Part shown: in pieces, positions 1 to 64,000 of the stretch
Layout: every line of letters starts with the position of its first letter
How positions within the stretch are numbered: position 1 is the first letter of the stretch
Assembly (NCBI GenBank): GCA_002722055.1
Contig: PBKD01000005.1
Location: forward strand, 62,001-126,000
Length of the DNA: 64,000 bases
From: Rhodospirillaceae bacterium
GTDB taxonomy: Bacteria; Pseudomonadota; Alphaproteobacteria; SHVP01
Reading direction: 5' to 3'
The notes under the pieces: model-generated
What the model was told of the DNA's origin: nothing
The model's database searches: none
Seen by the model: the letters and a program-made list of their open reading frames with translations, nothing else
Program-made: the position numbers and the translations under genes

Positions 1-1053
1 AATAATGTTACTTATAAACCGTCCCAAAATGAAAATGATTTTGCAAACTATAGTGAACCTCAAAAAACTGAAAATTTTATTTCAGTTAGAGAAGCATTAA
101 GGGATGCTATTGCTGAAGAAATGAGAAAAGATGATAGAGTATTCCTAATGGGAGAGGAGGTAGCAGAATATCAAGGTGCTTATAAAGTAAGTCAAGGTTT
201 ATTAGATGAATTTGGATCTAAAAGAGTGATTGATACACCAATTACTGAACATGGATTTGCAGGTATAGGTGTTGGTGCAGCTTTTAGAGGATTGAAACCC
301 ATAGTAGAATTTATGACTTTTAACTTTGCTATGCAAGCAATTGATCACATTGTAAATTCTGCTGCAAAAACTCTCTATATGTCAGGTGGAAGTGTATCTG
401 TTCCCATAGTTTTTAGAGGCCCAAATGGTGCCGCATCAAGAGTTGCTGCTCAGCATTCACAAAATTATGCATCATGGTACTCTCAAATCCCAGGGTTAAA
501 AGTTGTTGCTCCATATTCTGCCTCAGATGCAAAAGGTTTACTTAAATCATCAATATTAGATCCAAACCCAATTGTATTTTTAGAGAATGAGTTGCTCTAT
601 GGGGAAAAATTTAGTATCCAAGAAGATAAAGAAACTTATATCCCAATCGGTAAAGCCAAAAAAATAGTAGAGGGTAATGATGTTACTATTATTGCTTACT
701 CAATATCAGTGAAATTTGCAATTGAGGCAGCTGATTATCTTTTGCAAAATCATGGTGTTAATTGTGAAGTAATTGATCTTCGTACATTAAGCCCACTTGA
801 TGAAGAAACAGTACTAGATTCATTGAAAAAAACTAATAGAGTGGTAGTAGTTGAAGAAGGTTGGTCAATTTGTGGTATTGCGTCTGAAATATCAGCTTTA
901 ATTATGGAGAGAGGTTTTGATGATTTAGACGCACCTGTTATAAGAGTAACTGGTAAAAATGTTCCAATGCCATATGCAGCAAACCTTGAAAAGTTAGCAT
1001 TACCATGTGTTGATGAAATTGTTAAAGCTGTAAAAGCAGTAAGCTATATTTAA
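1..1053 (+). CDS. pdhB: Pyruvate dehydrogenase E1 component, beta subunit (5' end outside window)
   Basis: Beta subunit of the thiamine-diphosphate E1 enzyme, which decarboxylates pyruvate in the cytoplasmic pyruvate dehydrogenase complex. The frame is open from base 1 without a stop, so the gene starts upstream. The ATG at 121 is internal, because the conserved E1-beta opening ([16 protein letters not shown]) precedes it. The first ~26 visible codons are polar and Asn/Glu-rich, like the linker that joins an N-terminal lipoyl domain to E1-beta in many alphaproteobacteria; the lipoyl domain itself would lie outside the window. Family blocks visible are [32 protein letters not shown], and a C-terminal transketolase domain ([22 protein letters not shown]). 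pdhC follows after 15 bp. Identity is secure; only the N-terminal architecture is inferred. Confidence 0.96.
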
Positions 1054-1068
1054 TTACAGGAGTTTCAT

Positions 1069-2385
1069 ATGCCTATATCAATTAAAATGCCCGCTTTATC
1101 GCCTACAATGGAAGAGGGTTCTTTATCTAAATGGTTAGTAAAAGAAGGTGATAAAATACTTGCTGGTGATGTAATAGCTGAGGTTGAAACTGATAAAGCT
1201 ACTATGGAAGTAGAAGCGGTAGAAGACGGTATATTTAGTAAAATTTTGGTTTCTGAAGGTTCTCAATCGGTACCTGTTAACAAAGTTATTGCATTAATGC
1301 TGGAAGAGGGAGAAGATGAAAAATCAATTGATAAATTTGATATTAGTAATTCTGAAGAGCAAAATATTTCTAAAAAAACAATAGAGGAACAGAAAAGCAA
1401 ATCAGAAGAAAGTATAGAGAATAAGAATTCTAAATTAGAAAAAACCTCATCTATAAATAATAATATTGATAAGGTATTACCTGCAAAAGTAGTTAAAATA
1501 GATCAAGGTTTAAAGAAAGTAATTGCTAGCCCTTTGGCTAGAAGAATGGCATCTCAAGCAAATTTAGATTTAAACATTATTACTGGTTCTGGCCCAAAAG
1601 GTAGAATAGTAAAAAATGATATCCTTGCTTATATTGATAAATCAGATAACAGTAATCAAGTTAAAAATATTAGTGAAGATTTTATAAATAATTCTGATGA
1701 TTATACTGAAATTCCAAATTCTAATATGCGTAAAATAATAGCGCAAAGGTTAACACAATCAAAGCAGGAGGTTCCACATTTTTATCTAACTGTGGATTGT
1801 ATAATTGATGATTTATTATCATTGCGTAAAGAATTAAATAATAGATCTAAAGATGGAAAATTTAAATTATCAATTAATGATTTTGTCATTAGCGCAGTAG
1901 CTCAATCTTTATCAAAGGTTCCTGAAACAAATTCTAGTTGGTCAGAAAAATCAATAATCCAGTACAAAAATATTGATATATCAATTGCAGTAGCGTTAAA
2001 AGACGGTTTAATAACACCTGTAATTAGAAACGCAAATCATAAAGGCCTTGCTGAAATATCAAATGAGATGAAAGATCTAATTATTAAGGCTAATAATAAT
2101 AAGCTTAAACCGGAAGAGTATAAAGGTGGTACTTTTTCAATATCTAATTTGGGAATGTATGGAATAAAAGAATTTTCAGCTGTAATTAACCCCCCCCAAG
2201 GAGCTATCCTAGCAGTTGGAAAAGGGGAACAAAGAGCTGTTGTTATAGGTGGTGCTCTATCTGTAGCAAATGTTATGACTTGCACACTTTCTTGTGATCA
2301 TCGGGTTGTAGATGGTGCAGTAGGATCAAAATTTCTTACTCAATTTAAAGAGTTTATGGAAGATCCTGTATCTATGATGCTTTAA
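1069..2385 (+). CDS. pdhC: Dihydrolipoamide acetyltransferase (PDH E2)
   Basis: E2 core of pyruvate dehydrogenase, which moves the acetyl group from E1 to CoA on a swinging lipoyl arm. Domains in order: one lipoyl domain at residues 1-77 with the lipoylated lysine K43 in ETDKATME; an acidic, Ser/Asn-rich linker; a peripheral subunit-binding domain around 150-186 ([21 protein letters not shown]); and a catalytic acetyltransferase domain ending with the DHRVVDG motif (H411, D415). At 438 aa it is normal for a one-lipoyl E2. A good ribosome-binding site (CAGGAG) precedes the ATG. It lies between pdhB and lpdA, and lipA, which makes the lipoyl cofactor, is two genes downstream. Confidence 0.96.
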
Positions 2386-2402
2386 AATATTTTTGGTTAA
2401 TT

Positions 2403-3806
2403 ATGACAGTTAAAAAAACATATGATTTGATAATTTTAGGAGGAGGACCAGCAGGGTATGTTGCTGCCATTAGAGCTGCTCAACTAGGGTTAAAAGTAGC
2501 TTGTGTAGAAAAAGACAATGTTGGAGGAATATGTCTAAACTGGGGATGCATTCCTACCAAAGCCCTACTAAAATCAGCAGAAGTTTTCCACTTAATAAAC
2601 AATGTAGAAAAATTTGGCATTTCAGCTGATAATATTCAATTTGATATTAAAAAAATTATAAAAAGAAGCAGGGATGTTTCAAAAAAACTGACAAATGGTG
2701 TAAATTATTTATTAAAAAAAAATAAAGTAGATTTAATAAAAGGTCATGGGAAAATAATTAGTCCTAATAATTTATTAGTTTTTCAAAATGATTCATCAAT
2801 CAATTTAAGTGCTGAAAATATCATTATAGCAACAGGTGCAAGATCTAGAGATTTAGATAAAATTAAATCTGACGGAGTTAATGTTTGGAATTATAAAAAT
2901 GCAATGATACCTGAAAAGTTACCATCATCTATTCTTGTTATTGGTTCAGGTGCAATAGGAGTGGAGTTTGCAACTTTCTATAATGCATTCAATGTTGACG
3001 TAACTATTGTTGAGTTACAAAATAGAATTCTTCCTGTAGAAGACGAAGAGATTTCTGATTTCGCTGAAAAAATTTTTAAAAAATCTGGTATAGATATTAT
3101 CTGTAACTCTAATGTAGAAAGTATAAATATCCAAAAAACTTGTATATCTGCTGATATTATATCAAAAGATAAACAAATAATTAAAGAATTTGAAAAAGTT
3201 ATCTTAGCGGTAGGTATTCAAGGTAATGTTGAAGATATTGGGCTGGAAAATTTTAATAATATTAAAATTAATAAAAATCATATTGAGGTAGATGAATATT
3301 ATAGAACTGGTCAGAGTGGCATATATGCTATAGGTGATGTGGTAGGCCCACCCTGGTTGGCTCATAAGGCAATGCATGAAGCGATAATTTGTGTTGAAAA
3401 AATTGCTAATCTTAAAAATGTTAATCCTTTAAACTTATTAGGTATTCCAGGTTGTACCTACAGTATCCCTCAGATTGCAAGTATTGGTCTTACTGAATCA
3501 GAAGCAAAAAATCAAGGATTTGATATTAAAGTAGGTAAGTTTCCTTTTAAGGCAAACGGGAAAGCAATAGCCTTAGGAGATGAGGAGGGTTTCGTTAAAA
3601 CTATATTTGACTCTTTAACAGGAGAATTGATAGGAGCTCATATGATTGGTACTGATGTAACTGAGTTAATCCAAGGATATTCAATTGCTAAGAATATAGA
3701 AGCTACTGAAGAAGATTTATTTCACACTATTTTTCCACACCCTACATTATCAGAAATGATGCATGAATCAGTATTGGATGCTTTTGATAAGACACTACAT
3801 ATATAA
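2403..3806 (+). CDS. lpdA: Dihydrolipoyl dehydrogenase (E3)
   Basis: FAD-dependent E3 enzyme that re-oxidises dihydrolipoamide on E2 with NAD+. The N-terminal FAD motif is [19 protein letters not shown]. The redox-active disulfide is C44/C49 in [19 protein letters not shown] second Rossmann motif ([14 protein letters not shown], near residue 180) binds NAD, and IYAIGDV contacts FAD. The C-terminal dimerisation domain carries the active-site pair H446/E451 in PHPTLSE. At 467 aa it is full length. It is the third gene of the pdh operon, 17 bp after pdhC. Its position suggests it serves PDH first, though it could also supply 2-oxoglutarate dehydrogenase. Confidence 0.96.
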
Positions 3807-3811
3807 TTAAA

Positions 3812-4756
3812 ATGAGTAATTTAACGTATAAAAAATTAATTAGGCATCCTGAAAAAGTAAATTTGCCTGATAATCCAATAAAAAGAAAACCAAATTGGAT
3901 TAGGGTAAAAGCACCGGTTAGTAAGGAATATATTGATACAAAAAATTTAATGAGAAATTTAAAACTCAATACAGTATGCGAGGAGGCATCATGTCCTAAC
4001 ATTGGTGAATGCTGGAAAAAAGGACATGCCACATTCATGATACTAGGAGATATATGCACAAGAGGTTGTTCCTTTTGTAATGTTGCAACTGGAAAACCAA
4101 ATACAGTGGACAAGTTTGAACCATTTAATGTAGCATCTGCAGTAAAAAAACTTAATTTAAATCATGTTGTAATTACATCTGTTGATAGAGATGATTTAAA
4201 TGATGGAGGTGCTTCTCACTTTTGTGAAGTAATTAAAGAAATAAGGATCCAATCTCCAAATTCAACTATAGAAGTTTTAACTCCTGATTTTTTAAGAAAG
4301 AAAAATGCTTTAAATAAAATTGTCAATGCAAAACCAGATGTTTTTAACCATAACCTTGAAACTGTTCCCAGGTTATATAAAAATGTAAGACCTGGTGCAG
4401 CTTACTATCATAGTCTTACATTATTAAAAGAAGCAAAAATTTTAGATAAAAATATTTATACAAAATCAGGGATTATGGTGGGGTTAGGTGAAACTAATGA
4501 TGAAATAATTGATGTATTAAAAGATATGCGCAAACATCTAGTTGATTTTGTAACTATTGGTCAATACCTTCAACCAACAGTTAAACATATTGGTATTGAT
4601 AGATTCGTCACTCCAAATGATTTTTCTAAATTTGAATCAATTGCCTACGATTTAGGTTTTCTAATGGTTTCCTCATCCCCCATGACACGTTCATCTTTTT
4701 TTGCAGGTGAAGATTTTATTAAATTAAAAAATAATACAGTTAACCAAATTAATTAA
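3812..4756 (+). CDS. lipA: Lipoyl synthase
   Basis: Radical SAM enzyme that inserts two sulfurs into protein-bound octanoyl groups to make the lipoyl cofactor. The auxiliary cluster ligands are C56, C61 and C67 ([12 protein letters not shown]). The radical-SAM cluster is C82, C86 and C89 (CTRGCSFC). The C-terminal serine ligand lies in TRSSF (293-296). At 314 aa it is a typical length. It starts 5 bp after lpdA, so enzyme and substrate proteins are co-transcribed. All required ligands are present. Confidence 0.97.
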
Positions 4757-4760
4757 GATA

Positions 4761-5201
4761 TTGCCCAAATTATCAAAAAAAAAGAAACTTATATATACCA
4801 AGGCTGAATTATGTGATTTAGTATTAGATATTGATTCTTATTCTGAATTTCTTCCATGGTGTGTTGCCTCAAGAGTTAACAAAAAAGAAAATAGTCTAAT
4901 CATTGCAGACCTGGTTATAGGCTTTAAAATGTTTAGAGAAAAATTTACCTCAGAAGTTAAATATAATTACCCTGATGAAATAATTGTAAAGTATATAGAT
5001 GGTCCATTTAAATATATGAATAATAACTGGAGATTCATAGCTAATAACGAATTAAATACTACAGAAGTGTTTTTTGATATTGATTTTGAGTTTAAATCTA
5101 TAGTCTTTGAGAAAATTATAGGTGCAGTTTTTCATAGAGCTGTTGAAAAAATGATTGACGCTTTTGAGTTAAGGGCAATAGATATTTATGGTAAAAGATA
5201 A
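4761..5201 (+). CDS. Coq10/RatA-like START-domain protein
   Basis: A 146-aa single-domain protein of the SRPBCC/START superfamily. The opening IYTKAELCDLVLDIDSYSEFLPWC matches the Coq10/RatA family (first 20 residues after the Lys-rich start). Relatives bind ubiquinone or its biosynthetic intermediates in the inner membrane; the E. coli homologue was named for an effect on ribosome association. A hydrophobic pocket typical of the fold runs through the sequence, and VIGFKMFREKFTSEV is the second recognisable block. The gene uses a TTG start 4 bp after lipA and has no clear ribosome-binding site, which suggests translational coupling. In alphaproteobacteria this gene commonly follows lipA. A quinone-binding role is inferred from the family. 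Confidence 0.88.
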   Translation: MPKLSKKKKLIYTKAELCDLVLDIDSYSEFLPWCVASRVNKKENSLIIADLVIGFKMFREKFTSEVKYNYPDEIIVKYIDGPFKYMNNNWRFIANNELNTTEVFFDIDFEFKSIVFEKIIGAVFHRAVEKMIDAFELRAIDIYGKR

Positions 5202-5211
5202 AAAATTATTT

Positions 5212-6192
5212 TTAAATATCTCCGCCAATTTTAATTAGTGTTTTACCCATAAGCTGTCTTTCTTCAAATAGTTTGTGAAGATTAGGAACCTCATCTAATT
5301 TAGAAATTTTATTTATAGGTATTTTCCATTCATTTTTAGAAATTTTATCATATAGTTCCTTGTTCTCAATAAAATTAGATTTGATTTGATGAAAAAATTG
5401 TACAAAACCAGTTACGCTATAGGATTTTCCAATTATATCTGAAATACTTATTTTTGGAGGTGGGCCAGCTGTTTGACCTAGATAAATAATATTACCAAGA
5501 GGAGCTATTATTTGATAATTATATATTGCTTCATTCCCCGATACACCATCAAAAATTACATTCATTCCCTTTGTGTTTGATATATTATTTAATTCTTCAG
5601 GCCAATTTTCTTTATTTCTATTAATTAAATAATCATAACCATATTTCTTTGCGTAATTACATTTGACATCACTTCCAGCGAGACCATAAACAATAGCGCC
5701 ATTTGTTTTAGCAATTTGACAAGCTAGTATTCCAACTGCGCCAGCGGCTGAATGTATTAAAACATTATCACCTTCTTTTACTTTACCCGCAGAATTTACT
5801 AAATGCCATGCTGTAGGTCCACATGTTGAGATGCATGATGAAATTTGCCAATCTATATTCTCTGGAATTAGAATTAATGATTTTGTATCAGCAATTGCAA
5901 ACTCAGCATTACCTCCCCATTGGCCGACAACTGCAACTTTCTTGTTTAATAGATTTTTATCAACTCCTTGACCTATTTCAACGACTCTACCTGAATATTC
6001 GTAACCAGGGGTATAAGGCATTTTTGGTGCACCCCATGATACTCTTGCTGCTCTTGAGTGAGTATCTAATGGATTAAGAGAACAGTATGCTACTTTTATT
6101 TTTACTTGATTAATATCTGGAACTGGCTCTTCAATATTCTTTAATTGTAAAACATCATAACTACCCGGTTCTTTAACAACTATTGCTTTCAA
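5212..6192 (-). CDS. Quinone oxidoreductase-like MDR-family reductase
   Basis: A 326-aa medium-chain dehydrogenase/reductase of the NADPH:quinone reductase / crotonyl-CoA reductase-like group. The N-terminal GroES-like half begins MKAIVVKEPGSYDVLQLKNI and carries PYTPGYEYSGRVVEIG. The nucleotide-binding half has SAAGAVGILACQIAKTNGA. The zinc-ligand cysteines of alcohol dehydrogenases are absent, as expected for the quinone reductase branch. It is the last gene of the minus-strand run from ispDF and converges on the Coq10-like gene with only 10 bp between stops. The substrate cannot be told from sequence. Confidence 0.85.
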   Translation of the reverse strand: MKAIVVKEPGSYDVLQLKNIEEPVPDINQVKIKVAYCSLNPLDTHSRAARVSWGAPKMPYTPGYEYSGRVVEIGQGVDKNLLNKKVAVVGQWGGNAEFAIADTKSLILIPENIDWQISSCISTCGPTAWHLVNSAGKVKEGDNVLIHSAAGAVGILACQIAKTNGAIVYGLAGSDVKCNYAKKYGYDYLINRNKENWPEELNNISNTKGMNVIFDGVSGNEAIYNYQIIAPLGNIIYLGQTAGPPPKISISDIIGKSYSVTGFVQFFHQIKSNFIENKELYDKISKNEWKIPINKISKLDEVPNLHKLFEERQLMGKTLIKIGGDI

Positions 6193-6211
6193 TTTAAATC
6201 TCCATATTAAT

Positions 6212-7396
6212 TTAATTTTTAGCTTTAATCATGGGAATTGATCCGAAAAGTATAGCACCAATAGCAGCGATCAAAGTAGCTAAAAATAAAACAAGAGCCA
6301 TATCATAATTAATACTCGAAACTGTCTGGGCAAAGATAGCTCCAATAATTGTTTGAAAAAATGCTGCAGCACCTGAAGCAGTTCCAGAGATACTTGGTTT
6401 AACATTCATTGCTCCAATTTGAGAGCTTGGCATAGCTATACCATTACCAATTGAACTTATTGATTGAATAGTAAACATTAATAAGACTGATAAACCAAGA
6501 TAAAGGTAAAGTGTTAAACCAGATATTCCGGCAATAACAGAAATAATAGCTCCAATAAAAACCATTTTTTCTATACCAAATTTTTTTGAATATTTGCCTC
6601 CAATATAATTAGCAAACATAAAAATTAAAGTAACTATTCCAAAATATATTCCAAATTCAGAAGCGGGTCTTTTGAGTTCTATAATCATTAAGTATGGGCC
6701 TAATGCCATAAAGGACATAAAAGCACCAGGTGCAAAGGCACCTTGCATCGCAAATCCTAAAAAAATTGGAGATTTTAGAAGTTTTATATATGCTAAAAAA
6801 GTATTTTTAATATTATTAATTTCATTATTATTATTTTTTATTTCTGGAAGGAAAAAAATAATCAATAATAAAATAATAATCCCTATAAAAACTGTTACAA
6901 TAAAAATAGACCTCCAGCCGAAGTAATCTGATAAAAAACCTCCTAAAATTACTGCTATCATAGGAGCAGCAATAAATATTGTAATTAATGTTCCTAAAAC
7001 TCTAGTAGCTTCATTTGGGCCATATATATCTCTGACTATTGCTCTGGATATTACAAGACCACCAGCACCACCAATTGATTGAAGAACTCTTCCAATGATT
7101 AAAATAATCACATTAGTAGAAAATACAGCAATAAGAGAACCAATAATAAAAATAGTTATACCAGATATAAGAATAAACTTTCTTCCATACTTATCAGATA
7201 AAGGACCATAAAAGAGCATAGAGATTGCCATAGTAACTAGAGAAATACTAAAAGCATATTGCACAACCCCTAATGAAACATCAAAATTTTCTTTTATTGA
7301 TGGTACAGAGGGAATATATAATTGCATAGCTACTGGACCAGCAGCAGTCACAGAAATTAAAGTAATAAAAAAAGGAATTGATTTTTTGTAATTCAT
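6212..7396 (-). CDS. MFS multidrug exporter, Bcr/CflA type
   Basis: A 394-aa inner-membrane transporter with about 12 hydrophobic segments. Helix 1 is followed by AGPVAMQLYIPSVPSI, which is characteristic of the Bcr/CflA (DHA1) drug:proton antiporter branch. The MFS loop motif appears as FYGPLSDKYGRKFIL, and motif C-like QSIGGAGGLVISRAIVRDIY follows. Its start codon overlaps the stop of pncC by one base, so it is part of the ispDF-pgpA-pncC operon. Relatives export drugs or small metabolites; the cargo here is unknown. Confidence 0.87.
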   Translation of the reverse strand: MNYKKSIPFFITLISVTAAGPVAMQLYIPSVPSIKENFDVSLGVVQYAFSISLVTMAISMLFYGPLSDKYGRKFILISGITIFIIGSLIAVFSTNVIILIIGRVLQSIGGAGGLVISRAIVRDIYGPNEATRVLGTLITIFIAAPMIAVILGGFLSDYFGWRSIFIVTVFIGIIILLLIIFFLPEIKNNNNEINNIKNTFLAYIKLLKSPIFLGFAMQGAFAPGAFMSFMALGPYLMIIELKRPASEFGIYFGIVTLIFMFANYIGGKYSKKFGIEKMVFIGAIISVIAGISGLTLYLYLGLSVLLMFTIQSISSIGNGIAMPSSQIGAMNVKPSISGTASGAAAFFQTIIGAIFAQTVSSINYDMALVLFLATLIAAIGAILFGSIPMIKAKN

Positions 7397-7878
7397 TATA
7401 AATGTAAATCTAAAATTAATTTAAGTATTGATTTAGTTGTGAGTTCTCTAATTAAAGACCTACCAATATTTCCAAAATTTTTTTTAAGATAAAATTTATT
7501 TTGTTCATAGATAATTCCAATATATATTAATCCAACTGGTTTAATTTTAGTTCCACCTGATGGTCCAGCTATCCCAGTACAAGACACTGAAATAGAAGCA
7601 TTAGATTTCTTTAATGCTCCCTCTGCCATTGCCATTGCTACTTCTTCGCTAACAGCACCATGGGTTTTAATTAATTTTTCTGGAACTCCGAGAATTTCAA
7701 TTTTTGATTTATCATGATAAGTTATGAATCCTCTATCAAATATTTTTGATGAACCTGGGATATCTATAATTGTTGAAGCAAACTGTCCGCCAGTACATGA
7801 CTCTGCAGAAGTCAGCATTAAATTTATACTAGATAATTTATCTACAACTTTTTTAGCTAATTTAAAATTTTTACTCAT
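7396..7878 (-). CDS. pncC: Nicotinamide-nucleotide amidohydrolase (CinA C-terminal family)
   Basis: A stand-alone CinA C-terminal domain of 160 aa. It probably hydrolyses nicotinamide mononucleotide to nicotinate mononucleotide in NAD salvage. Conserved blocks: TSAESCTGGQFAS near the N-terminus, THGAVSEEVAMAMAEGA in the middle, and SCTGIAGPSGGT. The N-terminal molybdopterin-binding domain of full CinA is absent, which is the normal PncC form. The start overlaps pgpA by 4 bp. The pgpA-pncC pairing is widespread in alphaproteobacteria and supports both calls. Confidence 0.92.
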   Translation of the reverse strand: MSKNFKLAKKVVDKLSSINLMLTSAESCTGGQFASTIIDIPGSSKIFDRGFITYHDKSKIEILGVPEKLIKTHGAVSEEVAMAMAEGALKKSNASISVSCTGIAGPSGGTKIKPVGLIYIGIIYEQNKFYLKKNFGNIGRSLIRELTTKSILKLILDLHL

Positions 7879-8348
7879 AATATGAATATATTTTTAATAA
7901 TTATGAATATTATTACAGAATATCCTGCAGCAAGAATATCATCAAACATAATTCCAAAACCTCCATCATATTTTTTTTCAAAAAATTTTATTGGCCATGG
8001 TTTTAAGATATCAAAAAATCTAAAAATTAATAATGCTAATAAATAAAAGTAAAAATCTAATGGAACAAACACTAAAACCATCCATTGTCCTGCAACTTCA
8101 TCAATTACAACCTCTGAAGGATCCTTTTTATTAGTTAATTTACTATATATATCTGAAATATATACACCGATAAAAAAAATAAATATTGTAAAAAAAATTA
8201 GGAGTAAATCCCCACCTAAATACACTAATAATGCTGCAAATGGAAGAGAAGCTATGGATCCTAATGTACCTGGAAAGTATTTAAAAGAACCAATCCCAAA
8301 CCAGGTTACAATTATACGTATTATTAAAAATTTAATTTTTTTAAACAT
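7875..8348 (-). CDS. pgpA: Phosphatidylglycerophosphatase A
   Basis: Membrane phosphatase that converts phosphatidylglycerophosphate to phosphatidylglycerol. At 157 aa it is a typical PgpA. Diagnostic motifs: FGIGSFKYFPGTLGSIASLP at the N-terminus and DEVAGQWM, which holds the acidic catalytic residues. Several hydrophobic segments fit an integral membrane protein. The gene overlaps ispDF upstream by 8 bp and pncC downstream by 4 bp, so translation is likely coupled. Other PgpB/PgpC-type phosphatases could exist elsewhere in the genome. Confidence 0.93.
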   Translation of the reverse strand: MFKKIKFLIIRIIVTWFGIGSFKYFPGTLGSIASLPFAALLVYLGGDLLLIFFTIFIFFIGVYISDIYSKLTNKKDPSEVVIDEVAGQWMVLVFVPLDFYFYLLALLIFRFFDILKPWPIKFFEKKYDGGFGIMFDDILAAGYSVIIFIIIKNIFIL

Positions 8349-9522
8349 TTATATTTTTTACTAAAACTATTGTTTGACACGCTATACCTTCTTCACGACC
8401 CAAAAAACCTAGTTTCTCAGTCGTTGTAGCTTTTATATTTATATTATTTTCATCAATTTTAGTCAAAATTGAAATTTGTTTTTTTATATCATTTTTATAA
8501 CTATAAATTTTTGGTTTTTCACAAATTATAGTTATATCTATGTTAATTATGATAGTATTATTTGCTTCTAGAATTCTCATAGTATTTTCTAAAAAAAGAG
8601 CTGAATCAGAATCTTTCCATTTTTTAGTGTTGTCGGGAAAATGTTCGCCAATATCACCTTTTCCAACTGCTCCAAGGAGAGCATCGGTTAGAGAATGGAG
8701 TACAACGTCAGCATCAGAATTACCCAATAGACTTTTTGTAAATGGTATAGTAACTCCACCTAGCTTTAAAAAATTACCAGTAGTAAATTTATGTACATCA
8801 AAACCTTGGCCGACTCTAAAATTATTATCATTTTTATTAATTAACATATTTGCTTTTTCCATATCTGAATTTGTAGTAATTTTATAATTATTCTCATTTC
8901 CATCAATAAACTTTATGGGCATATTATTTTTTTCCGCAACAGAAGAATCGTCATAAAATAATTTTAAATTTTCAATATTTAAATGGGACTTATAAATACT
9001 TTTAAAACAAAAAATTTGAGGTGTTTGAATTTTAATTAGTAAGTTTCTATCAATATATTTATATTTTTTTTTATCACTATCAAATATTTTTAGAGAGTCA
9101 TTAATAGGTAAGAACGGCACTACACCTAAATTTTCTTCAACCTCACTTATAAGTTTATTTATTATTTGGTTATATAAAAATGGTCTTGCAACATCATGAA
9201 TAATTACATAATTAGGTTCATAGGGTTTTTTGTATAAAAAATTTAAACCATTAATTACAGAATCTTGTCTGCTAGGTCCTCCAATTATAGGCTTTGGAAG
9301 CTTAATATTTTTAGATAGGTATATTTTATTTATATCATTATAAAATTTTGTATGATTTTTATTGATTATAATATGGATATTATCAATTTTTGGGTGTTTT
9401 AAAAATTTATCAATAGAGTAACAAATTAAAGGTTTATTATTTATTTTTGAGTATTGCTTAGGTAATGGATTATTTAATCTTGAGCTTACACCTCCAGCTA
9501 ATAATAGTGCACATATAATCAA
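8341..9522 (-). CDS. ispDF: Bifunctional IspD/IspF isoprenoid enzyme
   Basis: Fusion of two non-consecutive MEP-pathway enzymes. The N-terminal IspD domain (about 1-232) transfers CMP to methylerythritol phosphate; it shows ALLLAGGVSSRL...PKQY, the GGPSRQDSV block and HDVARPF. The C-terminal IspF domain (about 235-393) makes the cyclodiphosphate; metal ligands D242 and H244 are in GQGFDVHKF and H276 is in ADVVLHS, with DIGEHFPD following. The fusion is a common alphaproteobacterial form. It is the first gene of the minus-strand operon and is divergent from dusB across 128 bp that must hold both promoters. Confidence 0.95.
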   Translation of the reverse strand: MIICALLLAGGVSSRLNNPLPKQYSKINNKPLICYSIDKFLKHPKIDNIHIIINKNHTKFYNDINKIYLSKNIKLPKPIIGGPSRQDSVINGLNFLYKKPYEPNYVIIHDVARPFLYNQIINKLISEVEENLGVVPFLPINDSLKIFDSDKKKYKYIDRNLLIKIQTPQIFCFKSIYKSHLNIENLKLFYDDSSVAEKNNMPIKFIDGNENNYKITTNSDMEKANMLINKNDNNFRVGQGFDVHKFTTGNFLKLGGVTIPFTKSLLGNSDADVVLHSLTDALLGAVGKGDIGEHFPDNTKKWKDSDSALFLENTMRILEANNTIIINIDITIICEKPKIYSYKNDIKKQISILTKIDENNINIKATTTEKLGFLGREEGIACQTIVLVKNINV

Positions 9523-9650
9523 TTTTTCAATCCTTCAAAAAAAATTTAGTGATTTTAAAATATTTTTATATTAAAAATTAAATGTGTAGAAATATAATTT
9601 TTTTTATAATATATTATTTATTTTTCAAACACTAGAATTATATAATTTTT

Positions 9651-10619
9651 ATGAAAAATATTTTATCTAATTTTGTAAAAGAACATAGAGTTTTTATGGC
9701 CCCAATGACGGGACTCACAGATTACCCATTTAGAAAAACGTTATCTTCCTTTACATCAATTCCCTCATATTCAGAAATGGTTGCAAGTAGAGAGATAATT
9801 TACTCTAACGATAAAGTTAAAAAAAAATTATATCGTAATAATAATAGTTCTTTTTTTATCATTCAAATATTAGGAAATGAACCATATTTGATGAGTGAGG
9901 CAGCCAAGTATTGCGAGCAACTGGGTGCTGATATAATTGATATCAATATGGGGTGCCCTTCAAAAAAAGTTACAGGAAAACTCTCAGGATCAGCTCTTAT
10001 GAGAAATTTAAATGAAGCAAATGATATAATTAAATCTGTTGTAAATTCAGTAAAATTACCAGTTACTCTAAAAATGAGATTAGGCTGGGATGAAAATAAT
10101 TTAAATGCTCCAGAAATTTCAAAAGCTGCTGAAGAGAATGGTGTAAAACTAATTACGATACATGGAAGGACAAGGTGTCAATTCTATAAAGATTATGCTA
10201 ATTGGAAAGAGGTACGTAAGGTTAAAAATAATGTTTTATTACCAATTATTGTTAACGGTGATATTTATGACAATAATTCAGCAAGAAGAGCCTTAGAGGA
10301 ATCTTCAGCAGATGGTGTAATGATTGGAAGGGCTGCAATAGGGAGGCCATGGATACTTCAAAAAATATTATCAAATATAAATAACTCAATCGTGTATAGA
10401 AAAGTTTCAACATTAGATAAGTATAATTTTATTAGTCAACATTATGAAGAGATTTTATCTCATTATGGTTTTGAGCTTGGGGTAAGAGTTGCACGTAAAC
10501 ACTTAATTAAATATTTTCAGTATCAAAAAGAATTACCCACAAAACTAGTTAATTTAACAATTAGGTCTGAATCTCCAAAATTTGTAAAGAATAGTTTAAA
10601 AAGTATGTATTTAAATTAA
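9651..10619 (+). CDS. dusB: tRNA-dihydrouridine synthase
   Basis: FMN enzyme that reduces uridine to dihydrouridine in tRNA D-loops. The FMN-binding opening is MAPMTGLTDYPFR. The catalytic cysteine is C102 in INMGCPSKKVTGKLSGSALM. ITIHGRTRCQFYKDYANW and IGRAAIGRPW are further family blocks. 322 aa is the usual length. It heads the ntr operon; a dusB-ntrB-ntrC order is classic in alphaproteobacteria, which favours the DusB subgroup over DusA or DusC. A TATAAT hexamer at 9641-9646 sits only 4 bp before the ATG, and another at 9605-9610 is better placed for a transcript with a leader. Confidence 0.94.
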   Translation: MKNILSNFVKEHRVFMAPMTGLTDYPFRKTLSSFTSIPSYSEMVASREIIYSNDKVKKKLYRNNNSSFFIIQILGNEPYLMSEAAKYCEQLGADIIDINMGCPSKKVTGKLSGSALMRNLNEANDIIKSVVNSVKLPVTLKMRLGWDENNLNAPEISKAAEENGVKLITIHGRTRCQFYKDYANWKEVRKVKNNVLLPIIVNGDIYDNNSARRALEESSADGVMIGRAAIGRPWILQKILSNINNSIVYRKVSTLDKYNFISQHYEEILSHYGFELGVRVARKHLIKYFQYQKELPTKLVNLTIRSESPKFVKNSLKSMYLN

Positions 10620-10625
10620 AAATTA

Positions 10626-11711
10626 ATGATGATAAATAAAAGTAAAAATATTCAAAATTTAGATTATATTTTTTCAAGCATTCCTATGCCAACTATAATT
10701 ATTTCTAGTGACTTGAAAATTATATACATAAATAATTTTGCTGAAAATTTCCTTTCTAAAAATTTTAAAAATATTGTTGGTAAAAAACTTGAAGAGGTAA
10801 TTTTTTTTGAAGAAAATATAATTCAATTAATAATTAAATCTTTCAACTTGACCTTTTCATTCACAGAAAAATATTTAAAAGTCTTTTTTCCTAATAAAGG
10901 AGAAATTTTAATTAATATTTTTTTTAATAAAATTAGTGGATATGATGATTTGGCTATTCTTATTTTTGAAGATTTCCCATTTGCTCATGATCGTTACTAT
11001 GATAATATTAAAAGTAATCTTTCTTTAAGTGGTTTTTCTAGTTTAATTTCACATGAAATTAAAACACCTTTGTCATCGATTAGTGGGGCAATTCAATTGC
11101 TTGAAGAAAATATTGTAAAAAAAGATAAGAAATTTATAAATATTATAAAACAAGAAATTAATAGAATTATCAAATTAGTTGACAAAATGTCTCTTTTTGA
11201 TGATTTAAATTCAGATTTTAGTCAGAATTTAAATATACATGATATTTTGACTAGTGTTATAAATGCTGCAAAAGTTGGTTTTGGAAAAGATATAAAATTT
11301 ACAGAATTATATGATCCATCATTACCAAATATTAATGGAAATAGAGATAGTCTAGTACAGTTATTTACTAACCTAATTAAAAACTCAGTGGAAGCTTTAA
11401 AAAATAAAGGTGAAGTAATTATCTGTACGTCCTTTAATAGTGACATACAATTTAAAGTTTTAGATAAAAAAAATAAGAAGAGATCATTTTTACCAATTGA
11501 AATATTAATCAAAGATAAAGGTGGGGGTGTTCCAAAAGAAATAACAGAACAAATTTTTGACCCATTTATAACAACAAAATTTGATGGTACTGGTCTAGGT
11601 TTGCCAATGGTATTAAAAATAGTGACAGAGCATAATGGAACAATTAATCATAATTTTGAGGACGGTTATACAATTTTTTCTGTAAGATTTCCTATAGCAA
11701 ATAAAAGGTAA
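10626..11711 (+). CDS. ntrB: Nitrogen regulation sensor kinase NtrB
   Basis: Cytosolic histidine kinase/phosphatase that controls NtrC according to nitrogen status, normally through P-II. No membrane segment is seen. A PAS-like domain (about 12-115) is followed by the phospho-acceptor H143 in [20 protein letters not shown] and an ATPase domain with an N-box ([13 protein letters not shown]), DKGGGVP and [13 protein letters not shown]. The 361-aa length and the adjacent ntrC, 3 bp away, identify it. The usual HEIKNPL is HEIKTPL here, a mild substitution. Confidence 0.92.
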
Positions 11712-11714
11712 ATT

Positions 11715-13142
11715 ATGTCAAAATATAAGGTGCTTTTAGCTGATGATGATGAAGCTTTAAGAATAATTCTGACAGAATCTTTATTAAGGTCAGGATATGA
11801 AGTTATTTCATTAAAAAACGCTAATGAATTAATGGAGAAAGTTAAATCTGGTATAGGTGATATAGTTTTAACAGATGTGATAATGCCTGATGGTGACGGT
11901 ATTGATTTAATTCAAAAAATTAAGAAGTTAAGAAAAGATCTTCCAATAATTATTATGAGTGCACGAAGTAATCTACTTACTGCAATTAGATCTAATAAAG
12001 AAGGAGCGTTTGATTACCTACCTAAGCCTTTTGATATAAATGATTTACTTGATATTTTCAAAAGAGCACTTTATTCAAATTCTAAAAATTTAAATAAAAC
12101 TGATGATATTGAAACTGATAACCCTTTATCTTTGATTGGTAAATCAAAATCTATGCAAGATGTATTTAAAACTATATCAAAAGTTGTTTCCAATGATCTA
12201 TCAATTCTAATAATAGGTGAGTCAGGTACTGGTAAAGAGGTTATTGCAAAGACTATACATGAATTAAGTGATAGGAAAAACTATCCTTTTATTGCATTAA
12301 ACATGGCTGCTATTCCTAAAGATTTAGTTGAAAGTGAATTATTTGGTCATGAAAGAGGTGCTTTTACTGGAGCTATAAATCAACAAAAAGGGAAATTTTC
12401 ACAAGCAAATGATGGAACTTTATTCTTAGATGAAATAGGAGATATGCCATTTTCTGCTCAGACTAGACTTCTTAGAGTTCTTCAGGAAAAAGAATTTTCA
12501 CCCATTGGAAGTAAGGAGGTAATTAAATCAAATGCTAGAATAATTTCAGCTTCACAAAATAGCTTAGATGATATGGTAGAGAAGGGAGTTTTTAGGAAAG
12601 ATTTATTTTTTAGATTAAATGTTATACCTATATCTGTTCCTCCTTTGAGATCAAGAAAAACTGATATTCCCCTACTAGTTAATCATTTTTTAGAAAAAAT
12701 AGCTGATGAAGGTTTACCTAAAAAGTTTTTTAGTAGTAAAGCAATTGATTTACTTAATAATTACTCATGGCCAGGAAATATAAGAGAATTAGAAAATCTA
12801 ATTAAACGGTTAAGTATACTTAATTTTGAACAAGAAATATCTGCAGAGATGGTGCAAAATATCTTATTAAAAAACCATGATAATATAAATAAATTAATGA
12901 AAAACAATACTTTAGTAGACTTTCTTGAAAATAAAATTAAACTTCTCTTGAATAATAGTCAGTCTAACTATACCCAAGTTGGTTTGTATAATTTGATTGT
13001 TTCAGAAATCGAAAAACCACTTATAGAAATTTGTCTTAAATTTACTGATGGGAATCAAAATAAAGCGGCTGTTTTGCTCGGTATAAACAGAAATACATTA
13101 AGAAAAAAAATTAAAGAATTAAAAATAGAGATACATCGCTAG
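11715..13142 (+). CDS. ntrC: Nitrogen regulation response regulator NtrC
   Basis: Sigma-54-dependent activator of nitrogen assimilation genes. Domains: receiver (1-120) with acceptor D54 in LTDVIMPDGDG; AAA+ domain with Walker A GESGTGKE and the intact sigma-54 contact loop GHERGAFTGA; C-terminal Fis-type helix-turn-helix (NKAAVLLGINRNTLRKKIKE). The presence of GAFTGA implies that an RpoN protein exists elsewhere in the genome. It is co-transcribed with ntrB and followed 65 bp later by ntrY. 475 aa is typical. Confidence 0.94.
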   Translation: MSKYKVLLADDDEALRIILTESLLRSGYEVISLKNANELMEKVKSGIGDIVLTDVIMPDGDGIDLIQKIKKLRKDLPIIIMSARSNLLTAIRSNKEGAFDYLPKPFDINDLLDIFKRALYSNSKNLNKTDDIETDNPLSLIGKSKSMQDVFKTISKVVSNDLSILIIGESGTGKEVIAKTIHELSDRKNYPFIALNMAAIPKDLVESELFGHERGAFTGAINQQKGKFSQANDGTLFLDEIGDMPFSAQTRLLRVLQEKEFSPIGSKEVIKSNARIISASQNSLDDMVEKGVFRKDLFFRLNVIPISVPPLRSRKTDIPLLVNHFLEKIADEGLPKKFFSSKAIDLLNNYSWPGNIRELENLIKRLSILNFEQEISAEMVQNILLKNHDNINKLMKNNTLVDFLENKIKLLLNNSQSNYTQVGLYNLIVSEIEKPLIEICLKFTDGNQNKAAVLLGINRNTLRKKIKELKIEIHR

Positions 13143-13207
13143 ACATACTGATGCTAAAATGCAACAATGTTGCTTATTATCAACCATAGTATTTTTGGAT
13201 AAAATAA

Positions 13208-15439
13208 ATGTCATATGACAAGCTAGAAGACTTGGCTTTAAATAAATCATTTAGCTCTCGTGGGCAAATTATTGAGAGATATATAGCATTTTTCTTTCTG
13301 TTTTGTGCAATAGTATTTGCTATAGCTACATTTTTAGCCATTAACGATCTAGAAAAGTTTATATTCAAAAGAGAAAACGTCAGGACTTTCCTTGCTATAG
13401 ATTCCGTTATTTTAATTGCCCTAGTTATAATGGTAGTTAGGCGTTTGGTAGACCTATGGTTTAAGAGAAGAAGAAAATTAGCTGGATCACGTCTTCAAGT
13501 CAGGTTGGTCTGGGTTTTATCTTTGATTGCTCTGACTCCTACATTAGTAGTTTCTCTTGGTTCTGCTTTATTTATAAAAAGTGGTGTTGAGGTATGGTTT
13601 AGTGAGAACACTAGTAAGGCTATAAATCAATCAGTTATAATTGCTGAAGCATATATATTAGAAAATAGAAAAAGTATCGAAGCAGATGTAAGAGCGGTAG
13701 CTTCACAGTTACAAAATAGACTTACTTTGTTAAGATCGGGTAATCGTAAAACATTTGAAAATGCTCTTACTTTTTTTTCGGAGGCGAGAGGACTATCTGA
13801 GGCTATAGTTATTGATGGTCGACAAGTTATTTTAGCAGCTTCACCTCTTAGTGAAACCCTAACAAGTGATGGTCCATTCGAATTAGATATTTTAAATCGA
13901 GCAAGAGCTGGAGAGGTTGTTCTAGCCCGTGGAAGTGATGAGGCTAGAGTAAGAGCAGTTATGAGGTTAGATATAATTACTGATACTTATTTAGCTGTAG
14001 GAAGATTAGTTGATCCTAGAGTAATTGGCTATGCTGAAAGAGTTAGAAAAGCAAGAGAAGATTATGAAAAATTAGAAGCAGAGCGTCCAAGTATTGAAAT
14101 TGGATTAGCTATGGTTTTAATTTTAATGGCCTTATTACTTTTAGCAATGGCTATTTTGATAGGCTTGTTATTTTCAAATAGATTAGTTTCCCCTATATCA
14201 CAACTCGTTATGGCCACTGCAAGAGTAAGAACTGGTGATATGACTGTAAGGGTAGAGGAGGGTAAAAAAGATGATGAGTTTGGTATGCTTGGAAGAGCAT
14301 TTAATAGAATGACATCTCAACTTGAAAATCAAAGAAAAAAATTAATAGAGGCTAATCAACAACTAGATATGAGAAGAAGGTTTACTGAGACAGTGCTAGC
14401 TGGAGTATCCTCAGGTGTTATAGGTGTAGATAAGAACCTAAATATTACACTTCCCAATAAATCAGCTTGTATATTATTAAATATTGAAAAGGATGAATTT
14501 ATAGGTTCTCCAATTATAGATATTCTTCCAGAGTTTAAAGATTTAATTAATTTATCTATAAGTAGAAACGGTCAATTAACTGAAGGTGAAATCCCAGTTT
14601 ATAGAAAAGGTAATTTTCAACAATTTTTTGTTAGAGTATCTGGAGATAACCATGATTCGGTGGATGGTAATTATGTAATAACCTTTGATGATATATCTGA
14701 ACTTGTTTCTGCTCAAAGAAGGGCTGCTTGGTCAGATATCGCAAGGAGACTTGCACATGAAATAAAGAATCCACTTACGCCCATAAAACTCTCAGCTGAA
14801 AGGTTGAATAAAAAATATATGGATCAAATAAAAGATGATAAAAATACTTTTGAAAAGTGTACTGACGCAATTGTGAGGCAAGTTGATGAAATAGGAAGAA
14901 TGGTAGATGAATTTTCTAACTTTGCTAGGATGCCTTCACCTGAATTTAATATAGAGAATATAGTAGAAATTATCTCAGAAGTATGTTTTATGCAAAAACA
15001 AGCTAATCAAAACATTTTTTTTCATATAAATAAAACTCATGATAAAATATTTATTAATTGTGATAGAAGGCAAGTATCACGTGCTTTAACTAATATTATT
15101 CAAAATTCTGCAGAGGCAATAAGATCAGAAAATTCTAATAAGGGAAATATTTCTATATCTGTAAGTAAAGATAAAACTAAAATTAGTTTAATTATAAATG
15201 ATGATGGTCCTGGTTTACCTATGGCATTAATTGGAAAATTAACTGAACCTTATGTAACAACTAGAATTAGAGGTACTGGTCTAGGATTAGCTATTGTTAA
15301 AAAAATAATGGAAGATCATGATGGTTTATTTACTATAGAAAATAATAAAGATGCTGGGGCTACAGCTAAACTTACATTTTATTTAAATAAATCAGATCTA
15401 TCAAATAATTTTCCAAGTATAAAAAAAGCAGCAGAGTAA
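13208..15439 (+). CDS. ntrY: Membrane sensor kinase NtrY
   Basis: Sensor kinase of the NtrYX system, linked in alphaproteobacteria to nitrogen, redox and envelope control. N-terminal membrane segments (about residues 26-75 and 95-120) flank a periplasmic sensor region to about 290, followed by a final helix rich in Leu/Ala, a HAMP domain (NRLVSPISQLVMATARVRTG), a PAS domain, and the phosphotransfer histidine H517 in RRLAHEIKNPLTPIKLSAER. The ATPase domain carries NDDGPGLP and RIRGTGLGLAIV. 743 aa matches the family. ntrX follows after 4 bp. Confidence 0.94.
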   Translation: MSYDKLEDLALNKSFSSRGQIIERYIAFFFLFCAIVFAIATFLAINDLEKFIFKRENVRTFLAIDSVILIALVIMVVRRLVDLWFKRRRKLAGSRLQVRLVWVLSLIALTPTLVVSLGSALFIKSGVEVWFSENTSKAINQSVIIAEAYILENRKSIEADVRAVASQLQNRLTLLRSGNRKTFENALTFFSEARGLSEAIVIDGRQVILAASPLSETLTSDGPFELDILNRARAGEVVLARGSDEARVRAVMRLDIITDTYLAVGRLVDPRVIGYAERVRKAREDYEKLEAERPSIEIGLAMVLILMALLLLAMAILIGLLFSNRLVSPISQLVMATARVRTGDMTVRVEEGKKDDEFGMLGRAFNRMTSQLENQRKKLIEANQQLDMRRRFTETVLAGVSSGVIGVDKNLNITLPNKSACILLNIEKDEFIGSPIIDILPEFKDLINLSISRNGQLTEGEIPVYRKGNFQQFFVRVSGDNHDSVDGNYVITFDDISELVSAQRRAAWSDIARRLAHEIKNPLTPIKLSAERLNKKYMDQIKDDKNTFEKCTDAIVRQVDEIGRMVDEFSNFARMPSPEFNIENIVEIISEVCFMQKQANQNIFFHINKTHDKIFINCDRRQVSRALTNIIQNSAEAIRSENSNKGNISISVSKDKTKISLIINDDGPGLPMALIGKLTEPYVTTRIRGTGLGLAIVKKIMEDHDGLFTIENNKDAGATAKLTFYLNKSDLSNNFPSIKKAAE

Positions 15440-15443
15440 CATT

Positions 15444-16838
15444 ATGACTTTAGGTGATATATTAATTGTAGATGATGAAGCTGATATTAGGGAGCTAGTT
15501 TCAGGAATTTTAGAAGACGAAAATTTTTTGACTAGATCTGTGGGTGATAGCAATTCTGCTCTAAATTTAATAAATAGAGTTACTCCCTCTTTAGTAATTC
15601 TAGATATTTGGTTAGAAGGAAGTGATATTGATGGTCTTCAGTTATTAGATAAAATAATAAAAGAAAAACCTGATTTACCAGTGGTTATGATTAGTGGTCA
15701 CGGTAATATTGAAGCGGCGGTATCAGCAATCAAACGAGGTGCTTATGACTTTATAGAAAAACCATTTAACGCTGAAAGGTTGCTTATGGTAGTAAAAAGA
15801 GCAATCGAAACTGTTAATTTGAGAAGCGAAAATATATTATTAAAACAACAAAGTGGTAAGAGTGATATAATATTAGGAAACTCTAATGCAATAAGTAATA
15901 CGAGAGCATCTTTGGAGAAAGTTGCACCTACAGGAAGTAGAGTTTTAATTTCGGGTCCTCCAGGTTCTGGTAAAGAATTAGCAGCTAGACTAGTTCATAA
16001 TAAATCTAAAAGATCAAATGGTCCTTTTGTAGTATTAAACTCTGCGAGAATGTCTCCTGAAACTATTGATCAAGAATTATTTGGAATTGAAGAGGGAATA
16101 GAGGAACCAGAAAGTCCAAGAAGAATAGGAATTCTTGAAAAAGCACATAAAGGAACTCTATTTATTGATGAAGTAGCAGATATGCCTATGGAAACACAAG
16201 GTAGAATTTTAAGAGTACTTCAAGATCAAAGTTTTTATAGGGTTGGTGGTACAACTGAAGTTACCGTTGATATAAGAGTCGTAAGTGCGTCCAGTAAAGA
16301 TTTATTTAATCAAATAAGTGAGGGTAAATTTAGAGAAGATTTATTTCATAGACTATCAGTAGTACCTATAAAAATACCTCCTTTGTCTGAAAGGAGAGAA
16401 GATATACCGATCTTAGCAAAAAGTTTTATGGAAAGTACTGCTCAAAGTATAGGCTTTGCTCCAAGAATTATGTCAGAAGATTCTATAGCTGTATTGCAAT
16501 CAAGAAATTGGTCTGGGAATGTTCGTGAGCTTAGAAATTTAATTGAAAGGCTACTTATTATGGCACCTGGAAATAGTGAGGAGCCTATTAAGCCAGAAAT
16601 GATACCTGTAGATGATATAGCAGATAATTCTCAATCATTCAGACATTCAGGTAATGGTGAGGTAATAGCAATGCCTTTAAAAAAAGCAAGAGAGTTTTTT
16701 GAAAGAGAGTATTTAATTACACAAATTAGTAGATTTGGAGGTAATATCTCAAAAACTGCTGAATTTGTTGGTATGGAGAGATCGGCACTACATAGAAAGT
16801 TAAAGTCTTTGGGAATAAGTTCTTCTTTGAGAAATTAG
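15444..16838 (+). CDS. ntrX: Response regulator NtrX
   Basis: Partner regulator of NtrY. The receiver has acceptor D54 in VILDIWLEGSDIDG. The AAA+ domain has Walker A GPPGSGKE and the Walker B region GTLFIDEVADMP. Where NtrC has GAFTGA, this protein has FGIEEGIEEPESPRRIG, so the sigma-54 contact loop is missing. This is usual for alphaproteobacterial NtrX and suggests action with a sigma-70-type polymerase. The C-terminal helix-turn-helix reads NISKTAEFVGMERSALHRKLK. Gap to trkA is 22 bp. Confidence 0.94.
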   Translation: MTLGDILIVDDEADIRELVSGILEDENFLTRSVGDSNSALNLINRVTPSLVILDIWLEGSDIDGLQLLDKIIKEKPDLPVVMISGHGNIEAAVSAIKRGAYDFIEKPFNAERLLMVVKRAIETVNLRSENILLKQQSGKSDIILGNSNAISNTRASLEKVAPTGSRVLISGPPGSGKELAARLVHNKSKRSNGPFVVLNSARMSPETIDQELFGIEEGIEEPESPRRIGILEKAHKGTLFIDEVADMPMETQGRILRVLQDQSFYRVGGTTEVTVDIRVVSASSKDLFNQISEGKFREDLFHRLSVVPIKIPPLSERREDIPILAKSFMESTAQSIGFAPRIMSEDSIAVLQSRNWSGNVRELRNLIERLLIMAPGNSEEPIKPEMIPVDDIADNSQSFRHSGNGEVIAMPLKKAREFFEREYLITQISRFGGNISKTAEFVGMERSALHRKLKSLGISSSLRN

Positions 16839-16860
16839 CTGTTAATAATATGAGGCATAA

Positions 16861-18237
16861 ATGAAGGTAATTGTATGCGGAGCAGGACAAGTAGGAGCAA
16901 GTATTGCTAAACATCTTGCAGGTGAAAATAACGATGTTACTGTTATTGATATTGATCCAGAATTAATTAGAAGAGTTCATGAAACTATTGATGTTCAAAC
17001 AATCGTTGGTCATGCCTCTCAACCAGATATCTTAGAAAAATCGGGTGCGAATGACTCTGAGATGATTATCGCTGTAACAAGACAAGATGAAGTAAATATG
17101 GTTTCGTGCCAAGTAGCTCATTCTATTTTTAATATTCCAACCAAAATAGCAAGAATTAGATCTCAATCCTATCTTTCACCTCAATGGCAATATTTATTTA
17201 GTAGAGATAACATGCCTATAGATGTAATTATTTCTCCTGAAATAGAGATAGCTCGAGCAGTTACAAATAGACTTCATGTGCCTGGTGCAACTGATATGAT
17301 AAGTTTTGCAGACGATCTTGTAAAAGTTATTTCATTAAAAGTTGAAAAAAATTGTCCAATTATTGACACTCCACTCCGACAATTAACAGAGTTATTTCCA
17401 GATTTGCTTTTAAGAGTTTTCGCTATATTGAGAAATGATGAGGTAATTACTGTAAATGCAGATGATCAATTACTTGTTGATGATGAAGTTTTTTTTGCAG
17501 TTGAATCCAGTCAAATTACTAGAGCAATGACTGCTTTTGGACATGAAGAAAAAGAAGCTAGGAAATTAGTTATTGTAGGAGGAGGAAATATTGGCCTATA
17601 TCTTAGTTCTGAATTAATCAAGGAGTCGCAGAATATTTCTTTAAAATTAATCGAAAAAAACAGAAAAAGAGCAGAATTTGTTGCTGAAAATTTAAATAAC
17701 ATTGTTGTAATTAATGGTGACTCTTTAGAGAAAGAAATATTAACTGAAGCTAATGTATCAAACGCTGAATCAGTAATAGCTGTAACTAATAATGATCAAG
17801 TAAATATTCTGAGCTCACTTTTATCTAAGAGAGAGGGTGCAAGTAGAGTTATGGCTCTATTAAATAATTCAACATATGATTCACTTATGCAGTCTCTAGG
17901 TATTGATGCAGTAGTTAACCCTAGAGCAATAACAGTTTCAAGTATATTACAACATATTAGAAGAGGTAGAATTAAAGCGGTTCACTCAATAAGAGATGGA
18001 AGTGCAGAGATATTAGAGGCAGAGGCATTAGAGACGTCTCCACTAATTGGTAAAACCTTAAAAGAACTTTCTTTACCAACTGGTATTACTTTTGGAGCTA
18101 TTGTAAGAGATAAGAAAGTTATTATTCCTAGAGGTGAAACAAGTATAGCGATCCATGATAAAGTTATTTTGTTTGCAAAAAAAGGTATGATAAAAAGAGT
18201 AGAAAAACTTTTTGCTGTAAGACTTGATTTTTTTTAA
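16861..18237 (+). CDS. trkA: Trk potassium uptake regulatory subunit TrkA
   Basis: Cytoplasmic NAD(H)-binding gating subunit for the TrkH potassium channel. It has two tandem RCK units: the first opens with MKVIVCGAGQVGASIAKHLA and the second with LVIVGGGNIGLYLSSEL (near residue 235), each followed by a TrkA-C domain (DDQLLVDDEVFFAV; KVILFAKKGMIKRVEKLF). 458 aa is the normal double-RCK length. The ntrX-trkA order is conserved in alphaproteobacteria, and here trkH is directly adjacent, so the complete transporter is encoded. Confidence 0.95.
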   Translation: MKVIVCGAGQVGASIAKHLAGENNDVTVIDIDPELIRRVHETIDVQTIVGHASQPDILEKSGANDSEMIIAVTRQDEVNMVSCQVAHSIFNIPTKIARIRSQSYLSPQWQYLFSRDNMPIDVIISPEIEIARAVTNRLHVPGATDMISFADDLVKVISLKVEKNCPIIDTPLRQLTELFPDLLLRVFAILRNDEVITVNADDQLLVDDEVFFAVESSQITRAMTAFGHEEKEARKLVIVGGGNIGLYLSSELIKESQNISLKLIEKNRKRAEFVAENLNNIVVINGDSLEKEILTEANVSNAESVIAVTNNDQVNILSSLLSKREGASRVMALLNNSTYDSLMQSLGIDAVVNPRAITVSSILQHIRRGRIKAVHSIRDGSAEILEAEALETSPLIGKTLKELSLPTGITFGAIVRDKKVIIPRGETSIAIHDKVILFAKKGMIKRVEKLFAVRLDFF

Positions 18238-18253
18238 TGATATTTTTATACAA

Positions 18254-19705
18254 ATGATTTCTACTTTATTATTTTCTTTTGGTTGGTCAATATTATTTAT
18301 TTCTTTGGCGATGTTTTTTCCTGCCTTAATTTCATTTTCATATAATGAAATATCAGTTGCTTTTTCATTTATTTTTTCATCCTCTCTTGGATTATTTTCT
18401 GGTGTTGCATTACTGCTTGCTTCTCGGGGTAGTGAATATAATTTTAGCACCAAAGTTATAATTATCTTTACTATTTTTGTCTGGCCCTTGCTTGGACTTT
18501 TTTCATCTTTACCCTTCCTGTTTTCTGATATTTTTGTACATTTTACTGATGCTTTTTTTGAGTCTATGTCAGGCATTACATCTAGTGGTTCTTCTATAAT
18601 AATTGATGTATCAAAATCACCAAAAGGTATTTTGTTTTGGAGATCTCTTCTTCAATGGATAGGTGGTTTTCTGACTATTATTCTTGCAATTTCAGTTTTA
18701 TCTTTAATGAGAATAGGTGGGATGGATCTTTTTCATTCAAGTCTGCAGAAAAGTGATAGAGATACTGCTGTACATAGATTCATCCAAGCCTCCAAATCTT
18801 TATGGTGGATATATTTATTGCTCACAGTTGTATGTAGTTTTTCTTTAATAATCTTTGGAATGTCACCCTTTGATTCAGTTGTTCATGCGCTAAGTACCGT
18901 TTCAACAGGTGGTTTTAGTTCAAAAACATTAGGAATAAATGAATTTTCAAGTTTAACAATAGAGTTTATTATTTGTATTTTTATGTTATTAGGTTCTTTA
19001 AATTTTACATTATATTGGGCAGTTGCTAATGGCAAATGGAGAGAATTAACTAATGAAGGGGAATTAAAGTACTTAATTGGAATTATCATAATTTATTTTA
19101 TAGTAAGTATTTTTGTTTTTTTAACTTACACAAATAATCAAATTACTGAAAGTTTAAGAGTAAGTGTATTTAATATTATATCCTCAGTAACAACAACTGG
19201 TTACTACTTAATTCCAAATGAAAATTATATTTATAATTCAATAATGTATATATTATTTATAAGTTTGATGCTAATTGGTGGGGCAAGTGTATCCACATCA
19301 GGTGGAGTAAAACAATTAAGATTGATTGTTTTTTTTAAATTAACTTTTTCAGAATTATTTAAATTAACTCATCCTAATGGTGTCTATCCAATTAATTATA
19401 TGAAAAAAAATATTGATGAAAATTCATTAAGAAGGACTTGGAGTTTTCTTATGACTTTTATTTCAATTTTTGTTTTAATTTCAATTCTTTTCAGTTTAGT
19501 TGGGTTAGGTTTTGTTGACTCTTTGTCTTTATCAACCCTTTCACTTACAAATACTGGGGCTGGTGCACAGCTTTTGTCCTTATCAATTCCTTATTATGAA
19601 ATGGATAAAATTGTTAAGTGGATAATAATTATTTCACAGCTTTTAGGTAGAATTGAGATAATGTTACTGCTAATATTCATAAGCCCCAATTTTTGGAGAA
19701 ATTAA
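18254..19705 (+). CDS. trkH: Trk potassium transporter membrane subunit TrkH
   Basis: Potassium-translocating membrane subunit. Four pore-loop repeats are recognisable: GITSSGSSIIID, STVSTGGFSSK, SSVTTTGYYL and LSLTNTGAGAQLL, each following a hydrophobic segment. I prefer the ATG at 18254 (483 aa), which gives the usual hydrophobic TrkH N-terminus. An in-frame TTG at 18224 would add ten residues and overlap the end of trkA. SGGVKQLRLIVFFKL is a further family block. It pairs with trkA upstream, and the aminotransferase gene follows after 3 bp. Confidence 0.92.
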   Translation: MISTLLFSFGWSILFISLAMFFPALISFSYNEISVAFSFIFSSSLGLFSGVALLLASRGSEYNFSTKVIIIFTIFVWPLLGLFSSLPFLFSDIFVHFTDAFFESMSGITSSGSSIIIDVSKSPKGILFWRSLLQWIGGFLTIILAISVLSLMRIGGMDLFHSSLQKSDRDTAVHRFIQASKSLWWIYLLLTVVCSFSLIIFGMSPFDSVVHALSTVSTGGFSSKTLGINEFSSLTIEFIICIFMLLGSLNFTLYWAVANGKWRELTNEGELKYLIGIIIIYFIVSIFVFLTYTNNQITESLRVSVFNIISSVTTTGYYLIPNENYIYNSIMYILFISLMLIGGASVSTSGGVKQLRLIVFFKLTFSELFKLTHPNGVYPINYMKKNIDENSLRRTWSFLMTFISIFVLISILFSLVGLGFVDSLSLSTLSLTNTGAGAQLLSLSIPYYEMDKIVKWIIIISQLLGRIEIMLLLIFISPNFWRN

Positions 19706-19708
19706 TTT

Positions 19709-20563
19709 TTGTCTAGAGTTTCATATATAAATGGTTCTTATGTTCCGCATAAAAAAGCTTTTATTCATATAGAAGATAGAGGCAATCAATTTGCTGATGG
19801 AGTTTATGAAGTTATTCCTGTTAGATTTTCTAGCCTCATAGACTTTGATTTACATATAGATAGGTTAGAGAAAAATTTAAAAACTCTTACTATAAATTTT
19901 CAATATAATAGAAGAACTTTGAATTTTATATTCAGAAGATTAATTTTTTTAAATAAGATAACGAATGGAATTATTTATTTTCAAATTTCAAGAGGTAATG
20001 CAAAAAGAGAACATGCTTTTCCAAAAAATATAGATCCAACCTTTTTTGTTACCGCAAGAAATAATAAAATAAATCATAAAATTATAGAAGAGGGTGTAAA
20101 TGTTATTACGACTGAAGACATCCGTTGGGGAAGGTGTGATATAAAAACTATTTCTCTTTTACCAAATGTTTTAGCTAAACAAAAAGCAGTTGATAATGAT
20201 GCTTTTGAAGCATTGTTGCTAGATCAGGACTCAATAATTAATGAGGGCAGTTCATCTAATTTTTGGATTATCAAAGAAAAAAAACTATTTACAGGTCCTA
20301 TTTCTAAAAAAGTTCTACCAGGTATAACCAGAAAGGTATTAAAAGATATAATTATAAGAGAAAATTTAGAAATTTCAGAGCAAAAATTTTCTTTAGAGGA
20401 TGCTCTTAAATCTAGTGAAGCTATGCTTACTAACTCTTCAAATGTAATTATACCAGTTGTAAAAATTAATGACAATATAATTGGAGATGGTGTGCCAGGT
20501 GTAATTACATTAAAATTACATAAATTAATTGAAAAAAATATTTTAGATCAAATTATTAATTAA
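19709..20563 (+). CDS. dat: D-amino-acid aminotransferase
   Basis: Class IV PLP aminotransferase that probably makes D-glutamate or D-alanine for cell-wall synthesis. The opening SYINGSYVPHKKAFIHIEDRG and GNQFADGVYEVI are diagnostic. The PLP lysine is K146 in RCDIKTISLLPN. EGSSSNFWI and VLPGITRKVL bind the cofactor phosphate. A TTG start 3 bp after trkH indicates translational coupling. In alphaproteobacteria dat usually sits between trkA and hfq; here no hfq follows. A branched-chain aminotransferase is less likely because of the RCDIK signature. Confidence 0.9.
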   Translation: MSRVSYINGSYVPHKKAFIHIEDRGNQFADGVYEVIPVRFSSLIDFDLHIDRLEKNLKTLTINFQYNRRTLNFIFRRLIFLNKITNGIIYFQISRGNAKREHAFPKNIDPTFFVTARNNKINHKIIEEGVNVITTEDIRWGRCDIKTISLLPNVLAKQKAVDNDAFEALLLDQDSIINEGSSSNFWIIKEKKLFTGPISKKVLPGITRKVLKDIIIRENLEISEQKFSLEDALKSSEAMLTNSSNVIIPVVKINDNIIGDGVPGVITLKLHKLIEKNILDQIIN

Positions 20564-20580
20564 AATTATAATATTTATTA

Positions 20581-20608
20581 TTTGAAAATATATTTTTTAC
20601 TATATAAT
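20581..20608 (+). promoter_or_regulatory. Predicted sigma-70 promoter of the methyltransferase gene
   Basis: A TATAAT hexamer at 20603-20608 is preceded by TTTGAA at 20581-20586 with a 16-bp spacer. A GAGGT ribosome-binding site lies at 20628-20632, 6 bp before the ATG at 20639. The 75-bp gap after dat has no obvious terminator. In DNA this AT-rich such matches are not rare. Confidence 0.4.
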
Positions 20609-20638
20609 TAAATATAAATTAATTATTGAGGTAATGCT

Positions 20639-21799
20639 ATGAATTCTATATCTCCACATGAAATGTTTGCAAATCCTGACCATGATGAAGAATCAAGAGA
20701 AAATTTTGTAAAAGAGATGATGATACATGTTTCTACTGATTTGATGGCTGGTAAAAGGAAACTATACCAAAATGTAGTAAAACCCAAATTCATTTCGTTA
20801 AATCAACGTACTCCAAAAAATAGACATGAAGTAAGGCATCATATGGAGAAAGAATGGTACAATCAAGCATGGGGTAGTTTAAGAAGAACTACACAAGAAA
20901 TGATGTTTGATTCAATTGGTGAAAGTGTTGAAAGACAAAATGAAAGCCTTATTGAGAAATCAAAAAATTATTTCAATAGAACTAATTTACGTAGACAAGG
21001 AACTTTAAATTTAGACAAAAATTTAAAAATACCTCGCTATCATACAGCTGTTGATATACATTGCAAACCTGGTGGTTATCATACTGAACTTTGTAAGGAT
21101 GATTTATTTGCGGGAGCAGAATATGACAGAAGTTATAATTTATTTGCTATGGGTGCATCCGGTCCATTAAATGATGATATGGGGAGATCAATTGCAAATT
21201 TTGTTAAAAAAAGATATGAAAATTTTCAACCGATACGAATATTAGAAATGGGATGCACAGTAGGCCATTCTACACTTCCTTACTCAAATTATTTTCCCAA
21301 TGCAGAAATTTATGCAATTGACGTTGCTGCTCCCTGTTTACGTTATGCATATGCTAGAGCTGAGTCATTAGGTGTTCCTGTTAATTGGTCTCAACAAAAT
21401 GCAGAAAATACAAATTTTAAAAATGAGTATTTTGACTTAATTGTTTCACATATACTATTTCACGAAACATCAAATAAAGCTCTGAGGAATATATTATCAG
21501 AATGCTATAGATTATTAGCCCCAAATGGTGTTATGGCTCATTTTGATGCTCCACAATATGAAGATATGCCTGATCCGTATGATCATACGCTCGGTGATTG
21601 GTCAACACACTACAATGCAGAACCTTTCTGGGGAACCTTTCATGATCAAGACCTAAGTAAAATTATGATTGATTCTGGATTCAATAAAAATAAAATTTTT
21701 AAACATCAAATGGCTAAAAGTGTGTTTTTAGATGAGAAACCTGAATATAAAAAAGTATCTCGTACACCTGCTTATCCAGTCTTTGGTGCACAAAAGTAA
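20639..21799 (+). CDS. Class I SAM-dependent methyltransferase
   Basis: A 386-aa protein with a poorly recognisable N-terminal region (about 1-190) rich in Arg, His and Asn, and a C-terminal Rossmann methyltransferase domain. Motif I reads ILEMGCTVGHSTLP (from about residue 201), the acidic ribose-binding residue is in AEIYAIDVA, and a motif IV-like FDLIVSHILFHET follows. The substrate is unknown; the long N-terminal extension is not one I can assign. It stands alone between dat and a convergent PuuE-like gene, with its own likely promoter and a good ribosome-binding site. Confidence 0.8.
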   Translation: MNSISPHEMFANPDHDEESRENFVKEMMIHVSTDLMAGKRKLYQNVVKPKFISLNQRTPKNRHEVRHHMEKEWYNQAWGSLRRTTQEMMFDSIGESVERQNESLIEKSKNYFNRTNLRRQGTLNLDKNLKIPRYHTAVDIHCKPGGYHTELCKDDLFAGAEYDRSYNLFAMGASGPLNDDMGRSIANFVKKRYENFQPIRILEMGCTVGHSTLPYSNYFPNAEIYAIDVAAPCLRYAYARAESLGVPVNWSQQNAENTNFKNEYFDLIVSHILFHETSNKALRNILSECYRLLAPNGVMAHFDAPQYEDMPDPYDHTLGDWSTHYNAEPFWGTFHDQDLSKIMIDSGFNKNKIFKHQMAKSVFLDEKPEYKKVSRTPAYPVFGAQK

Positions 21800-21923
21800 T
21801 TTTAAATTATTTTAATGAATTATAATTTGTTACATATATATTATAATTTATAATTGTATAATTTGTATTTATTTTTGTAATTCAATAAGAAAAGAATAAA
21901 AAAAATCAATTAAAAAATATTAA

Positions 21924-22811
21924 TTATTTTTGATACATATAGTCGGATATGTTACCAGGGTGACAAATCCATATGTCCTTATGATAGCTAGAAATATGTT
22001 TGAAAACTTTTCTTAACTGCCTTATTCTATGTGGCTGGCCCATTAAAAAAGTGTGCAGGGAAAAACAATTAATTTGAGCCCAACCTTGCTTTGCTGATTC
22101 TTCATACATTTCATCAAATGTATCTATCATCATTCTCGTAAAAGCATCATCATCTATACCTCTATTTATAAAAGCAGGTATATCATTTAACTCCATTGAT
22201 GGATATGGGATGCTCAAAATTTTACCATTATCAGTTCTAAACCATTGTGGTTGATCATCAAACCACCAATCGAGCATATATTTATACCCGTTATCAATAA
22301 GTAATTCTGGTGTTTTAGGGCTTTGAGAAATAAAAGGTCCAAGCCAACCCTTGGGAATTGTTCCTTCATTATCAAGATATATTTTGTTTACATCTAAAAA
22401 CATAGATTTTTCTTCTTCATAAGACATCTCAGCTTGTCTTTCTGAATTTGTTCGCCCATGACCAACAAATTCATCACCCCTATCTCTCCAAGGAACTAGT
22501 ATTTCTGGACATTTTTCGTAAACACTTCCATTTACTAAAATTGCACAAGGAAAATTAAATTCATTAAAAAGGTTTAATAATCGCCATATTCCTACCCTAT
22601 TTCCATAATCTCTATACGCATAGCCTCTGTGATACGGTGCCTTAGGCATTGATGTAAAGTCAGCGCCAGGATTTAATCCAAACTCAAATGCTTCAACATT
22701 AAGTGCAAAGTATACAGCAAGTTTACTTCCATTAGGCCATGAATATTTTTCTCTTGATGGAATTGTAGAGAAAGTATATCGATTATTAAAATTATGAGTA
22801 TTATCAGTCAT
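21924..22811 (-). CDS. Polysaccharide deacetylase / PuuE-like allantoinase family protein
   Basis: A 295-aa member of the carbohydrate esterase 4-type (NodB) fold, in the group that includes the cofactor-independent allantoinase PuuE. Visible blocks: LAVYFALNVEAFEFG at the N-terminus, RDYGNRVGIWRLLNLF, GHGRTNSERQAEMSYEEE and SLHTFLMGQPHRIRQL near the C-terminus. It has no signal peptide, which favours a cytoplasmic ureide/amide hydrolase over a cell-wall deacetylase. No other purine-degradation gene is adjacent, so allantoin as substrate is unproven. Confidence 0.78.
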   Translation of the reverse strand: MTDNTHNFNNRYTFSTIPSREKYSWPNGSKLAVYFALNVEAFEFGLNPGADFTSMPKAPYHRGYAYRDYGNRVGIWRLLNLFNEFNFPCAILVNGSVYEKCPEILVPWRDRGDEFVGHGRTNSERQAEMSYEEEKSMFLDVNKIYLDNEGTIPKGWLGPFISQSPKTPELLIDNGYKYMLDWWFDDQPQWFRTDNGKILSIPYPSMELNDIPAFINRGIDDDAFTRMMIDTFDEMYEESAKQGWAQINCFSLHTFLMGQPHRIRQLRKVFKHISSYHKDIWICHPGNISDYMYQK

Positions 22812-22857
22812 AATACAAAATTATATTAAATTTTTAATAAATGCGAATTTTTTTTTA

Positions 22858-23997
22858 TTAATATATAAGTTCGTCATCTCCGCCACCTTCAGGAATGACT
22901 ATATCCCCTTTTTCTGATAATTCTTTAGCTTTTGCGACAATTTTACCTTGAGATTCTTCTACATCCTTTAGCCTTACGGGACCGGTAGTCTCCATATCTT
23001 CTCTTAAAATACTTGCAGCTCTTTCAGCCATATTATTAAAAAACAGCTCTGATATTTCAGGGGTAGCACCTTTAAGTGCAATTGCGAGGTCTCCTTTATC
23101 AACATCTCTAAGAAGTGTTTGAACACCAGATGGATCGAGTTTCATTAAGTCCTCAAATGTAAACATTAGTGCTTTAATTCTATCAGCACCTTCTTTATCT
23201 CTTTTTTCTAGTCCGTCCATTAATTTTGTTTCAGTACTTTTATCAAAATTATTAAAAATTTCTGCCATCATTTCATGAGCATCTCTTCTGCTTGTCCTGG
23301 CTAAGTTAGCCATAAACTCTGTTGCAAGAGTTTTTTCAATAGTTTGTAATATTTCTTTTTTTACAGGTTCACCAGATAACATTCTAGCGACTACTTCACT
23401 TGCTAATTCTTCAGGAAGTTCTCCTAAAACTCTAGCTGCGTGGTCAGGAACAATTTTAGTTAGTACTACGGCAATTGTTTGAGGGTACTCATTTTTTAAA
23501 TATGCTGCTAATGTAGCTTCTTGAATATGTGCTAGTTTATCCCACATCGTCCTTCCAGCAGGACCTCTAATATCACCCATAATTTCTGCAGCTCTTTCAG
23601 CACTCATAGATGAACCTAAAAGTTTTTCCATTTGTTCAAACCCACCGATAACTGTTCCTGTGGATGAAAATTGTGATACAAAATATAAAAGTAATTCTTC
23701 TACTACTTCTGATTTTTGAGTAGTTAAAGTTGCCATAGCTTGAGAAATATACTTTATTTCTTCATTATCCATTCTCTGAAACATCTCTCCAGCTCTCTCC
23801 TCACCGATAGCCATAATTACAATAGCAGCTTTTTGTGGACCACTTAGATTACGTAGAGCTAGACGTGCAGCAACTTTTTGTCTTTCAGCAATTTGTTCTG
23901 GTGTTTCAGCACCTAATTCTGGAGGTTTCCAGTTATCAGAGCCAATATCGCCTTTATTAGTATTTTCATTATCTTTAGCTTCTGCTACATCAGTCAT
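22858..23997 (-). CDS. fliG: Flagellar motor switch protein FliG
   Basis: Rotor protein of the flagellar C-ring that contacts the stator and sets rotation direction. The N-terminal domain shows LSGPQKAAIVIMAIGEERAG, the middle domain contains EYPQTIAVVLTKI (the EHPQ-type motif) and LPEELASEVVARM, and the C-terminal torque domain has FTFEDLMKLDPSGVQ followed by a charged helix and MAERAASILREDMET. The 379-aa length is close to normal with an added N-terminal acidic tail. No other flagellar gene is in the window, so it is isolated from a flagellar operon. A promoter is predicted at 24055-24083. Confidence 0.93.
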   Translation of the reverse strand: MTDVAEAKDNENTNKGDIGSDNWKPPELGAETPEQIAERQKVAARLALRNLSGPQKAAIVIMAIGEERAGEMFQRMDNEEIKYISQAMATLTTQKSEVVEELLLYFVSQFSSTGTVIGGFEQMEKLLGSSMSAERAAEIMGDIRGPAGRTMWDKLAHIQEATLAAYLKNEYPQTIAVVLTKIVPDHAARVLGELPEELASEVVARMLSGEPVKKEILQTIEKTLATEFMANLARTSRRDAHEMMAEIFNNFDKSTETKLMDGLEKRDKEGADRIKALMFTFEDLMKLDPSGVQTLLRDVDKGDLAIALKGATPEISELFFNNMAERAASILREDMETTGPVRLKDVEESQGKIVAKAKELSEKGDIVIPEGGGDDELIY

Positions 23998-24054
23998 TTT
24001 TTATCACTTTTTACCTTGCATATTTATTAAATAGGAAAAAATTACCTATTATTA

Positions 24055-24083
24055 ATTATAACAAATCCCCGGTCGATCCGCAA
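24055..24083 (-). promoter_or_regulatory. Predicted sigma-70 promoter of fliG
   Basis: On the minus strand TTGCGG (24083-24078) and TATAAT (24060-24055) are separated by exactly 17 bp, giving a transcript start about 50 bp before the fliG ATG. The -35 hexamer lies inside the GC-rich palindromic element. Between promoter and gene is a small inverted repeat, AATAGG/CCTATT at 24030-24050, which could form a hairpin in the leader. Confidence 0.5.
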
Positions 24084-24142
24084 TTAACAGGCGGTTCTCC
24101 GCTTCATGCGGACCAACCGGGCTCTTGGGAAAACCTCGAGCC
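24067..24142. repeat. GC-rich nested palindrome upstream of fliG
   Basis: A GC-rich island in otherwise AT-rich intergenic DNA. CCCGGT (24068-24073) pairs with ACCGGG (24116-24121), TCCGC (24077-24081) with GCGGA (24108-24112), and GCGG (24091-24094) with CCGC (24099-24102) around a TTCT loop. A second hairpin is GGCTC (24120-24124) with GAGCC (24138-24142). An alternative fold with two side-by-side hairpins (24078-81:24091-94 and 24099-102:24108-111) excludes the first. It may be a structured RNA, a REP-like element or an operator; I do not recognise it as a known RNA family. Confidence 0.55.
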
Positions 24143-24195
24143 TTAGAGGGTATTAAATAAATAGCAAATTATGTGCCAAAAGGGAGATTATAAAT

Positions 24196-25027
24196 CTATT
24201 TTATCAAATTAGGTGAGGGGTAAATATCATCAAATTTCGCATTTCTTTTTTGAATTTTAGCGCTAATAGCCTCATAGAAATCATCAGATTGAAGCATATT
24301 AGAATTCCATAATGCTACATAGTCCAAACTATCATGAATACTATGATCTAAACTATATTTTATTATTTTTTTAGTACTAGAAACAGCTAAGGGCGATTTA
24401 TATGAAATATCCCTGGCAATTTTATACACGCTATTTATAAGTTGATCTTTATCAGTGTAAATTTCATTAAGTAAACCAGATTTTAGAGCTTTTTCAGAGT
24501 ACATTTTCTTTCTGTGAAAGCTAATTCCTTTATTAATCCTAACGGAATTAAATTTGGAAGTCTTTGAAGCGTACCTACATCAGCTACCATACCAATATTC
24601 ACTTCATGTATTGAAAAAAATGAGTCAGTTGTTCAATACCTGATATCACAAGCAGAAATTAAATCTACTGCACCTCCTATACAAGCGCCATGTATGGCTA
24701 CTATTACTGGTATTCTTGAGTTTTCTATTACATTAAAACTTTTTTGAAGTTCTTTAATTATTTTTCTAATATTTTCAGCTTTACGGCCATATCTTTGCCT
24801 TCTGTTAAACCTAAAGATGAGAATTCATCTAAATCAATTCCTGAGGAAAAATGTTTACCTTCGGCGTTTATTATCGCAACTCGTGCATTACTATTTTCTA
24901 TTTTATTGAATACTTCTATTATTTCTTTCCAAAAAATTGGTATCATAGAGTTATATTTATTAGGTTGACTTAAGGTAACCAAAGCAATTTTTTCTGAAAT
25001 CTCAAGTTTTAAACTTTTGTAATACAT
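24196..25027 (-). pseudogene. Decayed enoyl-CoA hydratase/isomerase (dienoyl-CoA isomerase type)
   Basis: Remains of a crotonase-fold gene reading from an ATG at 25027 down to a stop at 24196. Concatenated frames give the oxyanion-hole block KHFSSGIDLDEF, then IHGACIGGAVDLISACDIRY, then VADVGTLQRLPNLIP and ELAFT, ending KALKSGLLNEIY. The ACDIRY and DVGTLQRLP signatures fit delta(3,5)-delta(2,4)-dienoyl-CoA isomerase. Three lesions are visible: a frameshift near 24780-24784 (one base lost after the codons for AVK), an in-frame TGA at 24633-24635 right after DIRY where the family has Cys, and a second one-base loss near 24504-24514. Three independent hits make function unlikely. Confidence 0.9.
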
Positions 25028-25123
25028 ATTTATTCCCCAACTTCAAATAATATTTTCAGCGAATAATATGATAGATTTATATAAAAAAATAAATTTTCAG
25101 TCTTTAATTTATATATTTTTATA

Positions 25124-25129
25124 TATAAT
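25124..25129 (+). promoter_or_regulatory. -10 element of the structured leader/RNA
   Basis: A perfect TATAAT at 25124-25129 lies in very AT-rich DNA, with a weak TCTTTA 17 bp upstream. The predicted transcript would start near 25136, just before the extended Shine-Dalgarno sequence. Confidence 0.4.
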
Positions 25130-25166
25130 ATATTCATATCTTTAACAACCGAAAGGAGGTGATCCA

Positions 25167-25235
25167 ATGTCTAGTGATTCGGAACATTGTCGATCAGCTT
25201 TGATGTTCGTAAAAATTAAAGGATATAACTTATAA
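25167..25235 (+). CDS. 22-codon ORF behind an extended Shine-Dalgarno sequence
   Basis: An ATG at 25167 sits 7 nt after the GGAGG core of a 14-nt Shine-Dalgarno sequence, ideal spacing for initiation. The peptide starts MSSDSEHCRSAL and ends KIKGYNL, with one Cys and no similarity I know. Codons 5-15 overlap helix 1 and its pseudoknot-forming loop, and the stop codon lies in helix 2, so translation would unfold exactly the regulatory helices. It may be a leader peptide for an attenuator acting on arsC, or the ORF may only serve to bind 30S subunits. It was not found by a normal length cut-off. Confidence 0.45.
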   Translation: MSSDSEHCRSALMFVKIKGYNL

Positions 25236-25285
25236 TATAGGTTATATTTTATGAAATTAGGGCTGATCGTATAGCCCAATCACGG

Positions 25286-25312
25286 AAAGGCGGCAAATGT
25301 CGCCTTTCTTCT
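25286..25312 (+). terminator. Intrinsic terminator of the structured RNA, before arsC
   Basis: AAAGGCGGC (25286-25294) pairs with GTCGCCTTT (25299-25307) around an AAAT loop: nine pairs including one G-U, followed by CTTCT. The stem is strong for this genome; the U-tract is interrupted. It lies between the short ORF and arsC, so it could terminate the RNA or act as an attenuator for arsC. Confidence 0.65.
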
Positions 25313-25336
25313 AAAATTGTTTTTTGTGTTATTAAA

Positions 25337-25699
25337 ATGAATAATATTAAAATTTACCATAACCCAAGGTGCAGTAAATCCCGTGAAGCATTAAAATTAT
25401 TGAATATTGAAGGTCTTAAAATAGATATAATTCTTTATATGGAAAATAAATTAACTTTTAATGAATTAGAAACTGTCTTATCTAAGTTAAATATTTCCCC
25501 TATAGAATTAATTAGAAAAAACGAAAAAATATATAAAGAAATTATATCAATTAAAAATAAATTTACAGATACCGAGTTAATAAATTTTATGATTGAATAC
25601 CCAAATTTGATACAGCGACCAATTGTTCAAATTGAAGATAGAATTTTTATTGCTAGACCGCCAGAAAAAGTTTTAGAATTTCTTTCAAAAAATAAATAA
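25337..25699 (+). CDS. arsC: Arsenate reductase (glutaredoxin-type ArsC family)
   Basis: A 120-aa thioredoxin-fold protein that reduces arsenate to arsenite with glutathione/glutaredoxin. The catalytic C12 is in YHNPRCSKSREALKLL. IQRPIVQIEDRIFIARPPEKV contains the conserved Arg-Pro and the second arginine that bind the oxyanion (first 20 residues of the block). The related YffB/Spx-like proteins share the fold, but the NPRCSKSR signature favours ArsC. It stands alone, with no arsB or arsR nearby, and is preceded at 25 bp by an intrinsic terminator. Confidence 0.88.
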   Translation: MNNIKIYHNPRCSKSREALKLLNIEGLKIDIILYMENKLTFNELETVLSKLNISPIELIRKNEKIYKEIISIKNKFTDTELINFMIEYPNLIQRPIVQIEDRIFIARPPEKVLEFLSKNK

Positions 25700-25705
25700 T
25701 AATTA

Positions 25706-26623
25706 TTAATCTTTATTATTCAAAATTTTCATTTGTGATACAGCTATATTGGATGCAATTCTAGCGTTATCATAAATCAGTTCTATATTTGTTTTTAGTG
25801 TTTTATTATTACTTATCTCTCTTAAACGTTTTAATATATAAGGGGTTAATTTATTTCCAGTAATATTCATATTATCAGCTTCTTCTATGGCCCTTTTAGT
25901 CCATTTTTTAATTTTTTCATTATCAATAGAATATTTTTCAGGGGGAGGGTTAGTGATAATAACTCCTCCTTTAATTTCTTTATGATTATCTATGATTAAA
26001 GCAATTTCGTCGAATGATTTAGCATTATAGGTGTTTAGAAATCCGCTATCTGTACTATAAAAACTTGGAAATTTTTCAGTATTAAAACCAATAATTGGTA
26101 TCCCTATAGTTTCAAGATATTCAAGCGTTTTAGGTATATCAAGAATTGATTTAATTCCACTACATACTACTGATATTTTATTTCTACTTAATTCTATTAA
26201 GTCCGTTGACATGTCATGAGTATGTTTAAAATTTGAATGTATTCCACCTATTCCACCTGTGACCATTATATTAATATTAGCTGCATTAGCACATACTATA
26301 GTTCCTGCAACAGTTGTTGCACCGCATTTGTTGCTAACTAATGTTGTGGAGATTTCTCTTGTGCTAACTTTAACTATATTCTGATTATTTGTAATTTTTT
26401 TTAACAATTTATTATTACAACCAATATTTATAAAACCGCTATCAAGAATAATTATAGCCGGAGTAGCACCATTATCTAAAATTATTTTATTTATCTCTTG
26501 AGCACATTCCAAGTTCATAGGGTAGGGTAAACCATGGGCAAAAATTGTTGATTCTATTGCAACAACTGGGTAGTTATTATTTAAAGCATGACTAACTTCA
26601 GGAGAAAATTTAATAGGAAACAT
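25706..26623 (-). CDS. psuG: Pseudouridine-5'-phosphate glycosidase
   Basis: Cleaves the C-glycosidic bond of pseudouridine 5'-phosphate to uracil and ribose 5-phosphate. Family blocks: VVAIESTIFAHGLPYPMNLE at the N-terminus, CGATTVAGTIVCANAANI, MVTGGIGGIHSNFKHTHD (manganese/active-site region), and ITGNKLTPYILKRLREIS near the end. At 305 aa it is complete. Its start codon is one base from the stop of the adjacent kinase gene, and the two form a full pseudouridine-degradation pair. It converges with arsC with a 6-bp gap. Confidence 0.95.
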   Translation of the reverse strand: MFPIKFSPEVSHALNNNYPVVAIESTIFAHGLPYPMNLECAQEINKIILDNGATPAIIILDSGFINIGCNNKLLKKITNNQNIVKVSTREISTTLVSNKCGATTVAGTIVCANAANINIMVTGGIGGIHSNFKHTHDMSTDLIELSRNKISVVCSGIKSILDIPKTLEYLETIGIPIIGFNTEKFPSFYSTDSGFLNTYNAKSFDEIALIIDNHKEIKGGVIITNPPPEKYSIDNEKIKKWTKRAIEEADNMNITGNKLTPYILKRLREISNNKTLKTNIELIYDNARIASNIAVSQMKILNNKD

Positions 26624-27565
26624 TTAAATTATTTTTTTCGAACTTAATCTTTTATTTATTAAATTATGATTTAAATCTTTTCTTGTTGATCCACTAACCT
26701 CCGCTAACAAACTTGAGGAAGCTAAGCCATATTTTAAAATATCTATAAGGGGCATATTTTTTTTTATATATGATATTGCAGCACCACAAAAAGCATCTCC
26801 GGTACCATTAAGGTCAACTACCTTTGTTGGAAAAACCGATTCTTGTATAAAGTTATTACTATTAGCAGCAATAGCACCATTCGATCCAAGTGTAACGAAT
26901 ATATTTTTAGTGCCAAATTTAAGAATTGAATCAATTGCATTTCTTAAATTTTTTTCTTTGGGTGTTAAGGCAAAAAGTTCGTCTTCATTTAAAAAAAGAT
27001 AATCCAGAAATTTTAGAGCTGGTTTTAGTCTTGGTGCTTTATATTTAGATACTGCGGTTGCAATTAAATTTTTATTTTTAAGTAAACTCACAATTTTTTC
27101 TAATGAATTTTCTTTAAAGTTACTGTCTATTACCCAAGTATTAGCATTTATTTTATTTAATTTTTCTTCAAAATTATTTATTTTTATTTTTTCAATTATC
27201 GACATATCGTTTACACCAATGATTATCTCACCTTGCTTATCTAAAATTACCGTATAAGTACCTGTCTTTTGATTTTTTATTGTAAATATATTTGATGTAT
27301 TTATCCCGATTTGCGTCAAATATTCTTTGACAATTATACTTTCAATATCATCGCCTAAGAAGCTTATTAAATCTACTTTATGAGAGAGGTTATTTAAAGT
27401 TGATGTTATATTGAACATAACACCTCCGACGCTTTGCGTTAAATTTGCAATATTTGAATCTCCCATATTAAAAGATTGATAACACTTATATGACCTGTCA
27501 ATATTTATTGCACCAATACACCCAATAAATTTTTTTTCTTCAAGTGGAGTCAATTTCTTTAGCAT
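26624..27565 (-). CDS. psuK: PfkB-family kinase, probably pseudouridine kinase
   Basis: Ribokinase-fold sugar/nucleoside kinase of 313 aa. N-terminal FIGCIGAINIDRSYKCYQSF and GGVMFNITSTLNNLSHKVDL form the substrate site; the C-terminal PfkB signature VVDLNGTGDAFCGAAISY carries the catalytic Asp and the anion hole. The immediate neighbour psuG makes pseudouridine phosphorylation the most likely role: kinase then glycosidase. It is divergent from the hydantoinase gene with a 133-bp shared promoter region that contains only AT-rich sequence. Confidence 0.9.
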   Translation of the reverse strand: MLKKLTPLEEKKFIGCIGAINIDRSYKCYQSFNMGDSNIANLTQSVGGVMFNITSTLNNLSHKVDLISFLGDDIESIIVKEYLTQIGINTSNIFTIKNQKTGTYTVILDKQGEIIIGVNDMSIIEKIKINNFEEKLNKINANTWVIDSNFKENSLEKIVSLLKNKNLIATAVSKYKAPRLKPALKFLDYLFLNEDELFALTPKEKNLRNAIDSILKFGTKNIFVTLGSNGAIAANSNNFIQESVFPTKVVDLNGTGDAFCGAAISYIKKNMPLIDILKYGLASSSLLAEVSGSTRKDLNHNLINKRLSSKKII

Positions 27566-27698
27566 TTTTTGTAAATTAAATACATGTTAGGGTTAAATAA
27601 TTAAAAAAAAGACAAATTATCATATTTAATTATTTATTTTCATATATTAAATATATAAAATTATTAATCAAGAAGATAATTAATTAAGGTTGATGGTG

Positions 27699-30600
27699 AT
27701 GTCTTTTAAGATTGCAATTGATACTGGGGGAACTTTTACAGATGTTGTTGTAACTGATAATAGTGGAAGTATATATCTTGGGAAATCTTCTACTACTCCA
27801 AATAAAAGCTTTGATGGAGTTTACGCAGGTATTGCTGATGCTTCTAGTTATATTGGTATATCAGCTGAAGAATTATTAAATAAAACTAATGTATTAATTT
27901 ATGGAACTACCAGAGCTACAAATGCAATAGTTACAAATAATACAGCAAGAGTAGCTGGTATTTTTACTAAAAATTTTCGTGATATATTATCATATCGAAG
28001 TGGTGGAAAAAAATCTCCATTCAAACTTGATATTGATCCTATTCCTCCATTTATTCCTAGGAAATTATGCTTTGGTGTAGAAGAGAGAGTTGACTCAGAA
28101 GGTGGTGTATTAGTCAATCTTAATGAAGAAGAAGTAGTTAGAAATTTATTAAAAATAAAATCTGAAGGAATTGAAGCAATTGGTGTGTGCTTGTTATGGT
28201 CTATTGTAAACCCTGATCACGAGATAAAAATTGGTAAAATTATTAAAAGAGAATTACCTGATATTCCATTTACACTTTCTCACGAGCTAAACCCTATTAT
28301 AAGGGAGTACCCTAGAGCATCATCAACTATGATTGATGCTTCTTTAAAGCCGTTGATGCAGGATCATCTTAGAGGTTTAAAAGATGAATTAAATAAAATT
28401 AATTTTAAAGGAGAATTTTTGATAAGTACTTCTTCTGGTGGTTCCATGCATATTGACGATGTTATTGAAAAACCAATTTATATGGTCAAATCAGGTCCGG
28501 CAATGGCTCCTATTTCAGGGCTAGAGTATTCTAATTATGAAGATTTTGGTAACGATGTAATTGTTGTAGACACTGGTGGCACTACTTTTGATGTAAGCTT
28601 AGTAAGATCAGGTCAGGTAAAATATAGTCGTGATACATGGTTGATTGAAGAATTTAGAGGCCATAATTTAGGTATGTCATCAGTTGATGTTAGGAGTATA
28701 GGTTCAGGTGGAGGATCTATTGCATGGGTTGATGATGGTGGTTTGTTAAGAGTAGGGCCTCAAAGTTCTGGTGCAACTCCTGGTCCTGCATGTTATGATA
28801 AAGGTGGTGAACTTGCCACAGTAACTGATGCTGCTGTTGTATTAGGCTACATATCTCCTGAAAAATTTTTAGGAGGAAAGATGACTTTAAACAGACAGCT
28901 TGCTGAACAAGCAATAGCAAAAATTTCTGATAAACTTAAACTAGATATTTTAGAAACTGCTGCTGCTATAATCACAATATCAAGTGAAACTATGATAAAA
29001 GCTATTGAAGAAATAACCATTAATGAAGGTGTGAACCCAACTGAGTCTGTTATAGTTGCTGGTGGAGGTGCTGCTGGTTTAAATATTTTACCTATAGCTG
29101 AATCAATGAATTGTAATAAAGTTATTATTCCTAAAACAGCAGGAGCATTGAGTGCTTGCGGTGCACATTTTTCCAATATTGTTAGAGAGTTTAATTCGTC
29201 AGCATATACTAGAACTGATATATGGGAATCTGAGAAGGTAAGACTAGCTTTTAGTAATATAAATAGTCAATTAGATAAGGTAGAGAATAATTTAAAAAGT
29301 AAGGGTATATCAAATTTTCAAAGAGAATACTTTTGTGATGCAAGATATTTAAATCAACAATGGGAAATTGAAATTAAATTAGTTTCAGATAACGAAATAG
29401 GAGAAATACAGATAGCTGAAATTATTAAAGAATTTCATAAAAATCATAAAAGGTTATATGGTGTTATAGAAGAGGGAGCGGTTGTAGAATGTTTAAATTG
29501 GAAAGGTAGAATTATAGCAGAGACAGAAAAAACAGAACTACAGCCAATAATTAGTTTACCAAAAGAAGATGACTATGAAGTTGATATAAAAAAAGCTTAC
29601 TTTTCAAACTATGGAGTTTTAGAAACAAAATATTATGATGGAAATAGAATTAAGGAAAACTCTCAAATTGAGGGTCCTGCTATAATTGAGGAAACTACCT
29701 CTACTCTTGTTGTGTATCCACAAATGAAAGTAAGACTAAGTAAAAGTGGAAACTATATATTAGAGGAAAAAATAAATAAAAATATTAAACCTTCAAATTT
29801 TCAAGAAACAATGATTGATCCTGTTCAGTTATCTGTAATGTCTAATAGAATAGATGCAATTACAAGAGAAATGGCTTTAACTGTTTTAAGGTCTGCTAGA
29901 TCGTCAGTTATTGCTCAATCTAGAGATGTTTCAACATCAATTGTAACTCAGGATAATCAAATTTTGGCCTCTGCTGAGGGCCTTCCTGCTCATATATTTG
30001 GAGCTAATCTTCAAGCTGAAACAATGTGTAAGTATCATCCAGATTTAAAAGAAGGTCAGGCTTTCCTTCACAATGATCCATATGAAGGTAATAGTCATGC
30101 AGCTGACATATCGGTTTTAGTGCCAGTATTTTTTGAAGGTGAACACATGTTTACTTTATCTGTTAAAGGCCATCAGGCAGATATTGGTAATGCTTTACCA
30201 ACTACTTATATGCCTCAAGCAAAAGATGTTTATGAAGAAGGAGCATTAATTTTTCCTGCAGTTAAGGTTCAAGAAAATTATAAAGATGTAGATGATATAA
30301 TTAGAATGTGTAAAAGGCGAATAAGAGTACCGGAGCAGTGGTATGGAGATTATTTAAGTCAAGTAGGTGCGGCAAGAGTTGCTGAGATAAGGCTTAAAGA
30401 GTTTTTAAATAAATATGGTAAGAATAAAGTAAAAAAATTTATAACAGAATGGTTAGATTATTCTGAAAGACGGTGCAGAAATGCTATAAAAAAACTACCA
30501 GCTGGTACTTTAAATGCATCTGGTAAACACGACCCCCTTCAACCTTTTTTACCCGATGGTATTGAGTTAAATATGAAAATTAAAATAAAACCTGATGAGG

Positions 30601-31583
30601 GAATTATTGAAACTGATTTAACAAAAAATGCAGATTGCCTTGAAACTGGATTGAATTTAACTCAATCAACTGCAACATGTTATGGTCTTCAAGGTGTATT
30701 CAATTGCCTTAGTAATGATATACCAACAAATACAGGTAGTTTTCGGTGTGTTAAAGTTAAACTTAGGGAGGGATGTTGTGTAGGTATTCCTACTTTTCCT
30801 CACTCATGTTCAGTTGGAACTACAAACTTAGGAGATGTACTGGTAAATATCGGACAGTCAGCATTTACACAGTTGGGTGAAGGTTTCGGGCTTAGTCAAG
30901 GTAATGTCTGTTTTGGTGGTGCTATGGGTGTAATATCTGGAGAAGATTGGAGAAATGATGATGCTAAATACATTAATCAAATATATCTTCAAGGAGGAGG
31001 AGGTCCTGCATCTTCAAGATCTGATGGAATGATAAACCTTCTTATACCTGTGGGTGCGGGTTTATTATATAGAGATAGTATAGAGGTATTGGAACAAAGA
31101 TTTCCAATGTATATAAAATCTCTATCAATTATTGAAAACTCGTGTGGTCATGGTAAATTTAGAGGTGGTCCTGCTACTGAGGTTATTTTTGGTCCTAGAA
31201 AAAATAAAATGACTGTGAGTCTTTTAGGAGGTGGTAAATTGTATCCCCCTCAGGGTGTGTTAGGTGGTTATGATTCTAAACCGTCCTATAATGGTATTAT
31301 TTATGAGAATAATTCACTTGAAGAATTGGGAGATGCAATGATGGTTGAACTCAAGCCTGGTCAATTTATATGCTCAATTGACTCAGGTGGTAGTGGTTAT
31401 GGCCACCCTGTGAATAGAGATAAGAACAGAGTTTTAAATGATATAATTGAAGGATATATTTCTGAGAAAGAAGCAGAGACTGTTTACGGTGTTTTTATTG
31501 AATTTAATGAAAAAAATGGAAAAATGATTGTAAATGATATTAAGACTGAAAATAAAAGAAAAGAAATAATTAGTAAAATTTGA
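27699..31583 (+). CDS. Hydantoinase/oxoprolinase, HyuA-HyuB fusion
   Basis: Large ATP-dependent amidase, about 1294 aa, of the N-methylhydantoinase / 5-oxoprolinase family. The N-terminal HyuA half (about 1-690) opens with IDTGGTFTDVVV and has an ASKHA-type VVDTGGTTFDVSLV; the C-terminal HyuB half starts near residue 705 (DPVQLSVMSNRIDAITREMA) and contains HNDPYEGNSHAADISVL and QGGGGPASSRSDG. It hydrolyses a cyclic amide such as 5-oxoproline, hydantoin or a related lactam; which one is unclear. In-frame TTG 27690, ATG 27693 and ATG 27699 are possible starts; I chose 27699 because AAGG at 27686-27689 is well spaced. Confidence 0.92.
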   Translation: MSFKIAIDTGGTFTDVVVTDNSGSIYLGKSSTTPNKSFDGVYAGIADASSYIGISAEELLNKTNVLIYGTTRATNAIVTNNTARVAGIFTKNFRDILSYRSGGKKSPFKLDIDPIPPFIPRKLCFGVEERVDSEGGVLVNLNEEEVVRNLLKIKSEGIEAIGVCLLWSIVNPDHEIKIGKIIKRELPDIPFTLSHELNPIIREYPRASSTMIDASLKPLMQDHLRGLKDELNKINFKGEFLISTSSGGSMHIDDVIEKPIYMVKSGPAMAPISGLEYSNYEDFGNDVIVVDTGGTTFDVSLVRSGQVKYSRDTWLIEEFRGHNLGMSSVDVRSIGSGGGSIAWVDDGGLLRVGPQSSGATPGPACYDKGGELATVTDAAVVLGYISPEKFLGGKMTLNRQLAEQAIAKISDKLKLDILETAAAIITISSETMIKAIEEITINEGVNPTESVIVAGGGAAGLNILPIAESMNCNKVIIPKTAGALSACGAHFSNIVREFNSSAYTRTDIWESEKVRLAFSNINSQLDKVENNLKSKGISNFQREYFCDARYLNQQWEIEIKLVSDNEIGEIQIAEIIKEFHKNHKRLYGVIEEGAVVECLNWKGRIIAETEKTELQPIISLPKEDDYEVDIKKAYFSNYGVLETKYYDGNRIKENSQIEGPAIIEETTSTLVVYPQMKVRLSKSGNYILEEKINKNIKPSNFQETMIDPVQLSVMSNRIDAITREMALTVLRSARSSVIAQSRDVSTSIVTQDNQILASAEGLPAHIFGANLQAETMCKYHPDLKEGQAFLHNDPYEGNSHAADISVLVPVFFEGEHMFTLSVKGHQADIGNALPTTYMPQAKDVYEEGALIFPAVKVQENYKDVDDIIRMCKRRIRVPEQWYGDYLSQVGAARVAEIRLKEFLNKYGKNKVKKFITEWLDYSERRCRNAIKKLPAGTLNASGKHDPLQPFLPDGIELNMKIKIKPDEGIIETDLTKNADCLETGLNLTQSTATCYGLQGVFNCLSNDIPTNTGSFRCVKVKLREGCCVGIPTFPHSCSVGTTNLGDVLVNIGQSAFTQLGEGFGLSQGNVCFGGAMGVISGEDWRNDDAKYINQIYLQGGGGPASSRSDGMINLLIPVGAGLLYRDSIEVLEQRFPMYIKSLSIIENSCGHGKFRGGPATEVIFGPRKNKMTVSLLGGGKLYPPQGVLGGYDSKPSYNGIIYENNSLEELGDAMMVELKPGQFICSIDSGGSGYGHPVNRDKNRVLNDIIEGYISEKEAETVYGVFIEFNEKNGKMIVNDIKTENKRKEIISKI

Positions 31584-31606
31584 AATGATTAAATTTAAGT
31601 AAAATA

Positions 31607-33220
31607 ATGAAACTAAATTATAATGAAATTATCCCTAGTAATAAATGTATTTTAAGCAAAATTCTTGAAAATAAATCAATAACAAAACCTTTACATGAAT
31701 TTGTTTTAACCGAATCAAAAAACTATACATATCAAGATTTAAATACTAGTGCTAATAGGCTAGCTCATGGTTTATTAGAATTAAGTATTTCAAAAGGTGA
31801 TAAAATAGCAGTACTAATGGATTCTTCTCCACAGTATCTTGATGTTTGGTTTGCTATATCGAAAATAGGGGCAGTAGAAGTTCCAATAAATACTGCATAT
31901 AAAGGTGAAATACTAGTACATATTTTAAACTCTTCTGATACTAAATTAATTATATATGATAAAAAATATGGTCAAGAAATAAGAAAAATTAGTCAAAAAT
32001 GTAAAAAAATTGAGTTGTTTATCATTAATGATAAAGGTGATCAATATAGAGATTATCCTATAAAATTAGACGGTTTATATCGAGATAATACTGGTGATTT
32101 AAATATTGATATAAATTATACTGATACTGCATGTCTGCTTTATACCTCTGGCACTACTGGTGTATCGAAAGGGGTGATAATGAATAATCATTTTCTATGG
32201 TCATTCGGAGTAAATGTAGCGCAAATAAACCAAATAGATAACTCAGATATTTCTTATAATTATCTTCCTTTCTTTCATATAGCTGGTAAATTTTTATTAA
32301 TGGCTTCTATGCTTGTAGATGCTCAAAATGTAGTAGTTCCACAATTAAGTATTAGTAATTTTTGGGATGATATAAATAAATATAAGGCAACTTTAATGGT
32401 GGCTGCAGGTGGGGTTTGTAATATGTTATATTCCCAACCTTCTAAATCAAATGACTCAAATAACTCATTAAAATTAATATATGCAGTACCAATTCCAACT
32501 GAATTTTCAAATGATTTTGAAAAAAGGTTTGATGTTAAATTTATTGAAGCATATGGTTCAACAGAGTTAAATGTTGTAGCTTGTAGTGAACCCGGCAAAA
32601 CTCCTCCAAAATCATTTGGAAAACCTCTAAGTAATTATGAAATGTCAATTTTTGATGAATTTGATCAACCATGTTCTCCAGATGTCCCTGGTGAAATTGT
32701 AGTTAGACCAAAGAAACCAAATATTATGATGGAAGGTTATTATGGACTTCCAGAGAAAACTTTAGAAGTAATTAAAAATTTATGGTTTCATTCAGGTGAC
32801 CAAGGATACGTAGATAGTCAAGGTTGGTTTTATTTTTTAGATCGTTTAACGGATTCTATGAGAAGAAGAGGTGAGAATATATCATCTTTCGAGGTTGAAA
32901 AAATTATAAATGAACATGAAGGTGTTTCTGAATGTGCTGCAATCGGTATAAAATCAGATATGCAGGAAGATGAAGTTAAAGTTGTAATTGTAAAAAATAA
33001 AGAAGTTAATTTAACAGAAAAAGAATTACTTTATTATTGTGTGGAAAAAATGCCATATTTTATGGTACCTCGTTTTATTGAATTTAAAGAAGAACTCCCA
33101 AGAACTGCTCTTACAAAAATAAAAAAAGTTGAACTAAGAAGAGAGGGGTTAACTTCAAAAACCTGGGACTGTGAAGCTAATGGCTTAAAAGTTACTAGAA
33201 ATGGAATAAAAAAAATATAG
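31607..33220 (+). CDS. Acyl-CoA synthetase, AMP-forming (CaiC-like)
   Basis: A 537-aa ANL-superfamily ligase that activates a carboxylate as acyl-AMP and then acyl-CoA. The ATP-binding P-loop is LLYTSGTTGVSKGVIM, the A5 motif is FIEAYGSTELNVV, the A7/A8 region is WFHSGDQGYVDSQGWF and RRRGENISSFEVEKI, and the catalytic Lys motif near the end is RTALTKIKKVEL. It follows the hydantoinase by 23 bp, probably in one transcript, so its substrate may derive from lactam or hydantoin breakdown, or the pairing may be incidental. Similarity is closest to carnitine/crotonobetaine-type ligases from memory. Confidence 0.9.
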   Translation: MKLNYNEIIPSNKCILSKILENKSITKPLHEFVLTESKNYTYQDLNTSANRLAHGLLELSISKGDKIAVLMDSSPQYLDVWFAISKIGAVEVPINTAYKGEILVHILNSSDTKLIIYDKKYGQEIRKISQKCKKIELFIINDKGDQYRDYPIKLDGLYRDNTGDLNIDINYTDTACLLYTSGTTGVSKGVIMNNHFLWSFGVNVAQINQIDNSDISYNYLPFFHIAGKFLLMASMLVDAQNVVVPQLSISNFWDDINKYKATLMVAAGGVCNMLYSQPSKSNDSNNSLKLIYAVPIPTEFSNDFEKRFDVKFIEAYGSTELNVVACSEPGKTPPKSFGKPLSNYEMSIFDEFDQPCSPDVPGEIVVRPKKPNIMMEGYYGLPEKTLEVIKNLWFHSGDQGYVDSQGWFYFLDRLTDSMRRRGENISSFEVEKIINEHEGVSECAAIGIKSDMQEDEVKVVIVKNKEVNLTEKELLYYCVEKMPYFMVPRFIEFKEELPRTALTKIKKVELRREGLTSKTWDCEANGLKVTRNGIKKI

Positions 33221-33226
33221 AGCTTT

Positions 33227-33523
33227 TTAGCTTTGATTATTATTTCTTGATAAACTAAATATTATTCCTGTATGTTTATGATGAAGGTCGCAAATTTCAA
33301 ATAACTTATTAAAAATCAAATCTTTATTTGTTCCATCTGTTAGAATAGTTACATACGCAGATTCACCAAACTCACCAAATTGCTTATCGTCAAATAAATC
33401 ACTAGATCTTCCATAAGATACAATAATATTCTCTACACCATCATAATCATGCATTTTTTCAAGGACTTTTTGACCGTAATCCTTGTGAACCATAGCAATA
33501 ATTTCGTAACTTGAATTGACCAT
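33227..33523 (-). CDS. Short P-II-like protein of the DUF1538 module
   Basis: A 98-aa protein with an alternating beta-alpha-beta pattern like a truncated P-II/ferredoxin-like fold: YEIIAMVHKDYGQKVLEKM, then GVENIIVSYGRSSD, a variable loop, and ESAYVTILTDGTNKDLIFNK. It lacks a recognisable P-II T-loop signature. It is the third gene of a minus-strand operon with DUF1538 and a fuller P-II homologue, 5 bp downstream of the latter. By context it is probably a second signalling subunit that binds the transporter or the other P-II protein; the fold assignment is my inference. Confidence 0.65.
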   Translation of the reverse strand: MVNSSYEIIAMVHKDYGQKVLEKMHDYDGVENIIVSYGRSSDLFDDKQFGEFGESAYVTILTDGTNKDLIFNKLFEICDLHHKHTGIIFSLSRNNNQS

Positions 33524-33528
33524 GATAA

Positions 33529-33885
33529 TTATGCCAATTTTTTGAGAACAGAGTCTGGAATATATGTTGCTACTTTGTCTAGTTTAGTGACATACATTAT
33601 CCCTTTACCTGGTGTATCTAATTTTCCAGCTAAGTACATTGCTTCGAATACCATATCTACTTGATCTTCTGAAACAATAATTCTAATTACTTCTTTCTGT
33701 TCATCAACCGTTACTCCAAGTAAACCCATTCTTTCTCTTATACCAGTACCTCGAGCATAATTTATTGTTGCTCCTTGAGCACCCATATTTTTTGCAGCTT
33801 TAAGAACATCTTCGGCTAAACCTGTTTGAAGTATGCAGGTAATTAAACATGCATCCGATAGGTAAGTTATATTTCTTTCACTCAT
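33529..33885 (-). CDS. P-II family signalling protein
   Basis: A 118-aa P-II-like regulator. Two ferredoxin-like halves are visible: DACLITCILQTGLAEDVLKA plus GAQGATINYARGTGIRERMG (a short glycine-rich T-loop without the uridylylated Tyr context of GlnB), then EVIRIIVSEDQVDMVFEAMY and DTPGKGIMYVTKLDKV, the last resembling the nucleotide-binding C-terminus of P-II. It overlaps the upstream DUF1538 gene by 4 bp. P-II proteins bind ATP/ADP and 2-oxoglutarate or related ligands and often gate a neighbouring transporter, which is the likely arrangement here. Confidence 0.82.
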   Translation of the reverse strand: MSERNITYLSDACLITCILQTGLAEDVLKAAKNMGAQGATINYARGTGIRERMGLLGVTVDEQKEVIRIIVSEDQVDMVFEAMYLAGKLDTPGKGIMYVTKLDKVATYIPDSVLKKLA

Positions 33886-35645
33886 GAAATTTCCTCTTCG
33901 TCTTCAAATTGACTTTTATGAGATTTATTAATTATTTGAATTATAATACCCATTGTAAGAACTGCAACTATAGGACAAATACTAGCAAGTGATAGAATTC
34001 CAAATCCTTCTATTGCAGAAACTGCGTTTCCTAAACCAAGTCCCATTGCTAAAACTAGTGGAACAGTAACTGGGCCAGTAGTTACTCCGGCACTATCCCA
34101 GGCAACATTTACAAATTCCTCAGAGGAAAAAATAGTAAGAATTATTCCTATTCCATAAAGAGGTAATAGTACAGTTGCTAAATCAAATCCAATGACTAAT
34201 TTAGATATACCTAATGCAATTCCAACTGCAACTCCACCTGCTACGCTATACATAAGCATAGATTTCTTGAAAGCACCCTCAGTTAATTTTTGGACAGTTA
34301 ATCCAAGAGCATTAAGAGCTGGCTCAGCTAAAGTGGCACCAAACCCCATTAGAAAAGCAAATCCAATAACAATTATTAAACCTATAAGTTCAGGAAAAAT
34401 TGGAGAAAATTGACTAATAGGTAATTCCATAAATGCTGCAGGTAAAACACTGCCAGTCTGTGTGCCAATAGCGCCTAGTCCATAGGTTAAGCCTATATTA
34501 AAAATACACATCCCAATTATTGATAAGGTCAAGCCATAAATTGTTATCATTCTATTTGGAAGTGATGATCTTAAAATTACAAATAGAACAAATAATAAGA
34601 ATAAAACTAATGGCAATATAGCTCTTACACCTAATATAATTTCCACAAGAGGAGTTTTTTCCCAAATACTAGGAACAGGTTTTACTATTTCTGAGGCAGC
34701 AGCAGCAGATGCAATAATTTCTTCTGGAGTTATACTAAACGATACAATAATAGCTAGAATTAAAACTGCTAAAATTGGAAATAAAGATGCCATTGTTACA
34801 ACTCCAAATCCTGATAAAGATGAGTTACCTTTTCCGGCAGCGTTAGCAATACCAATTCCGAGAGATAAAACTAAAGGAACAGTAACAGGTCCTGTTGTAA
34901 CAGCACCACAATCCCAGGCTAAACCTAAAATACTTCTTAAATTTGGATCAATCCACGCGTATCCAGTCAAAATAACAACAGGAATTAAAGCAAGGTATAT
35001 CATAGGTTTTAGTGACCAACCTTTAACAAATCTTATTGTTCCTATTATAGCAGCAAAGCCAACACCTGCTCCTACCATTAGAACTAAAGGAAGTGTCCAG
35101 TTATTTAAAATTTCATACAAGTAAGGTGCCGCTTTAACATCTACAGAAGAACCAAAAGCTTGTAATGCGCCTATTGCAGGCTCAGCAAAGGTTACACCTA
35201 CACCTAAAATTCCAATAATAACTAAAACTACAAACATAGTTGCTTTTTTTGGAAGGTTATCACCTATAATTGTTCCAAAAGGCATCAAACCTTTATTAAG
35301 ACCTTCCATAAAAATTGTAAGTCCAATTATTACAGCTATTATACCTCCTGATAATGTTAGTGCTGACTCTATTGGTTGTCTTAATACTAATATTTGGAAA
35401 AGCATCAAGTAAGCTACTAAGGGAGCAACAGATTTAAATTGTTCAATTATTCTTGTGTAACAGTAAGGAAATAGAAGCTTAAACGCTTGTGATGCATTAA
35501 CTTCTATCTTTTTTGGCTTTAATGAAGAAATGTCACCATCTTTTGCATTTGGAGTAAGTAGGTTGTAGCTTATAGTACTATGTTTAACTACTATTTTATT
35601 GAGGTAATCGGAATATCTCATTTTAAATCCTGTAATAAATAACAA
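33882..35645 (-). CDS. DUF1538 family multi-pass membrane protein
   Basis: A 587-aa inner-membrane protein with about 14 or more hydrophobic segments, made of two homologous halves. The repeat signature is AWDCGAVTTGPVTVPLVL in the first half and AWDSAGVTTGPVTVPLVL in the second; FAEPAIGALQAFG and LAEPALNALGLTV are another matched pair. The inverted or tandem duplication, with buried Asp and Thr-Thr-Gly, resembles transporters. The family (DUF1538) has no assigned substrate that I know. It is the first gene of an operon with two P-II-like proteins, which suggests a regulated transporter for a small metabolite or ion. Confidence 0.85.
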   Translation of the reverse strand: MLFITGFKMRYSDYLNKIVVKHSTISYNLLTPNAKDGDISSLKPKKIEVNASQAFKLLFPYCYTRIIEQFKSVAPLVAYLMLFQILVLRQPIESALTLSGGIIAVIIGLTIFMEGLNKGLMPFGTIIGDNLPKKATMFVVLVIIGILGVGVTFAEPAIGALQAFGSSVDVKAAPYLYEILNNWTLPLVLMVGAGVGFAAIIGTIRFVKGWSLKPMIYLALIPVVILTGYAWIDPNLRSILGLAWDCGAVTTGPVTVPLVLSLGIGIANAAGKGNSSLSGFGVVTMASLFPILAVLILAIIVSFSITPEEIIASAAAASEIVKPVPSIWEKTPLVEIILGVRAILPLVLFLLFVLFVILRSSLPNRMITIYGLTLSIIGMCIFNIGLTYGLGAIGTQTGSVLPAAFMELPISQFSPIFPELIGLIIVIGFAFLMGFGATLAEPALNALGLTVQKLTEGAFKKSMLMYSVAGGVAVGIALGISKLVIGFDLATVLLPLYGIGIILTIFSSEEFVNVAWDSAGVTTGPVTVPLVLAMGLGLGNAVSAIEGFGILSLASICPIVAVLTMGIIIQIINKSHKSQFEDEEEIS

Positions 35646-36075
35646 AAACTAACCATTACACATGCTTAATATATAGAAATTGTACAAAAATACAAAAAAA
35701 GTTTTTTTTTGCATATATTTTCATCAAATATAGAGGTTATACCTTATTTTATAATTATTTTTAATAGTAGTATAAAGGTATTCATTTAATTGTTGCATTA
35801 GAAAATAACCGTGCAAATGCCAGAAAATACCTAATATTTGGCTTAAAATATGCAATTTTTTAACATTTAGCCCGTAGCTTAGTTGTATAGCAATTGATTG
35901 TTAATCGTAAATTAATTTTCAAATCCACAGAAATAAACCGAGCGAAATTTGTCACATATACGTCACAATAAATCAGGGGACTAATGAACTAGAAATAAAT
36001 GAATGTTGATATTATATTATTAAGATGTTAAAAAATGGCTAAAATATAAGTAGGAAACGTTGATATATATTAAGG
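35646..36075. other. 430-bp intergenic region before tRNA-Lys
   Basis: No protein-coding gene is seen. It holds a degenerate tRNA copy (35871-35906), a GTCACA direct repeat at 35951-35956 and 35962-35967, and a TATAAG hexamer at 36045-36050 that may serve the downstream tRNA. The first 200 bp are plain AT-rich sequence and should contain the promoter of the DUF1538 operon. Confidence 0.6.
35871..35906 (+). pseudogene. Degenerate tRNA copy related to tRNA-Lys
   Basis: Thirty-two of 37 aligned columns match the 5' half of the intact tRNA-Lys at 36079-36115, with four substitutions and one deletion in the D-loop. The anticodon triplet would be GTT (Asn) instead of TTT. After 35906 the similarity collapses: the variable and T-arm cannot pair and no acceptor 3' strand or CCA is found. 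It looks like a decayed duplicate or an attachment-site scar and not a working tRNA. Confidence 0.65.
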
Positions 36076-36151
36076 GGGCCCGTAGCTCAGTTGGTAGAGC
36101 AATTGACTTTTAATCAATGGGTCAGAGGTTCGATTCCTCTCGGGCTCACCA
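36076..36151 (+). tRNA. tRNA-Lys (anticodon TTT), CCA encoded
   Basis: Complete cloverleaf: acceptor GGGCCCG pairs with CGGGCTC (one G-U), D-arm GCTC..GAGC, anticodon arm ATTGA/TCAAT with loop CTTTTAA giving anticodon TTT for AAA/AAG codons, and T-arm AGAGG/CCTCT with loop TTCGATT. The discriminator base is A and CCA is encoded at 36149-36151. Confidence 0.97.
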
Positions 36152-36185
36152 AAAATTTGAATAAAATTTCTTTAAAAAATACATT

Positions 36186-36212
36186 TAAAACATTTTAGGG
36201 GTTTTATTTTTT
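36186..36212 (+). terminator. Probable terminator of tRNA-Lys
   Basis: TAAAAC (36186-36191) pairs with GTTTTA (36201-36206), followed directly by TTTTTT (36207-36212). The stem is short and AT-rich, but the position 35 bp after the tRNA and the clean T-run support it. The next ATG is at 36225. Confidence 0.45.
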
Positions 36213-36224
36213 CGAAAGCACATA

Positions 36225-37970
36225 ATGTTTCATTCTAATAATAAATCAACATCAAAGAATTCGTCATATTTTAAATCTGTTTGGAATATATATAAGTATT
36301 GCTTTAGCGAGGATAAATTTACTCTAACTGTATCAATTATTGTGATGTTTATATCAGGAATTTTTGAAAGTATTGGAATTTTAATAATTATCCCAATTAT
36401 AGAAATTCTTACTGGCAGGGATCCTAACGAATTACATATAGTAAGTAAATTTTTATTTGATTTATTAAATTATCTGAATATACCAATTAATATAATTTAT
36501 GTATTTATCCCTTTTTTTATATTAATTTTACTTAAATCATTGGGTATAATCTTAAGTAATAATTATGTAAATAAAATAGTTCATAATCTTACTGAAAAAA
36601 ATAGAAGATTAATGATTTCATCAATAGCCACAGCAGAGTGGAAATACTTCACAAAAACACAAGTGGGTTTAATATCAAATGTTCTAAATTTAGAAACACA
36701 GGGAATTGCTTTTGCTTCAAAATATTTAGTTATATTCTTGAATGGTATTATTCAATCATTATTATATATTACTACTGCTTTCATAATATCATATACCTTT
36801 AGTTTTGGTGCAATCATCTCTGGTTTTCTTTTATTTTTAATTTTAAATGAATTAATAAAAATAACAAAATTATCATCAATTAATAGAAGAGAGCTTTATA
36901 GAGAAAATTCAGTACTTTCAACTGATTGGATAACTAATATTAAAGCTTTTAAAGCTATGAATCTAGATAATAAAATTGCACAACGAATGAATAATACAAT
37001 AGTAAAAATAAAAGATGTTGATATTTTATTATCTAAAATGGGTGTTTGGATTAAAGGTTTGCAAGAGCCAATAGGGGTATTTTTTTTAATAATAACTATT
37101 ATTATTTCTGTTGAATTCTTTAATTTAGAGTTAGGTGCTTTGATAGTTTCAATAGCATTATTTTATAGAGTTTTTGGAAAGGTTGGTGGTATTCAATCAT
37201 CAATAAATGCACTTGTTAGAGGAGAAGCTGAGATAAAAGGTGTTGAAAATTTAATAAACTCTATAAATAAATACAAAGAAAAATATGAATCCTCAAAAAA
37301 AATTCCAAATTTTACAGATAGTATTAAAGTATCGAATTTATATTTTTCTTATTCTGAAAGAGAAATTCTTAATGATATTAATTGTGAAATTAAGAGGGGT
37401 AAAATTACTGGAATTATTGGTCCTTCTGGTGCTGGTAAAACAAGTTTTATAGATTTGATCATAGGTCTACAAGAAGCAAAATCAGGTGAAATTTTAATAG
37501 GAAAAGAAAGTATAAATACAATTGATATTAGAAGTTGGAGAGACTCTATAGGTTACGTGCCTCAAACATTTACACTATTATTTGACACAATTAAATATAA
37601 TTTAACATTGGGAGATCCTAATATATCCGATGAAGATATATATAAATCTCTAGAGTTATCGGGTGCTATTGATTTTGTAAATAAATTACCAAATAAAATT
37701 AATGAATCTATTGGTCAAAGTGGTCAAAAAATATCTGGCGGTCAAATGCAGAGATTAGCATTATGCCGGGCATTAGTGAGGAAACCAAAATTGTTAATTC
37801 TTGATGAAGCTACAAGTGCATTAGATCCTGAAACAGAAAGTGCCTTGTGTAATACTTTTGCATCATTAACGCCTGCAACAACAATTATTGCAATTTCTCA
37901 TAGAAATGCTATAGAAAAAATATCAGATGTTACATATCATATTAATAATGGAAAACTAACTAAAATTTAA
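36225..37970 (+). CDS. ABC exporter, fused permease and ATPase
   Basis: A 581-aa half-transporter of the MsbA/lipid or polysaccharide-export type. The membrane domain (about 30-330) has around six hydrophobic segments; the nucleotide-binding domain has Walker A GPSGAGKTS (K405), a Q-loop (VPQTFTLLFDTI), the signature ISGGQMQRLALCRAL, Walker B LLILDEATSALDPE and the switch histidine in AISHRN. It works as a dimer in the inner membrane. No partner or glycosyltransferase genes lie nearby, so the cargo is open. It follows tRNA-Lys and is transcribed alone. Confidence 0.88.
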   Translation: MFHSNNKSTSKNSSYFKSVWNIYKYCFSEDKFTLTVSIIVMFISGIFESIGILIIIPIIEILTGRDPNELHIVSKFLFDLLNYLNIPINIIYVFIPFFILILLKSLGIILSNNYVNKIVHNLTEKNRRLMISSIATAEWKYFTKTQVGLISNVLNLETQGIAFASKYLVIFLNGIIQSLLYITTAFIISYTFSFGAIISGFLLFLILNELIKITKLSSINRRELYRENSVLSTDWITNIKAFKAMNLDNKIAQRMNNTIVKIKDVDILLSKMGVWIKGLQEPIGVFFLIITIIISVEFFNLELGALIVSIALFYRVFGKVGGIQSSINALVRGEAEIKGVENLINSINKYKEKYESSKKIPNFTDSIKVSNLYFSYSEREILNDINCEIKRGKITGIIGPSGAGKTSFIDLIIGLQEAKSGEILIGKESINTIDIRSWRDSIGYVPQTFTLLFDTIKYNLTLGDPNISDEDIYKSLELSGAIDFVNKLPNKINESIGQSGQKISGGQMQRLALCRALVRKPKLLILDEATSALDPETESALCNTFASLTPATTIIAISHRNAIEKISDVTYHINNGKLTKI

Positions 37971-37977
37971 CTATATT

Positions 37978-38136
37978 TTACTTAATAATTATTTCACAAG
38001 GTGCACCACAAGGTGCGCAATTTATTGAATTTTCAGATATAGAGTTTTTTTTAATTTTTATGTTTGGACTATTTAGATAATCAAAGAAAATAAATATAAA
38101 AAAAACTAACAAAAATATAAACTGAAAAGATTTCAT
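37978..38136 (-). CDS. Small Cys-rich membrane-anchored peptide behind YeeE
   Basis: A 52-aa ORF below normal annotation cut-offs. It begins MKSFQFIFLLVFFIFIFF, a single hydrophobic helix or uncleaved signal anchor, followed by a polar linker and the C-terminal motif NCAPCGAPCEIIIK with three cysteines spaced C-x2-C-x3-C. Its ATG lies 2 bp after the stop of the YeeE/YedE gene on the same strand, so it is very likely co-translated. The repeated Cys-Gly/Ala-Pro unit is encoded by a short direct repeat (GGTGCACCA / GGTGCGCAA region at 38000-38020). I infer a periplasm-facing thiol carrier or metal/sulfur-binding peptide; no homologue is known to me. Confidence 0.6.
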   Translation of the reverse strand: MKSFQFIFLLVFFIFIFFDYLNSPNIKIKKNSISENSINCAPCGAPCEIIIK

Positions 38137-38138
38137 AG

Positions 38139-39254
38139 TTATAAATCTTTATTTAAATTAAAGTAATTACGAAATTTGAAACCAACCCATCCTCCACAAA
38201 AAGCAAATAGAAACCAAACCCAACCGTGAAGGCTTCCAGAAGAAATACCTCCAAGAAATGCTCCAATATTGCAACCAAAAGCTAATCTAGCTCCTATACC
38301 CATCAATAGTCCTCCAGCTATAGATGAGAATATTATTTTTAAATTAAATTTATATGGTAATATAATTTTTTTACTAACTATTACATAAGTTAATGATCCT
38401 AAAATCATACCTATATTCATTAAACTACTTACTTCAGACAATAATGAATTTTGTAATGCTTGTGAAGGCCTTGACCAATTCCAAAATGTAAATGAATAAA
38501 TATCACCCCCAATTAAACTCCATAATTTTCCTCCCCAAACAGTTAGACCAAAAGTTATACCCCAAGTATAACCTGAGAGCAATAAACACATAAGGCAAAG
38601 TAATGATATAACTATGATAGCAAGTATATCTTTTATATTTATAATAATTTTTCGATTTGAAATTTTAAAAAAAATAAAAGCAATTGCTATTAATATTGAT
38701 ATATTCAGTAATAGTTTATTAATTAAATTAAAATTACTACCGATTATTACAGGTTTTATACTTCCAAAATTAATTACAATAGGGAGAATTAAACTACCAA
38801 TAAAAGAACCAATGATAAAAAAAAGTAAAACTATCATCATCTTTGTATTACCGTTGCCTACTGAAAAAAGCGTACCAGATGCACATCCATTTGATAATTG
38901 CATACCAATTCCAAAAATAAATGACCCAATAAGGAGAGATATAGAAATTGGAGCAATAGTTGGACTATAAGATTCAAATAAATGAACAGTAGGGATAATA
39001 AATAAAGAAGTTAAACCTATTAACATAAATTGCTTTATTATTGAAGAGGAGTCCATATATTTAAAAAAATATGTCCATCCGGAAGCAAACCCAAAACTAG
39101 TCGCTATAAAAGTAAGACCTAAAGTGATACCAATGAAAAATAATAAAGAATAATTTAGTCCATACTCAAAATATGTTATAAAAAAAATTAATATAATTGA
39201 TAATGTAGAGAGGAAAGCAAAACTTATATTATGCTTAATGTTATTAAGGAACAT
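38139..39254 (-). CDS. YeeE/YedE family sulfur transporter
   Basis: A 371-aa inner-membrane protein built of two sulf_transp repeats. Conserved cysteine sites occur twice: SNGCASGTLFSVGNG in the first half and ARLAFGCNIGAFLGGISSGS in the second, with FGFASGWTYFFKY and GGLLMGIGARLA as additional blocks. Family members such as TsuA import thiosulfate or other sulfane-sulfur compounds through cysteine relays. It lies 6 bp after a secreted rhodanese gene and 2 bp before the Cys-rich peptide gene, which together suggest handling of thiosulfate or persulfide. Confidence 0.88.
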   Translation of the reverse strand: MFLNNIKHNISFAFLSTLSIILIFFITYFEYGLNYSLLFFIGITLGLTFIATSFGFASGWTYFFKYMDSSSIIKQFMLIGLTSLFIIPTVHLFESYSPTIAPISISLLIGSFIFGIGMQLSNGCASGTLFSVGNGNTKMMIVLLFFIIGSFIGSLILPIVINFGSIKPVIIGSNFNLINKLLLNISILIAIAFIFFKISNRKIIINIKDILAIIVISLLCLMCLLLSGYTWGITFGLTVWGGKLWSLIGGDIYSFTFWNWSRPSQALQNSLLSEVSSLMNIGMILGSLTYVIVSKKIILPYKFNLKIIFSSIAGGLLMGIGARLAFGCNIGAFLGGISSGSLHGWVWFLFAFCGGWVGFKFRNYFNLNKDL

Positions 39255-39260
39255 TTTAAA

Positions 39261-40226
39261 TCATATTTTACTAATAACTGATTTTATCCAATATTTAATA
39301 TCATCTATTTTTTTTATTTCTGTAACAACAGGTAAATTTGGATCATTAGTCCATTCAACCATCGAGCCATCATAAAGCTTTACATTTTTTTTTCCGAGTA
39401 ACTCTGATAAAACAAACCAATTTGTTGCAGCCCAGTGACCGGTATTACAGTAGCTAACAATAGAAGTATTTTTTATATTTTTATACAAATTTTTAAGATC
39501 TTTTATTTCTTTTAATCTATTTGTATTCCTATCATAATTTTCTTCTTGAGACATGAGCACACCTCTAGGTAGCCTCCCAGCTTTTAAAGAAGCTGGATGC
39601 TTTTCTTTACCCCTCCATTGAATTTGTGTTCTTGCATCTATAAGTAAACTTTTACCTTGGTTGATTTGTTCTAATACTTCTTCTGTACTTATATAATAAG
39701 AAGGATTATAATTAGTTATATAATTACTTTTAATTGGTTTAGAATAATCACTAGTTTGTATTAAATTAGGGAATTTAGACTCCCAATCAGCGTATCCACC
39801 ATCTAAAATAGATAAGTTTTCATGACCATATATTTTAAGTGTCCAGTATACTCTTGCTGCACTTCCAAAATCTGTAGAGGATACACCAGCAGGAACAATT
39901 ATTACATGATCTGAATTTTTGAGTCCTATACTTTCAACTATATCTTTATATTGTTTTTCTAATGGTAATAAACCTACAACATTATTTCTTTTTACGCGCC
40001 ATCCATCTTTAAGGTAATCACTATGAATAGAACCAGGTATGTGACCTTTAAGAAATACTTCTAGGCCTCCATTATCAATTTTATTTCTAATATCTAGAAT
40101 CTTTATATTGGTATCATTAAGTCTATTACTAAGCCAATCTGATGAAACTAAAGGCGATGAAGCCAAAGAAGCATTTGTAAAGATGAAAAAAAATAAAATT
40201 ATAGAAATATATCGTAGTTTAAACAT
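39261..40226 (-). CDS. sseA: Secreted rhodanese (thiosulfate/mercaptopyruvate sulfurtransferase)
   Basis: A 321-aa two-domain rhodanese. It has an N-terminal signal peptide (ISIILFFFIFTNASLAS), so it should act in the periplasm. The first, inactive domain spans about 28-150 (LSILDGGYADWESKFP); the second carries the catalytic cysteine in VSYCNTGHWAATNW. The active-site loop CNTGHWA differs from the CGSGVTA loop of typical cytosolic mercaptopyruvate sulfurtransferases, so thiosulfate or persulfide is as likely as mercaptopyruvate. It leads the operon with YeeE/YedE and the Cys-rich peptide. Confidence 0.85.
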   Translation of the reverse strand: MFKLRYISIILFFFIFTNASLASSPLVSSDWLSNRLNDTNIKILDIRNKIDNGGLEVFLKGHIPGSIHSDYLKDGWRVKRNNVVGLLPLEKQYKDIVESIGLKNSDHVIIVPAGVSSTDFGSAARVYWTLKIYGHENLSILDGGYADWESKFPNLIQTSDYSKPIKSNYITNYNPSYYISTEEVLEQINQGKSLLIDARTQIQWRGKEKHPASLKAGRLPRGVLMSQEENYDRNTNRLKEIKDLKNLYKNIKNTSIVSYCNTGHWAATNWFVLSELLGKKNVKLYDGSMVEWTNDPNLPVVTEIKKIDDIKYWIKSVISKI

Positions 40227-40399
40227 GGGTTAACTCCTTCGAGCTAAAGATAATTTTTTATTTTTTTTTAACAAGATAAATATGAAAATAAAATAATTTT
40301 TTTCAATTTTTTGTTTATAAGAGATGAATTTTCTTGATTTATATCGAATATAGAAATATTTTTACCTTAAATTACAATTATATGTAGGTTATCGGTCTT

Positions 40400-41752
40400 T
40401 TGGTTAACTTTATAAATAAATTTAATATATTTAATTTGAAATTTATTTTTTCAAACGAAACCAAGCAAGATGAGTTTGTATTAAAACGTAAAACTTATGG
40501 CTTGAAATCAGCAATAATGATTTTTTTTATTTTCGCTTTTTTAACACTTTTAGTAAGTGTTATTTCTCCGATTCATACACTTCCATTAGCCCAAAAAGTA
40601 TTTACAATAAATAATATAATTTCAGCAACTGCCGCTGGTATACTTTTTGTTCTACTTAATGAGAAAAACTATAACAAAGTATTTATAATAGTAATTTTAG
40701 TTCTTGGTTTAAATATGCTTTTAGGAATTGTTTCTAATAGAGTAAATTTTGAAATTCCAAATGCCCAAGGACTTTTTAATAATCTTCATTGGGGTCGTTA
40801 TGTAGATTATCTAGTGCTTCTTCCTCTTGTAATAGTTGTGTTGTCTGCATTGTTAATGAGACCTATAGTAACCATAATAGTGATTTTTTTAGCATTTCTA
40901 TATGTATCACTAACAACATATTCTTTATTTATCGAATATGATCTTTACTTTGTTAATGATTTGAATCGTATGGATGAGAGAAGTGCTGTATATAAATGGT
41001 GGTTTATAAATTCAGGGTTATCTTTTGTAATTATTTCAGGTTGCTCATTTTTATTATCTTTTCAAACTAATGCTATAATTAGAGATGCTTCTCAAGAAGA
41101 AAGAATGAATAATGCTCTAGGTAGATACTTTTCTCCGGAAATAAGAGATGAGATTAAAAATATAGAGTTAGCTTTTGATGAGGAAATTGGTAAAGAACAA
41201 CAAGTAGCTGTTTTATTTACCGATATAAAAGATTTTACAAAAATTTCAGAAAATCTTAAACCGGAAGAAGTTGTAACCCTTTTGTCTGAGTATCAAAAAA
41301 GGATGATCAAAGCGGTTTTTGAAAATAAAGGGACTGTTGATAAATTTATTGGTGATGCTGTTATGGCGACATTTGGTACTCCTAGGTCAAGAGGTAATGA
41401 TGCACAAAATGCGTTAGATTGTGCTCGTGATATGCAGGTCTCTCTGAGGCAATGGAATAAAGAGAGACAAGATTTAGATTTTAAGCAAATTGAACATAGG
41501 ATAGGAATTAATATTGGACCTGCAATTGTGGGTAATATTGGAAGTGAGGAAAGGGTTGAATATACAGTTATAGGCGACACTGTTAATGTTGCAAGTAGAA
41601 TATTGGAACAATGTAAAGAGTTAAAAAAAGATGTTTTAGTTTCTGAAGATGTTTATAGGAGATTAGACGAAAAAATAGATGCAGAGTCTTTTGAAAGTTT
41701 AGAGGTTAGAGGGCGTAGTGAAAAAATAAAATTACATTCAATAATATTATAG
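40400..41752 (+). CDS. Membrane-anchored class III adenylate cyclase
   Basis: A 450-aa protein with about six N-terminal membrane segments (residues 30-220) and a C-terminal class III cyclase domain. Metal-binding aspartates are D275 (LFTDIKDFT) and D319 (KFIGDAVMATFG), 44 residues apart as expected. The Lys in DKFIGD and EYTVIGDTVNVASRI fit ATP as substrate, so cAMP is the likely product. A TTG start is used; upstream is 173 bp of AT-rich sequence. The membrane region resembles the MASE2-like or 6TM-input cyclases and may sense an unknown signal. Confidence 0.88.
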   Translation: MVNFINKFNIFNLKFIFSNETKQDEFVLKRKTYGLKSAIMIFFIFAFLTLLVSVISPIHTLPLAQKVFTINNIISATAAGILFVLLNEKNYNKVFIIVILVLGLNMLLGIVSNRVNFEIPNAQGLFNNLHWGRYVDYLVLLPLVIVVLSALLMRPIVTIIVIFLAFLYVSLTTYSLFIEYDLYFVNDLNRMDERSAVYKWWFINSGLSFVIISGCSFLLSFQTNAIIRDASQEERMNNALGRYFSPEIRDEIKNIELAFDEEIGKEQQVAVLFTDIKDFTKISENLKPEEVVTLLSEYQKRMIKAVFENKGTVDKFIGDAVMATFGTPRSRGNDAQNALDCARDMQVSLRQWNKERQDLDFKQIEHRIGINIGPAIVGNIGSEERVEYTVIGDTVNVASRILEQCKELKKDVLVSEDVYRRLDEKIDAESFESLEVRGRSEKIKLHSIIL

Positions 41753-41762
41753 TTATTTATAT

Positions 41763-42749
41763 TTAACAAAATACTTCCGATGCTATTTTATACGATTTCA
41801 TTCTTTTTGAATGATCATAAATAGAAGATACTAATATAAGTTCATCTGCTCCAGTGCTATTTATAAAATCATTTATCCCATTTTTTATAATTTCTGTATT
41901 ACCTGCAGAATAGCAGGAAACCATACTTGAAATTAATTGTTTATCTTCTGAAGACATTTTTTTTTGAAAATCTCTTATTGGGGGCGGTAATTTTCCAGGT
42001 TTTCCTTTTCTAAGGTTTAAATATGATTGTAAAGATGAAGATCTTAAATATTCAGCTTCTTCAATCGTATCTGCACCAAAAATATTAAACCCTAGAATAA
42101 TATATGGTTTTTTAAGTTGTTCAGAAGGTGAAAAATTATTTCTATAAATTTCTATAGCCTGAATAAGGTAGTGAGGTGCAAAATGAGATGCAAAAGCTAA
42201 TGGAAGGCCTAAAGCAGCAGCTAAACTAGCACCATAAAGACTAGATCCTAAAATATATAGAGGTATATTTGTTCCCTCTCCAGGTATTGCTACTACTTTC
42301 TGGTTTGGTTTTGCTGTTTTTAAATAATTTTGTAATTCTACTACTTCTTCAGGGAAGTAATCAGTTTTATCTTTAAATGATCTTCTTAAAGCATTAGACG
42401 TTAACTGATCTGTTCCAGGAGCTCTGCCCAAGCCTAAGTCTATTCTATTTGGATATAATGTTGCTAAAGTTCCAAATTGTTCTGCAATAATTAATGGAGA
42501 ATGGTTGGGAAGCATAATACCTCCTGAACCTAACCTTATTTTTGATGTTCCATTAGCAATAAATCCAATTACTACAGATGTTGCAGAAGACGCAATTCCT
42601 ATCATATTATGATGTTCAGCTAACCAATATCTATGGAAACCTATAGACTCAGCTAATTGAGCTAATTCTAAAGAATTATTAAGCGCTTCAGATGCTGAAT
42701 TACCTTCAGTAATTGGTGCCAAATCTAATATTGATAATTTAAATGTCAA
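41763..42749 (-). CDS. LLM-class flavin-dependent oxidoreductase
   Basis: A 328-aa luciferase-like monooxygenase of the group with the MsnO8/YhbW type opening: [20 protein letters not shown], followed by [13 protein letters not shown] and [20 protein letters not shown]. The TIM-barrel family uses FMNH2 from a separate reductase or F420-like cofactors. [14 protein letters not shown] is a strong group signature. The substrate is unknown. It converges with the cyclase gene 10 bp away and is upstream of nothing obvious in the same operon. Confidence 0.88.
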
Positions 42750-42794
42750 AACTATAACTCATAAATAATATTATAATAAAAAATATGTTTATTT

Positions 42795-43751
42795 TTAACA
42801 AGATAAATTTTTGTTAATTAGATATTTTTCCCAAAAAATATCAGGTAATTTTTTAACAATTATCATTAAAAAAAACACTACTAAAATTGAAAAAAATGCT
42901 CTTCCAAATAAAATAATTATCAGACTTGGGTTTAAAAGCATCATTAATGAGGTATCTTCAAAAGCAGAATGAAAAAGGTTGATCAAACACACAACTCCAA
43001 AAACATCATTTCTTGGTATTTTACCTGAAGATACTTCTTTAATTAACAAACCTCCACCAAAACTCACTCCTAAAGTTACTCCAACTACGGCAATAGTTGA
43101 TGCTTTTTCTCCTATACCTAAAAATTTTAAAAAAGGTTTAAAAATTAATCTTATTAATTTTTCTATACCTAGTGATTTAAGAATTTCAAGAAAAATAATT
43201 AGTAGTATTATAATAATTAAAATAAAAAATAGACTTTTAAATTGTCCTATAATCCAATAAGTAATATCATCATTTGGTAGTGTTTTTGGTAAATTTATAG
43301 AGATTTTTTTCGAAAAATAACTAAAAGAATTCATAATGTGGTTTAATAAAAAGCAAAAAATAATTCCACTACCTACCCTTATAAATATCGTAACCCATGC
43401 GCGTACACCGCTTTTTGAAGAAATTAGAACCTCCACAGGCAAACCATGAGTAAATAACATAAACATAGCAAGAATTGTTGATTGAGCTAATGTTAGATCC
43501 TGAGTAAATGTTATAGCAGAGATTACAATTAAACCAGCATATAAATTAATAAGCATAGTTGTTGTTAGCACTATTGCTAATTCAGATGGGAGTCCTATAA
43601 AACCGGTTAAAGGTTTCATTATCTCGGTGCAAATTATTATTAGCCCTAGCTCTTCAAATAACTTTACAACAATTATTGTGGGAATCATTATTTTAAAGAG
43701 TGTTATAGTAACACTTTGAATATCATTAAATATTTTAGTAATGTTAATCAT
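42795..43751 (-). CDS. Nucleoside-recognition (Gate) domain membrane protein
   Basis: A 318-aa multi-pass protein with two nucleoside-recognition/gate domains, as in SpmA/SpmB and FeoB-like proteins. The repeated pattern IMIPTIIVVKLFEELGLI in the first half and FLGIGEKASTIAVVGVTLGV in the second supports this. GGGLLIKEVSSGKIPRNDVF is characteristic of the second gate domain. Transport of a nucleoside or another small solute is possible but not shown. It lies 43 bp downstream of the FAH-family gene on the same strand. Confidence 0.75.
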   Translation of the reverse strand: MINITKIFNDIQSVTITLFKIMIPTIIVVKLFEELGLIIICTEIMKPLTGFIGLPSELAIVLTTTMLINLYAGLIVISAITFTQDLTLAQSTILAMFMLFTHGLPVEVLISSKSGVRAWVTIFIRVGSGIIFCFLLNHIMNSFSYFSKKISINLPKTLPNDDITYWIIGQFKSLFFILIIIILLIIFLEILKSLGIEKLIRLIFKPFLKFLGIGEKASTIAVVGVTLGVSFGGGLLIKEVSSGKIPRNDVFGVVCLINLFHSAFEDTSLMMLLNPSLIIILFGRAFFSILVVFFLMIIVKKLPDIFWEKYLINKNLSC

Positions 43752-43794
43752 TAGATAAATAAATTAAAGTATAAGAAAAAATTTAAGATTAATT

Positions 43795-44664
43795 TCAAAA
43801 TTTTTCTTTTACAACTTTGTTTTCTATATGTCCAATATTTTCAATATTGCACTTTACAATATCGTTAACTTTTAGAAAGTTCTGAGGTGTCATAGCTACT
43901 CCAACTCCTGACGGCGTGCCAGTAGAAATAATATCTCCTGGCATTAATGTCATTACTTTTGAAAGATAAACTAGTTGATCGTAGCATGAAAATAATAAAT
44001 CATTAGTGTTTGCAGATTGTCTAACTTCGTTATTAACACGACATTCAATTTTAAGGTTATGAGGGTTGCCAATTTCATCAGGCGTTATGATAAAAGGACC
44101 AATTGGACCATGTGTGTCAAATGACTTGCCTAAAGTTAGAGTTTGCGTTCTAAATTGCCAATCTCTAACTGAGACATCATTGCATATCATAAAGCCAGCT
44201 ATAGATTTTTTTGCTTCCTGTATATTTAAATGTCTACATTTTTTTCCTACTACCATTGCTAGTTCTACTTCATAATCTAGCTGAACTGATACAATAGGTA
44301 TTTCTATATTGTCAAAAGGTCCATTAATACAGCTTACTTGTTTATTGAACCAAAGTTGATAGTCAGAAACTTGAACACCTCTTTCTCTAACTTCTTCAAC
44401 ATGTTTTTGATAATTTAGGCCCATAGCTAAAAATTTTTGAGGATTATTTATAGGTGCTTTAATATTAACTTCATCTAGGTAATAATTATTTATTTTTTTT
44501 TTCAATATTTGATTTAATTCAATATTAATAGAATCCCAGTTATCTAAAAGTGTTCTCATATCTGTATTAAATTTTGGGTCAATTAAGCTTAAATCAACTA
44601 TACTTTTATCTTTGACAAGGCCTAATTTAAATTTATTATTTATTTGGAATGTGCATAATTTCAT
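43795..44664 (-). CDS. Fumarylacetoacetate hydrolase family protein
   Basis: A 289-aa FAH-fold enzyme that hydrolyses or decarboxylates acylpyruvates and related diketo acids. The active-site region KFLAMGLNYQKHVEEV is followed by the metal-binding acidic pair in YEVELAMVVGKKC (E-x-E) and CNDVSVRDWQFR; the last block is GDIISTGTPSGVGVAM. The substrate may be an acylpyruvate, oxaloacetate tautomer or a homogentisate/homoprotocatechuate product. It is divergent from the MmgE/PrpD gene with 105 bp between starts. Confidence 0.9.
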   Translation of the reverse strand: MKLCTFQINNKFKLGLVKDKSIVDLSLIDPKFNTDMRTLLDNWDSINIELNQILKKKINNYYLDEVNIKAPINNPQKFLAMGLNYQKHVEEVRERGVQVSDYQLWFNKQVSCINGPFDNIEIPIVSVQLDYEVELAMVVGKKCRHLNIQEAKKSIAGFMICNDVSVRDWQFRTQTLTLGKSFDTHGPIGPFIITPDEIGNPHNLKIECRVNNEVRQSANTNDLLFSCYDQLVYLSKVMTLMPGDIISTGTPSGVGVAMTPQNFLKVNDIVKCNIENIGHIENKVVKEKF

Positions 44665-44769
44665 AGTAAATCTATCTTTTTATTTTTTTTAAATTATTAC
44701 ATTGAAACTATCTTTCAATCAAACTAAATTATAGGATGCAAATTAATATAATAGAAATGGTAATTAATA

Positions 44770-46095
44770 ATGGGTGTGACAAAAGAATTATGTAACTTTG
44801 TCTATAAAAATAAATTTACTGATTTAGATGATAAAACAATAAATTCAACAAAAACAGCGATATTAAATATTATTGGTTGCATGATTGCTGGTTATCAAAC
44901 TCGAATTGGTAAACTTCATACTGAAATAGCTAAAGACATGGGAGGAGGTAGAGATCAATCAACTATTATAGGTGATGGTTCAAAAGTATCAATTCCATTA
45001 GCTACTTATGCAAATGGAAATTTCGGTTTTGCTCTAGATTATGAAGATACAGTTTTGTATATAGCCCACCCAGGTTATATAACAACTTCATCTGTTTTTG
45101 CTATGGCTGAGTAATTAAACTCATCTGGAGAAGAATTAATTACTAGTATTAATTTAGGTTTTGAAATTGTTTCAAGAATTGGGGTAGCAATGCAACCTTC
45201 TCCTGAAAGAGGGAGTAAAGTTTGGGGAGAACAATATCATCCTTTTGCTTCAGCAGTGACTGTCAGCAAGTTATTAAAGCTTGATTCAGATCAAATCAAT
45301 GTAGCTTTTGGTATTGCTGGTACTTACGCAACAGTTCCATCTGTTTACAAATACTTTGGTTTGGTAGAAGAAACAAGACCTATGAGGGAAGTAAAACTAG
45401 GTTGGGGTTGGATGAGTATGGCTGGAACAGTTGCTGCTCAGTCTGCCCATAAAGGTTTTAAGGGAGGTCATGGTATATTAGATGGTGAGCAAGGATTTTA
45501 TATTATGGCTGGTTCAGATAAGTGTGATTTTAATAAAATTACTAAAGACCTTGGTGAAACTTGGGTTATCAATAATACAGAATATAAAATCCACCCATCG
45601 ATTGCATGGAATCACCCTTTGTTTGATGCAACACGTAAATTAGTAAAAAAATATAAAATTAATCCCGAAGCAATTGAGAAAATAAATATATCTGGCATGG
45701 CTATGAATTTAATAGGTGATAAAAACCCTCGAAGTGTAGTAGATGCTCAGTTTTCTTTACCATATACAGTTGCAACAACTCTATTATCTGAACCTTTATC
45801 ACCGGACCTTTATTGTGATAATAAATTAAGCGATCCAAAAGTTAAAAATTTGCTTTCTAGAATGAACTTGAACCATGATAAAGCAGCAGATGCTGACTTT
45901 TTTTCCCATCAAAAGATGAGGTTTTCTATTGAAGTTGTTACAAAGAACAAAAACAATTTTAAAAGTAATGTTGAATGGCCTAAGGATCAACCAGCTACAG
46001 ATAAAAATATTCTGGAAAAAAAATTTAGACTTTTAGCTGGGACATATTTTGATAATGAAAGAGTTGAAGAAATTTTTCAACGATTAATAAATTAG
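44770..46095 (+). pseudogene. MmgE/PrpD family gene with one in-frame stop
   Basis: Homologue of 2-methylcitrate dehydratase PrpD / cis-aconitate decarboxylase-fold proteins. A single TAA at 45112-45114 divides one continuous frame: the upstream part (114 codons) and the downstream part through 46095 are in the same phase with no frameshift. Upstream blocks include INIIGCMIAGYQTR and YANGNFGFALDYEDT; downstream ones include HPFASAVTVSKLL and GGHGILDGEQGFY. The stop replaces what should be Lys or Glu (GAG TAA TTA). The rest reads as intact, so the mutation is recent, or the stop is a sequence error. Confidence 0.85.
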
Positions 46096-46139
46096 AAGAG
46101 ATTGACAACATCAATTCGTTAATCAAATTGTTATATTGA

Positions 46140-46175
46140 AAAAGGCCATACTTTATATAGCAAGTATGGCCTTTT
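46140..46175. terminator. Bidirectional terminator between MmgE/PrpD and proteorhodopsin
   Basis: AAAAGGCCATACTT (46140-46153) and AAGTATGGCCTTTT (46162-46175) form a perfect 14-bp stem around an 8-nt loop. Runs of T flank it in both directions, the longer one for the minus-strand proteorhodopsin transcript. It is the strongest hairpin in the window after the structured RNA. Confidence 0.85.
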
Positions 46176-46195
46176 AACAAATATCAATTAATTAT

Positions 46196-46900
46196 TTACT
46201 TTTCACTCTCAGAAACTGCACAAGACCAGATAATTAAACCAAATGCAATTTTGTTAATGAAGTCAGCTAAGTTATAGATAATATTTAATGCAGCTATATC
46301 TCCACCACCTGCATAACCATAAATATAACCTAGTGGGTATATTGCCCAACCAATAGTAACAATTAAACGAAGCGCATTGAAAGCTTTCTTACTTGCTTCA
46401 GTACCTTTTTCTGCACTTATTTTACTAGCTTCACCAGCAAAGATTTCATAAATGATATAAACCCATGCTATTAAACCAATAATAAAGAATACCCATAACA
46501 TTGAAGAACTACCAGAATTAACTTCACCTAAGTAGCCTGCAATTAACATGACTAAGGATGCTATCAATAATCGCCAAAATAAAGATACTGAGACAACAGT
46601 AATTGCAGCTAGTATTAGATAAAATTCAATTATCTGAAGTGGCACTGTTAATATCCAGTCAACATATCTGAATACTGTTGGGCTATCGCCTGTTGAAACA
46701 TAAAATCCACGCATATAAAAATAATGAATTGCAGCTATACCTGTTACCATTGCAGCTACGGTTAATGATGTTTTCCATTTGCCTATTACTCTATCTCTTT
46801 CAACGTAAAAGAAATAAGTTGCAGCTACCATTGCTGCAGAAATTATCCAAAAACTTACACCAACATAGTCATCAGGTTTCAATAAGAACATTTTATCCAT
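46196..46900 (-). CDS. Proteorhodopsin, blue-type
   Basis: Light-driven retinal proton pump of 234 aa and seven transmembrane helices. Proton acceptor D81 and donor E92 lie in RYVDWILTVPLQIIEFYLI, matching D97 and E108 of the reference protein. The acceptor-associated histidine is H59, and the retinal Schiff-base lysine is K217 in FINKIAFGLIIW. The spectral tuning position (105 in the reference) is Q89, which is the blue-absorbing form found in deeper or open-ocean waters. A good ribosome-binding site (AGGAG) precedes the ATG. No carotenoid or retinal gene is in the window. Confidence 0.97.
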   Translation of the reverse strand: MDKMFLLKPDDYVGVSFWIISAAMVAATYFFYVERDRVIGKWKTSLTVAAMVTGIAAIHYFYMRGFYVSTGDSPTVFRYVDWILTVPLQIIEFYLILAAITVVSVSLFWRLLIASLVMLIAGYLGEVNSGSSSMLWVFFIIGLIAWVYIIYEIFAGEASKISAEKGTEASKKAFNALRLIVTIGWAIYPLGYIYGYAGGGDIAALNIIYNLADFINKIAFGLIIWSCAVSESEK

Positions 46901-46941
46901 AGTTTTCTCCTACTTACAAAAATACAAAAAATGTGCTTAAT

Positions 46942-46955
46942 TTGATGCATATCAA
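46942..46955. promoter_or_regulatory. FNR/CRP-type palindrome upstream of proteorhodopsin
   Basis: TTGAT-GCAT-ATCAA is a perfect match to the FNR/FixK-family consensus (TTGAT-N4-ATCAA), extended by one T/A pair on each side. It lies 42 bp before the proteorhodopsin ATG. On the minus strand a TATAAT at 46961-46956 directly abuts it, so a bound protein would cover the transcript start and probably repress. The same core also occurs once inside a coding region at 45281-45294, so chance is possible. Confidence 0.4.
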
Positions 46956-47107
46956 ATTATAAATTGTATAAAATTTACATATATATAAGAATAATTCTTA
47001 ATAAAAGAAAGAAAAATTAATTAAAATTTATAAGTTATTGTAATTATTATATTTTTTTCAAAACCCTAAAATAATTACATATATTTGTAAATAAATTAAA
47101 TCAATTA

Positions 47108-48022
47108 TTATTTATCAGGAGTAATAATATTTACAAGAATTAGACTTATGCTAATAAGTATTAAAGATACCCATACCCAAAGGCTAAGTGTGTCATTAAA
47201 GTATATAAATCCAATTCCAATACCTACTAAAGTAGCGAGATAATTTACCATTGAAAAATAAACTGGACCAGCCCGTTTGATTAATTCAAAAATTAGATAA
47301 AATGCTAGAGCATTATTAGCCATTGCACATAATATCGATATTTCACCCTTTGTTGAAAAATTGTCTGTAAATATCCACCACTCACCAGTTATAAACATAA
47401 CAATCATCATAGAAACGGCGCCAATAATTGTTAAACCAGCTGCAAATTGTATTGAATTACCATTTGGAGGAGTCAGCATAGCTACGCAAATAGTGTTAAG
47501 TGCATAACTTAAGGGTGCTAAAAAACCTAAGATAACCCATGGAGTCATTTCAGGACTAGGCAAACTCGCTTCAGGTAAAATTATAAATAAAACACCAAAA
47601 AGTCCTATCAAAATTCCAAAAATTCTCAATAATCTAAATTTATCTAATCTAGTTATTAAAGCTAAACAGTATGTTGTAACTGGTATTAGAGATAAGCCTA
47701 TACTCAATATACTTGATGGAACTTTTGGGGCAACAAATGTAAAAATTAAATAAGGTATAGTTAAGTTAAGAAGACCGGTAACAGCATAGACTCTAAAATT
47801 TGAAAAATTTAGTGGAGATACTCCATAAATAAAAGAAATAAATGCTAGTATTATTGCTGCACCGAAAGACTGCCAGAAAACTAATGGTATAAATGGTATG
47901 CTATTTTCAGTAGCAATCCTGTTAAACACTAAAACTAAAGCAAACGATAATCCAAGTAATAGTAGCATAATTATAGATATAAGACTAGGGGTATTTGATA
48001 TATTAGCATTTTTTTCTGACAT
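47108..48022 (-). CDS. EamA/DMT family transporter
   Basis: A 304-aa inner-membrane protein with ten hydrophobic segments arranged as two EamA repeats (about residues 15-150 and 160-300). Family hallmarks: FVFNRIATENSIPFIPLVFWQ-like opening in helix 1-2 (LVFNRIATENSIPFIPL), LLRIFGILIGLFGVLFIIL, and the final LATLVGIGIGFIYFNDTLS. DMT transporters usually export amino acids or metabolites. It has its own transcription unit, divergent from the aminotransferase gene. Confidence 0.87.
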   Translation of the reverse strand: MSEKNANISNTPSLISIIMLLLLGLSFALVLVFNRIATENSIPFIPLVFWQSFGAAIILAFISFIYGVSPLNFSNFRVYAVTGLLNLTIPYLIFTFVAPKVPSSILSIGLSLIPVTTYCLALITRLDKFRLLRIFGILIGLFGVLFIILPEASLPSPEMTPWVILGFLAPLSYALNTICVAMLTPPNGNSIQFAAGLTIIGAVSMMIVMFITGEWWIFTDNFSTKGEISILCAMANNALAFYLIFELIKRAGPVYFSMVNYLATLVGIGIGFIYFNDTLSLWVWVSLILISISLILVNIITPDK

Positions 48023-48136
48023 TTATTCAACCTTAGTGTTATATTTATTCATATTCAAAATAAAATAAGTAAATTAAAGATACACTAATTTTATAGAAAA
48101 TAATATTAAAAAGTATTAATAATAATATACATTAAT

Positions 48137-49540
48137 ATGAAAGAAAATATGTTACCTTATAATAAACCAAATATAAATTGGTCTGAAATAGAGAGTTGGG
48201 ATAGAAAGTATTATCTTCATAACACTCAAGCTCAAAATGAATATGTCTTTTTTCCTATTGAAGCAGTTGATAAAAATTATCTTTATTTACCAGATGGTAA
48301 AAGGTTACTTGATTTTCAAAGCCAGTTAGTGTCCGATAATATGGGTCATAGAAATCAAAGAGTTCATGATGAAATCAAAATGGCAATGGAAAGATATGGT
48401 CATATTTTCTTTGGTCTTTGTTCAGACTATAGAGCTAAAGCTGCAAAACTATTAATTAATGATATTATTGGAAACGAAAATTGGGCTGGAAGAGTAAGAA
48501 TACTATCCAGCGGAACTGAAGCTGTCGAAAATGCTATGTCTATGGCTAGGTTATATAGAGGCGCTTCAACTATTTTAACTCAAGAATTATCATATCACGG
48601 TTTAGTCCCAGGTGCGACCCAGTTAGATGGATACAGAGGTAATTTAACAAAAGACACATTTTCAAATGAAAGTCATGATGTTCCTGGTTTTCCAGATAAG
48701 AGATATGTAAATATTCCTGCGCCAGAGTATTCAGATTATATTAACAAGGGTATTTTACCATCATTAAAAGAAACTGAAAAAATTATTAAACATATTGGTT
48801 CAAGTAATATTGCAGGAATTATAACTGAAACGATGTTTGGTGGAGCAAGCTATATGCCTCACACTGATTACTTAAAAGGTATATATGATTTATGCAAGAA
48901 ACATAATATTTTATGGATTTTGGATGATGTTTTGTGCGGTTTTGGTAGGTTAGGTGAGTGGTTTTCTTACCAAATAGAAAAAAATATTTATCCTGATTTG
49001 TTGATAACTGGTAAAGGTTTAAATGGTTGTGCACTTCCTGTTGGAGCAATAATAACCTCAAGAGAAATAGGTGAGTTTTTTGACAAAGCTAGATGGTGGA
49101 GTGGTTCAACCCATGATGCTCATCCTCTTGTTTGTGCTTCTATTGTTGGAAATATTGAATCTATGATAGAGAATGACATTATAAAAACAACCAGGACTAA
49201 AGGTAAATATCTTCATAATAAATTATTAGAGTTAAAATATAAACACCCATGTATTGGTAGAATTTCAGGTAGAGGTATGTACTATTCTGTAGACATGGTT
49301 GATTTAAATGGTGAACCAATTATAAAAGATGATAGAAAAACAAGATTTACAGGAAACTTGTCTAATAATCCAAATAATATTTTTGCAAATTTTTGTATTG
49401 AAAATGGTCTGTTCGCAGGTGGGTTTATGCCTAATACAATTAAAGCTGCCCCACCATTAACCATATCAATAGATGAGATTGATTTTGCTATAGATATTAT
49501 GAATAAAGCTTTTACATATATCGAAGAAAAGTTTCATTAA
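48137..49540 (+). CDS. Class III PLP aminotransferase
   Basis: A 467-aa fold-type I omega-aminotransferase. The PLP lysine is K293 in LLITGKGLNGCALPVGA, the cofactor-binding Asp is in ILDDVLCGFGRLGEWF, and VRILSSGTEAVENAMSMARL binds the cofactor phosphate. Members use omega-amino acids such as beta-alanine, GABA, taurine or polyamines, or pyruvate as acceptor; which applies is not clear. It is followed 13 bp later by an NmrA-like gene. The full length and all PLP contacts are present. Confidence 0.9.
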   Translation: MKENMLPYNKPNINWSEIESWDRKYYLHNTQAQNEYVFFPIEAVDKNYLYLPDGKRLLDFQSQLVSDNMGHRNQRVHDEIKMAMERYGHIFFGLCSDYRAKAAKLLINDIIGNENWAGRVRILSSGTEAVENAMSMARLYRGASTILTQELSYHGLVPGATQLDGYRGNLTKDTFSNESHDVPGFPDKRYVNIPAPEYSDYINKGILPSLKETEKIIKHIGSSNIAGIITETMFGGASYMPHTDYLKGIYDLCKKHNILWILDDVLCGFGRLGEWFSYQIEKNIYPDLLITGKGLNGCALPVGAIITSREIGEFFDKARWWSGSTHDAHPLVCASIVGNIESMIENDIIKTTRTKGKYLHNKLLELKYKHPCIGRISGRGMYYSVDMVDLNGEPIIKDDRKTRFTGNLSNNPNNIFANFCIENGLFAGGFMPNTIKAAPPLTISIDEIDFAIDIMNKAFTYIEEKFH

Positions 49541-49553
49541 TAATAGAGGTTTT

Positions 49554-50405
49554 ATGAGAATTTTACTTACAGGTGCAACCGGTATTACAGGTAAACATAT
49601 TTTAAATTCTTTAATAAAAACAAAAAATGAAATTATCACTTTCTCCAGAAATTCGGTTAAACAAAATATCAAAAACTTAGAGCATAGAACTGGAGATCTT
49701 TATTCTTTGAATGACATAGACTTACTTTTAAAAGATATTGACGTAGTTTATCACATTCCTCCAAATATGCATAAGGATGAGGTTAAGTTATCTTCAAACC
49801 TGCTTAGGTATATTTGTAAGTACAAAATTAAACATTTTGTATATCATTCGGTGCTGCACCCAAATATTAAAAATTTACCACATCATTGGAATAAAATGAT
49901 AGTAGAAGATTTAATTATTAAATCAAAAATAAATTATACTATCATTCAACCTTCTTCATACATGCAAAATATTTTTAATGATAAAAATAATATCACAAAT
50001 AAAAATACCCACTTACTACCTTTTTCATTAAACTCAAAATTATGTATTGTAGATTTAAATGATATTAGTGAGGTTGCATCATTAGTAATAGGTAATAAAA
50101 AACATTTTTTTTCTAAATATGAACTTGCTGGACCAGAAATGTTATCAGGAAATGATAAAGCAAAAATTTTATCAAAAGTATTGGGAAAAAAAATTATAGC
50201 AAGAAGAGAGTCAATTAATGAATTAGAAGAAAAATTATTAATTATGAATGTCAATATAGATGAAATTAAAACTAGGTTGAAAATGTTTGAATATTATTCA
50301 ACTTATGGTTTACCCGGTAATTCAAATATATTAAAATCTCTTCTTCAAAGAAAACCAAAATCTTTTGAGCAATTTATTTTTGATAATAAAAATAAATTTC
50401 AATAA
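49554..50405 (+). CDS. NmrA-like NAD(P)-binding protein
   Basis: A 283-aa atypical short-chain dehydrogenase. The Rossmann motif is MRILLTGATGITGKHIL (GxxGxxG). It lacks the Tyr-x3-Lys catalytic pair of classical SDRs, as in NmrA/HSCARG sensors and in quinone reductase QorB. NWKMIVEDL-like (HHWNKMIVEDLIIKS) and YTIIQPSSYMQN fit this group. It is co-directional with the upstream aminotransferase with a 13-bp gap. A redox sensor or an NADPH reductase are both possible. Confidence 0.82.
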   Translation: MRILLTGATGITGKHILNSLIKTKNEIITFSRNSVKQNIKNLEHRTGDLYSLNDIDLLLKDIDVVYHIPPNMHKDEVKLSSNLLRYICKYKIKHFVYHSVLHPNIKNLPHHWNKMIVEDLIIKSKINYTIIQPSSYMQNIFNDKNNITNKNTHLLPFSLNSKLCIVDLNDISEVASLVIGNKKHFFSKYELAGPEMLSGNDKAKILSKVLGKKIIARRESINELEEKLLIMNVNIDEIKTRLKMFEYYSTYGLPGNSNILKSLLQRKPKSFEQFIFDNKNKFQ

Positions 50406-50543
50406 ATTATATAATATTTTTTAAATTTTTTAAAATTTTCAATAAATACTAAATAAAACTCAATATATTTCTAATAATTTTCTAAATAAATATTAATAAT
50501 TATATTTTTTTGCAAAAAAAATAAAAATAATAAAATATATTTA

Positions 50544-50573
50544 TTGATGTAATTTATTAATAATGATTATAAT
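50544..50573 (+). promoter_or_regulatory. Predicted promoter of the Rieske oxygenase, possibly leaderless
   Basis: TTGATG (50544-50549) and TATAAT (50568-50573) with an 18-bp spacer. The expected start point falls at about 50580, next to the ATG at 50581, so the mRNA may lack a leader. No ribosome-binding site is visible before that ATG, which agrees with leaderless translation. The preceding 175 bp contain nothing else. Confidence 0.45.
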
Positions 50574-50580
50574 TAATTAA

Positions 50581-51666
50581 ATGAATCGTAATAATAATTT
50601 TCTTTATAACTGTTGGTATGTTGCCGCTTGGTCGCATGAGATAACCAATAAAATATTTACAAGAACTATACTGGGTGAGCCAATTGTTTTTTATAGAAAA
50701 AGTAATAATGAAATTGCTGCATTATTAGATCAATGCCCTCATCGGGCAGCTCCTCTATCTACTGGTAAGATTTATGGTGATGATATTCAGTGTGGTTATC
50801 ATGGTTTTAAATTTAACCCACAAGGAGAATGTATTTGGTTACCAGGTCAAAAAAGTATTCCAAAAAAAATTAAAGCTAGAAATTATCCTATTATTGAGCG
50901 TTGGAAATGGGTTTGGATTTGGCTTGGTGATCCTGAAATTGCTGATGAGTCTTTGATACCTAATTTCTGGTGGAATGATAATAAAATGTGGAGTGTTGTA
51001 GAAGGAGATTATTTTTATTTCAAGGGAAACTATCAACTGATTATTGACAATCTTCTTGATGGTTCTCATGTTTCATTTGTTCATGAATCTACACTTGGAA
51101 CTGATGATGTAGCTAATTTTCCGACAAAAACTACTTATGATGATTTAAATGTTAGATCTGAAAGATGGATCATTGATAAACCTCCAGCGCCTATGTATAA
51201 AAAAATTGGAAATTTTAAAACCAATGTTGATAGATGGCAATTAATTGATTTTGTTCCTCCTTCTAGTGTTGTGTTAGACACTGGATCATCAAAAACCGGT
51301 ACCTCTAAGGATAAGGGTATAAACCTAGTTCCAGTCAATTCCATGACCCCTGAAACAATTAATACAACTCATATTTTCTGGGCTCATAATAGAAACTTTA
51401 GTAATCAATCATATAAAATATCTAAACTAATAAAAGATCAAATGACCATTGCTTGGAAAGAAGATTTAGAGATTATGAAGTTGCAACAAAATAATTTAAT
51501 TTCAAATCCAAATTTTCAATTTTCAACTGCTAAGATTGACAAAGCACCTGAAATGGCTAGAAAAATAACAAAAAAACTTATATATGATGAGATAAGTAAT
51601 AATTACTCCACGTCATCTATTAAGAAAAAAATTAAGCAAGGAAATCTATTTGGAGTAAATAATTAG
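50581..51666 (+). CDS. Rieske aromatic ring-hydroxylating oxygenase / O-demethylase (VanA-like)
   Basis: A 361-aa terminal oxygenase subunit. The Rieske [2Fe-2S] ligands are C52, H54 and C71, H74 (DQCPHRAAPLS and QCGYHGFKF). The mononuclear iron site is in DNLLDGSHVSFVHES (H163, H168). Its sequence opens NCWYVAAWSHEI, typical of the vanillate demethylase (VanA) group. It should need an electron-transfer reductase, and none is adjacent. The substrate is probably a methoxylated or hydroxylated aromatic acid. It converges with an SDR gene 4 bp away. Confidence 0.9.
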   Translation: MNRNNNFLYNCWYVAAWSHEITNKIFTRTILGEPIVFYRKSNNEIAALLDQCPHRAAPLSTGKIYGDDIQCGYHGFKFNPQGECIWLPGQKSIPKKIKARNYPIIERWKWVWIWLGDPEIADESLIPNFWWNDNKMWSVVEGDYFYFKGNYQLIIDNLLDGSHVSFVHESTLGTDDVANFPTKTTYDDLNVRSERWIIDKPPAPMYKKIGNFKTNVDRWQLIDFVPPSSVVLDTGSSKTGTSKDKGINLVPVNSMTPETINTTHIFWAHNRNFSNQSYKISKLIKDQMTIAWKEDLEIMKLQQNNLISNPNFQFSTAKIDKAPEMARKITKKLIYDEISNNYSTSSIKKKIKQGNLFGVNN

Positions 51667-51670
51667 AATA

Positions 51671-52426
51671 TTATTTTTTAATAAAATTAAAACCAGCAAA
51701 CGATTGTTGATTTGACATCACTTCAATTCTATTAATATTTATATTTAGAGGAGATCTAATTATAAATTCAATAATTTCGGCAATATTTTTAGATTCAATT
51801 GGATCAAAACCATTGTAAGTTTTTTTTGCTTTTTCTTTATCACCATCAAACCTTACAATCGAAAATTCCGTTTCAGCTGCACCTGGTTCTAGGGAAGTAA
51901 CTCTTATATTTTTATCTGCTAAATCTGCTCTTAGATTAAGAGAGAACTGATGAACAAATGCCTTAGATGCTCCATAAATATTTCCTCCAAAATATGGATA
52001 AGTTCCTGCTACTGAACCTATATTTATTATTTGTCCTTTATTTCGTTTGGTCATTTTTGGTAAAATTGCACGAGTTACATACATCAAACCTTTACAATTT
52101 GTATCTACCATTTCATTCCAATGATCAATTTCAGTTTTGTCAGATGAATTTAGACCTCTTGCAAGACCTGCATTATTTATTAGTACATCAATTTTAGACC
52201 AATTTTTTTCAAGAGAATTTATAGTATTAAAAACTCTATCTTGATCTCTTACATCTAATTCCAAAGGTAAAATTTTATCTGATTTAAGTTTATTTTTTAA
52301 TTTAATGAGCCTATCTAAACGCCTACCAGAAGCAATAACTCTTGCTCCATTTTTTACTAGCCTGATAGTTATAGCCTCACCAAACCCTGATGTTGCACCA
52401 GAAACTAAAATTATTTTATTTTTCAT
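51671..52426 (-). CDS. SDR-family NADP-dependent oxidoreductase (YdfG-like)
   Basis: A 251-aa classical short-chain dehydrogenase. TGxxxGxG motif: SGATSGFGEAITIRLVKNG. The NNAGLARG block, catalytic Ser (NIGSVAGTYPY), and Tyr-x3-Lys in YGASKAFVHQFS are intact. The spacing and FDGDKEKAKKTYNGFDPI resemble 3-hydroxy acid dehydrogenase YdfG, which acts on L-allo-threonine and 3-hydroxypropionate-type acids. It is 13 bp from mazG on the same strand, so the two are probably co-transcribed. Confidence 0.88.
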   Translation of the reverse strand: MKNKIILVSGATSGFGEAITIRLVKNGARVIASGRRLDRLIKLKNKLKSDKILPLELDVRDQDRVFNTINSLEKNWSKIDVLINNAGLARGLNSSDKTEIDHWNEMVDTNCKGLMYVTRAILPKMTKRNKGQIINIGSVAGTYPYFGGNIYGASKAFVHQFSLNLRADLADKNIRVTSLEPGAAETEFSIVRFDGDKEKAKKTYNGFDPIESKNIAEIIEFIIRSPLNININRIEVMSNQQSFAGFNFIKK

Positions 52427-52439
52427 TTTTTCCTATAAA

Positions 52440-53237
52440 TTAAAAAAGTTTACTTTTTTCCCATAAAAATTCTAATTTTTCTTTACTTATTGTATCAAAA
52501 TTTTCATTAAGTTTTTTTATTTCTTTAGATACGTAATTAAATCTTTTTATAAATTTTTTATTGGAATTATAAAGTGCAATTTCTGGGTTTATATTAAAAT
52601 AAGTACTTAGATTTGCAATAGTAAACAGCATATCTCCTAATTCCTCTTCAATTCTATCGATATTTTTTTCATTAATTGCACCTTTTAGTTCACCTGATTC
52701 CTCATTAAGTTTATTAAATATTTCTTTTTCATTTTCAAATTGAAATCTCATTTTTGAAACTTTTTGTTGAATCTTATATGCCTTTAATAAATTTGGAAAT
52801 TCATTATAAGAATTAAGATAAAAAGGTGTGTCTGGATCAATATTTTTTTCAATTTTTTTGATTTCTTCCCAATTTTTATTTATTTGATCAATGCTTATTT
52901 TATTTTTATTAGAATTAAATACATGAGGGTGCCTTCGTATCATTTTTTTATTTATTGTTTTAACTATATCAAAAAAGTTAAACAGATTTTTTTCATTAGC
53001 AATTTGGGCGTAAAATACGATTTGAAGTAATAAATCACCTAGTTCTTCGATAATATTTTTTGTTTTTTTAGATTTTATTGCATCAATAACTTCATATGTT
53101 TCTTCAATGGTGTGATTAATTAAGCTTTCAAATGTCTGTTTTTTATCCCAATCACAACCACTCTGAGGATCTCTCAGTATTGACATTATTGATAATAATT
53201 CTTCAATCTCTTTTATATCATTGTTTCTTTTTGTCAT
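52440..53237 (-). CDS. mazG: Nucleoside triphosphate pyrophosphohydrolase
   Basis: House-cleaning enzyme that hydrolyses non-canonical and canonical NTPs to NMP and pyrophosphate. The 265-aa protein has two MazG domains: LRDPQSGCDWDKKQTFESLI and ETYEVIDAI with EELGDLLLQIVFYA in the first, and EESGELKGAI with EEELGDMLFTIANLS in the second (E-x-x-E-x12-28-E-x-x-D metal sites). RRHPHVFNSNK is a hallmark between them. It is upstream of the SDR gene and divergent from the hydratase gene. Confidence 0.95.
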   Translation of the reverse strand: MTKRNNDIKEIEELLSIMSILRDPQSGCDWDKKQTFESLINHTIEETYEVIDAIKSKKTKNIIEELGDLLLQIVFYAQIANEKNLFNFFDIVKTINKKMIRRHPHVFNSNKNKISIDQINKNWEEIKKIEKNIDPDTPFYLNSYNEFPNLLKAYKIQQKVSKMRFQFENEKEIFNKLNEESGELKGAINEKNIDRIEEELGDMLFTIANLSTYFNINPEIALYNSNKKFIKRFNYVSKEIKKLNENFDTISKEKLEFLWEKSKLF

Positions 53238-53314
53238 TTGAATAAAATTTTGTAATTTAATAATACATAATATATTATACTAATTCTATTTCAACTATTT
53301 AGAAAGTAATTAAA

Positions 53315-54166
53315 TTGAATTCATTCGATCATTATATAAGTTATAATACAAGAATGGGCTTAAATAGTGAATTAGACAAAAGAAAAGTAATATATATTAG
53401 CGAATTAATTTATAAATTTTTCAATGAAAAAGATACAGATGTTAATTTACTTAAAGAAATAAAGAATATTGATTCAAATAATGCTTACATTATTCAAAAT
53501 TATTTTTTATCTAAGATAGACAGACATTTTGATACAAAAATAACTGGATGGAAATTAGGTTTAACCTCTTCAAAATTACAAAAAATATTTAATACTTTAT
53601 CCCCTTGTTATGGGCAAATACGAGAAAAATTTATTTTTAATTCTCCAAAGAAATTAAATTTGTCTCATTTAACAAGAATTGGTATAGAAATTGAAGTTGC
53701 TATAACTTTGTTAAAAGATGTCCCGTCAAATAAAAAAAATTTTACCCGTGAAAGTATTCTTAATTACATCAAATCTTATCATTGTGCCATAGAAATTATT
53801 GATGATAAGGGTATTAATCCAAAAGAAATAGATATTGGAATTTTGATATCTATGAATGTGTTTAATCAATATGTCATTTTAGGAGAAGAAATTCCTAATA
53901 ATAAGTTAAATGATATAAAAAATTTAAACACTAAATTAAGTTTTAATGATAAGATAATTGCTGAGGGAAATACAAATAATGTAATGGAAGATCCGATTAA
54001 TTCATTACTTTGGTTGGTTAATAACGTACATTTAACGGGTAAACTATTAAAAAAAAATGATATTATTATTAGTGGTACTACAATAGAGCCAAAATGGATT
54101 AATTCTAGTGGAGTCATCAAGGCAGAAATAGAAAATTTAGGAAATTGTTTTTTAGAAATTGAATAA
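53315..54166 (+). CDS. 2-keto-4-pentenoate hydratase / FAH-fold enzyme
   Basis: A 283-aa member of the hydratase/decarboxylase branch (MhpD/HpaH/DmpH-like). Signature blocks: TGWKLGLTSSKLQKI, then GIEIEVAITLLKDV with the E-x-E metal site, CAIEIIDDKG, and IISGTTIEPKWINSSGVIKA near the end. The group hydrates or decarboxylates dienoates formed in aromatic meta-cleavage. It lies 15 bp before the DgcA-like gene. The start is uncertain: TTG at 53315 has a weak purine-rich upstream stretch, and ATG at 53354 is an alternative. Confidence 0.83.
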   Translation: MNSFDHYISYNTRMGLNSELDKRKVIYISELIYKFFNEKDTDVNLLKEIKNIDSNNAYIIQNYFLSKIDRHFDTKITGWKLGLTSSKLQKIFNTLSPCYGQIREKFIFNSPKKLNLSHLTRIGIEIEVAITLLKDVPSNKKNFTRESILNYIKSYHCAIEIIDDKGINPKEIDIGILISMNVFNQYVILGEEIPNNKLNDIKNLNTKLSFNDKIIAEGNTNNVMEDPINSLLWLVNNVHLTGKLLKKNDIIISGTTIEPKWINSSGVIKAEIENLGNCFLEIE

Positions 54167-54181
54167 ACAAATGTATTATAT

Positions 54182-56170
54182 ATGGACAGTAAATTTAAAA
54201 AATTAAGTCAACCAATAAAGCTTGGAAAAAAAATAGCAAAAAATAGAACTTGGATGACTGCTCATGCAACATTATTAGTAAAGGATCATTTGTTTAATGA
54301 GTCACATATTAATTACTACGCCAAAAGGGCGCAGGGAGGTGTGGCAGTTATCACAATGGAGGCTATGGCTGTTCACCCAACGACTCAACCATATGAGGGC
54401 AAAGCTTTTTCATTTGACAAAAGAATTGTTTCTGAATATAGAAAAATTTCTAATGCGGTTCATAAATATGATACGTTGATTTTATCTCAGCCTTGGCATA
54501 GAGGAAGACAGACAAATAGTATTACAAATGGTTTACCTGTCTGGGCTCCATCACCCATACCTTGTTCAGTTTATAGAGAAATGCCTCATGAGATGACTGA
54601 GGAAGATATTGATGAAATAATTGAAGGTTATAGATTATCAGCTATTTTTTCTAAAGAGGGTGGTTTAGATGGTATTGAAATTCATGGTGCTTCTCATGGA
54701 TATTTACTTAATCAATTTCTATCACCAGCTACAAACCACCGTAAAGATAGATACGGTGGTAATTTTGAAAATAGATTTAGATTATTAAAAAAGATTATTG
54801 AAGTTACTAGAGCTTCTGTTGGAAAAGATATGATTGTAGGTCTTAGAATTAATTCTGATGATGGACATAATAGTGGTCTAAGACCCAATGATTGGGCACA
54901 TATAGCAAAGACAGTTGAAAAAACTGGTTATGTAGATTATTTGTCAGTTAGTCACGGTACATATCTTAATAGAATGCTTATTTATCCTACAAGTCCTATT
55001 AAACACGGTTACCAACTTAATGCTACTGAATTAATTACAAAAGAAGTCTCTATACCAACTGTTGGTGTAGGGAGAATAACCCATCCTGAAGATGCTGAAA
55101 AATGGTTGAATGAAGGAAAATGTGATTTTGTTGGTTTGGCAAGAGCTTTAATTGCTGACCCTATGTGGGTAAATAAAGCCCTAACAAATGAGTCAAAGAA
55201 GATAAGGCCGTGTGTTGGAGCAAATTGGTGTATGACTAAAATTTATTCTCAATCTCATCTTGGATGTATTCATAATCCTTTTGTTGGAAAGGAGGGTATA
55301 TATAATGAAGAAAATTTAGAAAAAATATCTTTTCCAAAAAATATTGCAGTTGTAGGTGGAGGTCCTGGTGGGATGCGAGCAGCATGGACTTTATCGAGAA
55401 GAGGTCACAAAGTGACTCTATTCGAAAAAAATAATAAACTTGGGGGGCAAGTTAATTTATGGACTACTGTAAATAGTAGAAAAGAGCAAATAGGTATAAT
55501 TAATTGGTTAAAAGATAGAATAGATGAGGAGATGATAAATATATGTTTAAAAACTGAAGCTTATGAAGAGAACTTAAAAAATTTTGATAAAATTGTTTTT
55601 GCTACAGGTTCTTATGGTATTAAACATGGATGGTCTATGCTTCATCCAGAAAAATGGGGGTCTAGTAAACTGCCAGGTTCAAATTTACCACACGTAATTA
55701 GTTATTCTGAACTATTTGAGACAGGTAAAATAAATTTTGATAATGTTGTTCTAGTAGACACAATGGGATCTAGACAAGGAGCAGTTTGTGCTGAGTATTT
55801 GATTCAAAAAGGAGCAAAAACTGTTCACTTTATTACCCAGCTTTCACATCCATATTCAAGTTTATCATCAAGTAGAGACTGGGGGAAAGTTCATAAAATG
55901 CTAAAAGAGAAGAATATTATTTATTATGTTGATAATGAATTAATAAAAATTGGTTTAAATTATGTAACATTAAAAGATATTTATAATAATAAAATAACAA
56001 ATATTGATAACATCCAAACTGTAGTGCTTATATTAGGAAGTATTTCTAATAATCATCTGTATAATATCATGAAAAAAAATATAGAGTCCTATATTATTGG
56101 AGATGCAGTAGCAGGAAGAAGAGTCAATGATGCAATAATGGAAGGTGAAATTATTGCCCGAAACATATAA
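54182..56170 (+). CDS. DgcA/trimethylamine-dehydrogenase-like flavoprotein
   Basis: A 662-aa two-part oxidoreductase of the old-yellow-enzyme/2,4-dienoyl-CoA reductase/TMADH family. The N-terminal barrel (about 1-340) binds FMN (GIEIHGASHGYLLNQFLSP, then YGGNFENRF). A cluster segment follows: C344, C350 and C362 are present but the second position of the usual four is A347 (CVGANWC). The C-terminal half (from about 385) is an FAD/NAD domain, VVGGGPGGMRAAWTLSRRG. The alanine is as I recall for DgcA- and N-methylproline-demethylase-like members. The likely job is demethylation of an N-methyl compound or a dienoyl reduction. Confidence 0.85.
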   Translation: MDSKFKKLSQPIKLGKKIAKNRTWMTAHATLLVKDHLFNESHINYYAKRAQGGVAVITMEAMAVHPTTQPYEGKAFSFDKRIVSEYRKISNAVHKYDTLILSQPWHRGRQTNSITNGLPVWAPSPIPCSVYREMPHEMTEEDIDEIIEGYRLSAIFSKEGGLDGIEIHGASHGYLLNQFLSPATNHRKDRYGGNFENRFRLLKKIIEVTRASVGKDMIVGLRINSDDGHNSGLRPNDWAHIAKTVEKTGYVDYLSVSHGTYLNRMLIYPTSPIKHGYQLNATELITKEVSIPTVGVGRITHPEDAEKWLNEGKCDFVGLARALIADPMWVNKALTNESKKIRPCVGANWCMTKIYSQSHLGCIHNPFVGKEGIYNEENLEKISFPKNIAVVGGGPGGMRAAWTLSRRGHKVTLFEKNNKLGGQVNLWTTVNSRKEQIGIINWLKDRIDEEMINICLKTEAYEENLKNFDKIVFATGSYGIKHGWSMLHPEKWGSSKLPGSNLPHVISYSELFETGKINFDNVVLVDTMGSRQGAVCAEYLIQKGAKTVHFITQLSHPYSSLSSSRDWGKVHKMLKEKNIIYYVDNELIKIGLNYVTLKDIYNNKITNIDNIQTVVLILGSISNNHLYNIMKKNIESYIIGDAVAGRRVNDAIMEGEIIARNI

Positions 56171-56178
56171 ACATTTTT

Positions 56179-56961
56179 TTATTTTGAGATACACATACCA
56201 CCGTCTACTATAATTTCTGAACCAGTCATATAACTACTCATATCAGAAGCAAGTAAAATAAGAGCTCCATCAAGTTCGTTTAATTTACCTAATCTTTTCA
56301 TGGGTATTCTTTTAATCATTTTTAAACCTCTTTCTGTATTAAAATAATCATGGCTCAACTCAGTAGGAAAGAAACCTGGAGCTATTGAATTAACCCTGAT
56401 ATTAAACATAGAAAGTTCCATTGCCATATATTTTGTCAATTGTGATAAAGCAGCTTTAGATGAAATATATGCTGGAACTCTTGGTAAGTTTATATGTGAA
56501 GCTATAGATGTTATATTTATAATACTTTTTGAAATATTACGATCCATTTTTGACATTTCTTTTGCTACCATTTGGGAAATCATCCAGGCACCTGTCAAAT
56601 TTGTATTTATGACTCTTGTCCAATCACTATTATTATGATCAAATATTTCCTTACTAATAGTTATGCCAGCATTATTGACTAAAACATCGATTTTTTTATA
56701 TTTTTTTTTTATAATTTTTAATGTGTTTTTAATATCATTTTTTTTTGTTATATCCATTATATATGAATTAAAATTCTTATTATTAGCTTTTTTAATTTCT
56801 AAATCTAATTGCTTTTTTCTCCGTGCAGTAATTATAACGTTAGCACCAAAATTAAGATATAATTTTGCTGCATGAAGACCTATACCACTTGAGCCACCTG
56901 TAATTAATATATTTTTTTTCTTTAAAGAAAAAAAATTATTAATATTATTTTTTAAAGCCAC
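56179..56961 (-). CDS. SDR-family oxidoreductase
   Basis: A 260-aa classical short-chain dehydrogenase/reductase. The cofactor motif is ITGGSSGIGLHAAKLYLNFG, the structural block is VNNAGITIS, catalytic Ser and Tyr-x3-Lys appear in INITSIASHI and YISSKAALSQL. FRVNSIAPGFF-type block (NIRVNSIAPGFFPTEL) and the C-terminal GSEIIVDGGMC confirm an intact enzyme. Arginine after the second beta strand (ITARRK) favours NADP. It converges with the DgcA-like gene by 8 bp. Substrate unknown. Confidence 0.88.
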   Translation of the reverse strand: MALKNNINNFFSLKKKNILITGGSSGIGLHAAKLYLNFGANVIITARRKKQLDLEIKKANNKNFNSYIMDITKKNDIKNTLKIIKKKYKKIDVLVNNAGITISKEIFDHNNSDWTRVINTNLTGAWMISQMVAKEMSKMDRNISKSIINITSIASHINLPRVPAYISSKAALSQLTKYMAMELSMFNIRVNSIAPGFFPTELSHDYFNTERGLKMIKRIPMKRLGKLNELDGALILLASDMSSYMTGSEIIVDGGMCISK

Positions 56962-57160
56962 TGTTAAACCCTTAATCTCAATAATATTAAATCAATTAAT
57001 TGTAATATCTAAGAAATTATAAATCAAAAAAAAATTATATCGAAATAATTTATTTCCTTTTTTAATATACTTGGGAATTAATTTTTCAATTATTAGTATT
57101 AAATATACTTTCACCTAATAAATCTATAAGATAATTTTTTTTTTAATTTAAGGATAAGTT

Positions 57161-58462
57161 ATGTCAACTAAATCATTGCATCCAGAAACAATTGTCCTTC
57201 ATTCAGGGGAATATAGATATGATACGACTACTAACTCTGTAGCTGTACCTATATATCAAACAACGAGTTATCAATTTGAAAATACAACTCATGCTGGAAA
57301 TTTATTTGCTCTTAAAGAACTTGGAAACATATATACAAGAATTATGAATCCAACAAATGCAGTTCTAGAAGAGAGAATAACTGCTTTAGAGGGTGGGGTT
57401 GCATCAATAGCTGTATCATCTGGTCAAGCTGCAGTAGCACTAAGTATTCAAAATTTGTGTACTAGTGGTGATAATATTGTATCATCTCCACACATATATG
57501 GAGGTACTTGGAACTTATTTTCAAATACTCTTAAACAATTTGGAATAGAGGTAAGATATGCTGATCCAGAAAACCCTAATAGTTTTGGTGAATTAACAGA
57601 TAATAAAACAAGAGCATATTTTGGTGAAACTTTACCAAACCCACGTTTAAAAGTTTTTCCTATTGAAGAAGTTTCTAAAATAGGAAATAAATTTAACATA
57701 CCTTTAATTTTGGATAACACCGCATCACCAATCACCTGTAAGCCAATTAATTATGGTGCAGCTATTGTAGTACATTCTCTAACTAAATATATAGGTGGTC
57801 ATGGTACTTCAATAGGAGGAATAATTGTTGATAGCGGTAAATTTGATTGGGTGAAAAATGCTAATAGACAACCTTTATTTAATCAACCTGACCATAGTTA
57901 TCATGGTGCTATCTGGGGAACTTTAGTTCCAGAAGCTCTTGGAGCTCCAATAGCATATGCAATTAGAGCTCGAGTTGTTCTGTTAAGAGATTTAGGTTCA
58001 TCAATATCCCCAACTAATTCATTTAATTTGATTCAGGGTCTTGAAACTTTACCTTTAAGATATCGTGTTCATCAGTCTAACGCCCAAAAAATAGCTGATT
58101 ATTTAACTAATCACCCTTCAATTACAAAAGTAATTTACCCTAGTTTATTTGACGGCAAGGATAGAGAATTAGCAGATAAATATTTGACAACTGGATATGG
58201 ACCTTTGCTAGGATTTGAATTAAAAGGTGGCGTTGAAGCAGGGAAAAAATTTATTGATAATTTAAAACTTATTTATCACGTAGCTAATATTGGGGATGCT
58301 AGAACTCTTGCAATACATCCTGCATCCACAACACATTCTCAGTTATCTGAAAGTGATCAGCTTTTAGCAGGTGTAACACCGGGATATATTAGAATTTCAG
58401 CAGGATTGGAGCATATTGAGGATATATTATCCGATATTGAACAATCACTGGAAAATGTATAG
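57161..58462 (+). CDS. metY: O-acetylhomoserine sulfhydrylase
   Basis: PLP enzyme that makes homocysteine from O-acetylhomoserine and sulfide, or a thiol. At 433 aa it has the MetY length. Blocks: VPIYQTTSYQFENTTHAG, YTRIMNPTNAVLEERI, IAVSSGQAAVALSIQNL, and the PLP lysine in HSLTKYIGGHGTSIGG. The C-terminal PGYIRISAGLEHIEDI is typical. The 199-bp upstream region has no SAM riboswitch motif that I can see. An AAGGA ribosome-binding site precedes the ATG. The MBL-fold gene follows after 52 bp. Confidence 0.95.
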   Translation: MSTKSLHPETIVLHSGEYRYDTTTNSVAVPIYQTTSYQFENTTHAGNLFALKELGNIYTRIMNPTNAVLEERITALEGGVASIAVSSGQAAVALSIQNLCTSGDNIVSSPHIYGGTWNLFSNTLKQFGIEVRYADPENPNSFGELTDNKTRAYFGETLPNPRLKVFPIEEVSKIGNKFNIPLILDNTASPITCKPINYGAAIVVHSLTKYIGGHGTSIGGIIVDSGKFDWVKNANRQPLFNQPDHSYHGAIWGTLVPEALGAPIAYAIRARVVLLRDLGSSISPTNSFNLIQGLETLPLRYRVHQSNAQKIADYLTNHPSITKVIYPSLFDGKDRELADKYLTTGYGPLLGFELKGGVEAGKKFIDNLKLIYHVANIGDARTLAIHPASTTHSQLSESDQLLAGVTPGYIRISAGLEHIEDILSDIEQSLENV

Positions 58463-58464
58463 AT

Positions 58465-58503
58465 TTTAAATTTTTTTAAATAATATTTTTAAATCTTTTT
58501 TTT
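58465..58503 (+). terminator. Weak terminator-like hairpin after metY
   Basis: AGATTT soon after the metY stop can pair with AAATCT just before a run of eight T residues. The stem is short and wholly AT-rich, so the call is tentative. Confidence 0.3.
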
Positions 58504-58514
58504 AGGAATTACCT

Positions 58515-59432
58515 ATGAAACCTCAAAAAATTGGTGATTATTCTGTAAGAAAATTAGTAGAAGTTGTTGATTATTTATCTCCAGAATTTGCATTTATTGA
58601 ATATGATGAGTTTAAGTGTAAAGATTATTTAAAATGGTTATCACCATATTTTATGACATCGTCAATTGAAGGAATAAATCTATTATTTAGTTTCCATTCA
58701 TTTGTAATTGAGGGTAATAACAAGACAATCTTAATTGATACATGTATAGGAAACCATAAGGAACGCGGTGCATTGCCATCATGGCATAATCAAAATAGAC
58801 CTTATATTGATAATTTAAGATCAATGGGTATTGAAACTAAAGATATAGATTATGTTATGTGTACACACCTTCATGCTGACCATGTGGGTTGGAATACACA
58901 ATTAATTGATGGAAGTTGGGTGCCAACTTTTCCTAATGCAAAGTATATTTTTTCAAATATTGACTACCAAAAACACGATTTAATTTATAAAAATAGATCA
59001 AAATTAAATGATCAAAACCCTCAACCAGGTGAAGGTGATTTTTATGAAAGTTGGGAAGATAGTATAATTCCTATAATAAATTCAGGAAAATATGAACTTG
59101 TAGATTACGATTTTAGTATTGATGACTCATTATCAATTATACATACTCCTGGTCATACACCAGGTCATTATTGTGTTAATTTAAAATCTAGAGGTGAACA
59201 GGCATTTTTTACCGGGGATATGATGCATCACCCATTACTAGTATCAGAACCAGAATGGGTAACGCATTTCTGTTTAGATCCAAGACAGTCTTCAATAACT
59301 AGAAAAAAATTTATTGATAATAATACCGATAATGGTGCAATTATATTTGCAGCTCATTTTGCTGGCCCTACTGCCGGACAGATTACTAATAAACCAGGTT
59401 TTCAGATATTTAAGTCTCTTGATAATGCCTAA
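58515..59432 (+). CDS. Metallo-beta-lactamase-fold hydrolase (AHL-lactonase-like)
   Basis: A 305-aa cytoplasmic hydrolase. The dinuclear zinc motif is THLHADHVGW (H118, H120, D122, H123), with further ligands in IHTPGHTPGHYCV and FFTGDMMHHP and a final histidine in IFAAHFAG. The group includes N-acyl-homoserine lactonases and other lactone or ester hydrolases. No quorum-sensing gene is nearby, so a lactone in nutrient breakdown is as likely. It follows metY by 52 bp. Confidence 0.86.
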   Translation: MKPQKIGDYSVRKLVEVVDYLSPEFAFIEYDEFKCKDYLKWLSPYFMTSSIEGINLLFSFHSFVIEGNNKTILIDTCIGNHKERGALPSWHNQNRPYIDNLRSMGIETKDIDYVMCTHLHADHVGWNTQLIDGSWVPTFPNAKYIFSNIDYQKHDLIYKNRSKLNDQNPQPGEGDFYESWEDSIIPIINSGKYELVDYDFSIDDSLSIIHTPGHTPGHYCVNLKSRGEQAFFTGDMMHHPLLVSEPEWVTHFCLDPRQSSITRKKFIDNNTDNGAIIFAAHFAGPTAGQITNKPGFQIFKSLDNA

Positions 59433-59488
59433 AATATTAAAAAAACTAATTAAATCAAAATTAAATTAATCATATAAAAATTATTATT

Positions 59489-59515
59489 TTGAATTATATT
59501 TTTTTTGTTTATAAT
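59489..59515 (+). promoter_or_regulatory. Predicted promoter of the binding-protein gene
   Basis: TTGAAT (59489-59494) and TATAAT (59510-59515) with a 15-bp spacer. A strong GGGAGG ribosome-binding site (59545-59550) lies 5 bp before the chosen ATG at 59556, giving a leader of about 35 nt. Confidence 0.4.
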
Positions 59516-59555
59516 TAAATTAATTTTAATGCTTATTTTTATATGGGAGGTAAAA

Positions 59556-61226
59556 ATGTTAAGCCGAATATCAAAATTTCTTCTACTTTTTTTTCCATTT
59601 TTATTATTGGTAAATTACTCACACTCAGCTGATTTGCTTGTTTTATCTGAAGATGTCCCAGCCGGTTTAGATTATGATGGCCCTTCAATAGCTATTCCAG
59701 CTACTCAAACTGGTGTTGATAATCTTATGGAACCATTAATTTATTATAAAACTAAAGGCATTAATGATGAAGGGGTTATAACTCATGATTATAGTCAATT
59801 TGAGGGAAGACTAGCAGAATCTTGGTCTTTTGATGAATCATCTTTGACATGGACATTAAAATTAAGAAAAAATGTCAAAGGCTGTAATGGTTCAGTTTTT
59901 AATGCTGACGATGTCATTTATACATATGAAAGAGCTAAAAGTGTTTCTGGTGCTGCGCCAATTGGTTGGTTTCTAGCGAGTGTTGGATCAATGGCTAATT
60001 TTACTCCTGCAGTTTTTGGTGAAAATAAAGATGCAAAAAAACTTGGAAATGAAGTAACAAAAGTTGATGATTATACTATTAAAATAAGACAATCAGCTAA
60101 AAATGCTTTATTTCTTCATGTTTTAACAGTTTTTGGTTCATACATTTATGATAAAGAAACGATGTTAGATAATGCTACTGCAAAAGATCCATACTCTCAC
60201 GAATACAATGATAGAAAGAATGCTCCAAGTTTTTCAGCTTATTGCCTAAAAAAGTGGGTTAAGGATAAAGATTTTGTTGTTACCTCTAATAACGATTACT
60301 ATAGAGGTAAACCTTATTTTGACAGGGTAATATTGAGAAAAGTACCTCAAAGTGCAAATAGATTAGTTATTTTAAAAACTGGACAAGCACAACTTGTAGA
60401 AAGACTTACTCCAAAAGAATTTGATAGTCTAAAATCTGTAAAAGGTATTAAAGTGGCCGGTGTTTTTGGTAACGAAAACTTATTTATTCATATGAACTAT
60501 AAATCTCCACCATTTGATAACCCTCGTTTGCGCAGAGCTTTAGCTTATGCAATGCCTTATCAATCAATAATTAAAGATGCTTATTTTAATAATGCTAGAT
60601 CTTGGCCTGGCCATGTTCAAACAACTTATCAAGACTATCATAAACCATCTACAGCTTATACTGAGCAACTCGGTAAAGCTCGTTCATTACTAGCTGAAGC
60701 TGGTTATCCTAATGGTAAAGGTTTAGAAGAATTTAAAGATGCCTTTAAATTAGCATATGTAGCAGAAAAAGAATCTTTCTTAGGTCCTGTTGCAAATTTA
60801 ATTAAAACAAATCTAAGTAAAATAGGTATCAATGTATTGCTTGATCCTTTGCCTCAAACCCAATACGGTGATAGACAACTTGTAAAAAAAGATTTACCTT
60901 TTGCACTTAATGACCAAGAAAAACCAATTGCTCCTGATGCTGTTTATGCATTTTTACTTTTTTGGGTATCAGCAGAAAAAGGTGGATTAAATAATATGGT
61001 AAATTATTCCAATCCTAAAGTTGATGAACTTTATGCCAAAGCACTAATCGAGGGTGATCCAGCAAAAAGAACCAAGCTAGCAGCTGAGATGCAAGAAATT
61101 GTGCAGAACGATGTTGCGTGGATACCTGTTGTAGAATTTAAAACTCATTGGGCTTTCAATGATAAGATTAAAGGAATTAAATGGCATCCTGATAACGCTA
61201 TCAGATGGTTTGATTTAAGTATGTAA
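59556..61226 (+). CDS. Periplasmic substrate-binding protein, peptide/nickel ABC family (SBP_bac_5)
   Basis: A 556-aa solute-binding lipoprotein-type or periplasmic protein for an oligopeptide/dipeptide-class ABC transporter. The signal peptide ISKFLLLFFPFLLLVNYSHSA precedes the mature chain (the first 20 residues of the block). The family motifs are NLMEPLIYYK, WTLKLRKNVKGCNGSVFNAD and YTYERAK, with PRLRRALAYAMPYQSII in domain 2. The ATG at 59556 is preferred because it follows a strong GGGAGG site and begins a proper signal peptide; an earlier in-frame start at 59505 would add 17 residues. No permease genes follow, so they lie elsewhere. A terminator follows. Confidence 0.92.
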   Translation: MLSRISKFLLLFFPFLLLVNYSHSADLLVLSEDVPAGLDYDGPSIAIPATQTGVDNLMEPLIYYKTKGINDEGVITHDYSQFEGRLAESWSFDESSLTWTLKLRKNVKGCNGSVFNADDVIYTYERAKSVSGAAPIGWFLASVGSMANFTPAVFGENKDAKKLGNEVTKVDDYTIKIRQSAKNALFLHVLTVFGSYIYDKETMLDNATAKDPYSHEYNDRKNAPSFSAYCLKKWVKDKDFVVTSNNDYYRGKPYFDRVILRKVPQSANRLVILKTGQAQLVERLTPKEFDSLKSVKGIKVAGVFGNENLFIHMNYKSPPFDNPRLRRALAYAMPYQSIIKDAYFNNARSWPGHVQTTYQDYHKPSTAYTEQLGKARSLLAEAGYPNGKGLEEFKDAFKLAYVAEKESFLGPVANLIKTNLSKIGINVLLDPLPQTQYGDRQLVKKDLPFALNDQEKPIAPDAVYAFLLFWVSAEKGGLNNMVNYSNPKVDELYAKALIEGDPAKRTKLAAEMQEIVQNDVAWIPVVEFKTHWAFNDKIKGIKWHPDNAIRWFDLSM

Positions 61227-61246
61227 TTTCTCATATAACTGATATT

Positions 61247-61286
61247 AAAATAGGATAAGTATCATTTTGCTTATCCTATTTTTTTT
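61247..61286 (+). terminator. Intrinsic terminator after the binding-protein gene
   Basis: AAAATAGGATAAG (61247-61259) pairs with CTTATCCTATTTT (61270-61282) around a 10-nt loop, followed by further T residues to 61286. A clear factor-independent terminator about 20 bp after the stop. Confidence 0.85.
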
Positions 61287-61336
61287 AATTTTATATTCAA
61301 TTAATAGTTATTTTATAATTTTAAATTCATATTAAT

Positions 61337-61684
61337 TTAACAATAATTTAATTTTGAATATCTAAATTTTGCAAATTTCACATAAATAAATATAGCTAGT
61401 TTTTTAATAAGAGGAATTGAAATAAAGTAGGCAATATATTTCCAATTTTTTATATTCTTCCAAATAATTATAAATGCATCTATTCCAATGTGTAATTTAC
61501 CATGTCCGTCTATTACGTGCAAAAAAAGAAGTGCATCATTAATTTTTATGTCATACTCGATGAGGTTTTCAGGATTATTTGCTATATCTACCCAATTAAA
61601 TATATTTTTAGAAGCAATTTTTTTATAGTAGTTTATTTCTTTACTACAAATATTACATTTTCCATCATAATATACTGTAATCAT
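61337..61684 (-). CDS. DCC-family thiol-disulfide oxidoreductase-like protein (DUF393)
   Basis: A 115-aa thioredoxin-like protein. The N-terminal YYDGKCNICSKEINYYK contains the family's C-x2-C pair. LKKLAIFIYVKFAKFR at the end fits the usual positive C-terminus. The biochemical role is unknown. It overlaps the upstream DUF2805 gene by 20 bp on the same strand, so both are likely co-expressed. Confidence 0.85.
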   Translation of the reverse strand: MITVYYDGKCNICSKEINYYKKIASKNIFNWVDIANNPENLIEYDIKINDALLFLHVIDGHGKLHIGIDAFIIIWKNIKNWKYIAYFISIPLIKKLAIFIYVKFAKFRYSKLNYC

Positions 61685-61904
61685 TATCTCTAATTTCGTT
61701 TAATTTTCTATGTTTACTTTTTCTTCCTTTTACTCTTTTTCTCCAAGAAATATAGTTTTTAGGATTTAACTCATTTCTCATTATTTTAATAATTTTTTTT
61801 TCTGATAAATTAGTCTTTTTTTTAATTTCTTCAAAGCTAACCTTATCTGACCAAGCCATTCTTATTATATCATTAATTAAAAATTTATTTTTAGATATGT
61901 CCAT
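61665..61904 (-). CDS. DUF2805 (TIGR03643-family) small protein
   Basis: A 79-aa basic protein. The core IRMAWSDKVSFEEIKKKTNL plus KNYISWRKRVKGRKSKHRKL are the family signature. A helix-turn-helix-like N-terminal part followed by a strongly basic tail suggests nucleic-acid binding. Family members are often beside DCC or photolyase genes in marine and gliding bacteria; here it overlaps the DCC gene by 20 bp. Function is unassigned. Confidence 0.85.
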   Translation of the reverse strand: MDISKNKFLINDIIRMAWSDKVSFEEIKKKTNLSEKKIIKIMRNELNPKNYISWRKRVKGRKSKHRKLNEIRDNDYSIL

Positions 61905-62033
61905 ACCTTTTAAATATGTATAAATTTAATTAATTCAAATTTTTTTAATGTAAAATTTTATAAATAAGTTCTAAATATCTGATTTATAGTATTTTTAAAT
62001 AAAAATATATATGATTTTATGATAAAACAAAAA

Positions 62034-62426
62034 TTAAAGACTAATGCAATTCTTGCACAAGCCGTGGAATTCTAGACTTGTTTTTCTAGTTGTAAAGCCA
62101 GATTTTTTTTTAATTTTAGACAATGAAGATGATATTGATTTATCTTTAACTTCAGATACATTTTCACATCCATCACATATAGTGAAAGCAATAAACTCTG
62201 GATTTTCACATTCATGGTCATTGCAAGCTATAAATGCATTCATGCTATCTATTTTGTGTACTTTATTTAATTTTACTAAATAATCTAATGCCCTATATAC
62301 TTGTAAGGGTGCTTTTATTCCGTTTTCGCGTAAATTATCTAATATTGTATAGGCAGTTAGAGGCTGTTTTTGCTTTTCTAAATGATTTAAAACCAATGTT
62401 TGGTTTTTAGATAATTTTAAACTCAT
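62034..62426 (-). CDS. zur: Zinc uptake regulator Zur (Fur family)
   Basis: A 130-aa Fur-family repressor that senses zinc. A winged helix (residues 1-75, ALDYLVKLNKVHKI) precedes the dimer/metal domain. Structural zinc cysteines occur in CDGCENVSEV and HGLCKNC. The N-terminal NQTLVLNHLEKQKQPLTAYT and the adjacent znuB and znuC indicate Zur and not Fur. It is the third gene of the znuC-znuB-zur operon; it likely represses the operon when zinc is sufficient. The operator would be outside the window. Confidence 0.88.
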   Translation of the reverse strand: MSLKLSKNQTLVLNHLEKQKQPLTAYTILDNLRENGIKAPLQVYRALDYLVKLNKVHKIDSMNAFIACNDHECENPEFIAFTICDGCENVSEVKDKSISSSLSKIKKKSGFTTRKTSLEFHGLCKNCISL

Positions 62427-62479
62427 TAAGTAAACCTCATTATTCTAATATAATAATACATATAAATTATTTTCTCAAT

Positions 62480-63280
62480 CTACTTTTTTAATAAAAATTT
62501 ATTAAATGGAAATAAAGATATTATAAATAGAACTAAGGCAGCAACTATAATACTTGGTCCAGATGGTGTATCTAATTCTAGAGAAGTAAATAAACCTATC
62601 AAAACTGACATTACACTGACACAAATAGAAAAAACAATCATAGAAGAGGGGCTATTTGATATATTCCTTGCTGCTGCTGCTGGTAAAATTAACAAACCTG
62701 TTATTAATAAAACTCCAACAATTTTTAAAGCAATAGAAATTACCAATGCTAAAAGTAAAACATAAATTAAATTTGCTACCTCTGTATTCATACCTTCAGC
62801 TTTAGCAATATCTGAATTTACTGTATCAGCAAAAAGTGGTCTACGGATTATATATAATAATAATAATATAAATATACCGCCAACCCATATAAATAATAGG
62901 TCTAGTTTAGAAACAGCTAGAATATCACCAAACAATAGACTTAATAAATCAAAACGAACCCATGTCATTGCAGCTAGTGAAACCAAGCCAACAGCTAATA
63001 TTGAGTGAGAAAGTAAACCTAATAATGCGTCAGATGGTAACCTTGTTCTAGTTTGTAAGAAAACTAGAAGTAGAGAAAGAATAGCACATAAAATAAAAAC
63101 TGAAATAGTAAAGTTTAACCCAAGAAATATACCTATACCTATTCCAAGAAGAGCACTATGAGATAATGTATCTCCAAAATATGATAACCGACGCCATATT
63201 ACAAAACAACCTAAGGGAGCTGTTATGATAGATATACCAATACCTGCAATAAGTGCTCTTATAAAAAAATCATTTATCAT
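62480..63280 (-). CDS. znuB: Zinc ABC transporter permease ZnuB
   Basis: A 266-aa inner-membrane permease of the metal ABC-3 family. About eight hydrophobic segments. Family blocks: AGIGISIITAPLGCFVIWRR, YFGDTLSHSALLGIGIG, LGLLSHSILAVGLVSLAAM and LLITGLLILPAAAARNIS. ZnuC lies 27 bp upstream and Zur 53 bp downstream on the same strand, which defines zinc as substrate. znuA, the periplasmic binding protein, is not in the window. Confidence 0.94.
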   Translation of the reverse strand: MINDFFIRALIAGIGISIITAPLGCFVIWRRLSYFGDTLSHSALLGIGIGIFLGLNFTISVFILCAILSLLLVFLQTRTRLPSDALLGLLSHSILAVGLVSLAAMTWVRFDLLSLLFGDILAVSKLDLLFIWVGGIFILLLLYIIRRPLFADTVNSDIAKAEGMNTEVANLIYVLLLALVISIALKIVGVLLITGLLILPAAAARNISNSPSSMIVFSICVSVMSVLIGLFTSLELDTPSGPSIIVAALVLFIISLFPFNKFLLKK

Positions 63281-63307
63281 ATATTACCAGAACTATAATT
63301 TGATTAA

Positions 63308-64000
63308 TTAAACTATATCTCGAAATGACCCATCATCATTATGAACATGATTATGCTTATGAGTATAAAATGATTTACTATCTAATGAGCGTGGACCAAA
63401 TAAGGATAAGTATTCTTTATTTTGTGTTACTGTATTTGGCGTTCCTGAACAGCAAACATGATTGTTTAAGCATATTACATAATCAGTAGCAGCCATAACC
63501 ATATGTAAATTATGTGAGATTAATATAATCCCACAATTAATTTCATCCCTTATTTTTTTAATAAGGTTGTAAAGCAGAGTTTCCCCATGATAGTCAACAC
63601 CTTCCAAGGGTTCATCTAGAATTAATAAATCTGGTTTTTTTGATATTGCTCTTGCCAACATAACTTTTTGGAATTCACCACCAGATAAAGTTCTAACTTC
63701 GTTATTATAAAGATTTTCAGTTTCAGTAAGTTTTAAAGCATTTAAAATTTTATTATTATCAATTTTTTTAGTTAATCTCATGAAATGTTTCACTTTTAAT
63801 GGTAAAGTCCAATCAATCATAATTTTTTGAGGAACATATGAAATATTTAAATTTTCAAGTATTTTTACATCTCCATGATCAGGTTTTACTATACCTAAAG
63901 CAACTTTAGCAGTCGTCGTTTTACCAGAGCCATTAGGACCAATAATAGTTATTATTTCACCTCTAATTACCTTAAGAGATATATCCTTTATCAACCATTT
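63308..64000 (-). CDS. znuC: Zinc ABC transporter ATPase ZnuC (5' end outside window)
   Basis: ATPase that drives zinc import with ZnuB. Walker A is GPNGSGKTTTAK, the Q-loop is SYVPQKIMID, the signature LSGGEFQKVML, Walker B LLILDEPLEGVDYHG and the switch His in LISHNLH. The frame stays open to base 64000 with KWLIKDISL, so the start lies upstream of the window edge; the TTG at 63994 is internal. The His-rich C-terminus (HKHNHVHNDDG) may bind zinc. It is the most upstream gene of znuC-znuB-zur in the window. Confidence 0.95.
   Translation of the reverse strand, partial: KWLIKDISLKVIRGEIITIIGPNGSGKTTTAKVALGIVKPDHGDVKILENLNISYVPQKIMIDWTLPLKVKHFMRLTKKIDNNKILNALKLTETENLYNNEVRTLSGGEFQKVMLARAISKKPDLLILDEPLEGVDYHGETLLYNLIKKIRDEINCGIILISHNLHMVMAATDYVICLNNHVCCSGTPNTVTQNKEYLSLFGPRSLDSKSFYTHKHNHVHNDDGSFRDIV

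What the first reader, a model, noticed from the sequence alone, without database searches (positions are those of the whole stretch)
25124..25312. Compact RNA with a perfect 14-nt anti-16S sequence, 22-codon ORF and a competing pseudoknot
AAAGGAGGTGATCC at 25152-25165 is an exact complement of the 16S rRNA 3' tail (GGATCACCTCCTTT), far longer than a normal Shine-Dalgarno. It feeds a 22-codon ORF whose codons cover helix 1. The helix-1 loop CGATCAGC (25191-25198) can pair with GCTGATCG (25262-25269), which is otherwise part of a GGGCT/AGCCC hairpin. A -10 box and an intrinsic terminator bound the unit, and arsC begins 25 bp later. This looks like a ribosome-driven switch or attenuator, or a small RNA that binds 30S subunits. 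I know of no family that matches, but I cannot search.
Basis: partly seen in the sequence, partly recalled or inferred. Interest (0 to 1): 0.85.

Follow-up and report, generated by a model that had tools for sequence, protein, structure and literature searches.

The report
Small RNA with Shine-Dalgarno switch
This is a small RNA, spread widely through one class of bacteria, that carries an unusually perfect ribosome-landing site, a tiny reading frame, and a built-in copy of the ribosome's own matching sequence, and these appear to open and close the landing site as the RNA is being made.

Summary
It is a divergent, full-length homologue of Rfam RF01867 (CC2171, an alphaproteobacterial sRNA of unknown function): 47.8 bits, E 6.8e-9, below the curated cut-off of 75. 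I compared 239 homologues. All share the 14-nt anti-16S Shine-Dalgarno (SD), a start codon and a short frame. The frame has 14-36 codons in 96% of sequence clusters, against 25-32% in the other frames; the peptide is nearly neutral (pN/pS 0.79). Three pairings score better with their own partner than with swapped partners: P1 (codons 2-5 with the segment before the terminator), P2 (frame with post-stop segment) and a new one, P0. In P0 the SD and start codon pair with a mimic of the 16S 3' end inside the frame. Predicted folding closes the SD while the RNA is nascent and opens it when P2 forms; across 101 clusters both shifts exceed shuffled controls. There is no conserved downstream gene, so an arsC attenuator is unlikely. 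It works like the metastable SD hairpins of AapA3 toxin mRNA, but the peptide is not toxin-like. What the device does for the cell is untested.

The parts
25124..25129 (+). -10-like TATAAT; predicted start of transcription about 25136
   Evidence: sequence; promoter-like pairs upstream of homologues in 39 of 100 clusters vs 5.4 after shuffling
25144..25149 (+). AACAAC leader, conserved 5' of the SD in the family
   Evidence: AAC within 12 nt upstream of the SD block in 95 of 100 clusters
25152..25165 (+). extended Shine-Dalgarno, 14 nt complementary to the 16S rRNA 3' tail
   Evidence: shared by all homologues
25167..25235 (+). 22-codon reading frame, MSSDSEHCRSALMFVKIKGYNL
   Evidence: frame-specific length constraint across 126 clusters
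25174..25179 (+). P1 5' arm GTGATT (codons 3-5)
   Evidence: P1 own vs swapped partners z = -8.8; 43 of 101 clusters with >=6 Watson-Crick pairs vs 14.9 swapped; also in the Rfam model
25278..25283 (+). P1 3' arm AATCAC, just 5' of the terminator hairpin
25184..25202 (+). in-frame mimic of the 16S 3' end (ACATTGTCGATCAGCTTTG): pairs with SD + start codon (P0)
   Evidence: own SD x frame duplex -12.6 kcal/mol, 0 of 200 shuffles as good; family test z = -8.1; weaker when the whole RNA is searched, z = -1.3
25187..25212 (+). P2 5' arm, overlapping the mimic
   Evidence: minimum-energy fold; family test frame x post-stop segment z = -7.7
25249..25274 (+). P2 3' arm; contains GCTGATCG (25262-25269), the competitor of the SD for the mimic
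25286..25307 (+). terminator-like hairpin AAAGGCGGCAAATGTCGCCTTT
   Evidence: not scored by the consensus scan; hairpins followed by T-rich tails in 173 of 229 homologues

Best explanation
A free-standing small messenger RNA of the RF01867/CC2171 kind, about 170-175 nt long, whose ribosome-binding site is controlled by a fold that changes during transcription. While the RNA is being made, the reading frame emerges first, and its 16S-3'-end mimic pairs with the perfect SD and the start codon (P0), hiding them from 30S subunits. When the segment after the stop codon emerges it captures the mimic (P2) and releases SD and start codon, and the 3' end pairs with codons 2-5 (P1). The finished RNA therefore shows an open 14-nt anti-16S sequence followed at once by structure. 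A ribosome that translates the 18-26 codons must open P1 and P2, and at the stop codon it would sit over or beside the mimic. Shown: homology, frame-length constraint, own-partner preference of P0, P1 and P2, and predicted nascent-closed, full-length-open behaviour beyond shuffles. Inferred: that the RNA is made and translated in this organism, that the folds occur in cells, and that translation rather than the peptide is the working part.
For: Full-length match to RF01867. RF01867 matches in 105 of 387 genomes of the class. The motif occurs in 43 genomes of the phylum sample, all in the same class, and in none of the genomes from other classes; the reversed-pattern control found none there. 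The frame has 14-36 codons in 96% of 126 clusters vs 32% and 25% in frames +1 and +2; pN/pS 0.79 over 56 pairs. Own vs swapped partners over 101 clusters: SD x frame z = -8.1, P1 z = -8.8, P2 z = -7.7. One clade's GGAGCARCCTC motif is read in all three frames (EQP, SNL, GAT), so the constraint is on the RNA. The mimic centre lies a median 18.5 nt 5' of the stop codon. SD-core unpaired probability: nascent 0.26 vs 0.37 with shuffled frame (p = 1.5e-9); full length 0.38 vs 0.26 with shuffled post-stop segment (p = 3e-9); window 0.15 to 0.54, start codon 0.01 to 0.81. Step-by-step fold of the window.
Against: All structural evidence is predicted. Clusters are not fully independent by descent; the complement control for the spacer-only test also reached z = -3.5, although the reversed control did not. 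In the window, P0 is weak when the whole RNA is searched (z = -1.3). A Rhodobacterales-like 18-codon clade behaves the other way round, open when nascent and closed at full length. Overlap of the P2 5' arm with the mimic is no greater than random placement in the duplex-based test (0.84 vs 0.88), because the P2 duplexes are long. The strong SD and start codon were part of the search pattern, so their conservation is partly ascertainment.
Confidence: 0.62

Rival explanations
1. The RNA is a decoy or sensor of free 30S subunits: its 14-nt anti-16S sequence captures the 16S tail and the in-frame mimic sets the threshold, so the amount of translated or bound RNA reports ribosome supply.
For: Family-wide retention of a complement far longer than a usual SD; presence in the same RNA of both a complement and a mimic of the 16S tail; SD exposed in the predicted full-length fold.
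Against: No binding, abundance or phenotype data; the frame-length constraint shows that translation matters, not only binding.
Confidence: 0.22
2. An ordinary base-pairing sRNA (as Rfam's label suggests) that acts in trans on mRNAs; the frame is incidental.
For: Free-standing unit with its own promoter-like and terminator-like ends; named as a Caulobacter sRNA by Rfam and predicted in Mesorhizobium huakuii (PMC5596092).
Against: Frame 0 alone has a conserved length, and an ATG, GTG or TTG start follows the SD in 125 of 126 clusters (although the start is part of the search pattern).
Confidence: 0.15
3. A small mRNA whose peptide is the product; the long SD simply gives strong translation.
For: Conserved frame; two groups (the Azospirillum-type L063, L066, L127, L206, L244, L258, and L123, L124) carry longer frames with signal-peptide-like sequence.
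Against: Peptides are not alignable between clades and pN/pS is 0.79; codons 2-5 follow the P1 helix, and the 3' codons follow the mimic, in three frames.
Confidence: 0.12
4. A cis attenuator of the downstream arsC-like gene.
For: arsC starts 29 nt after the terminator-like hairpin and has no predicted promoter of its own nearby.
Against: Downstream genes differ between genomes; no same-strand downstream family is shared by more than 9 of 239 loci; no alternative antiterminator found.
Confidence: 0.04
5. A type I toxin mRNA of the hok/AapA kind.
For: Same logic: SD-sequestering structure inside the frame during transcription plus a 5'-3' long-distance helix.
Against: Peptides are hydrophilic or neutral (mean GRAVY 0.05, window -0.17; a hydrophobic 17-aa stretch in 1 of 101 clusters); no antisense promoter found in the unit.
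Confidence: 0.03

Closest known systems
Rfam RF01867 (CC2171), alphaproteobacterial sRNA of unknown function
   Same: End-to-end alignment (model 1-159), GAAAGGAGGUGAUCCA block, start region, P1 helix, terminator hairpin
   Different: 47.8 bits, below the 75-bit cut-off; P1 has a different sequence (GTGATT/AATCAC instead of CATTGTC/GACAATG). The Rfam structure contains neither the reading frame nor the SD-mimic pairing P0
AapA3 and hok type I toxin mRNAs (Helicobacter, plasmid R1)
   Same: Transient SD-sequestering hairpin partly encoded inside a short frame, then a long-distance 5'-3' rearrangement in the complete RNA (AapA3: PMC6733600; hok from general knowledge)
   Different: No hydrophobic peptide and no antisense RNA seen; in most clades the full-length RNA is predicted to open, not close, the SD
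Leader-peptide attenuators (trpL, rnTrpL/peTrpL of Sinorhizobium)
   Same: Short frame whose translation would decide between exclusive RNA folds; the RNA is released as a small transcript
   Different: No conserved downstream operon, no run of one regulatory codon, no antiterminator; depends on a very long SD instead of a leaderless start
Extended SD leaders (Staphylococcus aureus, PMC13009471)
   Same: SD pairing with 16S beyond the usual 4-6 nt
   Different: Here combined with a 16S-tail mimic in the same RNA

Membership tests
RF01867 (CC2171) | score at or above the curated gathering cut-off (75 bits) | tested here: not met
   47.8 bits, E 6.8e-9. Only 14 of the 105 genomes with a match in the class reach the cut-off, so I call it a divergent homologue rather than a certified member
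RF01867 (CC2171) | full-length match with shared SD block, P1 and terminator hairpin | tested here: met
   model 1-159 of 159; P1 partner test
RF01867 (CC2171) | common descent shown by shared gene neighbours | tested here: inconclusive
   same-family loci L011 and L024 share a downstream convergent acyl-CoA-dehydrogenase-like gene with Caulobacterales loci L193, L200, L226, L247 (the gene name is my reading of the sequence, not a family search); the window itself does not share it
RF01867 (CC2171) | expressed as a small RNA | not testable with these tools
   no transcript data for this genome
Type I toxin mRNA (AapA/hok) | hydrophobic membrane peptide | tested here: not met
Type I toxin mRNA (AapA/hok) | SD-sequestering metastable structure inside the frame | tested here: met
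   predicted only
Type I toxin mRNA (AapA/hok) | antisense antitoxin RNA | tested here: inconclusive
   only a weak promoter-like site on the minus strand, at 24946-24918, outside the unit
Leader-peptide attenuator | conserved downstream operon | tested here: not met
Leader-peptide attenuator | mutually exclusive terminator and antiterminator | tested here: not met
   the terminator hairpin pairs with itself in the predicted complete folds

The most novel reading that the evidence does not exclude
RF01867 RNAs are a class-wide ribosome gauge: one small RNA that holds both a perfect complement and a mimic of the 16S rRNA 3' end, so that free 30S subunits and the RNA's own mimic compete for the same site and the outcome sets RNA fate or a trans-acting function.
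Probability: 0.2. Interest if true: 0.88.

Novelty: new variant of a known kind. Interest (0 to 1): 0.62.

Why it matters
RF01867 has been listed as an sRNA without a function. The comparison here suggests that the whole family is translated, or at least initiates translation, and that its ribosome site is gated by a copy of the ribosome's own sequence. That gives a concrete, testable role to an RNA found in about a quarter of the alphaproteobacterial genomes sampled, and it offers a natural case of SD timing during transcription outside toxin genes.

Tried and rejected
MAFFT plus RNAalifold on 64 cluster representatives gave no useful consensus because the middle is too variable in length; I used own-versus-swapped partner tests instead. 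An arsC attenuator was rejected for lack of synteny. Type I toxin was rejected on hydropathy. Phage origin: no match among phage records. A compensatory change between the window and its closest relative in the distal P2 hairpin looked promising but turned out to be a shift of register, so it is not claimed. 16S in the own genome: absent from the assembly. Literature: no paper found describing the frame or the mimic; the anti-SD loops of Bartonella BbsR14 (PMC7717549) are a different thing. Overlap of P2 with the mimic beyond chance was not shown by the duplex test.

Full report
What is there. The 14-mer AAAGGAGGTGATCC (25152-25165) is exact and unique in the window; all other matches in 64 kb have three mismatches. 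It is followed by a 22-codon frame (25167-25235), a long hairpin region, a terminator-like hairpin (25286-25307) and an arsC-family gene (PF03960) from 25337. The 180-nt RNA is far more stable than shuffled sequence (z = -6.4). The consensus terminator scan did not score the hairpin, because the T-run is weak. No 16S gene is in this assembly, so complementarity to its own 16S tail is taken from the general conservation of that tail.

Which family. A search at Rfam's curated thresholds finds only a tRNA in the window. A permissive search of the region finds RF01867, CC2171, end to end (model 1-159), 47.8 bits, E 6.8e-9. The cut-off is 75 bits, but only 14 of the 105 genomes with a match in a class sample of 387 reach it, so the cut-off is strict for this family. 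I therefore call the element a divergent homologue of RF01867. A motif search finds the SD plus start block in 93 of 385 genomes of the class. In a phylum-wide sample it occurs in 43 of 398 genomes, all of them in the same class, none elsewhere. Named carriers include Sphingomonas, Novosphingobium, Bosea, Ancylobacter, Methylobacterium, Bradyrhizobium, Azospirillum, Rhodobacteraceae, Roseococcus, Brevundimonas and Phenylobacterium.

The frame is real in the sense of selection. I collected 239 homologues. Over 126 sequence clusters the frame that starts at the NTG after the SD has 14-36 codons in 96%, never fewer than 14, and a median of 24.5; the other two frames fall in that range in 32% and 25%. 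The peptide itself changes almost freely: pN/pS is 0.79 over 56 close pairs, and peptides from different clades do not resemble each other. Conservation of start and SD is partly built into the search, but conservation of length is not.

Three pairings. P1 joins codons 2-5 to the segment just before the terminator: CATTGTC/GACAATG in most, CATGAAT/ATTCATG, ATGAGATT/AATCTCAT and, in the window, GTGATT/AATCAC. P1 is in the Rfam structure. P2 joins the frame to the segment after the stop codon. P0 is new: a stretch inside the frame resembles the 16S 3' end and pairs with the SD and start codon of the same RNA, for example CTGGATCntcGCCTCC opposite GGAGGTGATCCAG, CAGGATC opposite GATCCTG, CGGGATC opposite GATCCCG. 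To test these without an alignment I compared each arm with its own partner and with partners swapped between 101 clusters: P0 z = -8.1, P1 z = -8.8, P2 z = -7.7; the reversed controls were -2.5 or weaker. For the spacer alone the complement control reached -3.5, so descent and the palindrome GATC inflate that sub-test. A smaller earlier set gave z = -6.4 for P0. In one clade the mimic core GGAGCARCCTC is read in three different frames, as EQP, SNL or GAT, so selection acts on the RNA.

The switch. In the window, predicted folds of growing transcripts show the SD paired with the in-frame mimic (25184-25202) from 60 to 120 nt; by 140 nt the mimic is taken by GCTGATCG (25262-25269) in P2, and from 150 nt P1 forms. 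Over 101 clusters the SD core is less accessible in the nascent RNA (0.26 unpaired) than with a shuffled frame (0.37, p = 1.5e-9). It is more accessible in the full RNA (0.38) than with a shuffled post-stop segment (0.26, p = 3e-9). The start codon goes from 0.28 to 0.50 unpaired; in the window, SD 0.15 to 0.54 and start codon 0.01 to 0.81. The mimic sits a median 18.5 nt upstream of the stop codon, where a terminating ribosome would cover it. A Rhodobacterales-like clade with 18-codon frames has its 16S-like stretch after the stop codon (CACCTCCTTA) and shows the opposite order, open then closed.

What it is not. No same-strand downstream gene is shared by more than 9 of the 239 loci, so the arsC neighbour is local and an attenuator of it is unlikely. 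The peptides are not hydrophobic, so a type I toxin is unlikely, although the SD logic is close to that shown for AapA3 (PMC6733600). No match exists among phage records.

How sure. Homology to RF01867, the length constraint on the frame and P1 are well supported. P0 and P2 as alternating states are supported statistically but only by predicted energies, with clusters that share ancestry; in the window alone P0 is modest when the whole RNA is scanned (z = -1.3). That the RNA is transcribed and translated here, and what the cell gains from it, is inference. My best reading is a small mRNA whose ribosome site is timed by folding; a 30S gauge or decoy is the most interesting reading not excluded.

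Noticed in passing
window 24196-25027 (minus strand): Enoyl-CoA hydratase (PF00378) broken into two ORFs in different frames (24196-24504 and 24758-25027): pseudogene or assembly frameshift.
   Followed up: partly
L063, L066, L127, L206, L244, L258 (the last three Azospirillum); L123, L124: Copies keep the long SD and NTG-TCT start, and some keep P1, but the frame grows to 55-59 codons with a signal-peptide-like sequence (MSHGASPVVAALFGLAALLTAGIANA...), unannotated in most plasmid records: an RNA element that seems to have become a secreted small-protein gene, or the reverse.
   Followed up: partly
L105, L106, L132, L148, L163, L267: 18-codon clade (VSRxxLExxVGT) with an anti-SD such as CACCTCCTTA after the stop codon; in the five of these tested (all but L163) the predicted SD accessibility of the complete RNA is low, and in most of them it is inverted, open when nascent and closed when complete.
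   Followed up: partly
G021 (L009 and L026), G257, G373: Some genomes carry two or three divergent copies of the RNA.
   Followed up: no
L011, L024 (same family as the window) and L193, L200, L226, L247 (Caulobacterales): A convergent acyl-CoA-dehydrogenase-like gene lies downstream in both groups, which points to vertical descent of the RNA.
   Followed up: partly
G000 and five related assemblies: No 16S rRNA gene is found in any of them, although G000 is about 99% complete.
   Followed up: partly
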